Shown piece by piece: positions 1-57,257 of a DNA stretch of 57,257 nucleotides. Within the stretch, counting starts at the first letter, position 1. Each line of letters starts with the position of its first letter. Under the pieces are notes generated by a model. The model saw only the letters and a program-made list of their open reading frames with translations. It was not told the DNA's origin and did not search any database. The position numbers and the translations under genes are program-made. The stretch is taken from the IMG/VR virus record IMGVR_UViG_3300028806_000013, positions 1 to 57,257 of that record. The stretch is one strand, 5' to 3'. Origin of the DNA: a virus.

Positions 1-108
1 ACAAGTGTTGATATAATCCTCACCCGCTAAAAACTTAACTAACTGCGTATTATCACTCTGACATTTTGTGCATTTTAGTTTCTTTTCCTGTTCTTTCTCG
101 TTACTCAT
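1..108 (-). CDS. N-terminal part of a zinc-ribbon-like protein, cut by the window edge
   Basis: An ATG at 108 opens a frame that runs off the left edge after 36 codons. It contains a CxxC pair (CTKC) about 13 residues in and a further Cys as the last visible residue, as in small phage zinc-ribbon proteins. The ATG overlaps the stop of the upstream gene as ATGA, so it is translationally coupled within the minus-strand operon. If the window is a permuted circle, the frame would continue into the open minus-strand frame at the right edge after a small missing stretch. Function unknown. Confidence 0.6.
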   Translation of the reverse strand, partial: MSNEKEQEKKLKCTKCQSDNTQLVKFLAGEDYINTC

Positions 109-488
109 GCTGCTTCCTCCTCTATTTTCATTTGAACATCCATTTGACAGAACTCTTGAAAGCTTCCTTCAAATAAGATGTCTAGCTTATCGTCACCATT
201 CTCAACCTTTACCCATAAGCCACCATTCTTATAAGTAACACTATAAGTAAAGTTCCTGAAGTTATTACCATGAGAGAGCCTAATATGCCCTCCCTTCTTC
301 GGCTTATTGGCTGCTATAAAGGCTGAGGCGAAATCATCGGCCTCAAACCTGGGCAATGGCCACGCATAAGGCAAAGCATCTGCCAAGGCATGCGCTACGC
401 CACTTGGGTTGCCATCCCAGTGCTGATAGACATAAAAGCTTTCATCGTTATTTACTTCATAAAACTCTATTAGTGCATTTGTACTCAT
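105..488 (-). CDS. hypothetical protein, 127 aa
   Basis: Second gene of the left minus-strand operon. The ATG at 488 is preceded by AGGAGG eight bases upstream, a strong ribosome binding site. The protein is soluble, with alternating acidic and aromatic residues, an acidic tail (IEEEAA) and no transmembrane segment. I do not recognise the family. Its stop overlaps the next start as ATGA. Position right after the LPD29-domain gene suggests an early accessory role, which is inference. Confidence 0.75.
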   Translation of the reverse strand: MSTNALIEFYEVNNDESFYVYQHWDGNPSGVAHALADALPYAWPLPRFEADDFASAFIAANKPKKGGHIRLSHGNNFRNFTYSVTYKNGGLWVKVENGDDKLDILFEGSFQEFCQMDVQMKIEEEAA

Positions 489-534
489 CTTTTCATCCTC
501 CTAAGTTAAAATTTAAACTGGACACTTTTCATTT

Positions 535-966
535 CTATGCTACCTCTGGCAAGCCATTAGTAAGATTCATCTTTGCCAAGAATTCCCTAACGAATCGTCT
601 TGGGGTTCCTGTTCCTAGCTCTGGCACAAACTGGTCTATGCTCGTTGTATCCATGAGAGCTGTCCACTTCATGCGCATTTGTTCGTAAAGTGATTGCTGA
701 ATCTCTTCCGGTATATTCCTTTGTACAAACACATATTTAGTCTGTTCGATGTCGTCTCTATGATTATCATATTTATAACAATCATCCATACCATCAAAGT
801 GACCATACTCATATTTGTTGACGATATTTTTTACGTCTTCCTCAGTTGGGCCATTTGTATACTCAATCCGTACTACATTATAGTTTTGAGTTCTTACACT
901 AAAAGTTACGCCTGGGAACTCTTTTTTTAGTTCCTGTCTAATTTGTTGCGCTGCTTGTTTTGTCAT
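535..966 (-). CDS. LPD29-domain-like protein, 143 aa
   Basis: Residues 1 to about 65 resemble the large polyvalent protein-associated domain LPD29: FPGVTFSVR at 17-25, NGPT near 38 and FDGMDD near 57 match its usual pattern. This domain is found in phage and conjugative-element proteins; its molecular role is unclear. I place the start at ATG 966 because AGGAG lies eight bases upstream. A longer frame from GTG at 1014 would begin inside the -10 box of the only good promoter, so it cannot be on the transcript. First gene of the left minus operon. Confidence 0.8.
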   Translation of the reverse strand: MTKQAAQQIRQELKKEFPGVTFSVRTQNYNVVRIEYTNGPTEEDVKNIVNKYEYGHFDGMDDCYKYDNHRDDIEQTKYVFVQRNIPEEIQQSLYEQMRMKWTALMDTTSIDQFVPELGTGTPRRFVREFLAKMNLTNGLPEVA

Positions 967-1005
967 TTCATCTGCTCCTATATAAGTTACGTTTCCATAT
1001 TGGTG

Positions 1006-1034
1006 ATAATACACACAATAAAATATCTTGTCAA
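1006..1034 (-). promoter_or_regulatory. sigma70-type promoter for the left minus-strand operon
   Basis: On the minus strand, TTGACA (1034-1029), a 17-base spacer and TATTAT (1011-1006), with A/T-rich sequence upstream of the -35. The predicted transcript starts near 999, giving a leader of about 33 bases to the ATG at 966. It faces away from the stem-loop array and the early plus operon. Confidence 0.85.
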
Positions 1035-1782
1035 CACTTTTTAAAAATATATTTTTAATGTAGAATGATTAAATAATACTCTATTGCCCCTCTTACCTAC
1101 ATTGGAGGGGATAACCTTATTCCTTAAATGTGAAACCTCCGGCCTGGTAACACAGGCCAATAACTGCTAAGGTTCATATTCCAAATGTGTATAGAAACGC
1201 CCTGTCTTTTCATTGGGATGGGGCATCAGCTAATAACTATTGACAGGACTAAAAGTATTTGATAATTTAATTGAACTTAATATTTTCCTAATCACCCCCT
1301 ATTTTAGGATAGGGGATAAGCTTGATAGAGCGGATGGAATTGGGTATATTAGAATTGTTTAAAGTATTTTACATCCTATAACCCCCGCGAGGGGGTTGAA
1401 CTAAAGTCTTCATAACTAAAAACTCCCGCCTCAGTAATGGGGCAATAGCTTTTAATTAATCATTGTAGTAATCTATAGCTGTATTATCTTACATCATCGA
1501 CCTATACGCTTTGATTCTCATATTTCAAAGAGGTGCGAATAAGCTAAAATATATTTGCATTAATATTTATTTATGATAAAGTGAGTGTGTTCTTATAAAT
1601 TGGACATACGCCTCTTAGAGATGGGAGGCGAAAATCTGATAAATAGAACGTAGTATCCTAATATTTGTTACTGATACAGCCTCGAGTAGAGGCATTAACT
1701 TGTAAGTTGGATAGATAATAATATAGAATGATAACTGGATATAATAGCGGGAAAGGCAGAACGAAACCTACAGGCCGCGGAC
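1035..1782 (+). other. intergenic leader with an array of GC-rich stem-loops
   Basis: This 748-base stretch has no convincing gene. It carries a series of short GC-rich hairpins separated by AT-rich linkers: 1087-1110 (6 bp), 1141-1158 (6 bp), 1201-1247 (6 bp, long loop), 1296-1315 (7 bp), 1380-1397 (7 bp, GCGA tetraloop), a weak one near 1425-1443, 1609-1630 (6 bp) and 1679-1693 (5 bp). The linkers after the first two hairpins share TATTCC-AAATGTG and GAAAC elements, so the units look like degenerate tandem copies. None is followed by a T-run, so they are not ordinary terminators. Orientation and function are unknown; a structured leader of the early operon is inferred. Confidence 0.6.
1740..1745 (+). 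promoter_or_regulatory. possible -10 element before the early operon
   Basis: TATAAT lies 38 bases before the ATG at 1783. No good -35 stands 16-18 bases upstream, so this is a weak call. A second possible pair, TTGTAA with TATAGA, lies about 25 bases further upstream. Confidence 0.3.
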
Positions 1783-2232
1783 ATGGCAGAGAAGATAGAA
1801 GTTTTTAGAGCAACAAATGGAACTTTTGCATCTGGGCAATCTGGATTCGAAGGACAAACTAAACGAATTGATAGTTATTTAAGACATATTTTCAAAGATA
1901 ATTTACCTGGTTTATGTAATAAGCTAATGGAAATGATATTCGATGAAAGCGACCGCGTCAGATGTTCTACTAAAGCAACCCTAATTAAAATGGCATTTGA
2001 ATATGCTGAAGGTAAACCGATACAGGTAGTTAATGTTAGCTCATCATCTGATTCTACTCCTGTAGAAGATTTAAATCGTAATGAAATGCGCTTAAGAGCT
2101 GAATCATTAGACCCTGCTATCTTAGAATTACAAGAAGAGATGAAACAGGCGGAGGAATATCAAGCTTATATAGAAGCTAAGAAGCAAGAGAAAGAGAAGC
2201 CAAAGAAGAAGGAGAAAGTGATTAATGGATAA
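1783..2232 (+). CDS. hypothetical protein resembling DUF5681/small-terminase-like proteins, 149 aa
   Basis: First gene of the plus-strand early operon. The N-terminus has a Gly/Phe-rich FASGQSGFEGQTKR stretch followed by a helical region (RCSTKATLIKMAFEYAEGKP), a layout seen in DUF5681-type phage proteins and some small terminase-like proteins. The last third is a Lys/Glu-rich helix. The resemblance is loose and the terminase operon lies far away, so a packaging role is doubtful. The ribosome binding site is weak. Overlaps the next gene by 8 bases. Confidence 0.75.
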   Translation: MAEKIEVFRATNGTFASGQSGFEGQTKRIDSYLRHIFKDNLPGLCNKLMEMIFDESDRVRCSTKATLIKMAFEYAEGKPIQVVNVSSSSDSTPVEDLNRNEMRLRAESLDPAILELQEEMKQAEEYQAYIEAKKQEKEKPKKKEKVING

Positions 2233-2494
2233 ACGCCAACAACGCATAGTTAGTACTTTAGAATCAGTATTGAAAGATGCTAAGAATGGATTAATTTTTA
2301 ATATGGTTATGATTTCTAACTCCAAGGAAAATGATGAACTCTATACGGATGTATCGTCCGAGGAAACTGTAAAAATGATAGGAAACTTAACCATGATTGC
2401 TAATGATTTAAGTAGACTTAAAATGGAGGAATCCCGCATGATGCAAGGAGAGCATGGGATAGCAGGACAAGACGAGGCTAAGGATAATGGCTAA
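2225..2494 (+). CDS. hypothetical protein, 89 aa
   Basis: A small acidic, mostly helical protein with a Met-rich C-terminal half. It starts inside the previous gene and ends inside the next, consistent with coupled translation. No family recognised. Confidence 0.7.
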   Translation: MDKRQQRIVSTLESVLKDAKNGLIFNMVMISNSKENDELYTDVSSEETVKMIGNLTMIANDLSRLKMEESRMMQGEHGIAGQDEAKDNG

Positions 2495-2732
2495 ATGGCG
2501 TATTACAGAAAGAGGTAATGGACGTTTCTTTATAGAAGAGCTATATATTAGTCAATATCGTCTCTCCTCACCTTTACCATGTGATTGGTATTTAAGATGC
2601 TCTACCTCTTCGTTAGATGATGCAAAAGAATATCTTGATAATATGATAGAAAAGATTAGAAATAAAAAAGAAGATGAATTAAAACGCGAGTCTATAGTTA
2701 AAGTCCATGTAGAGCTAGATGACGAAGCATAA
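2487..2732 (+). CDS. hypothetical protein, 81 aa
   Basis: The N-terminal half is probably beta-rich (WRITERGNGRFFIEELY) and is followed by a charged helix (EKIRNKKEDELKRE). It is packed between overlapping neighbours in the early operon. No family recognised. Confidence 0.7.
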   Translation: MAKWRITERGNGRFFIEELYISQYRLSSPLPCDWYLRCSTSSLDDAKEYLDNMIEKIRNKKEDELKRESIVKVHVELDDEA

Positions 2733-2916
2733 AGATAAATCACAATTCGCACCCTTCTCCCATAACGCTAAATACAATCGTCCTGATAATCTCATCCCCG
2801 TTAATCCCGCATTAGCTAAAGCATTAAAACAAGTTGACAAGCAAATAGATTTGATGTATAACCTACATAAAGACGTGGACTACAACTTAAGGAGCATAGA
2901 AGAATGGCTAGTTTAG
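2719..2916 (+). CDS. hypothetical protein, 65 aa
   Basis: A small polar protein whose C-terminal half is helical (LKQVDKQIDLMYNLHKDVDYN). It overlaps both neighbours by about 13 bases. No recognised domain. Confidence 0.6.
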   Translation: MTKHKDKSQFAPFSHNAKYNRPDNLIPVNPALAKALKQVDKQIDLMYNLHKDVDYNLRSIEEWLV

Positions 2917-3239
2917 AAGTTTTATTTGATATAGAAGAATTATCAGCGCATACAGGTTATACGCAAGCTTGTATTAATGGATGGGTAAGAGATAAGAAGT
3001 TTCCTCAACCTATTAAAGCTGCTCGTGGTAAATCTGGGAGATTTAGAAGCTATTGGAAGAAATCTGATATAGATAGATATATGGAGATAATCAGGAAGAG
3101 AGAGGAAGCTGCTATGAGACAATCAGAGCTTATTAATGAGAAGATGTTAAGAGAATTGGAAGATTTACAGGCAGAGACTGATAAGCTAGAGCAAGAAGTT
3201 AATTCGCCTAAGCTTAAAGCGGTTAAGAAACGGGAGTAA
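2904..3239 (+). CDS. AlpA/MerR-like DNA-binding protein with C-terminal coiled coil, 111 aa
   Basis: Residues about 8-55 (FDIEELSAHTGYTQACINGW, then a basic wing ending in SDIDRYME) match the winged helix-turn-helix of AlpA/MerR-type phage regulators. Residues 60-105 form a charged coiled coil, suggesting dimerisation. The ATG follows AAGGAG about 12 bases upstream and lies within the end of the previous gene. It probably regulates or organises early functions; its target is unknown. Confidence 0.75.
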   Translation: MASLEVLFDIEELSAHTGYTQACINGWVRDKKFPQPIKAARGKSGRFRSYWKKSDIDRYMEIIRKREEAAMRQSELINEKMLRELEDLQAETDKLEQEVNSPKLKAVKKRE

Positions 3240-3242
3240 CAG

Positions 3243-4814
3243 ATGCAATACAAGATTGATACAAAGGCTTTTCATGAAGCTTTTAAAGAGCCTAGAGATA
3301 TATTCTTTAAGACTTGGGTATGTCCTATCCATGGGGCTAGAGATTACTGTAGTCACTATACAGAGGCGTTTGCGGAGTTTAAGTCTAAGTTTATGAAGAA
3401 GTTTATAGAGCCTTATACGCCTCAGCCATTGAAGCCTATTGGCATCCATATTGCTAAGAAGCTAGTAGCACCTGTTGGGTACGAGTATGGATGGAAAACT
3501 GTTTATAGAATAGTAGAGAAGTTCAGAACAGGAACACCAGATTGTGACGTGAACGCTGTTCGTAGAAGGATTGTTGATTTCGAATTCGATAAAGACGCTT
3601 TATTAGGCTTATGCGCTGATGGTTGGATGGCTTTAGGCTATATAGATGAGAGCTATCATATTCCTCGTAACTCTGATGGCTTCTATGCTGATGGAGATGC
3701 TGTTCTCTGTATGCGTATTAAGCATGCGGGTAAGCCTTGGGATAGTGTTAGTGGAACGATAGCTGATAGAGCTGCTAATAATGGTGTAGAAGGGAATCAT
3801 AAGACAGCTGATATAGGAGAAATATATCCATTGGCGCAAGTTGTGCCTGAAGGTTGTCCTACACCTGATGGAACCGCCGATATAGAAAGAGATATTGCTA
3901 ATAACTTTGAAACATTAATAGATGATACGCATTATTCCATGGGGAATAGACATTATAAGATGCCAGCAGAACAGAATGATTTAGGACATTCTCCAGAATT
4001 AGAGAAAGCTGTTGTAGAGGATGCTAAAAAGCATATCGTACCAGGCTGGGAAGATAACGAAGCTAATCGTATCGCTAGAAAGGCTGTAGATAATATGAAT
4101 AGATTAGAGAAGTTGGGATTATCTAAACAAGGCGAGACTGTAGACCCTCGTAATGTAATGCTGACTGAGGATTCTATAGAGCAACTTATAGCTAGCCTTA
4201 GAGAGCCTAGAAAGAGTGCTGGAGAAATAATGGCTGGTCAGATAGCTGATGAGATGTCTAGACAGCTATCCAATCGTAAAACTACAGAAGACGCAGCCGA
4301 TGAGCTATCCCTAATATTCGAAACTGTGACAGCAGACCCTGTTCCTGTCGCGATAGCCACCGAGTTTAAGGGATTCGATTTTGAAAAAATTAATAAGGAT
4401 GAAGATAAAAAATTAAATCATTTAAGATATATAGCATATTTAAAGTCTATCAATAGTAAACAGCGTGAAGGTTTTAGTTTTGATGAAGCTTATGACATGG
4501 CAGGTAAAGATTACCCAGAGTTTCATAGTGAAGACCCTGTTCCTGTAGAAGCTACGACCCCCGAGCCTAAAGCCTATACCTATTCTGGCTGTGATGCCGA
4601 AGTATGGGCACCTATCATGGAGAATATGGAATCTAATATCGCTAAAGCTAATGCGTTAGAGAAAGTAAAAGAAAGCTTTCCTCTCGATGCACTTACACTT
4701 ATAATGGGATATCATTTTGGTAAACATACGGCTGACGAGATGAATGATAAGCGATTAGAGTTTATTGAAAAGTATCGTAGTCTTATAACTGATATGGGAT
4801 ATAGTAGATTTTGA
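3243..4814 (+). CDS. large early protein of unknown function, 523 aa
   Basis: The largest gene of the early operon. The N-terminus has a possible metal-binding cluster (WVCPIHGARDYCSHY) near residues 26-40. The middle is rich in charged helices. Two short DPVPVA/DPVPVEA linkers near residues 360 and 434 separate C-terminal segments, suggesting a multidomain scaffold. There is no Walker motif, polymerase motif or clear nuclease motif that I can see. It begins 3 bases after the AlpA-like gene. A role in takeover or replication is possible but unsupported. Confidence 0.8.
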   Translation: MQYKIDTKAFHEAFKEPRDIFFKTWVCPIHGARDYCSHYTEAFAEFKSKFMKKFIEPYTPQPLKPIGIHIAKKLVAPVGYEYGWKTVYRIVEKFRTGTPDCDVNAVRRRIVDFEFDKDALLGLCADGWMALGYIDESYHIPRNSDGFYADGDAVLCMRIKHAGKPWDSVSGTIADRAANNGVEGNHKTADIGEIYPLAQVVPEGCPTPDGTADIERDIANNFETLIDDTHYSMGNRHYKMPAEQNDLGHSPELEKAVVEDAKKHIVPGWEDNEANRIARKAVDNMNRLEKLGLSKQGETVDPRNVMLTEDSIEQLIASLREPRKSAGEIMAGQIADEMSRQLSNRKTTEDAADELSLIFETVTADPVPVAIATEFKGFDFEKINKDEDKKLNHLRYIAYLKSINSKQREGFSFDEAYDMAGKDYPEFHSEDPVPVEATTPEPKAYTYSGCDAEVWAPIMENMESNIAKANALEKVKESFPLDALTLIMGYHFGKHTADEMNDKRLEFIEKYRSLITDMGYSRF

Positions 4815-4815
4815 T

Positions 4816-5010
4816 ATGACAATAGAATCTATGGAAGAAACTTATATCAGATTATTAGAGCGTATTGGATTATTAGAATCTGCTTTACGAGATGCTATCA
4901 AGATGTTCTCCGGCCTAGATGATTATCCTGGTTTATTAGATGCATGGGATGATTATCAAGCACAATATGAAGAACTGATAGAAGAGCTTAAGATAGAGGA
5001 TGATGACTAA
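4816..5010 (+). CDS. hypothetical protein, 64 aa
   Basis: A small acidic all-helical protein (ETYIRLLERIGLLESALRDA) with a strongly acidic tail. It begins one base after the preceding stop and overlaps the next gene. No family recognised. Confidence 0.65.
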   Translation: MTIESMEETYIRLLERIGLLESALRDAIKMFSGLDDYPGLLDAWDDYQAQYEELIEELKIEDDD

Positions 5011-5212
5011 AGTAATTTTCAATAATATATTCTATTCTCCAGGTGCTCATCTATCACGCATAGATAAGTTACATCAGCAGTGGAGAGCTGATAGCGGTAT
5101 TCATGATGTACCAGTTATATTCAAAGAAGGGCCTGTTGTTAAAGAAGTAGATTGGTTTGAGGAAGGATTAAAGGCTATGCAGAAGTTTGGATATAGAGAT
5201 ATACCGAGGTGA
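5000..5212 (+). CDS. hypothetical protein, 70 aa
   Basis: A small protein beginning at tandem ATG codons (5000 and 5003) with an AGAGG-like site upstream. It contains Trp and His residues but no recognised motif. Early operon member. Confidence 0.6.
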   Translation: MMTKVIFNNIFYSPGAHLSRIDKLHQQWRADSGIHDVPVIFKEGPVVKEVDWFEEGLKAMQKFGYRDIPR

Positions 5213-5216
5213 TTAT

Positions 5217-5420
5217 ATGGATTTATTACAAGATACATTCTTTGATGCTATTAAGATATTAAAAAGATTAGATGATAACGCAGCGTATGGCGCATTGCGA
5301 TTATTGGAAGTAATGTCAGATGAATTTCAAGAGCTAAAATCAAAGTACGAAGACCTAATATCTGATGGTAAATATATAAGAGTTATGTCTAATCCTGGCT
5401 GGGAAGTCATGACAGAATGA
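5217..5420 (+). CDS. hypothetical helical protein, 67 aa
   Basis: The start is placed at ATG 5217, which has a GAGGTG site about 7 bases upstream. A longer frame from TTG 5187 would overlap the previous gene without a ribosome site. The product is largely helical and acidic. Function unknown. Confidence 0.6.
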   Translation: MDLLQDTFFDAIKILKRLDDNAAYGALRLLEVMSDEFQELKSKYEDLISDGKYIRVMSNPGWEVMTE

Positions 5421-5647
5421 AAAACATAGGATATGACCCAAGCTTAACCAAAGATGAGTTAAATTCTGAAACTGTATTTTCATTGATGCTGGTCAAAGAA
5501 GAAGCTTTAGCATTACAATATCTATTAAATAGTTCAATGAATGAAATAAAAGAAGATGCATCTATAGTCTTAACTGCTTCTCGTTCATTGTGTAGTGATA
5601 ATAAGTCTATTAAATTAATGTGGGATATAGGAGCTATTAGTTCATGA
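5417..5647 (+). CDS. hypothetical protein, 76 aa
   Basis: Overlaps the previous gene by 4 bases (ATGA type). A small helical protein; KEEALALQYLLNSSMNEI is the clearest amphipathic segment. No family recognised. Confidence 0.6.
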   Translation: MKNIGYDPSLTKDELNSETVFSLMLVKEEALALQYLLNSSMNEIKEDASIVLTASRSLCSDNKSIKLMWDIGAISS

Positions 5648-6051
5648 GAGATATTAAGTTTAGAGTCTGGGAAGTAAGCGAAAAGGAAATGGAGTATTGG
5701 ACGTTTAAAGACCTATGTAGTTCTATGTCTCAATCTATGGGTGAGAGTGCTGATGGCAGTGATGAATCATTCTATGAAGAATTTAAGGTGATGCAATATA
5801 CGGGTTTAAAAGATAAAAACAATAAAGAGATTTACGAAGGCGATATTGTTGAAGTAAGATATTTTATTGGCGGACACGCAACTGAAACATTTATTGAAGC
5901 TATAAAATGGACTGAACAAGGATGGGATTTTGACCCACATTTAAATGGATGGCCATTTCAATGTGCAAAAGACAGTAAAGATGGTGATATGAAAATCATT
6001 GGAAATATCTACCAGAATCCAGAGCTTATGGAAAAATATCATGTCAAATGA
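5644..6051 (+). CDS. YopX family protein, 135 aa
   Basis: It begins MRDIKFRVWE and has YTGLKDKNNKEIYEGDIVEV in the middle and IIGNIYQNPEL near the end, the three hallmarks of the YopX family. YopX proteins are very common in phages, but their biochemical role is not established. It overlaps its upstream neighbour by 4 bases and its downstream neighbour by 11. The assignment rests on motif order and near-normal length. Confidence 0.92.
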   Translation: MRDIKFRVWEVSEKEMEYWTFKDLCSSMSQSMGESADGSDESFYEEFKVMQYTGLKDKNNKEIYEGDIVEVRYFIGGHATETFIEAIKWTEQGWDFDPHLNGWPFQCAKDSKDGDMKIIGNIYQNPELMEKYHVK

Positions 6052-6475
6052 GCTAGATATTCCCCGGGGAATAATTAAGCAAGATTCTATTGTTAAGAAG
6101 CGTAAAGTTTGTACAGAGCCAGCGTTTCATATTCCTGAAGAAGCTAAGACACCAGGTATGGAATATAGATGGGCTGCTGCTTCTATCTTCACTAATGGAG
6201 ATGAAAAGCTTACAGAGAATCTAGAGAATGCAGCTAAAGATGGATGGTTACCATTATCAAGAGCTGCTAATCCTCAGTTAATGAACGAGAGAAGAAATCA
6301 TTATTCATTCGGTGATTATATTATGGAAGGGAGTAGTATCTTATTAGGAAGACTTGTTAATAAGAAGCAGATAGAATTTGATAACTGTATCATTCCATCA
6401 CTGACTGAAGAGAGCAATTCATTAATAAATACTTTAAAAGAAATAGAGATGAGAAAGAACAGGATAAATTGTTAA
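6041..6475 (+). CDS. paralogue of the virion-operon protein at 23011-23511, 144 aa
   Basis: The start is placed at ATG 6041 (MSNELDIPRG), inside the end of the YopX gene; a longer frame from 5999 is unlikely. The core (PGMEYRWAAASI, a later Trp-x-Pro, then NPQLM and a Gly-x-x-Leu stretch) lines up with DGMEYRWLRTAT, the WTAVPAGRHPEL block and the GLVLYERP block of the protein encoded just before the coat genes. This makes the two likely paralogues, one early and one late. Function unknown. Confidence 0.75.
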   Translation: MSNELDIPRGIIKQDSIVKKRKVCTEPAFHIPEEAKTPGMEYRWAAASIFTNGDEKLTENLENAAKDGWLPLSRAANPQLMNERRNHYSFGDYIMEGSSILLGRLVNKKQIEFDNCIIPSLTEESNSLINTLKEIEMRKNRINC

Positions 6476-6500
6476 AGGCGATAGGGAGTTTTACGGAAAG

Positions 6501-6758
6501 ATGAAATGCCCATTCTGTCAGAAGATAGGAATAGATAGACAGCTATCAGGTATCAGAGGAAAGCTTAACTTAGATGAAAATAAAGACCCGACTACGCACG
6601 TGATAGTATTCGGTTGTTATGGTGTAGATGAGAACGGTAAAGAGATAAAGTATTGGAATGATAAAGCTACACGACATCTATTTGAAGCGACTCTTAAAGC
6701 GGGAGATTGGTCTAAGAGTGAAGAATTTCCAGAGAATGCAGAAATAAGGATGATGTGA
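6501..6758 (+). CDS. small protein with a CxxC knuckle, 85 aa
   Basis: Starts MKCPFC, half of a zinc-ribbon-type knuckle; a Cys about 36 residues on (FGCYG) may be a further ligand. GGAAAG upstream can serve as ribosome site. The C-terminus is acidic. Function unknown. Confidence 0.65.
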   Translation: MKCPFCQKIGIDRQLSGIRGKLNLDENKDPTTHVIVFGCYGVDENGKEIKYWNDKATRHLFEATLKAGDWSKSEEFPENAEIRMM

Positions 6759-7252
6759 TGACAGAGATAGTCAAGACTTGTAAAGTTCATGGTGAACTTG
6801 ATATAAGTCAGGTTTACAAGTCCGGTAAATATTTTAGATGTAGAACATGTGAAAGAATTAGAGGGGCTACTTATACTCGTTTGAATAAAGATAAAGAGTT
6901 GGCACGATACAAGGCTTATAGGAATTCAGATAGATACCGAAAAAGATTACCTGAAATAGCAGAGAAAGCAAGAAAAGAGTACCACTCAAACAAAAGTGGA
7001 AGAAAAGAAAAAAGACTTGCTTATAACCTGGAATGGAGAGAAAATAATCTTGAACGCGCTAAGAGAAGGGATGCTGTTTATTACAAAAAGATTAGGGAAT
7101 TTCTTTTGTCTCCATATGTTAAGAGATTAATTAAGGGTAGAACTAGTCTTAAGAATTCAGATATTCCAGGCTTGTTAGTAGATTTTAAAAAAGAAGTTAT
7201 AAAGTTACATAGGTTATTAAGAAAAGGAGCATTAGAGCATGAAGAATATTAG
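6758..7252 (+). CDS. basic zinc-finger protein, possible HNH-like nuclease relative, 164 aa
   Basis: The N-terminus has C-x2-H (CKVHGEL) and C-x2-C (CRTCERIR) pairs spaced as in phage HNH/endonuclease-VII-like zinc fingers, followed by a very basic helical region (RYKAYRNSDRYRKR onward). I cannot see a clear HNH catalytic triad, so it may be a DNA- or RNA-binding relative only. ATG 6758 overlaps the previous stop; a GTG three bases earlier is less likely. High Lys/Arg content suggests nucleic-acid binding. Confidence 0.7.
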   Translation: MTEIVKTCKVHGELDISQVYKSGKYFRCRTCERIRGATYTRLNKDKELARYKAYRNSDRYRKRLPEIAEKARKEYHSNKSGRKEKRLAYNLEWRENNLERAKRRDAVYYKKIREFLLSPYVKRLIKGRTSLKNSDIPGLLVDFKKEVIKLHRLLRKGALEHEEY

Positions 7253-7505
7253 TGATTTAAGAGAGAGCGCATTAAAAACAATAAAAGATTTACAGAGAGG
7301 GACAATTGACATAGATGAAGCTGGTGTTTCAGCTAAACTTTATGAAACAGTTATTTCATCTTGTAAAGCTGAGATGGAGTACCATAAGTTTCTGAATCAA
7401 ACGGCTAATATCAAATTCCTAGAGGGGGCCGATATTATAAAAAACATAAAAGATATCAATGCTTCCCCTGAAAATAAATTGTTGCCGGATAAAAATAAAA
7501 AATGA
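7239..7505 (+). CDS. hypothetical protein, 88 aa
   Basis: Helical protein (ISDLRESALKTIKDLQRGTI) of a type often seen in phage early regions. AAAAGGAG lies about 9 bases before the ATG, inside the upstream gene. It overlaps the next gene by 4 bases. Function unknown. Confidence 0.7.
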   Translation: MKNISDLRESALKTIKDLQRGTIDIDEAGVSAKLYETVISSCKAEMEYHKFLNQTANIKFLEGADIIKNIKDINASPENKLLPDKNKK

Positions 7506-7768
7506 TTGAACATAACTGGTTAATGGAAGTCTTTGATACTATCGCCTCTCTATCAGGTAAGTGGGCTAGATGGTTAAATGTTAAAGGAAAGAGAACTTGT
7601 TTTATTGTCTGGTCCATTGTAGTCATATACTGGTGTGCTAGAGATATCTACGTAGGCTTCTATTCCCAGGCATTCTTTTGTACAATATCTTTTGCTATGC
7701 ATATCTACGGTTATTATAATTGGGGGAAGAAAGGAATTGGTAACAGTAACAAAGATAAGGAAGAATAA
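7502..7768 (+). CDS. small membrane protein, PnuC-like fragment, 88 aa
   Basis: Two hydrophobic segments (about residues 32-48 and 52-68) end in AMHIYGYYNWGKKGIG, which resembles the C-terminal part of PnuC-type nicotinamide riboside transporters and the short phage proteins related to them. At 88 residues it is far shorter than PnuC, so transport activity is uncertain. It overlaps the preceding gene by 4 bases. Confidence 0.7.
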   Translation: MIEHNWLMEVFDTIASLSGKWARWLNVKGKRTCFIVWSIVVIYWCARDIYVGFYSQAFFCTISFAMHIYGYYNWGKKGIGNSNKDKEE

Positions 7769-8006
7769 ATATCGTATTCAAGAGATAGCAGCGGTATCTC
7801 TAGCTGCTCATGCCGTATCAGGCACTAACATGACAGTGTTCAGAATTGGTAGATTCCTTACCGAGCATCCATCCTATGAAATTTTTATATTAGCTGGACA
7901 CTACAAGACTTATGATGATGCTCTTAAAGAAGTCGTTAAACTTATTAAAGAAGATGATGAAAGAATAGAGACTGGAATGGTTAAGAATGTATGGGAAGTA
8001 TCATGA
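7692..8006 (+). CDS. hypothetical protein, up to 104 aa, start uncertain
   Basis: The body (KIRKNKYRIQEIAAVSLAAH onward) continues well past the previous gene, so the frame is probably real. The start is unclear: TTG codons at 7692 and 7737 are the upstream options and ATG 7830 is the first ATG; none has a well-spaced ribosome site. It may be translated by coupling with the overlapping membrane-protein gene. No domain recognised. Confidence 0.5.
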   Translation: MLCISTVIIIGGRKELVTVTKIRKNKYRIQEIAAVSLAAHAVSGTNMTVFRIGRFLTEHPSYEIFILAGHYKTYDDALKEVVKLIKEDDERIETGMVKNVWEVS

Positions 8007-8068
8007 TTAAGCATATTACATCTATCGTATCAATAGGGCTGCTCGCACTCCCTGAAAATAACATTTGA
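8003..8068 (+). CDS. possible 21-aa hydrophobic peptide
   Basis: An ATGA overlap with the preceding stop opens a 21-codon frame with a hydrophobic middle (ITSIVSIGLLALP). It has coupling geometry but no other support and could be chance. It ends inside the -35 of the next promoter. Confidence 0.25.
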   Translation: MIKHITSIVSIGLLALPENNI

Positions 8069-8093
8069 TAAATAAAATATATTGATGTATAGT
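8065..8093 (+). promoter_or_regulatory. internal early promoter
   Basis: TTGATA (8065-8070), a 17-base spacer and TATAGT (8088-8093). The flanks ACATTTGA and GATGTATAGTCA are shared with the promoter at 54459-54487. Predicted start near 8100, just before the gene at 8122. Confidence 0.8.
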
Positions 8094-8121
8094 CATATCT
8101 TTATAAGAGCGGGAGAAAGAC

Positions 8122-8541
8122 ATGTTCCATCAATTTAACGGTATGACAGCTAACAAGATTAATGAAGAAAAGAAACACAAGAAAGATTCTTTGAGGAATA
8201 ATATACTAGAGAAGAATCATAAGGCAGCCTCTCTTAGAGAGCTTAGAAAGATGTTTGAAGGAATGGGTATTAATGAGCAGGATAAAAAACAAGATTATAG
8301 GAGGCATGATTATATGTTCCATAAATTTAGACCAGAGAAAGATGATATTCAGAAGTTCTTAAGTAATCTTCCGGAACCATCAAGAGAGCCAAAGAAGGAT
8401 TTAAATCCTATTCCTATGGGCGATGGAACTATGTTTACTCAACATAGAATTGATAAGATAAACGCTTTTAAGATAGAAGCATTAGAGGCTAATATCATTA
8501 AAGGTGGTAAGCCTAGGACGACAGGAAGTCATCGGTATTGA
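8122..8541 (+). CDS. hypothetical protein, 139 aa
   Basis: First gene after the internal promoter, with GGGAGA about 6 bases before the ATG. A basic, polar protein with two similar FHQF/MFHKF stretches (residues 2-5 and about 65-69), perhaps a weak internal repeat. Function unknown. Confidence 0.75.
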   Translation: MFHQFNGMTANKINEEKKHKKDSLRNNILEKNHKAASLRELRKMFEGMGINEQDKKQDYRRHDYMFHKFRPEKDDIQKFLSNLPEPSREPKKDLNPIPMGDGTMFTQHRIDKINAFKIEALEANIIKGGKPRTTGSHRY

Positions 8542-8551
8542 TGAATCGTGG

Positions 8552-8752
8552 ATGATAATAGATGAACCTTACATTTGTGAAAAGTGTAAGGGCGTCTTTA
8601 TGAAAACTAGGCCAGATGCTGTCGCTATTAAAGAAGCTAAAGATATATTTCCAGACCTAGAAAACCATCCAATTTCAATTATCTGTGAAGATTGTCATAT
8701 TGAGTTTATGAAATGGTATAATGAGAACTTCAAGAATAGGATACTTAATTAG
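8552..8752 (+). CDS. zinc-ribbon-like small protein, 66 aa
   Basis: CEKC near the N-terminus and CEDC about 38 residues later form a two-knuckle zinc ribbon. I favour ATG 8552 because the domain begins at once (MIIDEPYICEKC); a GTG at 8504 overlapping the previous gene is the alternative. Neither has a strong ribosome site. It may bind nucleic acid or protein. Confidence 0.65.
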   Translation: MIIDEPYICEKCKGVFMKTRPDAVAIKEAKDIFPDLENHPISIICEDCHIEFMKWYNENFKNRILN

Positions 8753-9049
8753 ATGATTGAAATGGAAGGCGACATAATTGTAAAGTGCTCCACTACTGGA
8801 TGTGATGGCTACACTACTTCTTCTGTTGAAATGTTTCCTTATTTTAAACGAGTTAATTGGAAGTGTGGAGAATGTTTAGACGAAGCTATCATGAAAGCTG
8901 AAAGGAAAATAGCTAGAGACGAATTTATTTCTCGTTTTAAAGATTCTGCTAGAAAAGCAAAATCAACTGCTTCTGATGAAGAATTGGAATTAATAGCTAA
9001 TTCTTTATTGGATGAAGTAGATGCTGTATTGTCCGAGGAGGATACTTAA
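8753..9049 (+). CDS. zinc-ribbon-like protein, 98 aa
   Basis: Begins immediately after the preceding stop. Cys pairs CSTTGC and CGEC (residues about 12-17 and 38-41) form a putative zinc ribbon, followed by a charged helical tail ending in acidic residues. The segment CLDEAIMKAERK resembles the pattern at the open right edge of the window. Function unknown. Confidence 0.7.
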   Translation: MIEMEGDIIVKCSTTGCDGYTTSSVEMFPYFKRVNWKCGECLDEAIMKAERKIARDEFISRFKDSARKAKSTASDEELELIANSLLDEVDAVLSEEDT

Positions 9050-9583
9050 TTGAAATACCGAATAGCTCAGCTCAGAAAGACCTGTGATAAATTTCCCTCT
9101 CAATGGGAAGGTCATGATATGTTAGGTAAGTTCGTTTATATCCGCTATAGAGCTGGTATTCTCTCTATTGGAATTGATATCAATGAAGAGAAAGCTATCT
9201 CTAAGAAATTAGATAAAGAGTTTGCTTTAATGATCGATATATCTAAGACGCATGGTTCACATGATGGTTTTATGCACACAATAGAGATGAAGTTATTCTT
9301 AAAGGATACGGTAGACTTTAGTAGCTGCGCATTCTTGCCTGATAACTTTGAGAAAACTTATATCGGCGAAGGTTTTTGTAGAAGAGAAGAAACACTATTA
9401 CAGCTAGAAAGCTTCAGTCCTATAACAGTGAAAGAGAAGATGCCAGAAGGAAGTAAACCAAACTTAGAAGTGTCATCAGATAGGCAAAGAATCATAGATG
9501 ATTGGACGAGTTATAGTACTTATGATTCTTTAGAGGATGCTTTGAGGGGGTTAGATACGCGCTCATTAAGCTCCTCTAGCTGA
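9050..9583 (+). CDS. hypothetical protein with TTG start, 177 aa
   Basis: Last gene of the early operon. The start is TTG 9050, preceded by a strong GAGGAGG eight bases upstream, which decides it. It begins MKYRIAQLRKTCDKFPSQW, similar in style to small phage proteins of unknown role, and ends in a Ser-rich tail. Its 3' end overlaps the convergent gene 9520-9777 by 64 bases, so the two mRNAs are complementary there. Confidence 0.7.
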   Translation: MKYRIAQLRKTCDKFPSQWEGHDMLGKFVYIRYRAGILSIGIDINEEKAISKKLDKEFALMIDISKTHGSHDGFMHTIEMKLFLKDTVDFSSCAFLPDNFEKTYIGEGFCRREETLLQLESFSPITVKEKMPEGSKPNLEVSSDRQRIIDDWTSYSTYDSLEDALRGLDTRSLSSSS

Positions 9584-9777
9584 TAAACAAAACAATTCCT
9601 TCTATCTAATGCGAAATCAAGATTATCTAGATATTCTTCATGCGCTTCAGCCATCTTATCTAATCGCTTCTCAATCTCTGGTAGAAGACTTATTGGAACA
9701 CGTATAGCTTTAGTAGGCTCTCCATATCGATTCGTTCCTATCGGCCTTCCTGCGCCTTTACGAGAACCACCGCTCAT
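9520..9777 (-). CDS. small RKGAGRP-type phage protein, 85 aa
   Basis: Starts MSGGSRKGAGRPIGTN and continues YGEPTKAIRVP, the signature of a widespread family of short phage and plasmid proteins with a ribbon-helix-helix-like beginning, followed by a coiled-coil region. Probably a DNA-binding protein; target unknown. Last gene of the minus operon that starts at 14521. Confidence 0.8.
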   Translation of the reverse strand: MSGGSRKGAGRPIGTNRYGEPTKAIRVPISLLPEIEKRLDKMAEAHEEYLDNLDFALDRRNCFVYQLEELNERVSNPLKASSKES

Positions 9778-10037
9778 TCGCTTACCTTCTTTATTCCTAT
9801 CTTCCCGTATGCTTTCTCTACATCTTCAACAGTACGCGCTGCTTCAATCTTGTTATAAGTCATATCATCTATCATTTGTCTGAGCCTGTTGTTCTCGTCC
9901 TCTATTCTTATGTACTCTTTATTAAATTCTAAAATGATTTTATCACATGTTTTGTAAGCCTTAGTCGTTAAGTAATAAGCCATAAGCGTAAAGGATGTCG
10001 CCATTAAGAGACTAAATACTGAAAAGAAATCCATCAT
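9774..10037 (-). CDS. membrane-anchored coiled-coil protein, 87 aa
   Basis: An N-terminal transmembrane segment (FFSVFSLLMATSFTLMAYYL) is followed by a charged coiled coil. Overlaps the next gene by 4 bases. Its layout matches the neighbouring 108-aa protein, so the two look like a diverged pair. A spanin-like or inner-membrane exclusion role is possible, but it sits in an early operon, not a lysis cassette. Confidence 0.7.
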   Translation of the reverse strand: MMDFFSVFSLLMATSFTLMAYYLTTKAYKTCDKIILEFNKEYIRIEDENNRLRQMIDDMTYNKIEAARTVEDVEKAYGKIGIKKVSE

Positions 10038-10360
10038 GCCTTATTCCTCTTGTTTATAGAATTTTGCATTATAATATTCTGGGTATCCAATATCATTTCT
10101 CTTAGCTTCTTATTTTCATTCTTCAATTCTTCGATGATTAAGCCATCTGGAGGATTAGTTAATATGATTTCGTCATATGGTCCTATCATAATAAACTCAC
10201 CTGGTTCAAACTTCATATCTCTCGTTATTCGTTTAAGAATATGAGCATGCTCTGATAGTTTTGATTTTAAATCATCTGTTTGTGATTTAAGAAAATAATA
10301 ATAGATTAAAGCAGACACTAAAGAGAAGGTCATACCAAATGCACCCAAGAAATCAATCAT
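10034..10360 (-). CDS. membrane-anchored coiled-coil protein, 108 aa
   Basis: Begins MIDFLGAFGMTFSLVSALIY, a transmembrane helix, then a coiled coil, a short beta-like insert (GEFIMIGPYDEIILTNPP) and another coiled coil. It resembles the 87-aa protein encoded next to it. Overlaps both neighbours by 4 bases. Function unknown. Confidence 0.7.
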   Translation of the reverse strand: MIDFLGAFGMTFSLVSALIYYYFLKSQTDDLKSKLSEHAHILKRITRDMKFEPGEFIMIGPYDEIILTNPPDGLIIEELKNENKKLREMILDTQNIIMQNSINKRNKA

Positions 10361-11130
10361 GCCTTATTCCTAAAGTTATTATTGTTACTACCATTGTTAT
10401 TGTTCAAATCAACCCCCCTATCAAGTCCATATCTTTCCAGAGTCGATAATGTTTCAGCTAATAGTTTCTGCATCTTCTCAGCCATAAAGATAGGCTTGCT
10501 CATTAGATTAATCTCAGTCTCTTTACGCTGTAGCTTCATATAATCATTATTGGTTTTAGAATTATTATATTGCTCTCTCGCTAATATATAATCTGCATGA
10601 GCTTCTCTATAAAGCGAATTAAAAGAAATTAATATTTCTGCATTATACAACATCTCTTTCTTTAAATCTTCTTGAAGACTGGGTCCTTTATGAGAAAAAG
10701 TTTCCCTATTAGAAATTTCTTCGTCTTCTAATTCATCACTTTCCCAAGGGGTAACGGGGGAAAATTTTAGCTCTTCTTCGGAAGCTGATATAGGAATAGC
10801 TTTTCCTCCATATACTTCTGTGATAGCTGCCAATCTGTCTACCAGAGAACTTTGGGATGAAGGCGTTAAATCATCTATCTCTTTTTGGCTAGGTCTAAAC
10901 ACGGGCGCTTCTGGTTGATAATATTCGGTTTCTATATCAACCCTAACTAAGGTCGCATACTGTGGTTGAGGTGCTAATCTTGTGAATTGATGAAGGAATG
11001 TTGGATTATGCCCAACAATATTTGGGTTATCTCTAGTCATTAATGGCTCTCTCTGGTTATCTGGATTACCTAGGAATGATAACTCTAGTACTTCTCGTTC
11101 AGCGTCCTTACTATTTTCGTCTGTAAACAC
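10357..11130 (-). CDS. hypothetical protein with GTG start, 257 aa
   Basis: I place the start at GTG 11130 because AAAGGAGG lies about 5 bases upstream. A longer frame reaching 11205 would run through a strongly structured leader. The first half is Pro-rich and probably disordered, the second half helical, and the C-terminus is Asn-rich (NNNNGSNNNN). No enzyme motif seen. Follows the structured segment 11154-11241. Confidence 0.7.
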   Translation of the reverse strand: MFTDENSKDAEREVLELSFLGNPDNQREPLMTRDNPNIVGHNPTFLHQFTRLAPQPQYATLVRVDIETEYYQPEAPVFRPSQKEIDDLTPSSQSSLVDRLAAITEVYGGKAIPISASEEELKFSPVTPWESDELEDEEISNRETFSHKGPSLQEDLKKEMLYNAEILISFNSLYREAHADYILAREQYNNSKTNNDYMKLQRKETEINLMSKPIFMAEKMQKLLAETLSTLERYGLDRGVDLNNNNGSNNNNFRNKA

Positions 11131-11153
11131 GATAACCTCCTTTACTCCTAAAG

Positions 11154-11241
11154 AGAGGAGCGCTCCCAAGGCTTGGTTATTCAAGCTGATATCATAGAAT
11201 AACACTTGCCCCTATAAATATCAGCCTAAGAGCGCTCCTCT
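11154..11241 (-). ncRNA. three-way-junction-like structured leader
   Basis: AGAGGAGCGCTC (11154-11165) is perfectly complementary to GAGCGCTCCTCT (11230-11241). Inside it are a short hairpin (11166-11176) and a long helix, GCTGATAT (11185-11192) with ATATCAGC (11218-11225), extended by ATAG/CTAT. Together they form a three-helix junction ending a few bases before the AAAGGAGG of the gene at 11130. This could be a regulatory leader or RNA processing site; no known riboswitch class was recognised. Confidence 0.5.
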
Positions 11242-11436
11242 AAGACAATAGACAAGAATGATAAGACGTAGCCGGATTTGAACCAGCGCCCTCTTACGAA
11301 GGTATTAACCAAAATGTAATCCTATCTGCATTCTATTGCCTTAGAGGAATTCTCTAAAGACAGAGATAAACAAAATTGATAAGATAGCGCCCCCAACGGG
11401 CTACGGGGCATCGTATAGCCCCCACATAGAATAAAA
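11242..11436 (-). other. structured intergenic sequence with tRNA-like T-arm and repeated tails
   Basis: On the minus strand it holds GGGGGCTATACGATGCCCC, alternative GC hairpins, a 6-bp hairpin (TTAGAG/CTCTAA), and a segment with a TTCGTAA loop and GCTGG-TTCAAAT-CCGGC, a perfect tRNA T-arm shape. No matching acceptor or D-arm can be assembled, so it is not called a tRNA. The tails TCTTATCA-TTTTGT-TGTCTT and TCTTATCA-TCTTGT-TGTCTT occur twice, showing a degenerate duplication. Confidence 0.4.
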
Positions 11437-11520
11437 CTACTGTAATCTTACAGCGGAGTTCTTAGTATCAGTATCAGGCGCTCTTTCTCCTGTATAGATT
11501 TCAAATAGCTCTTTATTCAT
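11437..11520 (-). CDS. possible 27-aa peptide
   Basis: ATG at 11520 overlaps the end of the preceding gene and gives MNKELFEIYTGERAPD and 11 more residues. AGGAA lies upstream. Short and unrecognised, but its position between coupled genes and the leader suggests it may be translated. Confidence 0.35.
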   Translation of the reverse strand: MNKELFEIYTGERAPDTDTKNSAVRLQ

Positions 11521-11740
11521 ATAAGATTCCTATTATATCAAAAACTTTTTCTCTAATCTTATCTAGCAATATTTGTTCTGCATCGGTTAAGTCTAAATGC
11601 TTATCATACCTTCTTAAATAGCTTCCTATCTCTTCCAGTTTATAATAATTATCATAAGCTTGAATAACAGGCAATATTCGTTCTTTATGGAGAGTTTCCT
11701 CTTCAGAGCCAGATATTTCAAACGTTACTTTGTCAAACAT
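11513..11740 (-). CDS. hypothetical protein, 75 aa
   Basis: The start is placed at ATG 11740, with AGGTG about 5 bases upstream, rather than at an earlier ATG at 11755. A charged, helical protein. The ribosome site lies inside the small membrane-protein gene upstream, implying coupling. Function unknown. Confidence 0.6.
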   Translation of the reverse strand: MFDKVTFEISGSEEETLHKERILPVIQAYDNYYKLEEIGSYLRRYDKHLDLTDAEQILLDKIREKVFDIIGILYE

Positions 11741-11864
11741 GGAAACACCTATCAATCATCTTAGAACACCAGGTTAATGAAAATGCCAGGAAATGACCTA
11801 ATCCATAAAGAACACCTATCATTAATAGATAGCCTAGTGGAGAATTAAATGACTGAAAGCTCAT
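11733..11864 (-). CDS. small membrane protein, 43 aa
   Basis: ATG at 11864 overlaps the previous stop (ATGA) and the stop overlaps the next gene by 8 bases. The product has one hydrophobic span (GYLLMIGVLYGLGHFLAFSL). It fills what would otherwise be a gap in a fully coupled operon, which supports it. Function unknown. Confidence 0.55.
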   Translation of the reverse strand: MSFQSFNSPLGYLLMIGVLYGLGHFLAFSLTWCSKMIDRCFHV

Positions 11865-12451
11865 GATGCTATTTTATCGCCATCTGCTGTTTCAGTCATA
11901 ATATCCTCTGCGCTGGGTGTCGCCCTCTTCAATTCAGCATCTACTTCTTCAGGAGTCATTCCTAGGAACTCAGCAGCTTTCTCTTTCTGAGACTTCATCG
12001 TATCTTCTGCTGTTGTTTCATCTTCAATAGGAGCTGGATTAATAGTATTCATTCCTTGTTCCTCATGGATTGTGTTATAAAGTTTTCTCATCTCGTCAGC
12101 TATTCCACAAAATTCATGAAAATATATAGTATTGCCCGTATCGGCAGCAACCTTTTTAAAGAGTGCGTTACACATAAAACGATTATTATGAGAGGACATC
12201 GCCTCTCTAATGGATTCTGCTGAATTGACCATGACATCAGTAAAGAAATCAACTATCGGCATTCTGTTAGCCGCTTTAACGAGCAATGAATATTTCTGTG
12301 CCAAAGCTTTAAAATCATCTAGAAAGAATTTAGCGGTCTCTAAATCTTCAGGAGTAAAATCTTTTCTAATTTGTTTAATATCAGAAGCAGAAACGGTAAC
12401 CGCTTCTCCTAGTTTCTCTAACATCTCTTTCAACATGTGACCCAAACTCAT
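11861..12451 (-). CDS. hypothetical protein, 196 aa
   Basis: A soluble, mostly helical protein with an acidic Thr/Glu-rich C-terminal third. It contains EFLGMTPEEVDAELKRA, a short UBA-like or HeH-like helical stretch, but this is weak. Overlaps the SPFH gene by 4 bases, so the two may act together. No family recognised. Confidence 0.75.
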   Translation of the reverse strand: MSLGHMLKEMLEKLGEAVTVSASDIKQIRKDFTPEDLETAKFFLDDFKALAQKYSLLVKAANRMPIVDFFTDVMVNSAESIREAMSSHNNRFMCNALFKKVAADTGNTIYFHEFCGIADEMRKLYNTIHEEQGMNTINPAPIEDETTAEDTMKSQKEKAAEFLGMTPEEVDAELKRATPSAEDIMTETADGDKIAS

Positions 12452-13419
12452 TTCTTCGCCTCCTCATCAAATGGTAATTGAAACATAACGCCATTAGAAC
12501 CACCAGCAAACTTTGGCATTTGACCATCCCATTTGTTAACTGATTCCCACTTAATTAATTCATTGCTTAAAGATTTCGTTAAAAGCGCATTTGCCTCTGC
12601 TTTCGCTTTAGCTTCTATTAAAAGACTATCGCCATTACCCTTAGCTGTTAATACCTTAGCATTAGCTTCACCTTGTGCTTTAGCGACCTCTTTCTTGGCT
12701 TGGGCTTCTGTTTCTCTTAATTCATTCTCTCGCTGTTGTGCCTTCTGAGTAGCTTCAATCTTACGATTCAATGCTTCCATGACAATAGCAGGAACTTTAA
12801 ACTGACCCATAATAAATATACTATTTATCTTAAATCCAAGTGGGCTCAAATCATCTTTTACATGGTCTAGGACTAATTTAAAGAATTCCTCTTTCTTCTC
12901 ACCATAGAGTTCTTCAATCTTCATTCTAGAGGATACTCTGTTAATAGCGTCTCTAATATTATTTCTAATAAAGACATCGGTTATTTCTTCAATCCCTCGT
13001 CTATATTTCTGAAACAAGACAGGTATCTTATCAGCATCTAGCTCATAGGATATACCAATATCCGCATGAACCGATAAACCTTCAGAGGTTTGAAAGTTGA
13101 ATCCAGAATCACCTTCCCATACATGATTTTGTTGGAAAGTAGGGAAATGATAAACAGATTGCCACGGCATTAATAGATGCATCCCCACCGGCAACGCTTT
13201 CTCTTCAACGCCTGAGTGCATTCCCATCATGTCTACGACTACGCCAACTTCCCCTGGATAGATTTGAGTAATGCAAGTACTGAAGAATATAATTGCTGAA
13301 AATGCCCACGCACCCGCAGCCGCATGCGTGACAATAGGATTATTTATTTTAAAGTGACTATACGCATACCAAGCAGCGATAGGCATTGCAGTAATAAAAA
13401 GTGCAATCATGAGATACAT
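12448..13419 (-). CDS. SPFH/Band-7 (prohibitin-like) membrane protein, 323 aa
   Basis: Hydrophobic segments at about residues 2-20 and 33-52 anchor the protein. Residues about 55-230 form an SPFH domain, including YPGEVGVVVD, LPVGMHLLMPW, and LFQKYRRGIEEITD followed by NNIRDAINRVSS. Then comes an Ala/Glu/Lys-rich coiled coil (about 230-275), as in prohibitin/HflK-like proteins that form membrane rings and control AAA proteases. Known phage copies are mostly uncharacterised. Modulating host FtsH or HflKC is plausible inference. Confidence 0.88.
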   Translation of the reverse strand: MYLMIALFITAMPIAAWYAYSHFKINNPIVTHAAAGAWAFSAIIFFSTCITQIYPGEVGVVVDMMGMHSGVEEKALPVGMHLLMPWQSVYHFPTFQQNHVWEGDSGFNFQTSEGLSVHADIGISYELDADKIPVLFQKYRRGIEEITDVFIRNNIRDAINRVSSRMKIEELYGEKKEEFFKLVLDHVKDDLSPLGFKINSIFIMGQFKVPAIVMEALNRKIEATQKAQQRENELRETEAQAKKEVAKAQGEANAKVLTAKGNGDSLLIEAKAKAEANALLTKSLSNELIKWESVNKWDGQMPKFAGGSNGVMFQLPFDEEAKK

Positions 13420-13637
13420 TATTTTAATTCCTCATAATTACTATGTTCATCAAAGTAATCACATAATTCACTGAGTGACTTTCCATCCTCTATAAGTTTT
13501 TGTAATTGCTCTACCATCCAGCTTGTATTTCGTTCATTTTTTACGCCGCCTAGCACGCTAACATTATCTCCATGACATATAGCAATTTCTGTATATTCTA
13601 AATGTGGAAGATAGACCTCTGAAATACTCAAGTACAT
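13419..13637 (-). CDS. hypothetical protein, 72 aa
   Basis: A small acidic protein encoded directly before the SPFH gene with a 1-base overlap. The C-terminal half is helical (VEQLQKLIEDGKSLSELCDY). No recognised domain. Confidence 0.6.
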   Translation of the reverse strand: MYLSISEVYLPHLEYTEIAICHGDNVSVLGGVKNERNTSWMVEQLQKLIEDGKSLSELCDYFDEHSNYEELK

Positions 13638-13984
13638 TATTGATTATCCTTATGTTTAGATTGCTCTATTAATATTAATCGCTCTAAATCTTCAATCTCA
13701 TAGATTTTAAGAACATTTTTAGCCGCTTCTCTTTGCTTTAGTAAGACATCCCGAGAAATAGCATCTCTAGAAGCTTCTACAAAATTTCTCCCATAAGAGT
13801 TAACTTCTTCTTTATGGACTATATTTCCGAATACTTTTAATACTTTTTGAACCTTATAAGGGTATTGATAATCATGAGTCTCAACAACTCTATGTGTAGA
13901 AGAGATGTTTCTTCTAACAAAGTGCCACCAGAAGATAAATCCACCAACGACAACAGCGCCAAACATTAAATCAATGAGCCACAT
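13637..13984 (-). CDS. membrane-anchored protein, 115 aa
   Basis: N-terminal transmembrane segment (WLIDLMFGAVVVGGFIFWW) followed by a basic, helical cytoplasmic part. Shares terminal-base overlaps with both neighbours. With the SPFH protein and other small membrane proteins it makes this operon rich in membrane functions. Role unknown. Confidence 0.65.
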   Translation of the reverse strand: MWLIDLMFGAVVVGGFIFWWHFVRRNISSTHRVVETHDYQYPYKVQKVLKVFGNIVHKEEVNSYGRNFVEASRDAISRDVLLKQREAAKNVLKIYEIEDLERLILIEQSKHKDNQ

Positions 13985-14244
13985 TATACAGACTCCCCTA
14001 CAAAATCTATTCCTGTCTCTTCAGCCAAATAATCCATCCTTAATTCCCTTAGCTCTTTCACAACCCCTTTAAGATTACCGATAATCTCAATATCAAATCC
14101 TAAATCCTTTAAAAGAGGCAATTCATGTGAATTTAAATGGTCTCGTTTACAAATCTTTAACAATGCTCTAGAAGCATCGCACATAGGCATATAAACAACC
14201 GGTGTCATATTCCCACCTTGCCCACTTAAAATCAATTTATTCAT
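13984..14244 (-). CDS. hypothetical protein, 86 aa
   Basis: Small protein with MPMCDASRALLKICKRDHLN near residue 20 and a helical C-terminus. Overlaps the regulator gene by 8 bases. No family recognised. Confidence 0.65.
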   Translation of the reverse strand: MNKLILSGQGGNMTPVVYMPMCDASRALLKICKRDHLNSHELPLLKDLGFDIEIIGNLKGVVKELRELRMDYLAEETGIDFVGESV

Positions 14245-14521
14245 TTTTCTTCTTCTTGATTGACACTTTATACTTAGCCCATGCGACCGGGTTCAATTGG
14301 CTTGCTTTCACTTTACCTTCAGTTATCTTTTCTATTTCTAAGGACAGACGTAAAGAAACAGCATACCTATTATGCAATGATTGACTTAGATTTCCTTGAT
14401 TGCACTTCAATAATCGAGACAAGCCCGCAGGATTTAAATTTAATAGTTTAAGTACCTTGACTAAATGTTTATTAGAATATTTACTATTCTTTTGTGCAAA
14501 TGATTCTTTTACGTAACCCAT
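14237..14521 (-). CDS. YdaS/Cro-like helix-turn-helix regulator, 94 aa
   Basis: Start at ATG 14521, with GGAG about 9 bases upstream; the TTG at 14536 precedes the ribosome site and is rejected. Residues about 30-75 (LNLNPAGLSRLLKCNQGNLS, then a wing, then IEKITEGKVKASQLNP) follow the YdaS/Cro-type pattern, including the typical end rule 'IEK.T.G.V....L.P'. It lies directly behind its own promoter and is probably a repressor acting on the phage promoters, perhaps this one first. Confidence 0.8.
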   Translation of the reverse strand: MGYVKESFAQKNSKYSNKHLVKVLKLLNLNPAGLSRLLKCNQGNLSQSLHNRYAVSLRLSLEIEKITEGKVKASQLNPVAWAKYKVSIKKKKNE

Positions 14522-14552
14522 TAAAAATTTCTCCAATATTTAATTTAAATAT

Positions 14553-14580
14553 AGTATACTCAAAAAGAAATAAGTGTCAA
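14553..14580 (-). promoter_or_regulatory. promoter for the regulator/SPFH minus operon
   Basis: On the minus strand: A-tract, then CATTTGACA with -35 TTGACA (14580-14575), a 16-base spacer and -10 TATACT (14558-14553). The block TGTCAAATGTTTTTTT on the plus strand is identical at 48791-48806. Confidence 0.85.
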
Positions 14581-14602
14581 ATGTTTTTTTGGAGAATATT
14601 TT

Positions 14603-14782
14603 ATGGATGAAAAGAAATTTGATGAACCTGTTATGCCCCCTTCTTATGCGCCAACTGAGGAACAATTACGAGCGTATATTGAACATATCAGAATTGCATA
14701 CAATCTAGAAGAAAAGAAACCCAAGTCTATTTTAGATAAATTAAGGAGCCTCTATGCCAATTGTTTCAAAAAAGAAGATTGA
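14603..14782 (+). CDS. hypothetical protein, 59 aa
   Basis: ATG 14603 has GGAG about 8 bases upstream. The product is charged with a helical second half (EEQLRAYIEHIRIAYNLEE). It runs divergently from the regulator gene and overlaps the next gene by 29 bases. Function unknown. Confidence 0.6.
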   Translation: MDEKKFDEPVMPPSYAPTEEQLRAYIEHIRIAYNLEEKKPKSILDKLRSLYANCFKKED

Positions 14783-15158
14783 AGAACCTAAGTTATCAGA
14801 CAGAGATTTAAGAAAGATAGAGCTTGAAAAGAAGCGTAAAGAAGTGGCGTTAAAGAAGTTAGACAATCTTTCTAAGAAGACCATGAAATATTTATCTGGT
14901 CATGTGGATAAATATATTGTTTATGAGAAGCACGTCGACCACTTTGTGATGTTCAAGAAGATGACACTTACCATTAAGCGAGTTAACACAAATAGTACTT
15001 TTCAGCCTAGGGAATCTCATGATGAAGAAACATTTTATCATGTCTTTGTATTGAAGTTTATGAAAGAGGCTAAGGTTAAACCTTTACTAACACATGTTCC
15101 TTTTTTCATTGTAAGGGAGGAAGGTGAGATAGCTTATACGTTAGAGAAGATTCAATGA
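14754..15158 (+). CDS. hypothetical basic protein, 134 aa
   Basis: AAGGAG stands about 7 bases before the ATG. The first 45 residues are a Lys/Glu-rich helix; the rest looks beta-rich. No family recognised. Overlaps the next gene by 4 bases. Confidence 0.75.
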   Translation: MPIVSKKKIEEPKLSDRDLRKIELEKKRKEVALKKLDNLSKKTMKYLSGHVDKYIVYEKHVDHFVMFKKMTLTIKRVNTNSTFQPRESHDEETFYHVFVLKFMKEAKVKPLLTHVPFFIVREEGEIAYTLEKIQ

Positions 15159-15463
15159 ACGCCAGTTGGAAGAAATTATCTCCTAATTGTGAAATTCTAG
15201 AGCGTGAAGATGGGAAGGGATTTTATATTGTTTATAATTATTATCCCGCCACTGATACTTCTGAGACTACTATTATTAGAAAAGCTGATTTTAACAGTCG
15301 TCAACAGCATTATATCTTAAAGGGAGACCATAGAGAGCCGTTACAGGAATTATTTAAAGGGGGATATAAGAAGTGTATTGAGTATTATTATTCATTCCCT
15401 GCCAGAGATCCTCTACGGGAAGGCCATAAGAAGCTTTATCAAGAATATAGAGTTTCTGACTAA
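15155..15463 (+). CDS. hypothetical protein, 102 aa
   Basis: An aromatic-rich protein (GFYIVYNYYPATD). Its stop overlaps the convergent terminase stop by 4 bases. No family recognised. Confidence 0.7.
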   Translation: MNASWKKLSPNCEILEREDGKGFYIVYNYYPATDTSETTIIRKADFNSRQQHYILKGDHREPLQELFKGGYKKCIEYYYSFPARDPLREGHKKLYQEYRVSD

Positions 15464-17082
15464 TTTTCTCCCCATTTCGGTAAATCTTTAGGTCTCATGC
15501 TCGTATCCATCATCGTTTCATCGTCAGGATGCGTTAACCAGCCATTTTGTGATAAATACAATAATAACTGCGCCATCGTATCCACAACGTCTCTAGAGTC
15601 GCCATTCGGGAATATTCCACATAAATCTAAAGTGATATTAGCGAAGTTTCTTAAAGTCGTATAATTGGGGGGCTTAGCGGGGAACCAGATCCTACCGCCA
15701 GAGATATAATGGGTAACAAGTCTGACCCGTTGCATCTTATCGCCAAACTTAGTGGGGTCGAACCCCATGGCATTGATACCGGCTCGTCTCAAGTTCTGTC
15801 TGAGGGAGATACCGGATACTTTAGATTCTACTAATACTAAGTCAGGGATATGTTTTCCGTCTGGCTTTATGATGGATGTTCCCGTGTCGCGATAGTCCTT
15901 GTAGAACCTAATGGCCATATCGTGTAAATCTGGATATTCAACCCTCCCCCGCCACATATTGAGCAAAATGATATTAGGCTGATTATTGCCTTCATAGAAA
16001 AGCCCCCATGTCGTACAAGCTGAATAATCGCTGGTACGCTTATCTTCTAAAGCCGTATCCCAAGATTGGATGACCTGGATAATTTGAGGGGGAACGGTTT
16101 TCTTCCACCATTTGAACCATGCTTTTTTGAGGATACCTCCTTCTTCAGGTGCGGGTCGCTGTTGCAATTGTCCCGCAATGGCATACTCATCATGGAGTTG
16201 TTTTTTAAGTTTAGAGACCACAGCAGCGGTTTTAAATTCTGGCCAGAGAAGTTCGCCATCTTCTTTTCGGGGGTCTTGCCAGGCTCTCCCGACTCTGCAA
16301 GACGGTAGATTAATCGTCCTAGTTCTCCTAGCAGATTCGAATTCCATAGGTAAGATTAATTTCACCCAATCGCTAGAATCTTCCCCTTGAAGTATTAAGC
16401 CAGATACATCTAGCTCATCAATTCTTTGTTGGATGTTGACCATAGCCCCACGGGTATCGTCTCTCATCCGGGTTGGCCAGACTTGTCGCCAGAATCGTAA
16501 GGTCTTCTCTTTGATAGCATCTGATTGACTATCTTTAACGTTATTGATGTCATCCGTTATAAGAATATCACCGCCCTCTCCGGTTGCGGTTCCTTCCACG
16601 CTAGTAGAAATACGGTATCCGCGCTTATCGTTCTCATATCTTTCCTCTAATGTTTTAGTTAGCGTAAAGAGGTGCCCCCAACGTTGTTGGAACCAGGGTG
16701 ATTGAATGACCCTTCTAGCTTTAAGTGCATCTCTGGTAGAAAGAGAGGCCGCATAGGAAGCGCAGATGAATCGAATCTCAGGTTTGGCTATCCAAGTCCA
16801 GACAGGCCAGAGAACGCTGACTAGAGTGCTCTTGCAACAGCCAGGGGGAATGTTTATTAGCAGATATCGGATATCACCATAGGTAACCGCCTCTAGATGC
16901 TCGCAGATAGCGCCTATATGCCATCCGTCTATGAATGGGCGCTTACCTTCTACTTGTTTCCAGGCTTGTTTCACAAATTCATGGAGGGATAGCTCTGCTC
17001 GGAGGCGACTCCGTTCTTCAATTAAGATGTCGAGACGTTCCTGCTTACGAGCGAGGAGTTCTTCAATTCTCTGTGGTTGCAT
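15460..17082 (-). CDS. terL: terminase large subunit, 540 aa
   Basis: DNA-packaging motor. The ATPase domain has Walker A INIPPGCCKST (about 76-86) and Walker B GGDILITDD (about 170-178). The C-terminal RNase H-like nuclease has SWDTA (Asp about 342), VLVESKVSG (Glu about 419) and SRDVVDTMAQ (Asp about 498/501). Length is normal for phages with this terminase. It is on the opposite strand from the virion operon, with its small HTH partner encoded just upstream and overlapping by 20 bases. Confidence 0.96.
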   Translation of the reverse strand: MQPQRIEELLARKQERLDILIEERSRLRAELSLHEFVKQAWKQVEGKRPFIDGWHIGAICEHLEAVTYGDIRYLLINIPPGCCKSTLVSVLWPVWTWIAKPEIRFICASYAASLSTRDALKARRVIQSPWFQQRWGHLFTLTKTLEERYENDKRGYRISTSVEGTATGEGGDILITDDINNVKDSQSDAIKEKTLRFWRQVWPTRMRDDTRGAMVNIQQRIDELDVSGLILQGEDSSDWVKLILPMEFESARRTRTINLPSCRVGRAWQDPRKEDGELLWPEFKTAAVVSKLKKQLHDEYAIAGQLQQRPAPEEGGILKKAWFKWWKKTVPPQIIQVIQSWDTALEDKRTSDYSACTTWGLFYEGNNQPNIILLNMWRGRVEYPDLHDMAIRFYKDYRDTGTSIIKPDGKHIPDLVLVESKVSGISLRQNLRRAGINAMGFDPTKFGDKMQRVRLVTHYISGGRIWFPAKPPNYTTLRNFANITLDLCGIFPNGDSRDVVDTMAQLLLYLSQNGWLTHPDDETMMDTSMRPKDLPKWGEN

Positions 17083-17332
17083 TCTTATGTTTGTAGTGCT
17101 TCTCTATCCATGCCAAAACATCCATTTTCCGATAAAGACATTTTCGAGGGCCCGATAAATAGGGAATGGAATTCTTCTTTGCCCATGCATTTCTTTCTAG
17201 CCAGCTTACTTTATATTCTAAAACAGCGGCAATCGCTTTACGGTCAAAAAGCGCTTCTGGGGGTGCATTCCAGAATTCTTTCTTCATTTCGTTACTTATT
17301 TGAAAATTTTTATTCATGATTTGAGCACTCAT
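17063..17332 (-). CDS. HTH protein upstream of TerL, candidate small terminase, 89 aa
   Basis: Residues about 28-80 (LFDRKAIAAVLEYKVSWLER, then a basic stretch, then MDVLAWIEKHY) look like an AlpA/MerR-type winged helix-turn-helix. Small terminases such as lambda Nu1 use such a fold to recognise packaging sites, and this gene overlaps terL by 20 bases. The small-terminase assignment is inference from fold and position; a transcription regulator is the alternative. Confidence 0.7.
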   Translation of the reverse strand: MSAQIMNKNFQISNEMKKEFWNAPPEALFDRKAIAAVLEYKVSWLERNAWAKKNSIPYLSGPRKCLYRKMDVLAWIEKHYKHKNATTEN

Positions 17333-17413
17333 TTGTTAATCCTTCCAAGCTAATCAAATCTATTCAAAACTAGACGGTACTTATTCCAAAATACTAGGAA
17401 AATCATACACTTA

Positions 17414-17442
17414 TTGTATATTTTTTGTATAGTTTTTATAGT
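17414..17442 (+). promoter_or_regulatory. candidate promoter of the virion operon
   Basis: TTGTAT (17414-17419), a 17-base spacer and TATAGT (17437-17442), 35 bases before the GTG of the portal gene. The -35 matches 4 of 6 consensus positions; the -10 is the same TATAGT seen in the two other plus-strand promoters. Confidence 0.6.
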
Positions 17443-17476
17443 AGTTATGTTTGAATAATTTGACGTAAGGGATATT

Positions 17477-19894
17477 GTGTCAACACCATTTCCGTTCAGT
17501 CCAGACCAAGGTAATCAAGCTGGGTTTCCAGACATGTCTCAAGGTGACCCTTCAATTCTGAAAATGCAGGGAGAGCAACCTTACTTTCAAGATGAAGAGC
17601 CAGAGCAAGCACCGATGGATGTTTTACCGGAGGGTGCTTTCTACGCCAATCTTGCTGAAGACATGGAACAGGATGAGTTAGAAAAGTTATCCACAGAAAT
17701 ACTGGAAGGGATTCAGGACGATAGGATTTCTCGTCAAGACTGGGAAAATACCAACAACACCGTTCTCAAACAAATTGGATTCAATGTCACAGAACCTAAG
17801 AACTCTGGTTTTGTAAACCTCTGTATGGCTTATGATTCGACGCTAGCGACTGCTTTAGTTCGATTCTTCTCTGTGGCTAGGGCTGAGTTATTTCCTTCTA
17901 AGGGGCCTGTAGAGACAGAAATTGAGGGTTCCAAGAACGAGCAGACAGAAGACCAGGCTCGGCGCATCAAGAGCTTCATGAATTATTACTTAAAATATAT
18001 TGATAAGCCCTATTACCGAGATTCAGAACGCCTCATTCTTTATACAGCTCTTTTTGGATGCGGATTCAGAAAGGTTTACCAAGACCCCATTCTAAAGCGC
18101 CCAATAGCCCGTTTTGTTAAGCCTCAAGATTTCATTGTTGATAATAATACCGTGAGCCTCCTAGATTCCCCTAGAATGACCCAAATCTTACATTTGAGTA
18201 AGAAGGAAATCATCTTAAGGCAATTATCGGGTGATTTCTTAGATGTAAAGTTGCCTAAGATTAATGATGACAATGCGGAAGAAGGGGAAGATTCACCCAC
18301 TTTGAAGACCGTTAAACGGCAAGAGGGCATTCAGACCGATACGGCTGATAACAAATCGCTCTTCGATTTTTATGAATGTCATATTGATTTAGATTTAGAC
18401 GGAGATACACTCGCATTCCCAGAAGATAATACCGAAGATGATGGGGATGAAGAAGACAAGAAGAATTCGATTCCTAGACCTTATATTGTCACTGTTTGCG
18501 CCACTACCAAGAAGGTGATGTCTATTCGCCGAAACTGGCGTGAAGGTGATGAGATGTACGAAAAAATCAAGTATTTCGTTCATTATTATTACCTACCTGG
18601 TTTTGGTATTTATGGACTTGGCCTATCTCATCTGATTGGTTCTAACGCTATCACTTTAAATTCTCTTCTTAGACAGCTTATCAATGCGGGTATCTTCAAG
18701 AACTATCCAGCCGGTCTTAAAGTCAAAGGGATGCGAATTGAGGATAATGACAAGGCATTACAACCGGGTGAATTTAGGGATGTTGAGACGGGTGGATTGC
18801 CGGTTAACCAAGCCTTTATGCCGATGCCTTATGATGAGCCTTCTCAAGTGCTTAATATGCTCCGTGAGAAGCTTGTAGAGCAAACCCAATCTTTAGCATC
18901 CACTACTGAGATACAGCTCTCAGAGCTCAATCAGAACGCGCCTGTTGGGACGACTTTAGCAGCCCTAGAGTCTAATGGCATTGTGCAGTCCACTATTTTA
19001 AGGTCATTCCACAGTTGTTTATCTGAAGAATTCCAGATGTTATATGACTGTTTTTCAGAATACTTTACCGATGAACCTTACCCATTTGCGACTGGCGGTG
19101 CTGAAAATGTGATTATGAAAGCTGATTTCCATCCGGGAATATCAGTAAGACCGGTTTCAGACCCATCCGTTATGACCAATATGCAGCGCGTGATGCGGGC
19201 TGAATATATCAAAGGATTAGTCGCTGAAGCCCCCGATTTGTTTAACAAGAGGGCTATCTATAGGCGCGTGTTAGAAACTTTAAATATCAGTGACATTGAT
19301 GATTTATTTGTGCCTGAAGAGCAACCAACGCCCCCATTAGACCCTGTCACTGAAAACATGCATTTAATTCAAGGTCAGCCAGTGGCTGCGGCTATCTGGC
19401 AAGACCATAAAGCCCATATTGAAGTGCATACCTCCTTACCTCAGCAGACCCCTCAATCTCAAGCGCATTGTCAGGAGCATTTAGCGATGCAGTATTTGAT
19501 TGAGATGCAGATGGCGATGGGTATGGAAATGCCGGATGAACAAGCGCTTCAAGACCATGATGTTCAGAATCAAATTGCGTTGAGAGCCGCTGAAGTTGCT
19601 AAGCAGCAGAAAGCTGAGATGAGTCAACATGAAGCCGCTAATGCGCCTCCTGATGCAAATACCGTGATGATGATGGATATTGAGCAGCGTCGAGAGTCCG
19701 ACCAAACCCGAAAAGAGATAGCTGAGTTGAAAGCCGAAACAGATGCTTATAAAGAACAGATGAGATTAGAGCTTGCTAAGCTGAAATTAGAAATAGAACA
19801 ACAGATGGCCCAAGAGAAAAATGAAGTTGATTTAGCGATAGCTGAGATGAAACAACCCCATGAGGAAATGCAGCATGAAATCAGACAAGATTAA
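17477..19894 (+). CDS. portal (head-tail connector) protein, 805 aa
   Basis: Forms the dodecameric ring through which DNA enters and leaves the capsid. Length, position as first late gene next to terminase, a long helical region with many acidic residues, and the Gln/Glu/Lys-rich C-terminal coiled coil (about 680-805) fit podovirus-type portals. The core (GFVNLCMAYDSTLATALVRF near 105 and the FGIYGLGLSHLIGSNA region near 375) supports this. The start is GTG 17477 with AAGG upstream. Confidence 0.85.
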   Translation: MSTPFPFSPDQGNQAGFPDMSQGDPSILKMQGEQPYFQDEEPEQAPMDVLPEGAFYANLAEDMEQDELEKLSTEILEGIQDDRISRQDWENTNNTVLKQIGFNVTEPKNSGFVNLCMAYDSTLATALVRFFSVARAELFPSKGPVETEIEGSKNEQTEDQARRIKSFMNYYLKYIDKPYYRDSERLILYTALFGCGFRKVYQDPILKRPIARFVKPQDFIVDNNTVSLLDSPRMTQILHLSKKEIILRQLSGDFLDVKLPKINDDNAEEGEDSPTLKTVKRQEGIQTDTADNKSLFDFYECHIDLDLDGDTLAFPEDNTEDDGDEEDKKNSIPRPYIVTVCATTKKVMSIRRNWREGDEMYEKIKYFVHYYYLPGFGIYGLGLSHLIGSNAITLNSLLRQLINAGIFKNYPAGLKVKGMRIEDNDKALQPGEFRDVETGGLPVNQAFMPMPYDEPSQVLNMLREKLVEQTQSLASTTEIQLSELNQNAPVGTTLAALESNGIVQSTILRSFHSCLSEEFQMLYDCFSEYFTDEPYPFATGGAENVIMKADFHPGISVRPVSDPSVMTNMQRVMRAEYIKGLVAEAPDLFNKRAIYRRVLETLNISDIDDLFVPEEQPTPPLDPVTENMHLIQGQPVAAAIWQDHKAHIEVHTSLPQQTPQSQAHCQEHLAMQYLIEMQMAMGMEMPDEQALQDHDVQNQIALRAAEVAKQQKAEMSQHEAANAPPDANTVMMMDIEQRRESDQTRKEIAELKAETDAYKEQMRLELAKLKLEIEQQMAQEKNEVDLAIAEMKQPHEEMQHEIRQD

Positions 19895-20666
19895 ATGTAC
19901 GGCTGGTTATCAAGGCAAAAAAGATTCTATGAGAAATCGTTCTCAGGGAATAATTAAGAAAGCGATGGGTGGAGTGATGCCAGGGCCTATAGTGCCGCCA
20001 CAGATGCCCCAGCCTGATATCAGCTTACAGTTATCCCGAGGGGCATATAATCCCAATGCTGAGGCTAATATTGGTGGGTATCAATTAGATACGGCTTTAT
20101 CTAATAAGAAGACGCGCACTTATCATAATCCTGAAACAAAACAGACTTATATTTCGCATAAAGGAACAGATCCTAAAGATAGAAATGATTTGAAGAATGA
20201 TTTTCTAATCACCACTGGACTATTGAATAGAAATACTTCAAAACGAGTTAGGAATGCTGAAAATATAGCCAGGAGTGCGCAAGAAAAATACGGCAATAAT
20301 ATTACTAACGTCGGTCATTCTCTAGGCGGTACGATGGCTGAACAGACAGGTCGGCGATTAAGGCCAGAAAATAGCGCAGTCGTTGGTTACAATCCCGGAA
20401 TGTCCCCTTTAAATGTGGGGAAAGGATTATTTCAAAAAGCTTCTGCCTATTTAAATCCTAATTCAAATAAGACTCAAAAACTTCAGAATGTGACTCGTCA
20501 TACAACAGGCGTTGCCCCCATTTCTATGGGCGGTTTATTTCACGCTGGTAATACCGTCGTTCATAAACCAACCTCTTTTAATCCACATGGATTGAGCAAC
20601 TTTAAAAAAGGTGGCGTAGCCAAGTTGAAACAACCCAAAAAGGAAACTCGAAATGAATGCAGATGA
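19875..20666 (+). CDS. class-3-lipase-like protein in the virion operon, 263 aa
   Basis: Start at ATG 19875, with GAGGAA about 9 bases upstream. YISHKGTD (about 92-99) matches the RGT-type motif and NVGHSLGG (about 145-152, nucleophile Ser149) the elbow of class-3 lipases and related alpha/beta hydrolases; NPGMSP follows in the usual place. The N-terminus (AGYQGKKDSMRNRSQGI) resembles that of the next gene product. Lying between portal and scaffold, it is probably virion-associated and may act on host lipid during entry; both points are inference. Confidence 0.72.
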   Translation: MKSDKIKCTAGYQGKKDSMRNRSQGIIKKAMGGVMPGPIVPPQMPQPDISLQLSRGAYNPNAEANIGGYQLDTALSNKKTRTYHNPETKQTYISHKGTDPKDRNDLKNDFLITTGLLNRNTSKRVRNAENIARSAQEKYGNNITNVGHSLGGTMAEQTGRRLRPENSAVVGYNPGMSPLNVGKGLFQKASAYLNPNSNKTQKLQNVTRHTTGVAPISMGGLFHAGNTVVHKPTSFNPHGLSNFKKGGVAKLKQPKKETRNECR

Positions 20667-21261
20667 AATGCCAATCAAATATGAAGCTGGATATCCCGGT
20701 AAAGACTTAATGAGAAGTCGTGCTAAAAACATTATGGATGAAGAAATGAAGCTATCAGGTGTTAGAAAAGCTGCCCCTTCTAGTTTCTCCTCTCCTGAAA
20801 AGACCAAGATGCGTTACTACAAGAAAGGGGGTGCAGTGAAATTCGCTACTGGTGGTGCTTTGCCAGCTCCTAAAAGTCCATTCGAAAGCGCTTCCAAAGC
20901 AATGGGCGAAGTTCCGATGAAAAAAGGTGGCGGCGTTAGATTCGCAGATAAATTTGGTGACCCGGAAACGATGAAAAAAGGTGGAAAAGTTAAAATGGCA
21001 ATGGGTGGTATGCCAGGAATGATGGCCGCACGCGGAATGCATGGGATGATGAAACGTCCAATGGAAATGGCACGGCCTGCTCAACAAACACCGATGAATA
21101 CTGAACAGCAAGCGCCCATGAAGAAAGGCGGAAAGGTTAAAAAGGAATGCGGTGGTGGTGCTATGAAGATGGCCATGGGCGGTTCTGGAAAGATTCGTCA
21201 TAAAGAAATGACAGCTGCTGGAAAACCCATTAATAAGAAAGGTAGTGTCAGAATGAAATGA
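20653..21261 (+). CDS. KKGG-repeat basic protein, 202 aa
   Basis: After an N-terminal AGYPGKDLMRSRAKNI motif shared with the upstream lipase-like protein, it carries about four MKKGG/YKKGG repeats, several followed by V(K/R) and MAMGG. It is highly basic, Met- and Gly-rich and probably disordered. Proteins of this style occur beside the portal and capsid genes of aquatic podoviruses and may bind packaged DNA. Function is inferred from composition and position only. Confidence 0.7.
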   Translation: MNADEMPIKYEAGYPGKDLMRSRAKNIMDEEMKLSGVRKAAPSSFSSPEKTKMRYYKKGGAVKFATGGALPAPKSPFESASKAMGEVPMKKGGGVRFADKFGDPETMKKGGKVKMAMGGMPGMMAARGMHGMMKRPMEMARPAQQTPMNTEQQAPMKKGGKVKKECGGGAMKMAMGGSGKIRHKEMTAAGKPINKKGSVRMK

Positions 21262-21497
21262 TAATTAAATTTTGCGAGACATTCCTTCTAGAAATCAGAC
21301 AAGAAAAGAACGCACTTGAAAATAGGCTCTGTAAAGGGCCTATTTCTGGATGGGATGATGTCAAAGATTTAAGAGGTGAAATCAGAGGACTTGAAAAGTG
21401 TGAACAAAAGGCCATAGAGCTTTATAAAAGAATGTTTAACAGTAAAAGATTAGCGGCAGTTGCCGAAAGGAGCGAAGATGAGCGAAATAGTATCTAG
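21258..21497 (+). CDS. hypothetical coiled-coil protein, 79 aa
   Basis: A small charged helical protein starting in an ATGA-type overlap. Phage virion operons often carry a protein of this size between portal and scaffold. Overlaps the next gene by 20 bases. Confidence 0.65.
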   Translation: MIIKFCETFLLEIRQEKNALENRLCKGPISGWDDVKDLRGEIRGLEKCEQKAIELYKRMFNSKRLAAVAERSEDERNSI

Positions 21498-21999
21498 CAT
21501 GACGAGTTACATTAAAGATGATGAAATTGAAAGTTCAAAAGAAGCCGTCTTTAAAATATTAGAAGATGAATATTGGAATAAGAAATATATTGATACAGAC
21601 GGTCGGGAAGTAACCGTTACAAGTCATCAAAAAGCAGAAAAGTTCGAATTACCCCCTTGTTCTGGTTACAACATGATTATCAAAATGTGTGACCGATATG
21701 AAGAGAAAATAGTTATCAAAGATAAAGATGGTAAGGACGTTAATCTTATTATTCCAGCAAGTGTTAGTGCGAATGATAAATACACCACTACTGTTGGCTG
21801 GGTAATTGCTCAAGGCCCTGAATGCTATCGAGATAAAGAACGATTTCCGAGTGGCGCACGTTGTCGAGTAGGAGATTTTATTTTATTTCCTCGATATGCT
21901 GGTGGAGCGGTTATGAATTACTTAGGGATTAATGTCAAAATTATAGAAGATGTGCATTGTATGAGCCCACTAAAAGACCCTTCTTATATTATTCAATAG
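21478..21999 (+). CDS. GroES-like phage protein, 173 aa
   Basis: Start at ATG 21478 with AAAGGAG about 6 bases upstream. The second half, VGWVIAQGPECYRDKERFP then GARCRVGDFILFPRYAGG and a closing NVKIIEDVH-MSPLKDP, follows the GroES beta-barrel pattern of phage co-chaperonins placed near capsid genes. It may adapt host GroEL for coat folding, as T4 gp31 does. The first half is extra and unassigned, and the classic mobile loop is not obvious. Confidence 0.65.
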   Translation: MSEIVSSMTSYIKDDEIESSKEAVFKILEDEYWNKKYIDTDGREVTVTSHQKAEKFELPPCSGYNMIIKMCDRYEEKIVIKDKDGKDVNLIIPASVSANDKYTTTVGWVIAQGPECYRDKERFPSGARCRVGDFILFPRYAGGAVMNYLGINVKIIEDVHCMSPLKDPSYIIQ

Positions 22000-22009
22000 G
22001 AGCTATAAA

Positions 22010-23008
22010 ATGGAAGAAAATGAAAATCAATTTCCAGATGAACCGGAAGCAGTAGAGGATTCTACGTCCCAAGACGAATCTGAGCCAGACCAGGAGCCAG
22101 AAGGCGAGGAAAGCGAGCAGGAAAGCCCGCAACCAGCCCCCAAACGGCCTAAAATCTCTGCACAGACGCGCATTAATCAAATTACGCGTGAAAAGTTCCA
22201 AGCATTAGAGATTGCTGAAAGAATGCGGCAAGAAAATGAGCAGCTTCAGCAAGAAATGATTCGTTTACATACTAAAACTGAGGCTTCTACCAAAGCGGCA
22301 TTGGCTCAGTATACGAGCGCAACAGAACTTCGTCTGCAACAGGCTAAACAAGCCTTTAAACAGGCCTATGAATCGGGTGATATTGATGCTCAAACAGATG
22401 CGCAAGCTAAAATAGCTGAAGTTAGCTCTGAAATGCAGCAAGTGAAGGCTTGGGAAGCAGAAGATAATTGGAATAAAAAACAACAAGCCGAGATTCAGCA
22501 ACAACAACACTATCAGCAACCAACTGTTCAGCAACAAATGCAGCAACAGCAATATCAGCAACCCTATGAGCAGGCACCTGTTGTAACTCCTGAATCTCAG
22601 ATGTGGTTAGATAGTAATCCTTGGTTGGATGAGAATAATCCAGACCATAACCCTGAATTAGCTGAACGAGTTATGACCTATTCAGACCAATTAGATAATT
22701 ATCTTTATCAGAATGGTCAAGCGAATAAGATTGGACGCGCTGAATATTTTCAAGCAATTAACGCCCATGTTCGGGAAATAACAGGAACACCACAAAGGAG
22801 AGCATTACCGATGAAAGCGAGCAGAACACCCGTGGGTGGTGTCCGTAGTAATAGCGGATATATGAATAATCAAAGGCAGCCTAAAGAACTTCCAGCAGAA
22901 CATCAGGAAATGATGAAGCATTGGAAGGTTAATCCGGAAGAGGCTAAAGCATATCGTAAAGAATATCACGACGACATTACTAATGGTCGTGCATCCTGGG
23001 GGAGATAA
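22010..23008 (+). CDS. capsid scaffolding-like protein, 332 aa
   Basis: AGGAG lies upstream of the ATG. The N-terminal 50 residues are acidic, the middle is a long coiled coil, then a Gln-rich stretch (about 160-190), and the C-terminus is basic (RKEYHDDITNGRASWGR). Acidic start, coiled coil and basic coat-binding tail immediately before the coat genes are the usual form of a scaffolding protein. Confidence 0.75.
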   Translation: MEENENQFPDEPEAVEDSTSQDESEPDQEPEGEESEQESPQPAPKRPKISAQTRINQITREKFQALEIAERMRQENEQLQQEMIRLHTKTEASTKAALAQYTSATELRLQQAKQAFKQAYESGDIDAQTDAQAKIAEVSSEMQQVKAWEAEDNWNKKQQAEIQQQQHYQQPTVQQQMQQQQYQQPYEQAPVVTPESQMWLDSNPWLDENNPDHNPELAERVMTYSDQLDNYLYQNGQANKIGRAEYFQAINAHVREITGTPQRRALPMKASRTPVGGVRSNSGYMNNQRQPKELPAEHQEMMKHWKVNPEEAKAYRKEYHDDITNGRASWGR

Positions 23009-23010
23009 TC

Positions 23011-23511
23011 ATGTCAAAGACAATACGCGAACCAAGACAAACACGAGCTGAAGAACATAGTATGTCAGAACGTTATGCTCAATATGAAAAAGCATTGGAT
23101 AGAGTCGAATTCAAACACGACCTCTGGGTAGATGAATCGCTTATCCCAGACGGAATGGAATATCGTTGGCTTCGAACCGCGACTCATGGTGTTCCTGATG
23201 ACGGGAATGTAGCTAAGGGCGAAGGCGCTTGTTGGACAGCGGTTCCAGCCGGTCGTCATCCAGAGCTAGCTTCTAATGACCATATTGGCAAACACGATTC
23301 TCGTTATGGATATTACTTTAGAGCAGGACTTGTTCTTTATGAGCGTCCTAAGTATTTAGGTGTCAAGGAAATGGAGAAATTGAATAAGCATAACTATAAT
23401 GTTGTGACTTCAATCCCAGCCGCTGATAACTATTTGGGAGATAAAGGAATTCCAGGTCATTTTATGCACAACGATACAATGACTTCTAAAGGAATCGCGT
23501 TTGGTGAATAG
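23011..23511 (+). CDS. virion-operon protein between scaffold and coat, 166 aa
   Basis: Contains DGMEYRWLRTATHGVPDDGN, ACWTAVPAGRHPEL and AGLVLYERP, a pattern recurring in phage proteins encoded just before the capsid gene. GGGGAGA stands upstream. A homologous protein is encoded early in this genome (6041-6475). Probably a minor head protein; exact role unknown. Confidence 0.8.
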   Translation: MSKTIREPRQTRAEEHSMSERYAQYEKALDRVEFKHDLWVDESLIPDGMEYRWLRTATHGVPDDGNVAKGEGACWTAVPAGRHPELASNDHIGKHDSRYGYYFRAGLVLYERPKYLGVKEMEKLNKHNYNVVTSIPAADNYLGDKGIPGHFMHNDTMTSKGIAFGE

Positions 23512-23540
23512 TGTCGAAGCTATTCAAACAATAAGTGTAT

Positions 23541-23605
23541 TGTATGCTTGAAGCGAAATTATTATCCTGATAATCATTGGGAAACCAAATCGCTTCGAGC
23601 GTGCA
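23541..23605 (+). ncRNA. three-way-junction structured element before the capsid genes
   Basis: 23541-23556 pairs with 23590-23605 over 16 bp, including three G-U pairs. Inside are a hairpin ATTAT/ATAAT (61-65 with 70-74 of this block) and TTGG-GAAA-CCAA with a GNRA tetraloop (23577-23588), giving a clear three-helix junction. A further hairpin, CCGTA/TACGG at 23618-23640, follows. It lies in a 184-base gap in an otherwise tightly packed operon, about 90 bases before the next start. It may control processing or translation of the capsid message. Confidence 0.6.
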
Positions 23606-23695
23606 AAATAAGCGGGACCGTAGCTTTCAATTCGGTACGGCATATGCCTCGTAATTATTTACGGAAATATAAACATATTTGCGGAGACAATTATT

Positions 23696-24316
23696 ATGTC
23701 ATATGGTACCGACGCCCCGTTTGGCCTCCAACCCCGTGTTTCTTTAACCGGTGGTACGTGGAATTGCCAACAAAACGTTTATCAAATTCCTTCTGGTTAC
23801 GCACAAAACATTTTCACTGGTGACCCCGTATTCTTAGGTGCTGATGGATATATCCATGTTTCACCTGATGCGAATGCTAGTGCATTGTATTTAGGTGTAT
23901 TCTTTGGGTGTGAATTCAGTATCGCTGTTCCTAATGCAGCTGGAAACTTTGTTTTCTCTCCTTTCTGGCCAGCGAATCAAGCCACTTTAAATGCGGCTGT
24001 TGTAAATTGCTTTGTGGTTGATGACCCCACTGTTGAATACAGTATTCAATGTGGACACGCCGGTAACACAACTACCTTTACCCAAGCTAATGTTGGTAAG
24101 AACTATGCCATCACTATCGGAACAGGTAGCACATTAACCGGTCAATCTGGTGCGTTCTTAGATTTAACTTCAACCAGCAATACAGCGGCTTTCAAAGTAA
24201 TTCGTTTAGAGCCATCCATTAACCCATTACAAGTACAGGGTAACCCTTATGTGAACGTTGTCGGCGTGTTTAACGCAGATACCTATAAGAGCCTCGGTAC
24301 CGTTAACCCAACATAA
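23696..24316 (+). CDS. capsid-associated (decoration-type) protein, 206 aa
   Basis: Beta-rich, Gly/Asn/Thr-rich protein with GCGGAGA upstream of the ATG. Position immediately before the coat protein and composition fit a head decoration or stabilising protein. The start is well supported, although another open frame overlaps from upstream. Confidence 0.75.
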   Translation: MSYGTDAPFGLQPRVSLTGGTWNCQQNVYQIPSGYAQNIFTGDPVFLGADGYIHVSPDANASALYLGVFFGCEFSIAVPNAAGNFVFSPFWPANQATLNAAVVNCFVVDDPTVEYSIQCGHAGNTTTFTQANVGKNYAITIGTGSTLTGQSGAFLDLTSTSNTAAFKVIRLEPSINPLQVQGNPYVNVVGVFNADTYKSLGTVNPT

Positions 24317-24327
24317 GGAGATAAACA

Positions 24328-25239
24328 ATGGCAATTAACACTACGGCAATCGCCAATCTCTTGCGACCGGGCTTAAAGGCCGTTTACGGAGATTACCCAA
24401 GTTATCCTAGTCAGTGGTCGGAAATCTTTACGACTCATGATTCTGATAAGGCTGTTGAAATTGAAGTGGAAATGAAGTTCTTAGGGTTGGCTCAAATCCG
24501 ACCAGAAGGCGCACAAACTGCGACCGATACTATGGGTCAACGGATTGTCACGAGCTATGTGCATAAATACCTAGCTCTTCAGTTTCACATAACTAGACAG
24601 GCGATAAAAGATAATCTTTATAAGACACGTTTCCCATTGATGTCCAGAAGTTTGAAGAAATCTATGCTTCAAACGAAGGAAATCTTAGGCGCTTCGGTTC
24701 TAAATAATGGATTTAACAACGCTTATCCAATTGGCGATGGCAAGTCTTTATTTAACTTGAATCATCCTATTGATGGTGGTGTGTTCGCGAATGGTTTCTC
24801 GACAATTGTTGACTTAAATGAAGCAGCGATTGAAGCGGCTATTCCGATTATCCAACAATTCAGAGACCAAGCAGGTCTAATTTGCATGACACAACCTAAG
24901 AAATTGATTGTGCCACCGCAATTGCAGTTCACTGCTGACCGCTTGTTAGGAAGCTCGTTCAGAACTGGAACTCCAAATAATGACATCAGTGCAATGTACA
25001 ACATGTCATCTATTCCTGAAGGTTTCAGAACTAATCAGTTCTTAACGAATCCTAATGCTTGGTTCATCTTAACTGATGCACCTGATGCGTTTAAACATTA
25101 TGTCCGTGAACCTATCGAAGTGGATGTCTATACAGATTTTTCTACTGATAATTTAATGGCAAAAGCAGTCGAACGTTATTCCTTCGGGGTCAGTAATGCC
25201 CGCGGTGGATTTGGCGGTGGTGTAGCTGCTGGTACTTAA
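24328..25239 (+). CDS. major capsid protein, 303 aa
   Basis: AAGGAG precedes the ATG. IGDGKSLFNLNHPIDGG near residue 135, a helical spine and a C-terminal PIEVDVYTDF region with AVERYSFGVSNARGG fit HK97-fold coat proteins of podovirus and Mu-gpT-like type. It follows the scaffold and decoration genes and is followed by a strong hairpin, as is usual for the most expressed virion gene. Confidence 0.88.
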   Translation: MAINTTAIANLLRPGLKAVYGDYPSYPSQWSEIFTTHDSDKAVEIEVEMKFLGLAQIRPEGAQTATDTMGQRIVTSYVHKYLALQFHITRQAIKDNLYKTRFPLMSRSLKKSMLQTKEILGASVLNNGFNNAYPIGDGKSLFNLNHPIDGGVFANGFSTIVDLNEAAIEAAIPIIQQFRDQAGLICMTQPKKLIVPPQLQFTADRLLGSSFRTGTPNNDISAMYNMSSIPEGFRTNQFLTNPNAWFILTDAPDAFKHYVREPIEVDVYTDFSTDNLMAKAVERYSFGVSNARGGFGGGVAAGT

Positions 25240-25250
25240 TGGCAAAAATA

Positions 25251-25277
25251 CAGCCGGTTACATTTTGTAACCGGCTG
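25251..25277 (+). terminator. strong hairpin after the coat gene
   Basis: CAGCCGGTTAC and GTAACCGGCTG form an 11-bp perfect stem with an ATTTT loop 11 bases after the coat stop. The T-run is missing downstream, so it is more likely an attenuator or a 3'-end stabiliser that raises coat expression over distal genes. Confidence 0.7.
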
Positions 25278-25310
25278 ATTGTTGGAATATCATGAAAGGA
25301 AGGCTTTTTT

Positions 25311-27419
25311 ATGGCACTTAATCAAACTTCGACTCCATTCTTGCCTACCTCTTTGTTGGTAGCAGATTTAACAAAATTCACTGGAATTACGGGCGCACAA
25401 GCTACTAGTCCTGATTCTGTTCCTACATTAACTATCAATCAGACCACACAATTACCTGTTTCTGCTGCATTAGAAGTTCAATCAACCACTGGATTATTGT
25501 TGGTACCACGATTGACTGATGCGCAATATGCAGCATTGATTACCCCTGTTGTGCCACGTCCTCAAGTCGGCGCTGTTCCAGACCCAGGTAACGTAATTAA
25601 TGGGATGATTTATTACAATAGTGATGATGAAAATTTCGTATTCTATCAAAATGGTGCTGCTGTTATTTTGCCAAGTGGTGGTGGTACTGGAAATGTGACG
25701 GGCGTTAATAGCGTTATTAATGGCACCTTAGCCTATTATAACGGTACTGATGGATTATTAATTGATCAGACCAGTATGGGTAATTTAGGTGGATTCAATG
25801 TTTTAGCAAATGAATTAGTCATTTGTGGTACCACTGGAACTGCCAATCAAGTAGCGACTTATGTTGGAACTGCTCAAAGCGGTGGTGGTGGTGCGATTAT
25901 TCAAGCAGCGACTGTTACTATGTCTGCTGGTGGAATCGCGAATGTCACAACCATTCAAAATGCATTAGGCACTCTTTCTCTACCCAGCTATACATTTACT
26001 GCACATACCAATACGGGTATTTTTTCAGCTGCTGGGGCATCTGTTGATGTTGCGGTTGGTGGAGCTGCGGGACTCAAAGTTTTATCGACTGCGGTTCAGT
26101 TTCCTGATGGAACGGCTGCATTACCCGCTATTACTTTCTTAAGTGAAACTGATACTGGTATGTATCGAATTGGCGCTAATACAGTTGGTTTTGGTGCGAA
26201 TGGTGGGACTAACTTCTCGGTTGCAGGAACGATTGCGACATCTGCGACTTATTTGACTGCCGCTGGTGCTGCTGCAACGACAACTGCAACTCCTTCGATT
26301 GCCACTTTGACTGCGACTTCTACAGATACCAACGCTTCTATTAGCCTAGTTCCTAGAGGGATTGGTCAAGTATTGAATGTGAATGGTGCTGTTGCAACAC
26401 CTGCTTATAGCTTTGCTGCGGATACTAATACTGGTATTTACCGAGTTGGTGCTGAGCAGTTAGGTTTTGCTGCTAATGGCGTTCTTAATTTCCAAGTTAA
26501 TGCTGCGTCCGTCAATGTTCCTGTTGGAGCAGTTGGAACGCCAGGAATCGGGTTTTTAACTGATACTGATACGGGTTTATGGCATGCAGCCGCTAATACC
26601 ATTGGATTTGCGGCGGCTGGTGGAAATCAGTTCTCGGTCACTGGGGCTGGTGTAACCAACAATTGGTTGCAAGTAACCGGTGTCGCTACTGGTTCTTCAC
26701 CTTCTATCACTGCATTAGGCACTGCTGATGCAGATGTTTCTATTACTTGTGTGACTAAAGGAGCGGGTGCTCTTGCTGTTAAAAGCTCAGATATCACTCT
26801 TCCAGGAAAATTATCACTGCTTGAAGGGTCAACGAATGGCGTATTGAGCGCCAGCATTGCAGCGCCAGCCAACGTGACTGCATCTTATGTTTTAACGTTG
26901 CCAGCGACTGCTGTTGGTTCCGCAAATGGACAAGCTTTAACGATTGTTTCTGGCGGTGGTACAGCCGCGTTGACATTAGGATTTGCGAATACCAGCGGGA
27001 TTCAGTCCTTATCTGGAACCATCAGTACTGCTAATTTTTTAACAACCAACACTGCTGCGGTTAACATTGTTCCTGCGCCAGCTTCTGGATTTATGGCGGT
27101 TGTTCAAAGGATTATTTTGAATTACGACTTTAATACAGCTGCTTTTGCAGGTGGCGGAAATGTTGTTCTTCAATATGGTGCTGGTGCTTATAACGCTACT
27201 AATGTGTGCAGCAGCCCTCATATTGTGGCCGCTGTTTTTCAAGCGACTAATAACACTGTTTCTACTGCTGCTGGTCTATATGGTGCTTCGGTAGCATTAA
27301 ATTCTACTGTTACAAATGGAGTTGGGGTTTATTTGAGTAATGATACTGCCAACTTTACGGCGGGTGGAACCAGTACCGTTAATTATGTAGTCGAATACAC
27401 CATAGTGCCGGTAGTTTAA
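25311..27419 (+). CDS. large tail-fibre-like protein, 702 aa
   Basis: N-terminal LEVQSTTGLLLVPRLTDAQY block matches the start domain of fibre proteins encoded later. Residues about 220-430 hold several copies of the 'DTDTGIYR.GAN..GFAANG' module common in phage fibres and spikes. The C-terminus is beta-rich and Gly/Thr-rich. Likely a host-recognition appendage or head fibre, given its place beside the coat gene. Confidence 0.82.
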   Translation: MALNQTSTPFLPTSLLVADLTKFTGITGAQATSPDSVPTLTINQTTQLPVSAALEVQSTTGLLLVPRLTDAQYAALITPVVPRPQVGAVPDPGNVINGMIYYNSDDENFVFYQNGAAVILPSGGGTGNVTGVNSVINGTLAYYNGTDGLLIDQTSMGNLGGFNVLANELVICGTTGTANQVATYVGTAQSGGGGAIIQAATVTMSAGGIANVTTIQNALGTLSLPSYTFTAHTNTGIFSAAGASVDVAVGGAAGLKVLSTAVQFPDGTAALPAITFLSETDTGMYRIGANTVGFGANGGTNFSVAGTIATSATYLTAAGAAATTTATPSIATLTATSTDTNASISLVPRGIGQVLNVNGAVATPAYSFAADTNTGIYRVGAEQLGFAANGVLNFQVNAASVNVPVGAVGTPGIGFLTDTDTGLWHAAANTIGFAAAGGNQFSVTGAGVTNNWLQVTGVATGSSPSITALGTADADVSITCVTKGAGALAVKSSDITLPGKLSLLEGSTNGVLSASIAAPANVTASYVLTLPATAVGSANGQALTIVSGGGTAALTLGFANTSGIQSLSGTISTANFLTTNTAAVNIVPAPASGFMAVVQRIILNYDFNTAAFAGGGNVVLQYGAGAYNATNVCSSPHIVAAVFQATNNTVSTAAGLYGASVALNSTVTNGVGVYLSNDTANFTAGGTSTVNYVVEYTIVPVV

Positions 27420-27445
27420 GGTTTTTTTAAATAGGAGCGAGAAAA

Positions 27446-27706
27446 ATGAGTGAAGTAGTTAAGAGTATCGAAGATAGCATTGCTAAAACCACTGCTGACT
27501 TGCAACAACATACGTCAAAATTGAGTCAAATTGAGAAGGCTAGAAAGCAATTGAAATCTGAGCATGAAATGACTCAAGCAGCTATTAATGTTCACAATGG
27601 TGCATTACAAGCATTTAATATCGCATTGGCTGCGGCTAAGGCAGTTCCTGCTGTTGTTGAGCCTGTTATTTCTGCGGTTACTTCTGCTAAAGAGGGAGCT
27701 AAATAG
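27446..27706 (+). CDS. coiled-coil protein, 86 aa
   Basis: Residues 5-55 are an amphipathic coiled coil (SIEDSIAKTTADLQQHTSKL) and the tail is Ala/Val-rich. AGGAG precedes the ATG. Probably a small virion or assembly protein; no family recognised. Confidence 0.7.
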   Translation: MSEVVKSIEDSIAKTTADLQQHTSKLSQIEKARKQLKSEHEMTQAAINVHNGALQAFNIALAAAKAVPAVVEPVISAVTSAKEGAK

Positions 27707-27708
27707 CA

Positions 27709-28833
27709 ATGGCAGTTGCGCAGCGTAACATTAATTGGCCGGCACAGCAGGTTGTAGCAAATGCGGTTACTTTAACAACTTCCTCATTTGGGGAAGATGA
27801 CGAGGCAGTTGTTTCGACAACTGCTTCTGCTTCTGCTGGAAATATACTAATTAATGGTACGCTGTCTAATACGCCAACAGTTCCAACTGCTGCCAATTTG
27901 GGTGATAAAACCGTCCTTGCTAGTAATGTGAGTGTTCTATCAACTGATAATATTTCAGGCGCTACTTTTACAATTAGTGGATTTTATTTAGGGTTGCCTC
28001 AGACTGATTTTGTGACTGGTGTTAATAACAATACGGTTTATACCAATTTGTTGTTTACAACTGTGACTAATGTTTCGGTTGATATGACGGTTACCAATTT
28101 TAGTCTTGGTAAGGGCGGTCCCAGTAATTCCAATCAGACGGCAAGCCTTGTTATTGATGGCACTTATTCAAATTATCTAACCCAATTAGGTCCTTATGTA
28201 GCGACTTTCAAGGATATGATTAGAACGGTTAGTTTTTCTTCTAATGATGACTTAACTTCATCTGGGATTACTTTGACCATTATTGGTACTTATTTAGGGA
28301 ATGTTGTCCAAGACCAAACTATTACTTCAGGAAATTTACCTAATAATAGTATGGTTCAGACGACTCAAATTTTTGATTCTGTAACGCAAGTTATCGTGTC
28401 TGGAGGAACCCCTACTAATTTTAGTATTGGTTTAGGTTTTTATGGGATGCTGCAATTCGTTAATTATGATTTTAAAGAGTCAATTTCAGCGTTAGCCGTT
28501 CAAGTTATTGTTGGTGGCACCATTAATTACAGCTTTGGTGGAACATTGCAAAATGTTTCAAATTTAGCGGTTGCGAATCCGGCAGCTTATTTTGGTGTTA
28601 GTCCACCCGTTAATCCACCAGCAACCCTACCAACACCTAATCAATTATACCTATTTGATGCAACAGCTTCTTCTAGTATGACTAATCTAGCTGTCGATAG
28701 TATGGCATCTGTGACGACATTACCGCTTAGATATTACACAATTTTAATTGCGAATCAGAGCGGCGGTGAAGACCCAAATACCATTGATGAATCAGGTTCT
28801 TTACAAGTTTACTTCATACAAGGAGGAATCTAA
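27709..28833 (+). CDS. beta-rich virion protein, 374 aa
   Basis: A Thr/Ser/Asn-rich protein with repeated 'FTISG..LG' and 'TLTIIGTYLGN' strands, probably beta-sandwich modules. It begins 2 bases after the coiled-coil gene. Likely a structural component of the head or neck; exact role unknown. Confidence 0.7.
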   Translation: MAVAQRNINWPAQQVVANAVTLTTSSFGEDDEAVVSTTASASAGNILINGTLSNTPTVPTAANLGDKTVLASNVSVLSTDNISGATFTISGFYLGLPQTDFVTGVNNNTVYTNLLFTTVTNVSVDMTVTNFSLGKGGPSNSNQTASLVIDGTYSNYLTQLGPYVATFKDMIRTVSFSSNDDLTSSGITLTIIGTYLGNVVQDQTITSGNLPNNSMVQTTQIFDSVTQVIVSGGTPTNFSIGLGFYGMLQFVNYDFKESISALAVQVIVGGTINYSFGGTLQNVSNLAVANPAAYFGVSPPVNPPATLPTPNQLYLFDATASSSMTNLAVDSMASVTTLPLRYYTILIANQSGGEDPNTIDESGSLQVYFIQGGI

Positions 28834-29045
28834 TGGGTCGCGCTAAAAAGATGGCTGAAGGTGGAAAGTGGATTCAGAATATGAAAATGAAAAAAGGGGC
28901 GCTTCATAAAGAAATGGGGGTTGCTACTGATAAAAAAATACCTGCTAAGGCGCTAGAAAAAGCAACTCATTCTAAGAATCCTTTACTGCGTAAGCGTGCG
29001 AATTTAGCGAAAACCTTAAAAGGTTTATCGAAGAACCATGGCTAA
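28833..29045 (+). CDS. small basic virion-operon protein, 70 aa
   Basis: Contains KWIQNMKMKKGALHKEMGV, KIPAKALEKATHS and RANLAKTLKGL, the pattern of a small Lys-rich protein repeatedly found in phage structural operons. AAGGAGG precedes the ATG. Possibly DNA-binding inside the head. Confidence 0.75.
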   Translation: MGRAKKMAEGGKWIQNMKMKKGALHKEMGVATDKKIPAKALEKATHSKNPLLRKRANLAKTLKGLSKNHG

Positions 29046-29054
29046 GGAGCGTAG

Positions 29055-30116
29055 ATGGCCACGTCAGGAACTTATAACTTTCTCTCTCCTAAGAGTGTCG
29101 AACTCATAACCGACGCTTACGAGCGTGTTATGACTATTCCAGACCCCATGCCAGCTCAATTAATTCAAACTGCTCAACGTTCGATTAATTTAATGTTTTC
29201 CTCTTGGTATAACCGAGGTTGGAATCTTTGGACAACTCAAAGACGTGTTTTAGGCATATATGCAGGTCAAAACACTTATACGTTACCCATTCAAGTGCAA
29301 GATTTATTGTGGGCTGAATTACGCACTTCTAATCGTTTATTGGGCGGAATTGCTATTTCTAGTGCTGGCAATGCGCAGAATGCCTTTGATAACAATCCTG
29401 CTACTTTTTGTGATGCAGGAACCAATGGATTTATTGGCTATAACTGGCAAGGTGCCCAGTATGCGATTCAGATGGTAGGTATTCAATCTCAAACGACTGC
29501 TAATTACACGTTAAATTTCCAATATTCCTTTAATGGAACGGCGTGGACAACGGTTTATTCTGTTCCTACACAATCTTATCAAGCCGGTATTTTGAATTGG
29601 TTTGTGATTACTTCTCCAACTTTAGGCACCTATTTTCGGGTAATAGAGACCAATGGCGCTGATTTAAATTTACAAGAGTTATACTTCAATAATGCGCTTT
29701 ATGATACCCGTATCACACCCTTAAGTGCCGTTGAATACGATAATCAGCCTAATAAGAATTCCATGGGTCGTCCTACCTCTTATTACTTTAATAGATTAAC
29801 CACACCCACTTTAACCTTATGGTTAACACCTAGTCCGCAATATAACGCCGTTTTATATACGACTAAGGATGCGATTCAAGATATTGGACAACTTCAGAAT
29901 AACGCTGAAATTCCAGCACGTTTCTTAGAACCTGCGGTTGCGGGATTGGCACATCGTTTAGCGGTGAAATTGAGATTTAAATACAACATACCATCTGATG
30001 TGATTGCAACTTTAAAAGCGTATGCAGATGAAGAATTTGATAGAGCCGCTAAGACAGATACGGAGAATGTTCCAACCAGAATCTATCCAGACATGGTAGG
30101 GGGATGGTTTAGATGA
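29055..30116 (+). CDS. head-tail adaptor (P22 gp4-like) with inserted discoidin-like domain, 353 aa
   Basis: The flanking parts (residues 1-90 and 215-353: YNFLSPKSVELITDAYERV, SSWYNRGWNLW and a helical end with MVGGWF) fit gp4-like head-completion adaptors of short-tailed phages. Residues about 92-213 interrupt them with a beta-rich F5/8-type-C-like domain (AQNAFDNNPATF, YSFNGTAWTTV, YFRVIE, LQELYFNN), which in other proteins binds sugars. The adaptor call fits operon position. Confidence 0.75.
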   Translation: MATSGTYNFLSPKSVELITDAYERVMTIPDPMPAQLIQTAQRSINLMFSSWYNRGWNLWTTQRRVLGIYAGQNTYTLPIQVQDLLWAELRTSNRLLGGIAISSAGNAQNAFDNNPATFCDAGTNGFIGYNWQGAQYAIQMVGIQSQTTANYTLNFQYSFNGTAWTTVYSVPTQSYQAGILNWFVITSPTLGTYFRVIETNGADLNLQELYFNNALYDTRITPLSAVEYDNQPNKNSMGRPTSYYFNRLTTPTLTLWLTPSPQYNAVLYTTKDAIQDIGQLQNNAEIPARFLEPAVAGLAHRLAVKLRFKYNIPSDVIATLKAYADEEFDRAAKTDTENVPTRIYPDMVGGWFR

Positions 30117-30529
30117 GTTATAGACCGAAGGGTAAACATGTCCAGATTGATTCCAAAGACCCTGAATCGTTAGGTCGATGCGATTACACGGGTTCTATCT
30201 TTAATCGAAGTGATTTGGTTAAGCAAATGGAATGGCGCGGGAATGCCCTTGTTTGGACAGGATTTTATGTAGGCCGTCCTTTTGCCGATGTGCCTAATGA
30301 GCAATTACGCCCACCGATGTTGCCTCCGGACCCTGTTCCTATTATTAATCCGCGTCCTAAACAGCCAACGATTGTGACATGGGCGATTGGTAATAGTGTG
30401 CCTTGGAGTGAAATAGATGTATTCAGCTGGGCAAGTTGGGAAGGTGTTTCAGACGGGGTTATTTGTTTGCCCGAACCACAGCGATATGACGCATTAACAA
30501 AAGCATTTTTTGGAGTGGGTAACTCATGA
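30113..30529 (+). CDS. conserved virion protein, 138 aa
   Basis: RCDYTGSIFNRSDLVKQMEW near the N-terminus, followed by a Pro-rich middle and a W-rich C-terminus, resembles a family encoded next to tail adaptor genes in podoviruses. Overlaps both neighbours by 4 bases. Probably a tail or neck component. Confidence 0.7.
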   Translation: MSYRPKGKHVQIDSKDPESLGRCDYTGSIFNRSDLVKQMEWRGNALVWTGFYVGRPFADVPNEQLRPPMLPPDPVPIINPRPKQPTIVTWAIGNSVPWSEIDVFSWASWEGVSDGVICLPEPQRYDALTKAFFGVGNS

Positions 30530-30933
30530 CGCAATTAACAAATTTTCCCCCATCAGGTACTTATGGTGACATCTTAACGACAACACCACCGCCCCCTAAT
30601 TCTCCAGGGTCTGGATTAAACATTGTTCCAGGGCAAGTGCAAGATGGATTTGGCAATGCATCGCCAATGACAATTGGATTGAATTCTGTGGGATTTACGC
30701 GTTCTGGAACGCAGTTTTTCTTACTCGATGGCGTACCGCTTCTAGCGGCGGCTGTTGATATTAACAATGTTTGCCAGGCTAATCCTATTTTTACCGGCAC
30801 TGCTGCCGTGATGCTTCCCAGCGGAACAACAAGCCAAAGGCCAGTTGGGACGCCTGGAATGATTCGATATAACACCACAACCAATGCGGTAGAGGCGTTT
30901 CAAGGCGCTATTCCAGCGTGGGTTTCACTTTAA
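30526..30933 (+). CDS. short fibre-like protein, 135 aa
   Basis: The C-terminus LPSGTTSQRPVGTPGMIRYN followed by VEAFQGAIPAWVSL is the common linker domain of phage fibres. It is small and likely a fibre base or chaperone-like module. It starts 4 bases inside the previous gene. Confidence 0.72.
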   Translation: MTQLTNFPPSGTYGDILTTTPPPPNSPGSGLNIVPGQVQDGFGNASPMTIGLNSVGFTRSGTQFFLLDGVPLLAAAVDINNVCQANPIFTGTAAVMLPSGTTSQRPVGTPGMIRYNTTTNAVEAFQGAIPAWVSL

Positions 30934-30946
30934 ATGAGGACATATA

Positions 30947-32887
30947 ATGAGTTCACCTAATAGCGACGGAAATTTTGGTGGTTTAACGACTCCTATTCTA
31001 ATTGCAGATAATGTTCAAATAGTCGGTGGTAAATCATCCAGTCCAGATGGATTAGGACAATTAACCAGAATAGGTGGTTCTCCTGCTGCTATTGCATTAG
31101 AAATTCAATCGATAACGGGTGGTCTTATTGTTCCACGAATGACGGCTGCGCAACAAACCCTTCAGAATGGTTTTTGGTTGGATGGCACTGTTGTTTATAT
31201 TACGGACGGTGTAGGTGCAGGATTTCAATTTAGAGAATTAGGTTCTTGGATTGATATTCCGGCAGGAGGTATTGGAAATGTGACCTTTAGTGGAACGCCG
31301 CCAGTGGGTCAATTTAACATTCCATTTTTCACGGATACGACTGGTTTAAATATTGGGGATAGTGGTGTCAATATTTCTAAAGTTCCCGCAACTGTTGGGA
31401 TAAATTCTTCTTTAGTCACTGTGAATGAATTAACCTCATTACAAATTATTGAATTTACTAGTTTAGCCCCTTCTCCTACTTTTGGATTAGGAGATTGTGC
31501 AATTGGTATTAGCGATTGGTCTACGGGTATTAGAGTTGCAACGGTATTTAAAACAGATAATACGCATGGTTGTATTACGATTTCGACTGCTTTACCCCCT
31601 ACCACGCCAAATACATCAACTGCGTTTGAAATTCAAGCAACAGACCAAGCATTCTTAAATGCCAGAATGAGTACGACTCAGAAGAATGCTTTAACAGCTG
31701 TTAATGGGATGCAGGTATATGATTCCACGTTAGCGGAAATGAGTTTTTATCAAGCTGGCGCTTGGACTTCTTATTTGACAGCGTCAGGCCCTAGCGTCCT
31801 GAACATTAGGATTGCGCCATCTGCTCCTGCAACGACTAATTTATTATTAACGGATTACATATTGCAATTACCCACTTTTTCGGCTGGTGTGTCGTATGGA
31901 TATCTGGTGGTATTACCGACTTTAACAAGTGCAACGGCGGGTCAGTCCTGGGTTATTAAGGATGCGACGGGGAGTGCTGGCACAGGAACAGAGGCGATTG
32001 CTATTACTAATTATGGAACAGACCTAATTGATGGGATAGTCACTTATACCCTCACTGAGCCTTATAGTTCAGTCACTCTTTACAGTGATGGCAGTAATTA
32101 TTATACCTCTGCGATTAGCACTGGAAACTCTGGCTTATCTTCTCCATTCGTTTCGGTTGCTGCTGATTATGCAGCAGGGGCAGCAGATGGAGTTATTAAT
32201 GTCAGCAACACTTCTGTCGCACGAACCATTACATTGCCTGCGCCGCTTGTTAGAGCAAGAGGACAAATGTTTACCGTCAAAGATGCGTCTGGAGCTGCTG
32301 CAACTAACCATATTACCGTTGAAGCTGCCTCTGGATTAATTGATGGGGCGTCAACAGCCGTTATTAATACCAATTATGGTTCATTAACTTTTACATCAGA
32401 TGGCACTAACTATTATACCACTGGAGAAGCAGGTGTTTCTGGCGGAGGCGGTGGCGTTACAAGTGTTACTGGAACAACCAATAGAATCACTTCGACAGGA
32501 GGAACAACGCCTGCCATTGATATCAGCGCATCGTATGTGGGCCAAACCAGCATTACCACGTTAGGTACTTTGACTTCATTAACGGTTGGAGGTGCTCAAT
32601 TCCTTCATAGAAATGCAATTAATTTCGCTGCTTCTCCTTATACGATGCAGACTACAGATTATTTAATAGCGGTTGATTCTTCTGGTGGCGCTGTCAGTGT
32701 TCTATTAGGAACGCCTGTCAATGGTAGATATATCGTTATTAAGGATGAAACCGGAAATGCCGCAGCCAATAACATTACTATTAGTGGAGCTGGTGTTTTA
32801 ATAGATGGATTATCAACGGCGGTTATAAATACCAATTACGCATCTTTAACATTGTACAGCGATGGAACAAATTACTTTATTATTTAA
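30947..32887 (+). CDS. tail-fibre protein with repeated modules, 646 aa
   Basis: The N-terminal ALEIQSITGGLIVPRMTAAQ block is shared with the 702-aa fibre. The C-terminal half has three copies of a roughly 90-residue module of the form 'ITLP...GQ..VIKD..G....ITI..G..IDG....I...Y.S.TLYSDGTNY'. This is typical of receptor-binding fibre tips. Two further copies are encoded as separate small proteins downstream. Confidence 0.85.
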   Translation: MSSPNSDGNFGGLTTPILIADNVQIVGGKSSSPDGLGQLTRIGGSPAAIALEIQSITGGLIVPRMTAAQQTLQNGFWLDGTVVYITDGVGAGFQFRELGSWIDIPAGGIGNVTFSGTPPVGQFNIPFFTDTTGLNIGDSGVNISKVPATVGINSSLVTVNELTSLQIIEFTSLAPSPTFGLGDCAIGISDWSTGIRVATVFKTDNTHGCITISTALPPTTPNTSTAFEIQATDQAFLNARMSTTQKNALTAVNGMQVYDSTLAEMSFYQAGAWTSYLTASGPSVLNIRIAPSAPATTNLLLTDYILQLPTFSAGVSYGYLVVLPTLTSATAGQSWVIKDATGSAGTGTEAIAITNYGTDLIDGIVTYTLTEPYSSVTLYSDGSNYYTSAISTGNSGLSSPFVSVAADYAAGAADGVINVSNTSVARTITLPAPLVRARGQMFTVKDASGAAATNHITVEAASGLIDGASTAVINTNYGSLTFTSDGTNYYTTGEAGVSGGGGGVTSVTGTTNRITSTGGTTPAIDISASYVGQTSITTLGTLTSLTVGGAQFLHRNAINFAASPYTMQTTDYLIAVDSSGGAVSVLLGTPVNGRYIVIKDETGNAAANNITISGAGVLIDGLSTAVINTNYASLTLYSDGTNYFII

Positions 32888-32898
32888 GGGGAATTAAT

Positions 32899-33237
32899 GT
32901 GGCATATACAGGAATAGGCGTGCCTTTAACGGTTCCGGGTACTCATATTCATGCGCCGAATAATTATACAGTTTTATTAACGGATAATATTGTTGCGCTG
33001 ATTACGGTAACTAATTGGATTATTACATTACCAGATAGTGTTAGTGGTCCATTACCAGGAGTTGCGCAAGTTTTTGTGATTAAAGATTATAACGGAACTT
33101 GTTCTCCAACGAATAATATAGCCATTAGCACATTAAATGGCGCAACTATTGACGGGCAAACGACTTATACGATGGAAACAGCGTGGAGTTCAGTTTCTTT
33201 ATTTTTTGATGGCACTAATTATTTTATTTTCTTCTAA
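32899..33237 (+). CDS. free-standing fibre-tip module, 112 aa
   Basis: Start is GTG 32899 with GGGGAA about 8 bases upstream. The protein is essentially one copy of the module repeated in the 646-aa fibre (ITLPDSVSG, FVIKDYNGT, ATIDGQTTYTM, FFDGTNYFIFF). It may be an exchangeable tip subunit. Confidence 0.72.
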   Translation: MAYTGIGVPLTVPGTHIHAPNNYTVLLTDNIVALITVTNWIITLPDSVSGPLPGVAQVFVIKDYNGTCSPTNNIAISTLNGATIDGQTTYTMETAWSSVSLFFDGTNYFIFF

Positions 33238-33247
33238 GGATAAATAA

Positions 33248-33601
33248 ATGTCTTATTTACCATTTTCAGGAATTTTTCCGATTAATTATCAAATCATTAA
33301 TCCTGGGACTCCTTATGTTGCGGTAGACACTGATTACATTATTGCAGCGGGAAATTCTGGTACACCGCTTGGCACAGCAGTTGTTCAATTACCCGATGCG
33401 CCTGTCGATGGGCGTGTTTATATCATCTTTGATTATCAGGGAAATATTAGTAATCGTGATGCCATCACGATTACGACAGTCAGTGGTGGAACACTATTTG
33501 GAGATATAAATGCTGGCGCGTTGTCTTTTAATATCGTGAATCCTTTTGGTGGTGTAATGATTATTGGGTCTGCAAATCAGGGCTGTTATTACGTTTTATA
33601 G
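33248..33601 (+). CDS. free-standing fibre-tip module, diverged, 117 aa
   Basis: Another single-module protein (VVQLPDAPVDGRVYIIFDYQ, then AITITTVSGGTL and a closing aromatic tail). It diverges most at the C-terminal dGTNY element. Likely part of the same receptor-binding apparatus. Confidence 0.68.
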   Translation: MSYLPFSGIFPINYQIINPGTPYVAVDTDYIIAAGNSGTPLGTAVVQLPDAPVDGRVYIIFDYQGNISNRDAITITTVSGGTLFGDINAGALSFNIVNPFGGVMIIGSANQGCYYVL

Positions 33602-33610
33602 GAGTTAAAC

Positions 33611-34051
33611 ATGCAAATTTTAAACTCAATGGCTAACAACGGACTCGTCGTCCTACAAACACCGAATCCAGGAATAACAGGTGTTTTTAGTGCATCTTCT
33701 GGTTTGGACGGAACAAGCACGAGCAGCACTGCTGTTATTGGATATATCCAGACTGGTGGTGTTAGTTTTATTCCTTTATTTGCGTTTGCAAAATTGTCGT
33801 GGAATGGAGGCACAGTCACGGTGGGGCCAACCATTGAAATTGGATTCGCTGTAACCCCCAATGAGATTGTAGCTGGCACAGTGCTTAATCATACATCGAA
33901 CGGCGGTGTTACACCATTAGTATTAGCTACTCCAATCCCCTCCTTTCCTGTTGGATCGCCCAGCTTCTTTACAACAAGTGTTTCGGTTGCGAGAACAGGA
34001 ACCTCAACACAGGTATTTGTTGAAGTCTATCTAATAGGGATTTACGCTTAA
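33611..34051 (+). CDS. beta-rich tail-associated protein, 146 aa
   Basis: A Thr/Ser/Val-rich protein (STSSTAVIGYIQTGGVSFIP) with no charged clusters, encoded directly after the fibre modules. AGGAG precedes the ATG. Probably a fibre or tail accessory protein; no family recognised. Confidence 0.65.
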   Translation: MQILNSMANNGLVVLQTPNPGITGVFSASSGLDGTSTSSTAVIGYIQTGGVSFIPLFAFAKLSWNGGTVTVGPTIEIGFAVTPNEIVAGTVLNHTSNGGVTPLVLATPIPSFPVGSPSFFTTSVSVARTGTSTQVFVEVYLIGIYA

Positions 34052-34690
34052 ATGACAATGACCTATAACTCGTTAGTAGCTGAAGTTCAAGCGTATTTAG
34101 AGCGTACGGATGTGTCTACGCTCAATAATATTCCTAATTTCATTTCTAATGCAGAATATAGAATTTCAGAAAATCTCGATAATCATCTAGGTTTAGTGCA
34201 ATACGTCACCGATGTTTTCTTAGTTCCTAATGGCATGATTATTGCTAAACCTGCTCGCTGGAAACGCACCCTTTCTTGGCGTTACGGCTCAGGCGCAGGC
34301 TTTAATACCAGCAATCAGCTCTATTTGCGTGACTATGATTTTTGTAATCTTTACGCGCCCGATAGAACTGTTTTAGCACCCCCTGAATATTATGCAGATT
34401 ATGGTTATTACAATTGGTTAGTATCCCCAACACCAGACCAAGCGTATCCCTATGAGATTGCTTACATAGAATTAGTTTCACCTCTTAGTGTTGCGAATCA
34501 AACTAATTGGTTGACTAATTATGCTCCAACTGCGTTGCTTTATGGAACGCTCCTAGAGTCAACGCCCTATCTCAAAGATGATGAGCGCATACCGACTTGG
34601 AAGCAGTATTACGATGAAGCGATTTCCCGAATGAAAGCTCAAGATACGGGTCGCTATACCGACAGAGCGAGCAATAGGGAGTCTGACTAA
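34052..34690 (+). CDS. tail adaptor protein (gp11/gp4-like), 212 aa
   Basis: Starts with YNSLVAEVQAYLERTD and IPNFISNAEYRISENL, the pattern of phage adaptor proteins joining portal to tail hub. The end is charged and helical. It begins one base after the previous stop and is followed directly by the hub gene, as in related phages. Confidence 0.82.
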   Translation: MTMTYNSLVAEVQAYLERTDVSTLNNIPNFISNAEYRISENLDNHLGLVQYVTDVFLVPNGMIIAKPARWKRTLSWRYGSGAGFNTSNQLYLRDYDFCNLYAPDRTVLAPPEYYADYGYYNWLVSPTPDQAYPYEIAYIELVSPLSVANQTNWLTNYAPTALLYGTLLESTPYLKDDERIPTWKQYYDEAISRMKAQDTGRYTDRASNRESD

Positions 34691-36261
34691 TGCCAACCCC
34701 TAATCCGCTCTATGTTGAAAAGATGTCTCCATTCATGTCTCGTCCTGGCGTACAGAAGGATGGCACCCTATTGGCTAGCAGATTCTGGACAGATAGCCAG
34801 CATTGCAGATTTCAACGAGGTCTCCCCAGAAAGATGGGGGGCTATAAAGAATTGGCTACCAATATTACGAATGTTCCACGTGGCACAATATTAGTGCCTA
34901 ATTCCCCTTATTTTAATGTGTATGTGGCACAGAATAATTCCACTTATCCATTCAGTTTGGAATATTTGACGATTGACCAAGATGGAACGGTCATTACTTC
35001 TTTGGGAACGATTGATAGAACGCCTTTAACCTTAGCGGTTAATGTGAACAATGACTGGCAATTTGACAGCATGTTTTCAACGACTGATGACGGTTCTATT
35101 CTAATTGCCTTTGCAGCCCCTAATTTAGATGCCATTGATAGTACGGTAGAGCGCGATGTGTTCTATGGAGATTCATTAGCGACAACCCGTCTTATTTCCA
35201 CTGGTCACGCAGTTTCTGGTGGCATTGTAGTCCTACATCCTTATCTCTTTCTATTTGGGAATGCCGGGCATGTGCAATGGAGCGCACCTAATGACCCTCT
35301 GACGATTCAAGGGGACGCGCGAGTCAGTGCTGAGAAGGTCGTGGCTGGAATTGCGGTCAGAGGTGGTAATTCTTCTCCTGCCGGTTTGTTCTGGACATTG
35401 AATAATCTCATTCGATGCACCTTTACTGGACCACCTAATGATTTCACCTTTGATACGATTTCGGATGAGACCTCTATTCTTTCTTCGAGTTCTGTCATCG
35501 AATATGACGGTCTCTATTTCTGGGTCGCTATCGATAGATTCTGCGTTTATAACGGAACTGTTAAAGAAGTGCCTAACGATATGGTGCTTAATTGGTTTTT
35601 TGATAATTTGAATTTTACTTGGCGGCAGAAGGTATGGGCGACTAAGGTGCCTCGTTTCGGGGAAATTTGGTGGTTCTTTCCGTTTGGGGACAGTATTGAA
35701 TGCAATGCAGCGGTGGTTTACAACGTGCGAGAAAACACGTGGTATCCCACGATGCTGGACCGTTCTTGTGGCATTTACAATCAGGTTTATCAATATCCTT
35801 TATGGCTAGGGGATACGATTAACAAAGCGGGTGGTTATAGCGTTTGGGAGCATGAAGTTGGTTACGACGAAGTGTTCATTGATAACTCTACTTCTCCCAT
35901 TGATTCTTATATTCAAACGAGTGTGGTTGCTCTTCCGGCTTATGGTCCTACTGGCGAGTTCTCAGGGATGGATAGATGGTCTGAATATTATCGTTATGAG
36001 CCTGATTTGATTCAGCGAGGGGATATGACGCTGACTGTTATGGGTCGTCAATATGCCAATAGTCCTCTAACGGTGGGTGGAACTTACCCTATGTTGGCCA
36101 ATAATTCCGCGGTAATTCCCCCTATTTTAGCCACTACCAAGATAGATATTCGAGAACAGTATCGTCAGATGTTGATTAAGTTTGAGAGCAATGTGGTGGG
36201 TGGGTATTACGAATTTGGATTGAATTTAAATGTCTTCAGAGTGGGGGATGCGCGTCAATGA
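34690..36261 (+). CDS. tail hub/nozzle protein (P22 gp10-like), 523 aa
   Basis: Long beta-rich protein with SPFMSRPGVQKDGTLLASRF and CRFQRGLPRKMGGY near the start, both typical of packaged-DNA-stabilising hub proteins. Aromatic-rich beta blades follow (GLYFWVAIDRFCVYNG, GEIWWFFPFG). It is expected to plug the portal and carry the fibres. Confidence 0.82.
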   Translation: MPTPNPLYVEKMSPFMSRPGVQKDGTLLASRFWTDSQHCRFQRGLPRKMGGYKELATNITNVPRGTILVPNSPYFNVYVAQNNSTYPFSLEYLTIDQDGTVITSLGTIDRTPLTLAVNVNNDWQFDSMFSTTDDGSILIAFAAPNLDAIDSTVERDVFYGDSLATTRLISTGHAVSGGIVVLHPYLFLFGNAGHVQWSAPNDPLTIQGDARVSAEKVVAGIAVRGGNSSPAGLFWTLNNLIRCTFTGPPNDFTFDTISDETSILSSSSVIEYDGLYFWVAIDRFCVYNGTVKEVPNDMVLNWFFDNLNFTWRQKVWATKVPRFGEIWWFFPFGDSIECNAAVVYNVRENTWYPTMLDRSCGIYNQVYQYPLWLGDTINKAGGYSVWEHEVGYDEVFIDNSTSPIDSYIQTSVVALPAYGPTGEFSGMDRWSEYYRYEPDLIQRGDMTLTVMGRQYANSPLTVGGTYPMLANNSAVIPPILATTKIDIREQYRQMLIKFESNVVGGYYEFGLNLNVFRVGDARQ

Positions 36262-36485
36262 TTATTCCTACTTTTATTAGTTTGACGGATTGGTCGGCAT
36301 CACTCGTCATTGATTTTCCTCTCGATAACATACCGATTTTGTATTCGGAAGAAGATTGGATTTCGTGGGGGGATTTATTGGTTCAGGAGAATAGTTTTGA
36401 GGAAGCAGATGCACCGGGAACCGCTTTATTTACAGAGTGGAATTCTTGGGCAGATGCAGTTTTTTTTGCAATGTCAAACAATTGA
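36258..36485 (+). CDS. small tail protein, 75 aa
   Basis: Trp- and Asp/Glu-rich (EEDWISWGDLL, EWNSWADAVFFAM). Overlaps the hub gene by 4 bases. Such small proteins often follow the hub gene and may cap or attach the fibres. Confidence 0.65.
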   Translation: MIIPTFISLTDWSASLVIDFPLDNIPILYSEEDWISWGDLLVQENSFEEADAPGTALFTEWNSWADAVFFAMSNN

Positions 36486-36497
36486 AGGAGTCACGAT

Positions 36498-37370
36498 ATG
36501 AGTTTTATGAGAGGGTTGAAGCGATTTGGGAAAGGGGTAGCCAACATGGGTATGGACGTGGCGGGTCAATTAGCACCGATGGCTGGTCAAGCCCTTGGAA
36601 CGGCTTATGGTGGTCCAATGGGGGGTGCCATGGGTGGGGCATTAGGTCAAAGTATGGGGGCCGGCATGGGTCAACACAAGTTTGGGGGTTTTGGTAAAAA
36701 TAAGGGTGTTCAACAAAATCCTAATCAATTTGGCGATGTGCCAATGGGCCAAATGGGTAATGCCATGGGTCAACAGTTCGGGGGGCAGATTGGCTCTAGT
36801 ATGTCCCCTGCTTTTCAGCCATTTGCACAAGAGATGGGCAATCAAGCGGGTAAATATATGCAAGGTAAGATGAATCAGCATATGCCTCAATCTATGCAGA
36901 ATACCACTTACGGCAACTTGGGTCAGTCCATGGCGAACCAAGGGATGCAACAGATGCAAAAACGCTATGGTCAACAACCACAGCAACCACAAGGTCCTCA
37001 ATTTGGACCTCAGCCTCAGCAACAGCATGAGCAAAATATGGAACATTTCCAAGAAATGCCATTTGCGGGTGAGTATGCGATGGGCGGACATGTGGATGGA
37101 TACCATGATGGCGGCTCTTTACATCACGCGATGAATGCTATGGCGCATGGTGGTTCTATGATGAGTCATATGGCGCATGGTGGCATGGTAGGGGGTTATC
37201 ATGGTGGCGGTTACATGCCGCATCATCCTACCCATATGCATGGCGGATATCCTTATGCTGAAGGTGGTGCAGTTGGACTTCGTGAATTGGCAGACATGAT
37301 TCAGCAAGCAACTGCTCAACAAGGTGGTGGAATGGGTGGTCAAGGCGGTCAAGAAACTCCTAGTTATTAA
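36498..37370 (+). CDS. Gly/Met/Gln/His-rich internal virion protein, 290 aa
   Basis: Low-complexity protein: Gly/Met-rich first half, Gln-rich middle and a His/Gly-rich third (HGGSMMSHMAHGGMVGGYHG). GAAGGAG precedes the ATG. It heads the ejection-protein block and is probably carried in the capsid. The clustered His residues could bind metal. Confidence 0.7.
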   Translation: MSFMRGLKRFGKGVANMGMDVAGQLAPMAGQALGTAYGGPMGGAMGGALGQSMGAGMGQHKFGGFGKNKGVQQNPNQFGDVPMGQMGNAMGQQFGGQIGSSMSPAFQPFAQEMGNQAGKYMQGKMNQHMPQSMQNTTYGNLGQSMANQGMQQMQKRYGQQPQQPQGPQFGPQPQQQHEQNMEHFQEMPFAGEYAMGGHVDGYHDGGSLHHAMNAMAHGGSMMSHMAHGGMVGGYHGGGYMPHHPTHMHGGYPYAEGGAVGLRELADMIQQATAQQGGGMGGQGGQETPSY

Positions 37371-37379
37371 GGATTAGAC

Positions 37380-38642
37380 ATGGCAAAAGACATGCAATTT
37401 AGAAGGCAAATGGGGTTGCGTCAGATGGCGCAACAATTAAAGCACCATGGGACGGGTGGGGATGATGTGTTGGCGCATATTAATCCCCATGAAGCGCAGT
37501 ATCTACAGCACCATGAAGGCATGAGCATCAATCCGCATACGGGACTACCTGAGTTTGGATTTTTCAGGAAAGCTGGGAAATTTTTAGGTAAGGTTGGTAA
37601 GAGGGCTCTCCCTCTTGCAGGCGGATTCTTGGGCAATATGATTGCACCTGGACTTGGTGGGGCGATGGTAGGGGGTGGTATCGGAGGCGCTTTAAGTAGT
37701 AAGAAACATCCATTCCAACATGCTTTAGGAGGCGCATTAGCCGCTGGTGCTGGTAGCTTGGCCTTTGGAGGCGGAGAATTGCCAGACTTTCTGAAGTCAG
37801 CGCTCCCTGGTGCCGGAACGACAGCTGCTGCTACTAAGCATTTAGGCAATATTGGAGATTTTGGAAAAAAGAACATTGTAGAAAAAGTGGCTGAAGAAGG
37901 TTGGGGTGATAAATTAATGAATTTCATTACCAAAGACCCCGTTCAGACAGGGCTTTTGGCGACGACTGCAATTGGTGCTTTAATGTCCCGCCCTAAGTAT
38001 GAAAAAGGTGACTTCGGTCATAAATCAGGCTCATTGAATGATGTCATTGCGACCAATCGTGCTTTAAGAGCTGAGCATGAAGCGCCCGCGCGTCATCCTA
38101 AAGCGATGAATCGAACTCCCATTAAATATAGTCCGGAACAATGGTTCGCAAGCTCTGGTCAATTGCCATTCTTTGAAGAAGCCAATCCAGAAACTCAATA
38201 TTACGCACATGGCGGTCATGTTCAGCATCATGATTATTCTCATGGTGGTTATGTCGATGGAGATGATGGTGGTCAATCAGACCGAGTGCCGATTGAGATG
38301 AAGCCAGGGTCATATGTGATGGATGGCACAACGGATTCATTACTAGGGGATGGGAATCCTAGAAAAGGAGCTCAAGATTTATTGAATTGGCAAGATAGGG
38401 CGCTCTCTAGCGGTACTGTTAATCTCAATGATTATGGTGATAGTCATCGAGTAAAAGCGATGGTTTCTCCGACTGAGACGGTTCTGAAAGAAGAATTCGT
38501 GACGCATCTGGGTAAAGGGGATAACTCCAAGGGTGCTAAATTATTGGATGATTTTAGAAAGCGTGTCAGAAAGCAAAAAGGATTAAAGACCTTTTTACCA
38601 CCTAAATCTAAACCCATTCCTTATTATTTGAAGGGGAAATAG
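37380..38642 (+). CDS. internal virion/ejection protein with GGQSDRVP motif, 420 aa
   Basis: Gly/Ala-rich hydrophobic middle (about 65-140) suitable for membrane insertion. The C-terminal part has YVDGDDGGQSDRVPIEMKPG, YVMDGTTDSLLGDGN and a basic tail, the conserved block of many phage structural proteins. Probably ejected with DNA. Confidence 0.75.
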   Translation: MAKDMQFRRQMGLRQMAQQLKHHGTGGDDVLAHINPHEAQYLQHHEGMSINPHTGLPEFGFFRKAGKFLGKVGKRALPLAGGFLGNMIAPGLGGAMVGGGIGGALSSKKHPFQHALGGALAAGAGSLAFGGGELPDFLKSALPGAGTTAAATKHLGNIGDFGKKNIVEKVAEEGWGDKLMNFITKDPVQTGLLATTAIGALMSRPKYEKGDFGHKSGSLNDVIATNRALRAEHEAPARHPKAMNRTPIKYSPEQWFASSGQLPFFEEANPETQYYAHGGHVQHHDYSHGGYVDGDDGGQSDRVPIEMKPGSYVMDGTTDSLLGDGNPRKGAQDLLNWQDRALSSGTVNLNDYGDSHRVKAMVSPTETVLKEEFVTHLGKGDNSKGAKLLDDFRKRVRKQKGLKTFLPPKSKPIPYYLKGK

Positions 38643-38643
38643 T

Positions 38644-39084
38644 ATGGGATTATTACGTTCAATCTCAAAATTATTTGGTCATCATAGGGGGAGTTCGCGT
38701 CCTAGTATTCCAGAAGGATATGAGATGTTCCATCCGGGGCCGCTGGCAATTGGTACAAGGGGATTTCGGCCAAGACAAATTCAGCCACAGGTGTCCGCTG
38801 AAGAAACGGTTCCTCCTGTCAATAATTTTCAGGCGACTGCGCAACCAGAGCAACCAGTCGCTCCATTCAATTCGGGATTAAGAGAAATTCAAGGTATGAT
38901 GGTAGGTCCAAACCTATCCGAACAATATAATGCTTCTGCCGGTAATTTGAATTCTCAACGATATGAAACGCCAGTACAGATGTTATTAGAAGGTGGTCAG
39001 CGTTCTGAAAGTAATAATCGTATTCAAAGAAGGAGTGTCACGATACAACCATATGATTATTTTAATCAAAGCGGTTATCAATAA
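38644..39084 (+). CDS. virion-operon protein, 146 aa
   Basis: Starts with a short basic amphipathic helix (MGLLRSISKLFGHHRG), then Pro/Gln-rich disordered sequence. It starts one base after the previous stop. Likely an internal virion protein by position; no family recognised. Confidence 0.65.
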   Translation: MGLLRSISKLFGHHRGSSRPSIPEGYEMFHPGPLAIGTRGFRPRQIQPQVSAEETVPPVNNFQATAQPEQPVAPFNSGLREIQGMMVGPNLSEQYNASAGNLNSQRYETPVQMLLEGGQRSESNNRIQRRSVTIQPYDYFNQSGYQ

Positions 39085-39095
39085 GGGGAAATAGT

Positions 39096-39938
39096 ATGGA
39101 ACATTATTCGAAAGCACAATTTGAATCGATGCCACCTTGGTTGCAGCATTTGCATCAAACGCAAGGTGAAAGAACGCAATCCATTGCTGGTGAAACGTTC
39201 AAACATTACCCAGGTCATCGATTAGCTGAAATTCCGGCTGATATTAGACATGCTCATGCGCTTGGAAGAGAACAATCTGGAAGATATCGCTCTCACTTAG
39301 AGCGCGCCAAACAAATAGGTGAATCAGCCCAGGGTACTTTCCCACAACATGCAGCTGAATATATGAACCCTTATCAACAGCAAGTTGTTTCTCGCTTAGC
39401 TGAGGAAGGTAACCGTAATTTCAGAGAGCAGATATTACCATCTTTGGAAGCGCAATTTGTACGTGCCGGTCAGCATGGTTCTTCTAAGCATAGGCAACAT
39501 GCTGCTAGATTAGCGCGCGAATCTCAGAACGAGATTTTAGGAAGACAAGGACAAGCCTTAGCGGCTGGGTATCAGCAATCCGGACAGCTCTTTAATGCGG
39601 ATATGGCCAGACGATTAGAATCAGCTCGTGAAGCGGCTAATTTAGGAACTTCGACTCAAGCAGGGTTAGCGGGTGAGCTAGCGATTCTAGGTGAGCAAGG
39701 TCGTTATCAACAGCAACAAGAGCAAGCTTTGAAGGACTTGAAGTTTCAGGATTACTTACGTGAAATCAATTTCCCGAAGGAACAAGCAGCTTTTGCGAGC
39801 GCTATGTATCACGGCATTCCTGCCACCACTAATACGACTTCTTACGGCGCAACACCTGCGGGACCGCAGACTAACATTGCGGGTAATTTAGCGCAGATGG
39901 CGGCTGTATTGGGTTCTGCTTATAACAGGAATAAATAA
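39096..39938 (+). CDS. helical DNA-ejection protein, 280 aa
   Basis: Long Ala/Gln/Glu-rich helical protein (YMNPYQQQVVSRLAEEGNRN, GSSKHRQHAARLARESQNEI) with a Gly/Asn-rich end. This composition and the YMNPYQ..V motif are typical of podovirus internal ejection proteins. Confidence 0.78.
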   Translation: MEHYSKAQFESMPPWLQHLHQTQGERTQSIAGETFKHYPGHRLAEIPADIRHAHALGREQSGRYRSHLERAKQIGESAQGTFPQHAAEYMNPYQQQVVSRLAEEGNRNFREQILPSLEAQFVRAGQHGSSKHRQHAARLARESQNEILGRQGQALAAGYQQSGQLFNADMARRLESAREAANLGTSTQAGLAGELAILGEQGRYQQQQEQALKDLKFQDYLREINFPKEQAAFASAMYHGIPATTNTTSYGATPAGPQTNIAGNLAQMAAVLGSAYNRNK

Positions 39939-40930
39939 TGAAAAAGACACGTAGCGCTGAAGAAGAGGCTCGTATTTTTGAGCAGACGAAAAAACGTCTG
40001 GAGGAAGAAGCTCGTCAAGAAAATATTAGAGCAGAGCGCGCGCAACAGTACGAAAGGGAAGGAAGAGATAGCCGTGCGCTACTAGACCGGCAATTTATGG
40101 CAGCGATGATGGGAGCGATGCCTGCGCTTCCACCCGTTTCTGTGGCGGCATCTTCTGCTAGTTTACCGTCTGCTTCTAGTTCATCATCTTCATCGAGCGC
40201 ATCTAATAGCGCGCCCCCTAAGAAATATATAGACGCAGCCGAGAAAGAAGCAATTGGCCGTCAGTTTACGGCTGGAAGACCTAAAGAAGCGTGGGTTGCT
40301 GATTATGCCGCTCAGCTTGCTAAAGAGGCTGGATGGCGAGCTAATGATGCGTGGTTAGCAGGCCATGATGTGCCGTCTGCTTCTTCATCGAGTGTTCCTC
40401 ATACACTTCCTAGCGCAGAAGAAAGGGCGCGAGCACAAATACCGAGCCATTATACAGGTAACAGTATTGTTGATTTTATAAATCAACAAAGGATGATGCA
40501 CGACACGATGCGCGCTCATAATCCGGCTGGTTGGGTTCCATTTGATGTTAAACCGCCTAATCCTGCTGCCTCAGCTTCACCAGCAGCACCAACGCCAGAA
40601 CCGATTGTTCCTGCTTATCATGGTCATAGACATCGACCGCAGCCACACGCTCAACCGGCACCACAAGCGCCAGCAGCGCCGCTTATTAATCCGGCATTGT
40701 CTCGGTCTTTAACGATTCAAATGCCCTCTGAGCAGTCATTCGGGGGAAACGGAATATTACAGATGTTATTAGGAAACGCAGGAGGCGCTGGCGGCTTTAG
40801 TGGTGGAGATTGGGGGATTGCCCAACAAGTTCCTGTTAAGCCCCGTATGAGCATTTCTGACAAGATTTTAAGGCACTTTGCAGAGAGTATGTATCACCCT
40901 GAAAAATATCCAGAAGAAGGAGAAGCATAA
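39938..40930 (+). CDS. Ser/Ala/Pro-rich internal virion protein, 330 aa
   Basis: A charged N-terminal helix is followed by Ser-rich (about 66-90) and Ala/Pro-rich linkers. Two short helical segments lie between them. Overlaps both neighbours by one base. Probably an ejection or internal core protein. Confidence 0.68.
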   Translation: MKKTRSAEEEARIFEQTKKRLEEEARQENIRAERAQQYEREGRDSRALLDRQFMAAMMGAMPALPPVSVAASSASLPSASSSSSSSSASNSAPPKKYIDAAEKEAIGRQFTAGRPKEAWVADYAAQLAKEAGWRANDAWLAGHDVPSASSSSVPHTLPSAEERARAQIPSHYTGNSIVDFINQQRMMHDTMRAHNPAGWVPFDVKPPNPAASASPAAPTPEPIVPAYHGHRHRPQPHAQPAPQAPAAPLINPALSRSLTIQMPSEQSFGGNGILQMLLGNAGGAGGFSGGDWGIAQQVPVKPRMSISDKILRHFAESMYHPEKYPEEGEA

Positions 40931-42087
40931 TGAACCCACGAATGATGGATTTTTGGTTAGCGCAGTTGCAGAATCCTGCTAAGCAAACGATGAATGTTCA
41001 GCAACCAATGATGCAGCCTCATATGCCACATGAGCAGCAACAGCCAGAAATGACTAGTCCGCTAGAGAGAGGGGCTAGACAGGGAATGGAAGCGGCGCGT
41101 CAATCTATGGAATTGAGCGGTCAACAGCAGCATCGAGCGTTTGGACGTGGATTGATGGAATTCGCAGGTAACTTTAATCGACCAGCACATGGGCCAGGAA
41201 TTGAAGGTGCTTTAGGCGCTATTAATCAAGCATTAGTGCCAGGTGTTAGAGCATATGCGGATGCGCAGGATAGGGAGCGAGAATTTAATGCGGCTCTTTT
41301 AAAGAGAGAAGATGACTTGGCGAAAGAGCGTGCTCATGAAGCGAGAGCCGAACAAGAGCGTCGTGATTTGCAGGCTTACAGAATGGAGCACTTAAACGTT
41401 GAGCGATTAAAAGCCAATAGAGAAGGACGTTTGACGAAAGAGGAAAGACTTCAGCAGAAGATTGAAGAAAGGATGAAAACACTTCCCGAAGGAGCGGTTC
41501 CATTAGAATCTTTTCCCGCTGGTGCTCAACGAGACATTATGAAAGATATGGCTGGTTATGTTAGTAAAGGTCAAAAAGCCAAAGAAAGAATGAGAATACG
41601 CGGTAGAATGAAAAAAATATCAGATGAATATCCTGATTTAGCCAATGATTTTACCAGAATTATTGGTGAAAATTTGGACAAAGGAAGTATCGCAGGAATT
41701 TTTGGTGGGATGTTTGCAGACCAAAAAAAATTATCAGCACTTCAGAAAATGGGCAAAGAACAACAAGAATTAAACCGCCATATCATTGAAGGTCAATCGG
41801 CTAAATTGGCCAGCAACATGTATAAAGAAATGGTTTCTAAAACCACTCCTGGAACTAAACAAACTAAAGAGGTTGTTGATTATTTGATTGATGCTGGGAA
41901 TAAAGAAGATAAGCCTTATTATGATTATGGACAAAAAGCAAAAGATGCATTCAATAGAAGATATGCTCTAGCCCCTTTCATAGAGGAAGATATCGAACCT
42001 GAAGCAGAAAAATCAACTGCTAATACTGCTGTTGATAATGAAAAACAAGCCATTATTGAAGAACTCCGAAATAGAGGAGAACTATAA
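40930..42087 (+). CDS. internal virion protein, 385 aa
   Basis: Pro/Met/Gln-rich start, then a long charged coiled coil (about 110-185) and a helical C-terminal half. The order after the other ejection proteins fits a P22 gp20-like or gp7-like role. No enzymatic motif seen. Confidence 0.7.
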   Translation: MNPRMMDFWLAQLQNPAKQTMNVQQPMMQPHMPHEQQQPEMTSPLERGARQGMEAARQSMELSGQQQHRAFGRGLMEFAGNFNRPAHGPGIEGALGAINQALVPGVRAYADAQDREREFNAALLKREDDLAKERAHEARAEQERRDLQAYRMEHLNVERLKANREGRLTKEERLQQKIEERMKTLPEGAVPLESFPAGAQRDIMKDMAGYVSKGQKAKERMRIRGRMKKISDEYPDLANDFTRIIGENLDKGSIAGIFGGMFADQKKLSALQKMGKEQQELNRHIIEGQSAKLASNMYKEMVSKTTPGTKQTKEVVDYLIDAGNKEDKPYYDYGQKAKDAFNRRYALAPFIEEDIEPEAEKSTANTAVDNEKQAIIEELRNRGEL

Positions 42088-44780
42088 TGTCAATCTACGC
42101 AAATGAAAGCACCGAAGCATTAAAGAGGCGATTAGCGGAATTAGATTCTGGTTATGCGAATCAAAGTACCGAGGCTTTAAAACAGAGATTAGCGGAATTA
42201 TCGCCTCAGCAGCCATCTTTTTTAGAAGCCTACGCTAAAACAAATCAAGAATTAAATAAGAAAATGGCTAGAGGCGTTCTTGGATTACCTGATTTAATTA
42301 CGGGAGGAGGCGCATCTAAATTAGTTAAAAACTTAGGTATCAATCTAGAGCCTGAACATGAGGCTCCCGCAGAAGATGCATTAGGTAGATTTGCACAAGC
42401 GGCCGAACGCGTTGCTGGCTCTGGTGCTGAATTTACAGGCGCAACAGTAGGTGGAGGAATTATAGGTAAAGGGATAGGCGCTGCTTTACCACAGATTGCT
42501 AAATATCTCCCTCAGGCCGCTAAGTCTATTCCTTACGTCTCCAAGCCTGCTGCCAAAGTCGCTGGATGGACTCCTGGTATTTTAGGTAATCCTCGTACTG
42601 CCAAAGAGGCGGTTGGCATGACCGCTCTAGGGGGCGCGTTAGGTGCTGGGAGTGGCGTATTACAAGAAAGTGGGATACCGCAACTTCCGGCTGACATTAT
42701 CGCTTCCTTGGCACCTGCTGGCGTAGGAGCTGCCAAATTTGGTGCTCGCAAATGGAAGAATATGCCTGATTATTATGAAAAGATGGGTCAGGCGAAGCTA
42801 AGAGATATTGTAGGTGAAGAAAATATCCCTCAGTTCTTAGAATCGATTGAAAACTATAAACCGCCAGTAGAAGGTTATCTGCCAACCACGGCTGAAGTGA
42901 CTGAAAGTATTCCATTAGCGCAATTAGAGCGCGCCAAGTTAGGGTCTGTTCCTGCACTAACGGAACGAAAAGCAGCGGGTCATGAAACGCTACATAAGAC
43001 ATTAAAAAATATAGCTCCTTATGAAGAAGGTATGCCCGCTGTTAGAGAGCATCTTCATGAATTAGGGGAGGGGATGAAAGAGTCCAGAGGGCGCCTCTCT
43101 CAATATCATAACGAAAGAGCTACAAAAGCATTCGAGAATGTCGGAACGCCTATGGAGCCAGAAACTGCTGGAACCGCTGTTGGCGAGAGATTATCGCATA
43201 ATGTAGAGCAGAGAAAGGCTTTGCAGCATGAAAAGAGTCGCCCGCACTATGAAGCTATTGAGAACTCTAAAGAAGGATTTAAACCGTCCTCAACGTACGA
43301 GATGATTGATTCAAAGCTAGAAAAAGCAAAAGGCGCTACTAGGAAAGCATTGTTGCGCGTTAAAGAACATCTGGTCAGCAATAAAACTAAAGATAAAGTG
43401 TACCTAAAGGAACTAGACAGCTTTAATAATTTTAAAGCTGCTCATCCAAAAGTTAATATCTCAGATGCGCAAATGAAAGAGCATTTTCCAAAAGTTCATA
43501 AACTTGGAACAGATGTTAATCCAACCCCTTCTGAAATAGATTCTGTCCTAACAGAGATAGGGGATGAGATTAGTGCTGCAAAAAGAAAAGGTCGACAAGG
43601 GCGAGCACGCCAACTTCAAGAGGTAAAAGTAAATCTATTAAATGAAGTTTCAGACCAATTCCCTGATGTAAAACAGGCTCGCGCCATGTGGTCCAAGCAT
43701 GCAGAAGGTATTGAAGATGTGACAAAACATACCACATTAAAGCATGGCGTTGAAAAGGATATTTATAATAAGGAATTCAAGACACTTCGGTCAGAAGTAC
43801 CCCATAAGATTATAGATGATGCGCTAAAAACACCTGAACATGCGCGAGAATATGTAAGAGAAATAAAAGGTAGTCCAAATGCTCGAAAGGCCACAGAAGG
43901 ATATATCTCTCACCAAGTAACGAGTTATGTAACGGATGCTTCTGGAAAGGTTATACCCAATAAAATAGACGCTTGGAAGAAGGCTAACCCTCAATATGAA
44001 ACATTATACCCTGGCCTTAAAGCAAGATTAGATAATCTTCAAAACGCTCAAGTCATGGCTAATGAGACCGCTAAGCGCAGTGAAAAGGCTGTGGCTGATT
44101 ATTACAATAATACTGCCAAGACAGTTTTAGGGCATGCGCCTGAAAAGGTCTTTGCGAGCACATTAGCTACCAAGAATCCGCCTGAGCGTTTCAGAGAGCT
44201 AAAAGGATTGGTCAGAAATAATGAAGCTGCTGATAAAGGGCTTCAACGTGGTGGTGTGGATTATATTATTAAAAAGGTATCTACCTCCGCAGTTGACTCT
44301 AATAATCTAGATAAAATCTCTTATGCCGAGATGAGAGACTTATTGAATTCTCATCGGAAATCATTTGAAGAAGTCTTTTCGCCCCAACAGATGGAAACAA
44401 TAGAAAATATTGCTAATACATTTCGCAGAAGACAGAAAGTGGGTACCCGAGAAGCGGTTGGTTCGGATACCACCGCTAACCTAACTGTTCTAGGGGCTTC
44501 CAAGGATGCGAGTGAAGAACAGATTAAGCACATGATTGGCAAAAGCTCACTAACAGGACGATTAGCGCATCAAGCCTATAATTTCTTCAAGAATTTGAAG
44601 AATGCCGGGACAGATAGGGTTATTAATAAAGCCATTGTTGAGCCTGAATATGCCAAGTTGTTAATTATGAAGCCTTTTGGCAGCAAAGAATCGACAAAAA
44701 ACTTTATGGAAGCTATGAATAAATCTTATTTAGCGACACCTATTATCACGAGAGAACACATGCGGGAGAAAGAAATATGA
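42087..44780 (+). CDS. largest internal/ejection protein, 897 aa
   Basis: Begins with a tandem duplication, YANESTEALKRRLAELDSG then YANQSTEALKQRLAEL, a motif also found at the start of other phage ejection proteins. Gly/Ala-rich hydrophobic segments (about 110-240) could insert in membrane, followed by a long helical, charged remainder. It resembles P22 gp16-like ejection proteins in plan. No lytic transglycosylase motif visible. Confidence 0.78.
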   Translation: MSIYANESTEALKRRLAELDSGYANQSTEALKQRLAELSPQQPSFLEAYAKTNQELNKKMARGVLGLPDLITGGGASKLVKNLGINLEPEHEAPAEDALGRFAQAAERVAGSGAEFTGATVGGGIIGKGIGAALPQIAKYLPQAAKSIPYVSKPAAKVAGWTPGILGNPRTAKEAVGMTALGGALGAGSGVLQESGIPQLPADIIASLAPAGVGAAKFGARKWKNMPDYYEKMGQAKLRDIVGEENIPQFLESIENYKPPVEGYLPTTAEVTESIPLAQLERAKLGSVPALTERKAAGHETLHKTLKNIAPYEEGMPAVREHLHELGEGMKESRGRLSQYHNERATKAFENVGTPMEPETAGTAVGERLSHNVEQRKALQHEKSRPHYEAIENSKEGFKPSSTYEMIDSKLEKAKGATRKALLRVKEHLVSNKTKDKVYLKELDSFNNFKAAHPKVNISDAQMKEHFPKVHKLGTDVNPTPSEIDSVLTEIGDEISAAKRKGRQGRARQLQEVKVNLLNEVSDQFPDVKQARAMWSKHAEGIEDVTKHTTLKHGVEKDIYNKEFKTLRSEVPHKIIDDALKTPEHAREYVREIKGSPNARKATEGYISHQVTSYVTDASGKVIPNKIDAWKKANPQYETLYPGLKARLDNLQNAQVMANETAKRSEKAVADYYNNTAKTVLGHAPEKVFASTLATKNPPERFRELKGLVRNNEAADKGLQRGGVDYIIKKVSTSAVDSNNLDKISYAEMRDLLNSHRKSFEEVFSPQQMETIENIANTFRRRQKVGTREAVGSDTTANLTVLGASKDASEEQIKHMIGKSSLTGRLAHQAYNFFKNLKNAGTDRVINKAIVEPEYAKLLIMKPFGSKESTKNFMEAMNKSYLATPIITREHMREKEI

Positions 44781-46606
44781 GTTTTATTAATATATCTGGC
44801 GGAAGCTTTGTCTCACCCTCTTTTCCAGCGTTACTGCTTTATAATCTAACAGCAGGTCAACAGATATTCTTAAGCTGGCCATCCCAGTTCTCTGACATTC
44901 AAAATCAAGTCGCGGGGACGATGCAAATAACAGCCGCTGATGCTTTCGGTTCTCTTGTCTTACCAGCTGTTAATGTGGGTGGGTTTGCGACTATCACCCC
45001 CGGTACTTCCACGTATGTCATTAATGTAGGGACGCAGCCTGTCACTATTTATTTACAAGATGCGACAACTGCACTTGTGATTGTTCAGCCTGGGCAATCT
45101 TATTTCTTAGTTCTCTATAACAACAGTACCGCCAATGGCTCCTGGACGGTCATAGCAAGCCCAGGAACACCTACAGTGACCTCAGTTGGGATTGTCACTG
45201 GAAATGCGAATACAGCCGCTAATTTAACGATTGGCAATAGTCCTATCACTTCTGCTGGTGACATCATACTTACGTATGCTGGTGACTTAGCAGCGCTCAT
45301 TAACTTTGGCTCTGATGTTGGGATTGCAGTTAGAACAGGAATAGATAGCTGGGCATTGAGAGATATCAAGGGAACGGCTAATCAGATAGATGTTTCTCCT
45401 GAAGATGGTGTCACGGGGGACTTTGTTGTTTCTCTTCTAGATGCTGTGGTGATTGATGTTTCTTTAGTCGCTGGGAATATCGGCATTGGAGTCGTAGATG
45501 CTAATACTATCAGTTCTCAGAATGCCAATGGGAATATCAATTTAACGCCAAATGGTAATGGGAATGTCACGGTTAATCTTTCTCCTACGGGGCAGATGAT
45601 TGTAGATAGCAATCTGGTATTGGCATTGAGTACGACCCCGGCCGCTAGCCAGCTTGTTTTTAATTCTATTACAGGAACGAACTATACTTCTTTTCAATCG
45701 AGCGCTCAGACATCCGGTAGTTATATCTATTCATTGCCTAGCACAACGCCTACGGTCGGACAGGTCATGGCGGTTCAAACTATTGGTGGTTCAAGTCCAT
45801 TCGCGGGTCATTTAGAGTGGGCGAGTGTGACTACTGTTATTGGATCAACTACTCTTAACGCTGTTGCTGTGTATGCCAATACCACGGGTAGCTTAAAGAA
45901 TTCTCTGATTGTTATTGATAACCCATCTTTGACGACTAATTTTATCCATGGGGTTGGTTCGATGCAGGTCGGGAATATTCAGCTAGGGGTTGCTGATACA
46001 AACACTATCTCTACTGCAACGGGTAATCTTTACTTAAATTCAGCGGCTGCCTTTCATGTTATTGCTTTAGATGATTTTGATTTGACTTGGAATATTGGTC
46101 GCAGTAGTCGGGTTAGTTTCTTAAACAGTGCTGGAACTGCGTATCTATCTCTGGAATCGCCCGCTGCTGTTATTGCAACAGTCAACTATCAAATACCGCC
46201 TGTGGACGGAGACGCCAATTCCATTATGGTAACGAATGGGGCTTCACAATGGAGTTTCAGTTCATTAACGGCAGATGTATCCCAGCGCGCGACTGTAGAT
46301 GGAGTTTCTAAAGCTTGGTGTACCTTTAATGGTTCGACCGCAGGAACAAATGCGCCCACCAGTAATTTTAATGTCGCTACTGTTACTAGAACGGCTGCTG
46401 GAACGTATACATTAAGCTTTGCTAAGCAATTATCCGCAGCGACATATGGGGTCTTTGTTACGACAAACGGAGTCAATGGTGTTGAGCCGTTCTCATGTCG
46501 ATATGGTGTTAAGACCACAACTACTTTGACGTTCTATACATTTGACCCGGTGGCTAATGCATTAGCGGATGCAACGGATGTATCGGTGATGTGCATTATT
46601 CAGTAG
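44777..46606 (+). CDS. tail fibre/spike protein, 609 aa
   Basis: Beta-rich throughout. The C-terminal 95 residues (KAWCTFNGSTAGTNAPTSNF onward, with VTRTAAGTYTLSFAKQL) form a tip domain common in receptor-binding fibres. It starts in an ATGA overlap with the ejection gene and closes the virion operon. Confidence 0.82.
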   Translation: MSFINISGGSFVSPSFPALLLYNLTAGQQIFLSWPSQFSDIQNQVAGTMQITAADAFGSLVLPAVNVGGFATITPGTSTYVINVGTQPVTIYLQDATTALVIVQPGQSYFLVLYNNSTANGSWTVIASPGTPTVTSVGIVTGNANTAANLTIGNSPITSAGDIILTYAGDLAALINFGSDVGIAVRTGIDSWALRDIKGTANQIDVSPEDGVTGDFVVSLLDAVVIDVSLVAGNIGIGVVDANTISSQNANGNINLTPNGNGNVTVNLSPTGQMIVDSNLVLALSTTPAASQLVFNSITGTNYTSFQSSAQTSGSYIYSLPSTTPTVGQVMAVQTIGGSSPFAGHLEWASVTTVIGSTTLNAVAVYANTTGSLKNSLIVIDNPSLTTNFIHGVGSMQVGNIQLGVADTNTISTATGNLYLNSAAAFHVIALDDFDLTWNIGRSSRVSFLNSAGTAYLSLESPAAVIATVNYQIPPVDGDANSIMVTNGASQWSFSSLTADVSQRATVDGVSKAWCTFNGSTAGTNAPTSNFNVATVTRTAAGTYTLSFAKQLSAATYGVFVTTNGVNGVEPFSCRYGVKTTTTLTFYTFDPVANALADATDVSVMCIIQ

Positions 46607-46623
46607 ACATTTAAAATATATTT

Positions 46624-46815
46624 ATGTATTATGGCCCGATGGATATTCAACTACCGATTGGCGACAAAGTATATATTTTAAGATATGGCGATTATATTGC
46701 TATTCCTGAAGGTAAGTTTGTGGAAGTGATAGATGAGGCGCGTCAGGTTATCTTCGAATGGAGAACGACTCCATTAGCTACTCTTTCTTATATATTTGAT
46801 TCAAATAATCAATAA
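46624..46815 (+). CDS. small protein after the fibre, 63 aa
   Basis: A mostly beta protein (PIGDKVYILRYGDYIAIPEG). The start is uncertain: ATG 46624 or ATG 46639, both with weak ribosome sites. Overlaps the convergent gene at 46778 by 38 bases. Possibly a fibre accessory. Confidence 0.5.
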   Translation: MYYGPMDIQLPIGDKVYILRYGDYIAIPEGKFVEVIDEARQVIFEWRTTPLATLSYIFDSNNQ

Positions 46816-47014
46816 CCTTCTGACATCCTGCTATCATGCAACAATAGAGTGGTAATGAGACCAAAGCGCCTATTGCACAAGCAAATAACATGCCAACAGG
46901 ATGCTCTACAATCATTTTAACGGGTAAATCTGTCGCACACTTATAGACTAGAAATACAAAAGCAGCACTGTAAACAATGAACAATTTCCAGCCTATATGT
47001 GAGAATAAATCCAT
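46778..47014 (-). CDS. two-helix membrane protein, 78 aa
   Basis: Two transmembrane segments (about residues 9-25 and 40-62). Last gene of the recombination operon. Overlaps the upstream gene by one base. A holin-like topology, but its neighbours are recombination genes, so no lysis role is claimed. Confidence 0.65.
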   Translation of the reverse strand: MDLFSHIGWKLFIVYSAAFVFLVYKCATDLPVKMIVEHPVGMLFACAIGALVSLPLYCCMIAGCQKVIDYLNQIYKKE

Positions 47015-47247
47015 TAATCTTCTTCTTCGTCTGCCATTATAGAATCTCTTATTTCAGCAAGAAATTTTTTAGAAATTTTATACCTTTGTCCAGGCATTGG
47101 AAATTGAGCTCTAATTTCAAGAATTAATAACCACATAAGTGATGCCATTCTTACATTATCATCAAAATTATCTAGACAATTTTGAATCTCACTAATGCAC
47201 TTGCGACTGTTGCTTTCTACCTTATTAATCTCTTCTTCCATTTTCAT
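47014..47247 (-). CDS. hypothetical helical protein, 77 aa
   Basis: A small acidic helical protein with GQRYKISKKFLAEIRDSI near its end. Lies between the SSB-like gene and a membrane protein. No family recognised. Confidence 0.65.
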   Translation of the reverse strand: MKMEEEINKVESNSRKCISEIQNCLDNFDDNVRMASLMWLLILEIRAQFPMPGQRYKISKKFLAEIRDSIMADEEED

Positions 47248-47256
47248 AACTATTCC

Positions 47257-47706
47257 TTAAAATGGTAATTCATCCGAATCATCTTCTTTAGCAGCTACTT
47301 TCGTTGCTGGCACTTCATTAGCATTAGGGTCTATAAAATCACCCATCTTAGAGCTAACAAATGTTTTCTCAGGTGTTTCGTAGAAGCTGTCTACCAATAT
47401 TCCTCTGCCATTTAGCCCCACTAAATCTTCTATATCAAAACCTTCTGGACGATTCCATTCAGGCTTTTTAACAGCTTTCAAAAGCTTATGCATCTTCCAA
47501 GCCATATTCTTGGTATGTGGGAAATAATCTGTAACGATTCCTTCATCGCCATTCTTATCTCTCACTTGAAATTTAATGGTTGTTTGAGGATTTCTATTCT
47601 TAGAATAGCCCTCAATCGCTTCTTTAACTTTAAAGAAACATTCTCCTTCAGCGCCATGGAAATTACCACTAGATGAACCATCATCGTAATTACTATACTT
47701 TGCCAC
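47257..47706 (-). CDS. DUF669/SSB-like single-strand DNA-binding protein, 149 aa
   Basis: The core with EGECFFKVKEAIEGYSKNRN and TTIKFQVRDKNGDEG resembles phage DUF669-type SSBs, and the last residues DDSDELPF are the acidic tip used by SSBs to recruit partners. It follows and overlaps bet by 14 bases, the usual pairing for phage annealing systems. Confidence 0.85.
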   Translation of the reverse strand: MAKYSNYDDGSSSGNFHGAEGECFFKVKEAIEGYSKNRNPQTTIKFQVRDKNGDEGIVTDYFPHTKNMAWKMHKLLKAVKKPEWNRPEGFDIEDLVGLNGRGILVDSFYETPEKTFVSSKMGDFIDPNANEVPATKVAAKEDDSDELPF

Positions 47707-48469
47707 TTTCTTTCTCCTTTAGCTTGGTTTCAATTCGTTCAATTAATTGCAATGCGATTTCATCGGTGCAATCATGTTTTGCATAATACTGCATAAATTT
47801 AGCGCCATCTTCTTCTGGGATATTCCATAATAAACTTACGAGCTTATTATGTGCTTCTGACGTTTTTGTCTCTACCGCTTTAATCTCACCTGTTTCTTTA
47901 TCAACCTGTTCCACCACCTCTGCATCAATATAATCTTCTTTTCCTTCCATTTCTTCATAGGCTGGTTGAGAACCTGTCATTTCAGGCCAAACCATGCGTA
48001 ATAGCTGAGATTCAGTGGTTTTTGCTATCATGCCATAGGGGTCTTGTGCCCATCTATCATTAGGCATCAAACTTCCGGCACCTTTCTTTGAATAACAGCC
48101 AAGCCATCTAGTTTCATGTGAAAATTCTCTTATCTGACTACCAACAAGTTTGCTGACAGTCATTTGACAATATTCTGGATATTCTGTTTCACCTATCATT
48201 TTAGAAGGCCCATAAATAGGAATGCTTTTACCGACATAAGTGCCACTTCTACTGGCTTGAATTCTGAATAATGTAATGCTTGGCATAATGCTATAAGTTG
48301 AACCAGACTTCCCTTTAAATTCTACAATATGATAAATCTTCAGATGCGGGTCAATCTGCCACATGTTGGCATAATTAACAACCGCTTCTACAAATTGTTT
48401 AGGAATATTCCTATAGATATCAATTAATAATTCCGGGGTGACTTCATACTTTTTGATTTCGTTGCTCAT
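47693..48469 (-). CDS. bet: Bet/RecT-family single-strand annealing protein, 258 aa
   Basis: Start placed at ATG 48469 (MSNEIKKYEV), with GAGG about 9 bases upstream. MPSITLFRIQASRSGTYVG, the YPEYCQMTVSK block and WAQDPYGMIAKTTESQLLRM with WPEM fit the Bet core. The C-terminal third is more variable. Likely anneals ssDNA during phage recombination together with the SSB-like neighbour; the VRR-NUC protein is a possible, distantly encoded nuclease. Confidence 0.88.
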   Translation of the reverse strand: MSNEIKKYEVTPELLIDIYRNIPKQFVEAVVNYANMWQIDPHLKIYHIVEFKGKSGSTYSIMPSITLFRIQASRSGTYVGKSIPIYGPSKMIGETEYPEYCQMTVSKLVGSQIREFSHETRWLGCYSKKGAGSLMPNDRWAQDPYGMIAKTTESQLLRMVWPEMTGSQPAYEEMEGKEDYIDAEVVEQVDKETGEIKAVETKTSEAHNKLVSLLWNIPEEDGAKFMQYYAKHDCTDEIALQLIERIETKLKEKESGKV

Positions 48470-48725
48470 CTTTTCCATCCTCTAGCTCACATTGTTGTTG
48501 TTCATGTTCTAATTGTTGCCATTCATGATTATCTTCTCTTTTATTCCATACTTCAATAGCTAGCTCAGGTTCAATTACTGTTTTCATATTAGCTGGGCAG
48601 TTAGTGCATCTTATTTTATTCAGACATTTTCTACCTTCACCTTCTTTGGTTGTTTTAAAAAAAGCTACATGTCCGCAGAATGGACATTTCTTAAGTTTAT
48701 TACTTATATCTCGATTATCATTCAT
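48444..48725 (-). CDS. lar: Lar-like restriction-alleviation family protein, 93 aa
   Basis: LKKCPFCGHVAFFKTT, CTNC (Cys 40/43) and AIEVWNKRED follow the Lar zinc-ribbon pattern. Lar proteins of lambdoid prophages ease type I restriction. Typical length. First gene of the recombination operon behind a near-consensus promoter. A Gln/Glu-rich tail extends past the domain. Confidence 0.82.
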   Translation of the reverse strand: MNDNRDISNKLKKCPFCGHVAFFKTTKEGEGRKCLNKIRCTNCPANMKTVIEPELAIEVWNKREDNHEWQQLEHEQQQCELEDGKDEQRNQKV

Positions 48726-48745
48726 CCTCTATTCCTTAATGTGCA

Positions 48746-48774
48746 TTGATTTAATTGGTTAAAAATAATATAAT
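48746..48774 (+). promoter_or_regulatory. plus-strand promoter for the gene at 48818
   Basis: TTGATT (48746-48751), a 17-base spacer and a perfect TATAAT (48769-48774). It overlaps the divergent minus-strand promoter; the two -10 boxes share bases. Confidence 0.75.
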
Positions 48775-48796
48775 TTACTTTTACCCCACCTGTCAA
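48767..48796 (-). promoter_or_regulatory. minus-strand promoter of the recombination operon
   Basis: A-tract, CATTTGACA with -35 TTGACA (48796-48791), an 18-base spacer and -10 TATATT (48772-48767). Same -35 block as the promoters at 14553-14580 and 54459-54487. Confidence 0.82.
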
Positions 48797-48817
48797 ATGT
48801 TTTTTTCAAGGACACCT

Positions 48818-49321
48818 ATGAAGGACAAGGTTCATTACGAGTTTAGTTGTAATCAGAACTATATCTTAATTAAAAGTTATTTTACATTAGTGTTAGCTGA
48901 TAAATCGATAAAGATTATTGAAAGAGACCCTCTCATGATTATTTCTGCTGACGAGAAGGCGATTGAATTTCCATTATTAATTATGTCCCGTGAATTCCAA
49001 GACTTCAAATATAGACGTGGAATTTGTCATGAATGGACAGATGTCATTAAAAAAGTATTTAGTGAGCATCTAACTTACAGTGCGTTTCGCGGGACAGAGC
49101 CTTTGTTAATGGTTCCGAGTCAGATAAATGGTAAGAAGAATAAAGTTATAAAGGCATCTAAGGAGTCTTTGGAGGTACCGGTTAGTTTATTGGCGAAGTG
49201 GTTAGACGGCGGGATATTGGTGATAGCGCCTGGGATATGGGTTAAGATGATTGCGAATAATAAGAAGATGGTGATTGCCATGATAAAGGAGAAGGTTGAG
49301 GGGATTAGTATTGGGTCGTAA
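48818..49321 (+). CDS. hypothetical protein, 167 aa
   Basis: Start at ATG 48818 with AAGGA about 7 bases upstream; earlier ATGs lie within or before the promoter. Two-part protein with a C-terminal Lys/Ile-rich region. Divergent from the recombination operon and followed by a GC hairpin. Function unknown; its position suggests regulation or counter-defence, without evidence. Confidence 0.75.
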   Translation: MKDKVHYEFSCNQNYILIKSYFTLVLADKSIKIIERDPLMIISADEKAIEFPLLIMSREFQDFKYRRGICHEWTDVIKKVFSEHLTYSAFRGTEPLLMVPSQINGKKNKVIKASKESLEVPVSLLAKWLDGGILVIAPGIWVKMIANNKKMVIAMIKEKVEGISIGS

Positions 49322-49326
49322 CGATT

Positions 49327-49349
49327 GGGGGCGAGGATGAAACGCCCCC
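49327..49349 (+). terminator. GC hairpin after the 48818 gene
   Basis: GGGGGCG pairs with CGCCCCC around AGGATGAAA, starting 5 bases after the stop. No T-run follows, so termination would be incomplete or depend on other factors. Confidence 0.5.
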
Positions 49350-49415
49350 TACCATTATCTTGGACTACAATTTAAATTAGCATTCAACAAAACTGAAGTC
49401 AAGGGAGGACTGGGT

Positions 49416-49487
49416 ATGTGGGTGATGGTAATTTTAAGTTTATGGGTTGTGACGCATTTTTTATTTGGTGAGGTAGGAATGTTTTAG
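49416..49487 (+). CDS. possible 23-aa membrane peptide
   Basis: ATG with GGGAGG about 7 bases upstream encodes MWVMVILSLWVVTHFLFGEV and 3 more residues, a single membrane span. The good ribosome site raises it above background, but it is very short. Confidence 0.4.
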   Translation: MWVMVILSLWVVTHFLFGEVGMF

Positions 49488-49536
49488 TCGACCTGATATC
49501 ATCAAGATTCTTTTTAAATTTGTGGACTACACCGCA

Positions 49537-49695
49537 ATGAAATACTTTTTCTTTGGAATTATCTCCATAATTCTGGCTTATGCTATTAGTCAGGTTCAAC
49601 TCAATTTCTATTTTTACTTAAACACGCCCCAATTTCAGATAGAGCCATTTTATCCTGAAGGGACGCATATAGAGGTGGATGAGGAAGAGATTTGA
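49537..49695 (+). CDS. small membrane-anchored protein, 52 aa
   Basis: MKYFFFGIISIILAYAISQV forms an N-terminal membrane segment, followed by an acidic tail (VDEEEI). The ribosome site is weak. It lies in a gap otherwise lacking genes. Function unknown. Confidence 0.4.
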   Translation: MKYFFFGIISIILAYAISQVQLNFYFYLNTPQFQIEPFYPEGTHIEVDEEEI

Positions 49696-49915
49696 GCTTG
49701 TCGGAAATCCCGACGAACTGCTAAATAAAAGCTATTCAACTATTAGATTATCGCTCTTGTAGGGGGTAGGTCTTGGTGCTATTCTGGTTTAATTCGTTTA
49801 GGCCATCTGCGCGAACAAGGTCAACCTCCTTCGCGCATGCAGCGACTTGCTATCCCTGCATAATGGCACAAACAAATAAAATTTTCAACCATTATTTTTT
49901 TGTGGGGGGCACCTT
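49696..49915 (+). other. structured, gene-free segment before the Rep-like pair
   Basis: Holds GTCGG/CCGAC, an 8-bp stem TGCGCGAA (49808-49815) with TTCGCGCA (49830-49837), and overlapping ATGCAG/CTGCAT (49837-49842 with 49856-49861), so the last two compete for one base. More GC-rich than its surroundings. It sits directly upstream of the two replication-region genes, where plasmids often carry copy-control RNAs; that parallel is inference. Confidence 0.4.
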
Positions 49916-50530
49916 GTGACGTGCGAGATAGATAAAATTGGGATTACCGATGGAATATATCTTCTTTCTGCCATTAGATCATCGTCAAATGAAATTTTAG
50001 AATCTGCGCTTGGCAGCCCTGAGTCAGAAAGAAAAGAAAATTACTATTTGTTACAGAATCATATTAAGAAGTTGATTTCAACGAGTGATGGTAATGAAAT
50101 TATAGGGATAATGGAGGATTTGGCACTTTCTGAGTGTGAAGAATTTCTTTTATTTACCTGCAATTCTTATAAATTTGATTATAAAATAACAGCTCACATA
50201 AAGGATGAGCTCAGAAAACTTATCCCCAAGTTTTCACTCTCTAGGATATTTTCATTCATTTGGGCTGCCGTCAAAAACGCTATCTTATTTTCCTCTCTGA
50301 AAGAATGTAAAAATCAACAACATGCGATGAATACCATTATTTTAAATGTTGTTAAATATTCTCAAAACAAATCTTTCACCAAGGAATTTGAAAGACCAAC
50401 TAAGCTTCCACGAAGCTCTCTTAGCATTGTTATTTATGAAGAAATATTAGGGATTGGTGATTTTGGTTTCTTAAATAACATTTTTAGTATTCCGCTTTCA
50501 TTTTTTGATGAGTTAGGTAGATATGAGTAA
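49916..50530 (+). CDS. replication-region protein of unknown function, 204 aa
   Basis: GTG start with GGGG and ACCTT upstream. A helical, Leu/Ile/Phe-rich protein with a Phe/Trp-rich patch (FSFIWAAVKNAILFSSLK). Its end overlaps the Rep-like gene by 8 bases, so the two are probably made together. I recognise no family. Confidence 0.65.
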   Translation: MTCEIDKIGITDGIYLLSAIRSSSNEILESALGSPESERKENYYLLQNHIKKLISTSDGNEIIGIMEDLALSECEEFLLFTCNSYKFDYKITAHIKDELRKLIPKFSLSRIFSFIWAAVKNAILFSSLKECKNQQHAMNTIILNVVKYSQNKSFTKEFERPTKLPRSSLSIVIYEEILGIGDFGFLNNIFSIPLSFFDELGRYE

Positions 50531-50951
50531 GAAAATGGACAAATATAGGAAGAAGCGCGGAGCTAGTGGCTTTATAAAAATTCCTCACTTTGTTTGCAAC
50601 AGTGAGGAATTTTGTAATCTTTCTGTATTTGCTCTTAAACTTCTTATCGATTTAATGTCTCAGTACAACGGGTTTAACAACGGTTCTCTTACTATTTGCT
50701 GGCAAGTTATGACAAAGAGGGGATGGAAATCCAAAGATACGCTTTACAAAGCTAAGGATGAATTGTTGCTAGGTAGATGGATTGCGATAACAAGAGTAGG
50801 GAATCGAAAGAAGACGTCCCTTTATGCTTTGACGACTTACTCCGTCAACGAGGATTTAAAAAAGGTTTATGACTTTGGAGTTTCGTCTACCGATGCACCC
50901 GCTCATAGTTGGCACAATGGCCTACGTGGTGGCTCGGCAAACTTTGAGTAG
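50523..50951 (+). CDS. Rep-like winged-helix protein, 142 aa
   Basis: GFIKIPHFVCNSEEFCNLSV, ALKLLIDLMSQYNGFNNGSL, TKRGWKSKDTLYKAKDELLL and LYALTTYSVNE follow a helix-turn-helix family found in plasmids, islands and phages near replication or transfer origins. The array of four palindromes starts 18 bases after its stop, which suggests that it binds them. Replication initiation or autoregulation is inferred. Confidence 0.75.
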   Translation: MSKKMDKYRKKRGASGFIKIPHFVCNSEEFCNLSVFALKLLIDLMSQYNGFNNGSLTICWQVMTKRGWKSKDTLYKAKDELLLGRWIAITRVGNRKKTSLYALTTYSVNEDLKKVYDFGVSSTDAPAHSWHNGLRGGSANFE

Positions 50952-50969
50952 ATACTGGTATATATATAC

Positions 50970-51096
50970 GGTACGCCAGGCGGGGCAAATAAATGACGAA
51001 AAGTGGCTATTTGGCCCGCCAGGCGGGCCAAATAAAAACCATTTAGCCCGCCTGGCGGGCTAAATAATATGGATTTAGCCCGCCAGGCGTACCAAT
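50970..51096. repeat. four phased palindromes, candidate origin or operator array
   Basis: Four copies of a GC-rich palindrome of the form ATTT(G/A)GCCCGCC-N-GGCGGGC. Two are perfect 12-bp inverted repeats with one central base: 51009-51033 and 51041-51065. The outer copies, 50970-50990 and 51073-51096, are half-changed and mirror each other (GGTACGCC and GGCGTACC). Centres lie at 50978, 51021, 51053 and 51085, spaced 43, 32 and 32 bp, near whole helical turns. They stand out from AT-rich surroundings. Confidence 0.85.
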
Positions 51097-51266
51097 GAAT
51101 TTTCAAATTTATATTCCCAGTCTTTTTTATACAGTGGTTTTAGAGGATAAAACGGTAGAACAGATAACTAATTTGTCATCGAGCGGACAGGCTTAGAATC
51201 CATCCAATTCTGGACAGGGGGCGTTTATTGATTTCAAACCGATAAATTGTACTGGCAGGATTTAAA
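51097..51266. other. gene-free sequence after the palindromes
   Basis: AT-rich with a GC-richer patch near 51180-51225 (GAGCGGACAGG and TCTGGACAGGGGG). No convincing gene, promoter or repeat seen. Confidence 0.4.
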
Positions 51267-51506
51267 ATGGCTAGAATCGAATTATACGAGGTTTTAGAGA
51301 TATCCCCATTTGTCAAAATCTTAAGGGGGAAAACTCATGCCATACTGTTCATAAAACTAGCAGTATTATTGCTATCAAATCGAATCAATAATGCTTCTGT
51401 TATTTTATCCAGCATGGCATCACTTTCTCCCATTCAGATTTTTCATCACCCAGAAAATGATTATTTTTATAAAAAACCCTATAAAAATAGACCAATCTTT
51501 TTTTAA
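51267..51506 (+). CDS. doubtful protein, 79 aa
   Basis: AGGA stands about 6 bases before the ATG, but the sequence has no recognisable features beyond a hydrophobic middle (AILFIKLAVLLLS) and an aromatic/basic end. It may be a small membrane protein or chance. Confidence 0.3.
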   Translation: MARIELYEVLEISPFVKILRGKTHAILFIKLAVLLLSNRINNASVILSSMASLSPIQIFHHPENDYFYKKPYKNRPIFF

Positions 51507-51524
51507 AACTAGGTAAAATGAACC

Positions 51525-51791
51525 ATGACCAAAAAATCATCCCAAGAACAATTAGCCGACTGGATAGCCTCTATGGAGCATCGCCCCGTCTCCAAGACTG
51601 TCCTGGAAAGAAAGCTGAAAGAGAGTAATCTAACAGAATCAGAGGTACTCAAAGGAATGGACGAGACAGAGAAAAAAGATTTACTCAGTGACCAAATATT
51701 ATTTGACAAATGGATTGAGTGCATTTACAATCATAGACAGAAATCAGCCATGGAGAAATTCCTAAATGCCCGACTCGATTCCGATGGATGA
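51525..51791 (+). CDS. hypothetical protein, 88 aa
   Basis: A charged, helical protein (SQEQLADWIASMEHRP). First clear gene of the right-hand accessory operon. Overlaps a small membrane-peptide frame. Function unknown. Confidence 0.65.
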   Translation: MTKKSSQEQLADWIASMEHRPVSKTVLERKLKESNLTESEVLKGMDETEKKDLLSDQILFDKWIECIYNHRQKSAMEKFLNARLDSDG

Positions 51792-51870
51792 ATTATGTTT
51801 ATGGGTAGTAGGTGGTATTATATTAGCGTTTGCATTAGCGTCATTGCTGGATAAATTAAAGGGGTTATGA
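51766..51870 (+). CDS. small membrane protein, 34 aa
   Basis: GGAG lies about 10 bases before the ATG, inside the upstream gene. The product MPDSIPMDELCLWVVGGIIL and 14 more residues has one membrane span and a basic end. A second in-frame ATG lies at 51784, a dual-start layout seen in some holins; the lytic enzyme gene lies 0.6 kb downstream. Confidence 0.5.
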   Translation: MPDSIPMDELCLWVVGGIILAFALASLLDKLKGL

Positions 51871-51930
51871 GTTTGCTGCTTCCTTTCCTAACGTTTCATC
51901 GAGGAAGCAGCGATTCACCAAGGATGTGTT

Positions 51931-52353
51931 ATGACTGAATCCCATATACAGAAATCATTTGTCACGGAGCTTAGTCTGTATCCGGCAGTTCGTCAATATT
52001 TGTTCGCCATTCCTAATGGAGGAAGTCGACATAAGTTAGAAGCAATCAGTCTAAAAGCTCAAGGTGTTACCCCTGGAATACCCGATTTATTCCTCTCTAT
52101 TCCGACCAAGAAGCATCATGGTCTGTACCTAGAATGCAAATCAGATAAGGGTAAGTTAACCGAGCATCAGACTAAGAAGATATTTATATTTAAAGAAATC
52201 GGTTATGAATGTATTTTATTTAGGACATCGAAAGAAGGAATAGAAGTGGTAAAGGAATATTTAGGCTTAACCAACTTAAGGAATTTTAAAGACGATACAG
52301 AGTTAGAGCTTGTTAAAGATGGTATTGAATACGCGCTTGGGAGAGCATCGTGA
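51931..52353 (+). CDS. VRR-NUC family nuclease, 140 aa
   Basis: PD-(D/E)xK nuclease fold: PNGGSRHKLEAISLKAQGVT, then GIPDLFL (Asp52), LYLECKSDKGKLTEHQ (Glu68, Lys70, Gln80). VRR-NUC proteins are structure-specific endonucleases found in phages and FAN1. It may process recombination or replication intermediates with the Bet/SSB pair. Full catalytic set present; normal length. Confidence 0.92.
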   Translation: MTESHIQKSFVTELSLYPAVRQYLFAIPNGGSRHKLEAISLKAQGVTPGIPDLFLSIPTKKHHGLYLECKSDKGKLTEHQTKKIFIFKEIGYECILFRTSKEGIEVVKEYLGLTNLRNFKDDTELELVKDGIEYALGRAS

Positions 52354-52439
52354 CACATATACACATCTTTCTTTGTTGTGGTGTCATTGAAGTAATTATT
52401 CTGATTGCCTATCTCAGAGGATGGAGGTTAGTTAAGTGA
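52350..52439 (+). CDS. small membrane protein between nuclease and lytic enzyme, 29 aa
   Basis: GTG start overlapping the nuclease stop (GTGA) and a stop overlapping the next GTG, so it is coupled on both sides. One hydrophobic span (HIFLCCGVIEVIILIAYL) and a basic end. Geometry supports a real gene. A lysis-related role is possible from position. Confidence 0.5.
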   Translation: MTHIHIFLCCGVIEVIILIAYLRGWRLVK

Positions 52440-52990
52440 TATCGAATACACAATTCCGTCAATGTATTATTCAGCCAGTCTTGAGTGACTTGTCTGCCTA
52501 TGGGATTGGGGCTGCTAGGAATGCTGAAGAGATATTAGTGGCTACGATGGCGCATGAAACGCTTGGTTGTAAGTATATTATCCAACAAGGAAATTCTGGC
52601 ATATTTTGGAAAGGAGGATTAGGGCCATTTCAAATGGAAGCAGCCACGCATGACAATGTAGTGTCTCGATATTTTCCAGAAGATAACGTTGATGGGAAAG
52701 TAGGGAATACCCCTATTGTTAAAGGACATTTGCCAATTAAAAAAAGTAAAGTGACATCGATTTTTAATTTCAATAATTATCCAGAAGGCATTGAAATGGT
52801 GTATAATTTTCGTTATGCAACTCTAATGGCTCGTCTTAATTACTGGTTAAAACCAGGCTCACTCCCTCAGTATGATGATATAAATGGTATTTGGTCTTAC
52901 TACAAATCGTTTTGGAATACAGAGAAGGGTAGTGCAACAAAGGATGATTTCTTGAAAAATTATTACGAGTTCATAGGGAAGCGCTCTTAA
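52436..52990 (+). CDS. lysozyme-like lytic enzyme, candidate endolysin, 184 aa
   Basis: MAHETLGCKYIIQQGNSGIF, GLGPFQMEAATHDNV, FRYATLMARLNYWLKP and YYKSFWNTEKGSATKDDFLK match a phage family I know as lysozyme/transglycosylase-like, with a probable catalytic Glu in AHET. GTG start overlapping the upstream peptide. No signal peptide. A cell-wall role fits the flanking small membrane proteins. Confidence 0.72.
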   Translation: MISNTQFRQCIIQPVLSDLSAYGIGAARNAEEILVATMAHETLGCKYIIQQGNSGIFWKGGLGPFQMEAATHDNVVSRYFPEDNVDGKVGNTPIVKGHLPIKKSKVTSIFNFNNYPEGIEMVYNFRYATLMARLNYWLKPGSLPQYDDINGIWSYYKSFWNTEKGSATKDDFLKNYYEFIGKRS

Positions 52991-53010
52991 TGGTAATCGA
53001 GGGAAATCAA

Positions 53011-53235
53011 ATGAAATTAAATGAACTTCTAGTCATGGCTAAAAATATATTCTTATTTATCTGTTTTGTTATTCTTATGCTATCTATGTTTCATATTATT
53101 GATTACACAAGCCCATTTGCAAAGATGGCTGAAGAAATGGTTGAAAAACAAACTGGCGTTGAAATTATTTTTCCACAAGAACAGTTAGTGAGAGACGCTC
53201 TTAAACAAAAAGAGCTGAAGGATTGTTTAAAATAA
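53011..53235 (+). CDS. membrane-anchored protein, candidate spanin or holin, 74 aa
   Basis: ATG 53011 has GAGGG about 7 bases upstream; a longer frame starts at 52990 without a site. One transmembrane helix (IFLFICFVILMLSMFHII), then a charged helical tail with a C-terminal Cys. Directly follows the lytic enzyme, the usual place for an i-spanin or holin. Confidence 0.65.
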   Translation: MKLNELLVMAKNIFLFICFVILMLSMFHIIDYTSPFAKMAEEMVEKQTGVEIIFPQEQLVRDALKQKELKDCLK

Positions 53236-53247
53236 GGAGCATTTGAA

Positions 53248-53472
53248 ATGAGATATAAGGTATGGGAAGGTGAAGATTTTGAAGTGATGACTTTAAGATT
53301 AATTGAGGACGATGGAAGCGTTGATTTATGTAGAGTCGACCAATTCGGTACTTCTCTAGAGATATTATTAAGCATTGTTAATAGAGAAATAGTTGTCTAT
53401 AAAGATGAAGAAAATGATTGTGGCTCTCTTAGAGTGAATGCTGATGGTTATCCGGTGGTTTGTCGCTCATGA
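53248..53472 (+). CDS. hypothetical protein, 74 aa
   Basis: Beta-rich acidic protein with AAGGAG about 7 bases upstream. No recognised domain. Overlaps the next gene as ATGA. Confidence 0.65.
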   Translation: MRYKVWEGEDFEVMTLRLIEDDGSVDLCRVDQFGTSLEILLSIVNREIVVYKDEENDCGSLRVNADGYPVVCRS

Positions 53473-53837
53473 CCGATAACGTAATCTCATTCCCTAAGCA
53501 GAAGTCCTGGGAGGAAAAGTATTTAGATGAACGTCATGATTTCTTAACGCAACATCTTAAGAATATTACCAAAGGGTTACATGTTTGTGAGATATGTAAA
53601 AATCATAATTGGAATGTACATTCTAAAGACTTTCCAACTATTCTAGCAGGTAGTGTATTAGGACAGATTAGTTTTGCCCAGCGATATCTTCTGATTAGCT
53701 GTAGCTTTTGTTGTAACGTAAAACATATATTTGTCAATGAAGAGTTTTCAAATAGATTATTAAAATTTGATATAGATTTTAGAGAGAAGAATATTCACCC
53801 TTCTCAAAGGAGCAGTAACGATGACATACCAGGATAA
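53469..53837 (+). CDS. zinc-binding-like protein, 122 aa
   Basis: Start at ATG 53469. CEICKNHNW and CSFCCN about 55 residues apart give a probable zinc site. Overlaps the MarR-like gene by 17 bases. Function unknown. Confidence 0.68.
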   Translation: MTDNVISFPKQKSWEEKYLDERHDFLTQHLKNITKGLHVCEICKNHNWNVHSKDFPTILAGSVLGQISFAQRYLLISCSFCCNVKHIFVNEEFSNRLLKFDIDFREKNIHPSQRSSNDDIPG

Positions 53838-54246
53838 TATTATCTTCCAATTAGATTTATTACATAGAAAGCTGATGTTAAAGGCTAATGCTATTATTAG
53901 AGAAGAAGTAGGACTTAAGTCCGGCAGCTTCTTTATGCTAGCACATCTCTGTAATACGCCATTAGATAATCATACGATGATAGGCGCTGAGCTTTTCTAT
54001 GAGCGTTCAACTATCAGCAGAGCCATGCAGGTTATGAGCGAGAAGAAATACGTAGAGATGGTTAAGACGAATGACCAAAGATGTAATGTTTATCAGGTAA
54101 CAGGGCTAGGAAGACAATTGGTACAGAAGTATATGCCAAAGATAAAGAAACTCAGCGAACAGCTACTAACACCTGATGGAAATCGAGATGCAACTCTCTT
54201 GCATGCCTATGTGGCTATCAAGGACTACAATGAACGACCAATTTGA
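53821..54246 (+). CDS. MarR-like winged-helix regulator, 141 aa
   Basis: GLKSGSFFMLAHLCNTPLDN, then MIGAELFYERSTISRAMQVM as recognition helix region, KKYVEMVKTNDQRCNVYQVT as wing and LGRQLVQKYMPKIKKLSEQL as dimer helix follow the MarR fold. GGAG precedes the ATG. Probably regulates phage or host promoters; it lies about 210 bp upstream of the promoter at 54459. Confidence 0.8.
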   Translation: MTYQDNIIFQLDLLHRKLMLKANAIIREEVGLKSGSFFMLAHLCNTPLDNHTMIGAELFYERSTISRAMQVMSEKKYVEMVKTNDQRCNVYQVTGLGRQLVQKYMPKIKKLSEQLLTPDGNRDATLLHAYVAIKDYNERPI

Positions 54247-54451
54247 GGAAGTCCTAAGATTATTCCTCAGGAATATATTATTGATTGAAAGTATAGCTTC
54301 TATCATAATAGCTATCATCTGTTTGAATCATCACATTATGGATTGCCCTAATCTGGATGAATGGTCATGGTATCGGGTAGGGTCATATCTTTTATTGATG
54401 TATTCCTATAGTGCATTCTGTAAATGGCGAAAAAGAAAAAAATATTATTAA
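54230..54451 (+). CDS. two-helix membrane protein, 73 aa
   Basis: Start at ATG 54230 with AAGGA about 6 bases upstream, overlapping the MarR-like gene. Hydrophobic segments at about 13-31 and 46-62, then a basic end (WRKRKKYY). Function unknown. Confidence 0.6.
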   Translation: MNDQFEEVLRLFLRNILLIESIASIIIAIICLNHHIMDCPNLDEWSWYRVGSYLLLMYSYSAFCKWRKRKKYY

Positions 54452-54458
54452 AAAACAT

Positions 54459-54487
54459 TTGACAAGATGAAATATTAGATGTATAGT
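54459..54487 (+). promoter_or_regulatory. promoter of the distal accessory/ProQ operon
   Basis: A-tract, CATTTGACA with -35 TTGACA (54459-54464), a 17-base spacer and TATAGT (54482-54487). The flank GATGTATAGTCA is identical at 8085-8096. Confidence 0.88.
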
Positions 54488-54515
54488 CACAGTATGTACT
54501 GTAGGAGTATTTAGG

Positions 54516-54875
54516 ATGAAGAAGAAATTAGGAAGTCAAATGACCGCGTCGCCAATGCGAGATAGGATAAAACAACTTTATCCAAGGGTAGACGTAGAGT
54601 TGATATTTCATGTTTATAGAAAGAATGATTGCTGTATTTCTGTGAGATGGAATGAATTGGATAGAAAGGCTATATTAAATGAGCTTATTAATGCGATTAA
54701 TAGAATGCCTAATGGGGGTTATTGTATTGATTATGAAGAATTTGTTCATTATATAGAAGAGAGTGACCCACATAGAAAACCTAAAGATATGGTTTTGATT
54801 CTTAGACCATTAACAGATGCAGAAATGGGATTAGCAGCATGGGAATTATCAGGAGTTAAAGATGGAAATAGTTAA
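54516..54875 (+). CDS. hypothetical protein, 119 aa
   Basis: First gene behind the promoter, with GTAGGAG about 8 bases before the ATG. Charged, mixed alpha/beta protein (RVDVELIFHVYRKNDC). Overlaps the next gene by 14 bases. No family recognised. Confidence 0.72.
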   Translation: MKKKLGSQMTASPMRDRIKQLYPRVDVELIFHVYRKNDCCISVRWNELDRKAILNELINAINRMPNGGYCIDYEEFVHYIEESDPHRKPKDMVLILRPLTDAEMGLAAWELSGVKDGNS

Positions 54876-55134
54876 ACGAGAAGATAGAGAGAAGATACTG
54901 GTTACGAAAGAATTGTGTCATTCTTTAACTGTTTTTAAAGTGACCGAAGAAGAATCAGTTGTAATAAGCAGAACGGATGATGCGCGAGTAGTTCTATTGT
55001 CTATTCAAGACGCTGAAGAGGGTGAAATGAATATTGCTTTAACGTCAGAAGAATTAAGAGCTATCGCTAATCATATGTTTAAATTAGCGTTTGAGATAGA
55101 AGGACTTGATTTAGAAGCGGTAAACGCATTTTAA
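54862..55134 (+). CDS. hypothetical acidic protein, 90 aa
   Basis: Beta-rich N-terminal half with a helical, acidic end (LTSEELRAIANHMFKLAFEI). No recognised domain. Early-type operon member. Confidence 0.65.
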   Translation: MEIVKREDREKILVTKELCHSLTVFKVTEEESVVISRTDDARVVLLSIQDAEEGEMNIALTSEELRAIANHMFKLAFEIEGLDLEAVNAF

Positions 55135-55146
55135 AAGGAGGTTAAC

Positions 55147-55305
55147 ATGTTTAGAGGGATTTTAGAGCATAATCGAAATGTGACAAATGAGTTATTGTTT
55201 TCGATAGAGCGATATATCGACCAGAACAAAGAGATGATTCGGGATATCAATAGGACGTTAAAGTTCTTAGAGAAGCCAATTTATAAAGAGGAGCGGAAGC
55301 GATGA
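55147..55305 (+). CDS. hypothetical protein, 52 aa
   Basis: Very strong AAAAGGAGG about 6 bases before the ATG. A charged helical protein (YIDQNKEMIRDINRTLKFLE). Overlaps the next small gene as ATGA. The site and coupling support it. Confidence 0.65.
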   Translation: MFRGILEHNRNVTNELLFSIERYIDQNKEMIRDINRTLKFLEKPIYKEERKR

Positions 55306-55400
55306 CTTATATCTTGGGAATTTTTTTAATAATGGCTCTAGTTTTGTTGACGGGATTTTGTATTATTGGCGCTGCGGATTCTAAGAATGGGGTGAAATGA
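55302..55400 (+). CDS. small membrane protein, 32 aa
   Basis: MTYILGIFLIMALVLLTGFC forms one membrane span, with a short polar tail. GAGGAG precedes the ATG inside the upstream gene. Coupled on both sides. Confidence 0.55.
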   Translation: MTYILGIFLIMALVLLTGFCIIGAADSKNGVK

Positions 55401-55401
55401 A

Positions 55402-55767
55402 ATGAGTATTGAAAACACGATTGGATTACAGGTTTATATAATTGATTTAATGTCGAATGTAAATGGCTTACTAGCGCTTGTTTGTGTAGTTCTTTTTATC
55501 CCTACTATTTTTTTATTTATAACCATCTTGAAAGGAGAAGATAATTTTACATGTAGTGATAACCAAATAGGTAGGTCACTGCTTAGAAAATGCGCTTATG
55601 CTTTTGTCTTTTGTCTTATAGTCGGTATTTTTATCCCTTCCAAATCAACGATGTATTTCATGATGGCTGATGGGATTATTAAAGAAGTGAGAGAGCGAAA
55701 GATACCAGAGAAGGCGTTACAAGTTTTAGATGAGAAGTTAAACGAATATTTAAGGAGCAAGGAATGA
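55402..55767 (+). CDS. two-helix membrane protein, 121 aa
   Basis: Hydrophobic segments at about 22-44 and 66-80 followed by FIPSKSTMYFMMADGIIKEV and a charged helix, a pattern familiar from uncharacterised phage membrane proteins. GGGGTGA lies upstream. Overlaps the ProQ-like gene by 4 bases. Confidence 0.72.
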   Translation: MSIENTIGLQVYIIDLMSNVNGLLALVCVVLFIPTIFLFITILKGEDNFTCSDNQIGRSLLRKCAYAFVFCLIVGIFIPSKSTMYFMMADGIIKEVRERKIPEKALQVLDEKLNEYLRSKE

Positions 55768-56342
55768 TTAAGAAAGTACACACGACCCTACTAATGACCA
55801 CTAACCATTTTGAAAGTGGTCTTATTTATTTAGAGGGCTTAAGAAAGAAATATCCACTATGTTTCTTTACTCCAGGCTATGAGAAGCCATTGAAGAAGGA
55901 TATCTTCCAAGAGCTATTAGCATTATCTAAGTTAGCTGATGAAGAATTATCTATTAGCTTGATACGGTCAGCACTTAGAATCTATACGAGTTCATTATCT
56001 TATAGAGCTGGTATGATTAAAGAGTATTCTCATCGAATCGGATTAGATGGGGAGATTGTATGCCCCGTAACTGCCGAAGAGAGAACGCATGCCAAGTATC
56101 GACCGCTAGAGCTACATTGGAAGTTAAGCGACTCTGATAAGCCTCTGGTGTCCGAATTGAAGGCTAGAGATAAGGAATATAGGCAGAAGAAGTACTTAGC
56201 ATGGAAGAAGAAGTTAGCGGGGGGGTGTGAGGTGAAGTACAGAGAAATGTCTGTTCCTGTTAAATTGGTGAAACGAGTCGAGTTAATGATTCAAAGATTT
56301 GAAGAATCCGGCACGATCCCGAATCCTTGGAACATCGTGTAA
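55764..56342 (+). CDS. ProQ/FinO-domain RNA chaperone, 192 aa
   Basis: Residues about 25-120 follow the ProQ/FinO domain: YPLCFFTPGYEKPLKKDIFQ, an LSISLIRSALRIYTSS helix pair, and IGLDGEIVCPVTAEERTHA. The second half is basic. Such proteins bind structured RNAs and 3' terminator hairpins and control sRNAs. It is the last gene before a strong hairpin terminator. In the phage it may act on the structured leaders or on host RNAs; both are inference. Confidence 0.88.
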   Translation: MIKKVHTTLLMTTNHFESGLIYLEGLRKKYPLCFFTPGYEKPLKKDIFQELLALSKLADEELSISLIRSALRIYTSSLSYRAGMIKEYSHRIGLDGEIVCPVTAEERTHAKYRPLELHWKLSDSDKPLVSELKARDKEYRQKKYLAWKKKLAGGCEVKYREMSVPVKLVKRVELMIQRFEESGTIPNPWNIV

Positions 56343-56423
56343 CAGGGGGAAATAAGGGGAAAGTGTTTTTTTTAATCTTAAAAATTAAAAAACTTCATAT
56401 AAATCAAAAGCCGGGAAACGGGG

Positions 56424-56452
56424 GGGAGCCCCGCATAAGAAACGGGGCTCCC
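56424..56452 (+). terminator. terminator hairpin after the ProQ-like gene
   Basis: GGGAGCCCCG and CGGGGCTCCC form a 10-bp perfect stem around CATAAGAAA, followed by GGATTATTATTAATTT, an imperfect T-rich tail. About 80 bases after the stop. Confidence 0.75.
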
Positions 56453-56476
56453 GGATTATTATTAATTTAAAAAAAT

Positions 56477-56617
56477 ATGGAATGCATAATCTCAAAACAA
56501 CTGAGTACCACAAACCCTCAAAGGGCTGGTGGAATTGCAAGAGCAGAGAAACTATCACCTTTCAAAAGAAGGCAAATAGCTAAGAAAGCGGCAAATGCGC
56601 GATGGGGTAATGAATGA
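56477..56617 (+). CDS. small basic RAGGIARAEKLSP-type protein, 46 aa
   Basis: QRAGGIARAEKLSPFKRRQI then AKKAANARWG match a common motif of short phage and bacterial basic proteins with a histone-like or AT-hook-like look. The ATG lies 25 bases after the terminator hairpin; no strong ribosome site. Overlaps the next gene as ATGA. Confidence 0.65.
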   Translation: MECIISKQLSTTNPQRAGGIARAEKLSPFKRRQIAKKAANARWGNE

Positions 56618-56841
56618 ATAAAGTCCTATGTGACCAATGTGAGAATGATTTAAGTACGACTGGCAATTCGGTAGATTGGTCTCTTACTTTAAGAAATAGA
56701 CAGATACCAACGTGGGATGCTTTTAAAAAAGGTGGTGCTGTCACAGATATGATGATATCTCCTGAGCTTAAGAAGGATTTAAACTTTTGTGGGTTAGCGT
56801 GCTTAAATAAGTGGATGAATAGGGATAAAACACAATCTTGA
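56614..56841 (+). CDS. small zinc-finger protein, 75 aa
   Basis: CDQCENDL near the start and CGLACLNKW near the end form a two-pair metal site of treble-clef type. Coupled to the preceding basic protein. Function unknown. Confidence 0.68.
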   Translation: MNKVLCDQCENDLSTTGNSVDWSLTLRNRQIPTWDAFKKGGAVTDMMISPELKKDLNFCGLACLNKWMNRDKTQS

Positions 56842-56898
56842 TAATTCCTGTATACTATAAGCTCAGTTCTTCATACTGAAAATCCTTATAGTCCGGAA

Positions 56899-56924
56899 CC
56901 CCCTTGTTTTCGTTTACAAGGGGG
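56899..56924. terminator. hairpin between convergent transcripts
   Basis: CCCCCTTGT pairs with ACAAGGGGG around an 8-base loop, between the plus-strand zinc-finger gene and the right-edge minus-strand gene. It could terminate either strand; T-runs are weak on both sides. Confidence 0.6.
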
Positions 56925-56962
56925 ATTAACTTTGATATGCTTCATGATGAAACAAGTCATGA

Positions 56963-57021
56963 ACGCAGCTACTCTGATACTTTTATCAGAATCCAACATC
57001 CTTGCTGGGTACTAGCTGCGT
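56963..57021. ncRNA. three-way-junction structured segment at the end of the right minus-strand gene
   Basis: ACGCAGCTA (56963-56971) pairs with TAGCTGCGT (57013-57021). Inside are TCTGATA/TATCAGA (56973-56979 with 56984-56990) and an imperfect CCA-CA/TG-TGG hairpin (56993-57008). The right arm of the closing helix overlaps the stop codon of the small gene at 57012. A 3'-end processing or stabilising structure is a fair guess. Confidence 0.45.
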
Positions 57022-57125
57022 ACGAACTTCCCATAAGACCAAATCACCCAAATGATAACTGGCAGACTCCAAAGAAGTGCAACTAATCCATTCTTTATTT
57101 CTGCTATGACTTTAGCTTTGTTCAT
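57012..57125 (-). CDS. small membrane protein, 37 aa
   Basis: ATG 57125 overlaps the upstream stop (ATGA), with GAGGAG about 8 bases upstream. One hydrophobic span (LLWSLPVIIWVIWSYG) and basic ends. The strong site and coupling support it. Function unknown. Confidence 0.6.
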   Translation of the reverse strand: MNKAKVIAEIKNGLVALLWSLPVIIWVIWSYGKFVRS

Positions 57126-57257
57126 GCTTGTTCCTCCTCTATTTCTTCTACATCCATTACCTGGCTCGATATTCCGGCGACCATATACTCGTCAAAACCA
57201 TTTTCCTCGTACAATTCGCTTCTATTTTGCCGATAAGCTTTCTCTTTTGCTTCATCT
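57122..57257 (-). CDS. C-terminal part of a charged protein, cut by the window edge
   Basis: The visible 44 codons are charged (DEAKEKAYRQNRSELYEENG) and end in an acidic tail (EEIEEEQA). The beginning lies outside the window. If the ends join, it would be the rest of the zinc-ribbon-like gene at 1-108, apart from a shift of two bases at the junction. Confidence 0.6.
   Translation of the reverse strand, partial: DEAKEKAYRQNRSELYEENGFDEYMVAGISSQVMDVEEIEEEQA

Follow-up and report, generated by a model that had tools for sequence, protein, structure and literature searches.

The window, as the whole 57,257-bp stretch of viral DNA analysed is termed here, contains an array of four palindromes downstream of a gene for a 142-aa protein (Table 1). 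The palindrome copies start at 50966, 51009, 51041 and 51073, giving centre-to-centre distances of 43, 32 and 32 bp, in the register and at the spacings given by the first-pass annotation of the locus, which also placed the array correctly at 18 bases past the initiator stop codon (50951). All four occurrences of the core motif CGCCWGGCG in the 57,257 bp fall within the array, the motif being absent from the rest of the genome, while shuffles predict 0.11 occurrences. The two inner sites had been described as perfect 12-bp inverted repeats; both are perfect, the arms being 13 bp long at site 2 and 12 bp at site 3. The outer arms at 50970-50990 and 51073-51093 are 86% complementary (GGTACGCC on the left, GGCGTACC on the right) and are the mirror-image variants reported earlier, but the proposal that the whole array is one large dyad holds only approximately, because the outer and inner pairs of sites are not concentric, their midpoints lying at 51031.5 and 51037, respectively.

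No exact-pattern match to the 23-bp palindrome was found in the viral and genome collections scanned, and the 15-bp core is uninformative as a search pattern, being too frequent in GC-rich DNA. The GC skew tracks gene direction and marks no origin in the window. The gene-poor region downstream of the array (51097-51524) contains a 57-nt inverted repeat (51315-51442) that is 72% complementary and has a 14-nt loop.

Table 1. Features of the palindrome array and adjoining genes in the window
Feature	Position	Strand	Remarks
204-aa gene, no function assigned	49916..50530	+	Overlaps initiator gene start by 8 bp (ORF table)
142-aa stand-alone winged-helix initiator gene (rep/O-like), predicted	50523..50951	+	PHROG, AlphaFold2, Foldseek
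Candidate DNA-unwinding (melting) element GTATATATATACCA	50953..50969	-	Between gene and array; matches the element of relatives
Iteron 1	50966..50990		Centre 50978; outer half is variant GGTACGCC
Iteron 2	51008..51034		Centre 51021; 13-bp arms, perfect
Iteron 3	51041..51065		Centre 51053; 12-bp arms, perfect
Iteron 4	51073..51097		Centre 51085; outer half is variant GGCGTACC
Second AT-rich flank, 28% GC	51097..51146	+	Poorer look-alike TTTATATTCCCAG

The product of the 204-aa gene has no Pfam match, only weak matches to PHROGs of unknown function, and no relative in viral contigs. The initiator gene is followed by an 88-aa ORF and then a VRR-NUC nuclease gene, with no helicase loader recognised; the next ORF starts at 51525, after a 573-bp gap without a strong gene. 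Among the window genes scanned, which include the small ORFs only in part, no helicase, primase or polymerase gene was recognised. The record carries no terminal repeats and therefore may be a fragment. Minus-strand genes 2-3 kb from the array (47257-48478) encode a RecT/single-strand annealing protein and a protein resembling SSB, and another gene of the window encodes a ProQ/FinO-family RNA chaperone (55764-56342, Pfam 2e-17). A 323-aa membrane protein encoded on the minus strand (12448-13419) matches PHROG 200 'lipoprotein' (1e-73) and is SPFH/prohibitin-like by eye, and a 523-aa protein without a PHROG match (3243-4814) is encoded by one of the largest ORFs of the early region.

The 142-aa protein

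The 142-aa protein matches a PHROG of DnaD-like helicase loaders (E 3e-4) and, weakly, O-like initiators, but no Pfam family; its relatives match the PHROG 'replication initiation O-like' with E-values of up to 2e-5. An AlphaFold2 model built with 30 relatives predicts a confident winged helix at about residues 20-100, with pLDDT above 90 across residues 20-90, and a disordered tail thereafter. In Foldseek comparisons the best solved structures are the N-terminal domain of pSK41 RepA, free and DNA-bound (4pql, 5kbj), and that of DnaD, while phage replication initiators and lambda-O N-terminal proteins are among the top-ranking viral models. The E-values of these matches are modest (0.005-0.05, probability 0.85-0.98), which places the kinship to initiators at the level of the fold. 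The hhalign alignment of the family with lambda O alone is colinear (26-125 to 28-123) and not significant, and one relative has an NCBIfam O_Nterm match below the cut-off. As judged from profile matches and the predicted fold, the protein is an initiator-type winged helix, akin to the N-terminal DNA-binding domains of O-like and DnaD-like initiators and of plasmid RepA.

Arrays in homologous loci

Single-sequence searches of viral contigs detected no near relatives of the phage or of its Rep gene, and a profile was needed. Profile searches identified 103 loci with a homologue of the 142-aa protein, some of which are overlapping fetches of one place. They belong mostly to Proteobacteria and comprise phage contigs, prophages and islands, plus one plasmid; in the islands and prophages, the neighbouring genes encode integrase, capsid, protease and portal proteins. 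Arrays were sought at 70 non-redundant homologues for which 250 bp or more of downstream sequence was available, in the region from -220 to +330 around the stop codon, an array being defined by a direct-repeat scan as a 16-bp repeat present in four or more copies; windows of the same size from the same loci served as controls. At least four repeats are present at the 3' end of the gene in 37 of the 70 homologues versus 18 of 479 control windows, and in the other 33 a four-copy array was undetected by this simple scan. The repeat sequence varies by lineage, and its consensus has dyad symmetry at p<0.05 (column permutation) in 27 of 31 arrays. The arrays of most relatives begin within the 3' end of the coding region, whereas that of the window lies only after the stop codon. 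DnaA boxes are not enriched near the arrays.

The homologue in the Pseudomonas phage record vB_Pae_U1 is annotated 'replication protein O', and GGTACAGAAACTGTACC is found four times across the 3' end of its gene. The portion viewed of this 16-kb record (L122, PP003913.1), which has a putative four-palindrome origin of the same kind, resembles an integrated island or satellite and encodes integrase, Cox, an O-like protein, primase and an Rhs protein. In a Cupriavidus plasmid, dyads of the form TATRCCCC...GGGGCGTA are located at the 3' end of the homologue gene. At three loci (L157, L146 and L126) the homologue is encoded shortly before capsid genes, accompanied in L157 by prohead protease and portal genes, an arrangement that resembles capsid-forming phage-inducible islands. 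A Dyella island (L138:4654-7440) carries a MmeI-type restriction-modification enzyme gene immediately downstream of the predicted origin.

Four Pseudomonas loci (L136, L126, L140 and L142) encode initiators that resemble one another closely and have differing iterons (GGTACAG, GAGTCCA, AGTTCGA/ACTTCGA); their recognition helices begin with different residues (GSK, NSR, RSS), which may be read as natural specificity switches. A recognition helix starting with S-E accompanies CGTAG half-sites in L125, L195 and L204. Across the family, co-variation between recognition helix and iteron was not significant after removal of overall protein distance (partial r 0.10, p 0.085).

The distances between neighbouring repeats in relatives peak at 22, 32, 43 and 53 bp. 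A Rayleigh period scan of 108 spacings gave a best period of 10.65 bp with R=0.778, a value reached by none of 5000 jittered sets, all of which stayed at or below 0.32; with each distinct spacing pattern counted once (25 patterns) R is 0.746. Arrays from the control windows are not phased (R=0.03 at 10.5 bp). Relatives have a first interval of about 22, 32 or 42 bp, a second of about 33, 43 or 53 bp and, in two thirds of them, a last of about 44 bp. The clustering of the spacings at multiples of 10.65 bp indicates that relatives differ by whole helical turns, and the spacings of 43, 32 and 32 bp in the window deviate from whole turns at this period by at most 0.5 bp, so the helical phasing proposed from the window sequence is statistically confirmed. 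Within genes, 12 of 26 spacings (e.g. 22, 23 and 32) are indivisible by three, suggesting that these repeats are kept as DNA and not merely as peptide. Of the features that the first-pass annotation had proposed to seek beside this gene family, the number of sites (four) and the whole-turn spacing are kept in relatives and the repeat sequence is not.

The adjoining AT-rich element

Over the first 50 bp past the arrays of relatives the GC content is 9 points lower. An element close to CCTTTATATATWTACCAT is located there, past the last site, and is common to loci with quite different iterons. In each of the 20 loci measured, 22-25 bp separate the centre of the last site from the start of the CCA in the element, and a profile built from 24 loci locates the element at the same place in homologues outside the training set, e.g. 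L145, L169, L191 and L158.

In the window the array has AT-rich DNA on either side. A candidate counterpart of the element is found on the left flank, on the minus strand, where TATATATACCA (50956-50966) is the single occurrence in 57 kb of a sequence expected 0.03 times. Its distance to the centre of iteron 1 is 20 bp, just outside the 22-25 bp of the relatives. The profile score of this element is weak (4.1 bits), yet it is the top match within the local 4.1 kb; an ungapped PWM ranks it low (2.1 bits), and the assignment therefore rests on the exact 11-mer, its position and the order of the intervals. In 20 of 30 relatives the interval adjoining the AT element is 42-45 bp long; in the window this interval is 43 bp if the array is read inverted (order 32, 32, 43) and 32 bp otherwise. 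Given the matching element on the left and minus strand and the 43-bp interval beside it, the origin module of the window is probably inverted relative to the gene, unlike that of all relatives examined, a step taken with moderate confidence. The boundary of the feature should accordingly be moved left to about 50953, taking in the minus-strand GTATATATATACCA.

Function of the array and comparison with known origins

The array consists of four phased dyad sites, is bordered on one side by an AT-rich element, and adjoins a winged-helix gene of initiator type. This architecture recurs in many relatives: in about 30 other phages, islands and plasmids the homologous gene is likewise followed by four palindromes, unlike in sequence and alike in their whole-turn spacing. 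The four-palindrome array is predicted, from sequence comparison, to be the replication origin of the phage, with a probability of about 0.86. The annotation that preceded this analysis had offered an origin, a partition site or an operator, and the initiator-family protein together with the conserved number and spacing of sites in relatives strongly favours the first. By analogy, the best reading is a lambda-ori-like origin with an initiator reduced to its DNA-binding domain.

Repressors, too, are often winged-helix proteins, and palindromes bound by dimers are typical operators. The 142-aa protein could thus be a repressor acting through the palindromes on its own or downstream genes, without any origin role, and the gap ahead of the ORF at 51525 would suit this. 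However, the palindromes lie at the gene's 3' end rather than at a promoter, the region has no more promoter-like sites than chance predicts, and most arrays of relatives start inside the coding region. The protein resembles initiator families rather than repressors, and the conserved AT element at a constant distance suits melting, which leaves a pure operator improbable; secondary autoregulation of the initiator gene by an array that serves as origin is possible.

Still smaller is the likelihood of a partition or packaging site of the parS, parC or pac kind. Helix-turn-helix proteins also bind arrays of palindromes or repeats at partition sites, and TubR appears low in the fold search, but the scanned genes include no recognisable ParA or TubZ partner, the family also occurs in integrated islands and prophages beside integrase and capsid genes, and the terminase genes are 34 kb from the array. 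It is just as improbable that the palindromes are ordinary terminators or REP-like repeat DNA in which the protein is uninvolved. They can form hairpins, one of which is a terminator-like match on the minus strand (51068-51038), but terminator-like sites are not above chance (3 vs 1.7), the motif is found nowhere else in the genome, and whole-turn spacing across unrelated repeat sequences demands a protein-DNA explanation.

If the array is an origin, a dimer of the 142-aa protein would bind each palindrome, and the four dimers, placed on one face of the helix, would compact the DNA by bending or wrapping it into a complex like that of lambda O. The strain of the wrapped complex would open the AT element (50953-50969), after which host helicase, primase and polymerase would be recruited; the host replisome is probably used, since none of the window genes scanned is recognisable as a gene for these functions.

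The earlier statement that no described phage origin of this layout is known is too strong. The lambda ori contains four imperfect 19-bp inverted-repeat iterons next to an AT-rich stretch (PMC7466680), and pSK41 contains four Rep boxes bound by a related winged helix (PMC5703833). Common to the family and to lambda are four imperfect dyad iterons tied to the initiator gene and an AT-rich region adjoining the array on one side, both in the window (50953-50969) and in relatives; the winged-helix/O-like initiator of the family may also share the N-terminal domain of lambda O. Unlike lambda O, the 142-aa initiator lacks the C-terminal P-binding domain and ends in a tail predicted to be disordered, and no P-like partner was recognised. 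The family spacings correspond to 2-5 turns, in contrast to about 2 in lambda, where the iterons were measured to be 20, 24 and 23 bp apart; the family iterons are at or after the end of the gene, whereas those of lambda are in mid-gene, and they are lineage-specific while the AT element is shared.

The winged-helix N-terminal domain of the pSK41 RepA_N protein is the top PDB fold match (4pql, 5kbj) and its origin likewise has four boxes (PMC5703833). However, RepA_N proteins have a DnaG-binding C-terminal domain, their boxes are central in rep, and they belong to Firmicute plasmids; the window protein has no Pfam match and its relatives no RepA_N match, so the resemblance is structural. In PICI and PLE satellites the origin is directly 3' of rep (PICI) or close to it (PLE), with iterons by AT-rich DNA (PMC6092414, PMC7145576). 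Gram-negative PICIs differ in that two sets of iterons flank the AT region and a primase-rep is used, whereas the family described here has a single array, bordered at one end by the AT element; the RepA of PLE is larger and has a C-terminal domain. In the rep/oriV of SGI1, rep is immediately followed by AT-rich regions and four GC-rich 17-bp repeats (PMC7433901), but these are direct repeats, with a DnaA box and a RepA_C initiator.

The layout is therefore precedented, with lambda ori and pSK41 as close analogues, while the family, the spacing rule and the shared melting element appear undescribed, no description of them having been found in the open-access literature, to which the search was confined. 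Members of the family are recognised by homology to the 142-aa protein, at least four whole-turn repeats at the 3' end of the gene, and an AT element whose ACCA is some 23 bp from the last site; the window has all of these, but its AT element is inverted and 20 bp away. A broader proposal, with slightly less than even odds, is that these loci represent a widespread and undescribed class of proteobacterial phage and island origins, which would combine an initiator consisting only of a DNA-binding domain, four lineage-specific dyads spaced by whole turns, and a shared, sequence-specific melting element, with the module inverted in the window and no lambda-P-like partner needed to recruit helicase. 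The free divergence of the iterons while the melting element stays would suggest that a common factor, either a host protein or the initiator acting on single-stranded DNA, reads the element.

A single observation in a metagenomic phage is thus extended to a family-wide rule, which provides tens of initiator genes alongside which the origin is predictable from sequence, clonable and testable. Spacing differences of whole turns, despite wholly different repeats, represent rare sequence-level evidence for selection on one-sided stacking of dimers at an origin. The minimal initiator raises the question of how a helicase is loaded without a loader-binding domain, and a shared melting element combined with lineage-specific iterons would suit compatible small replicons.
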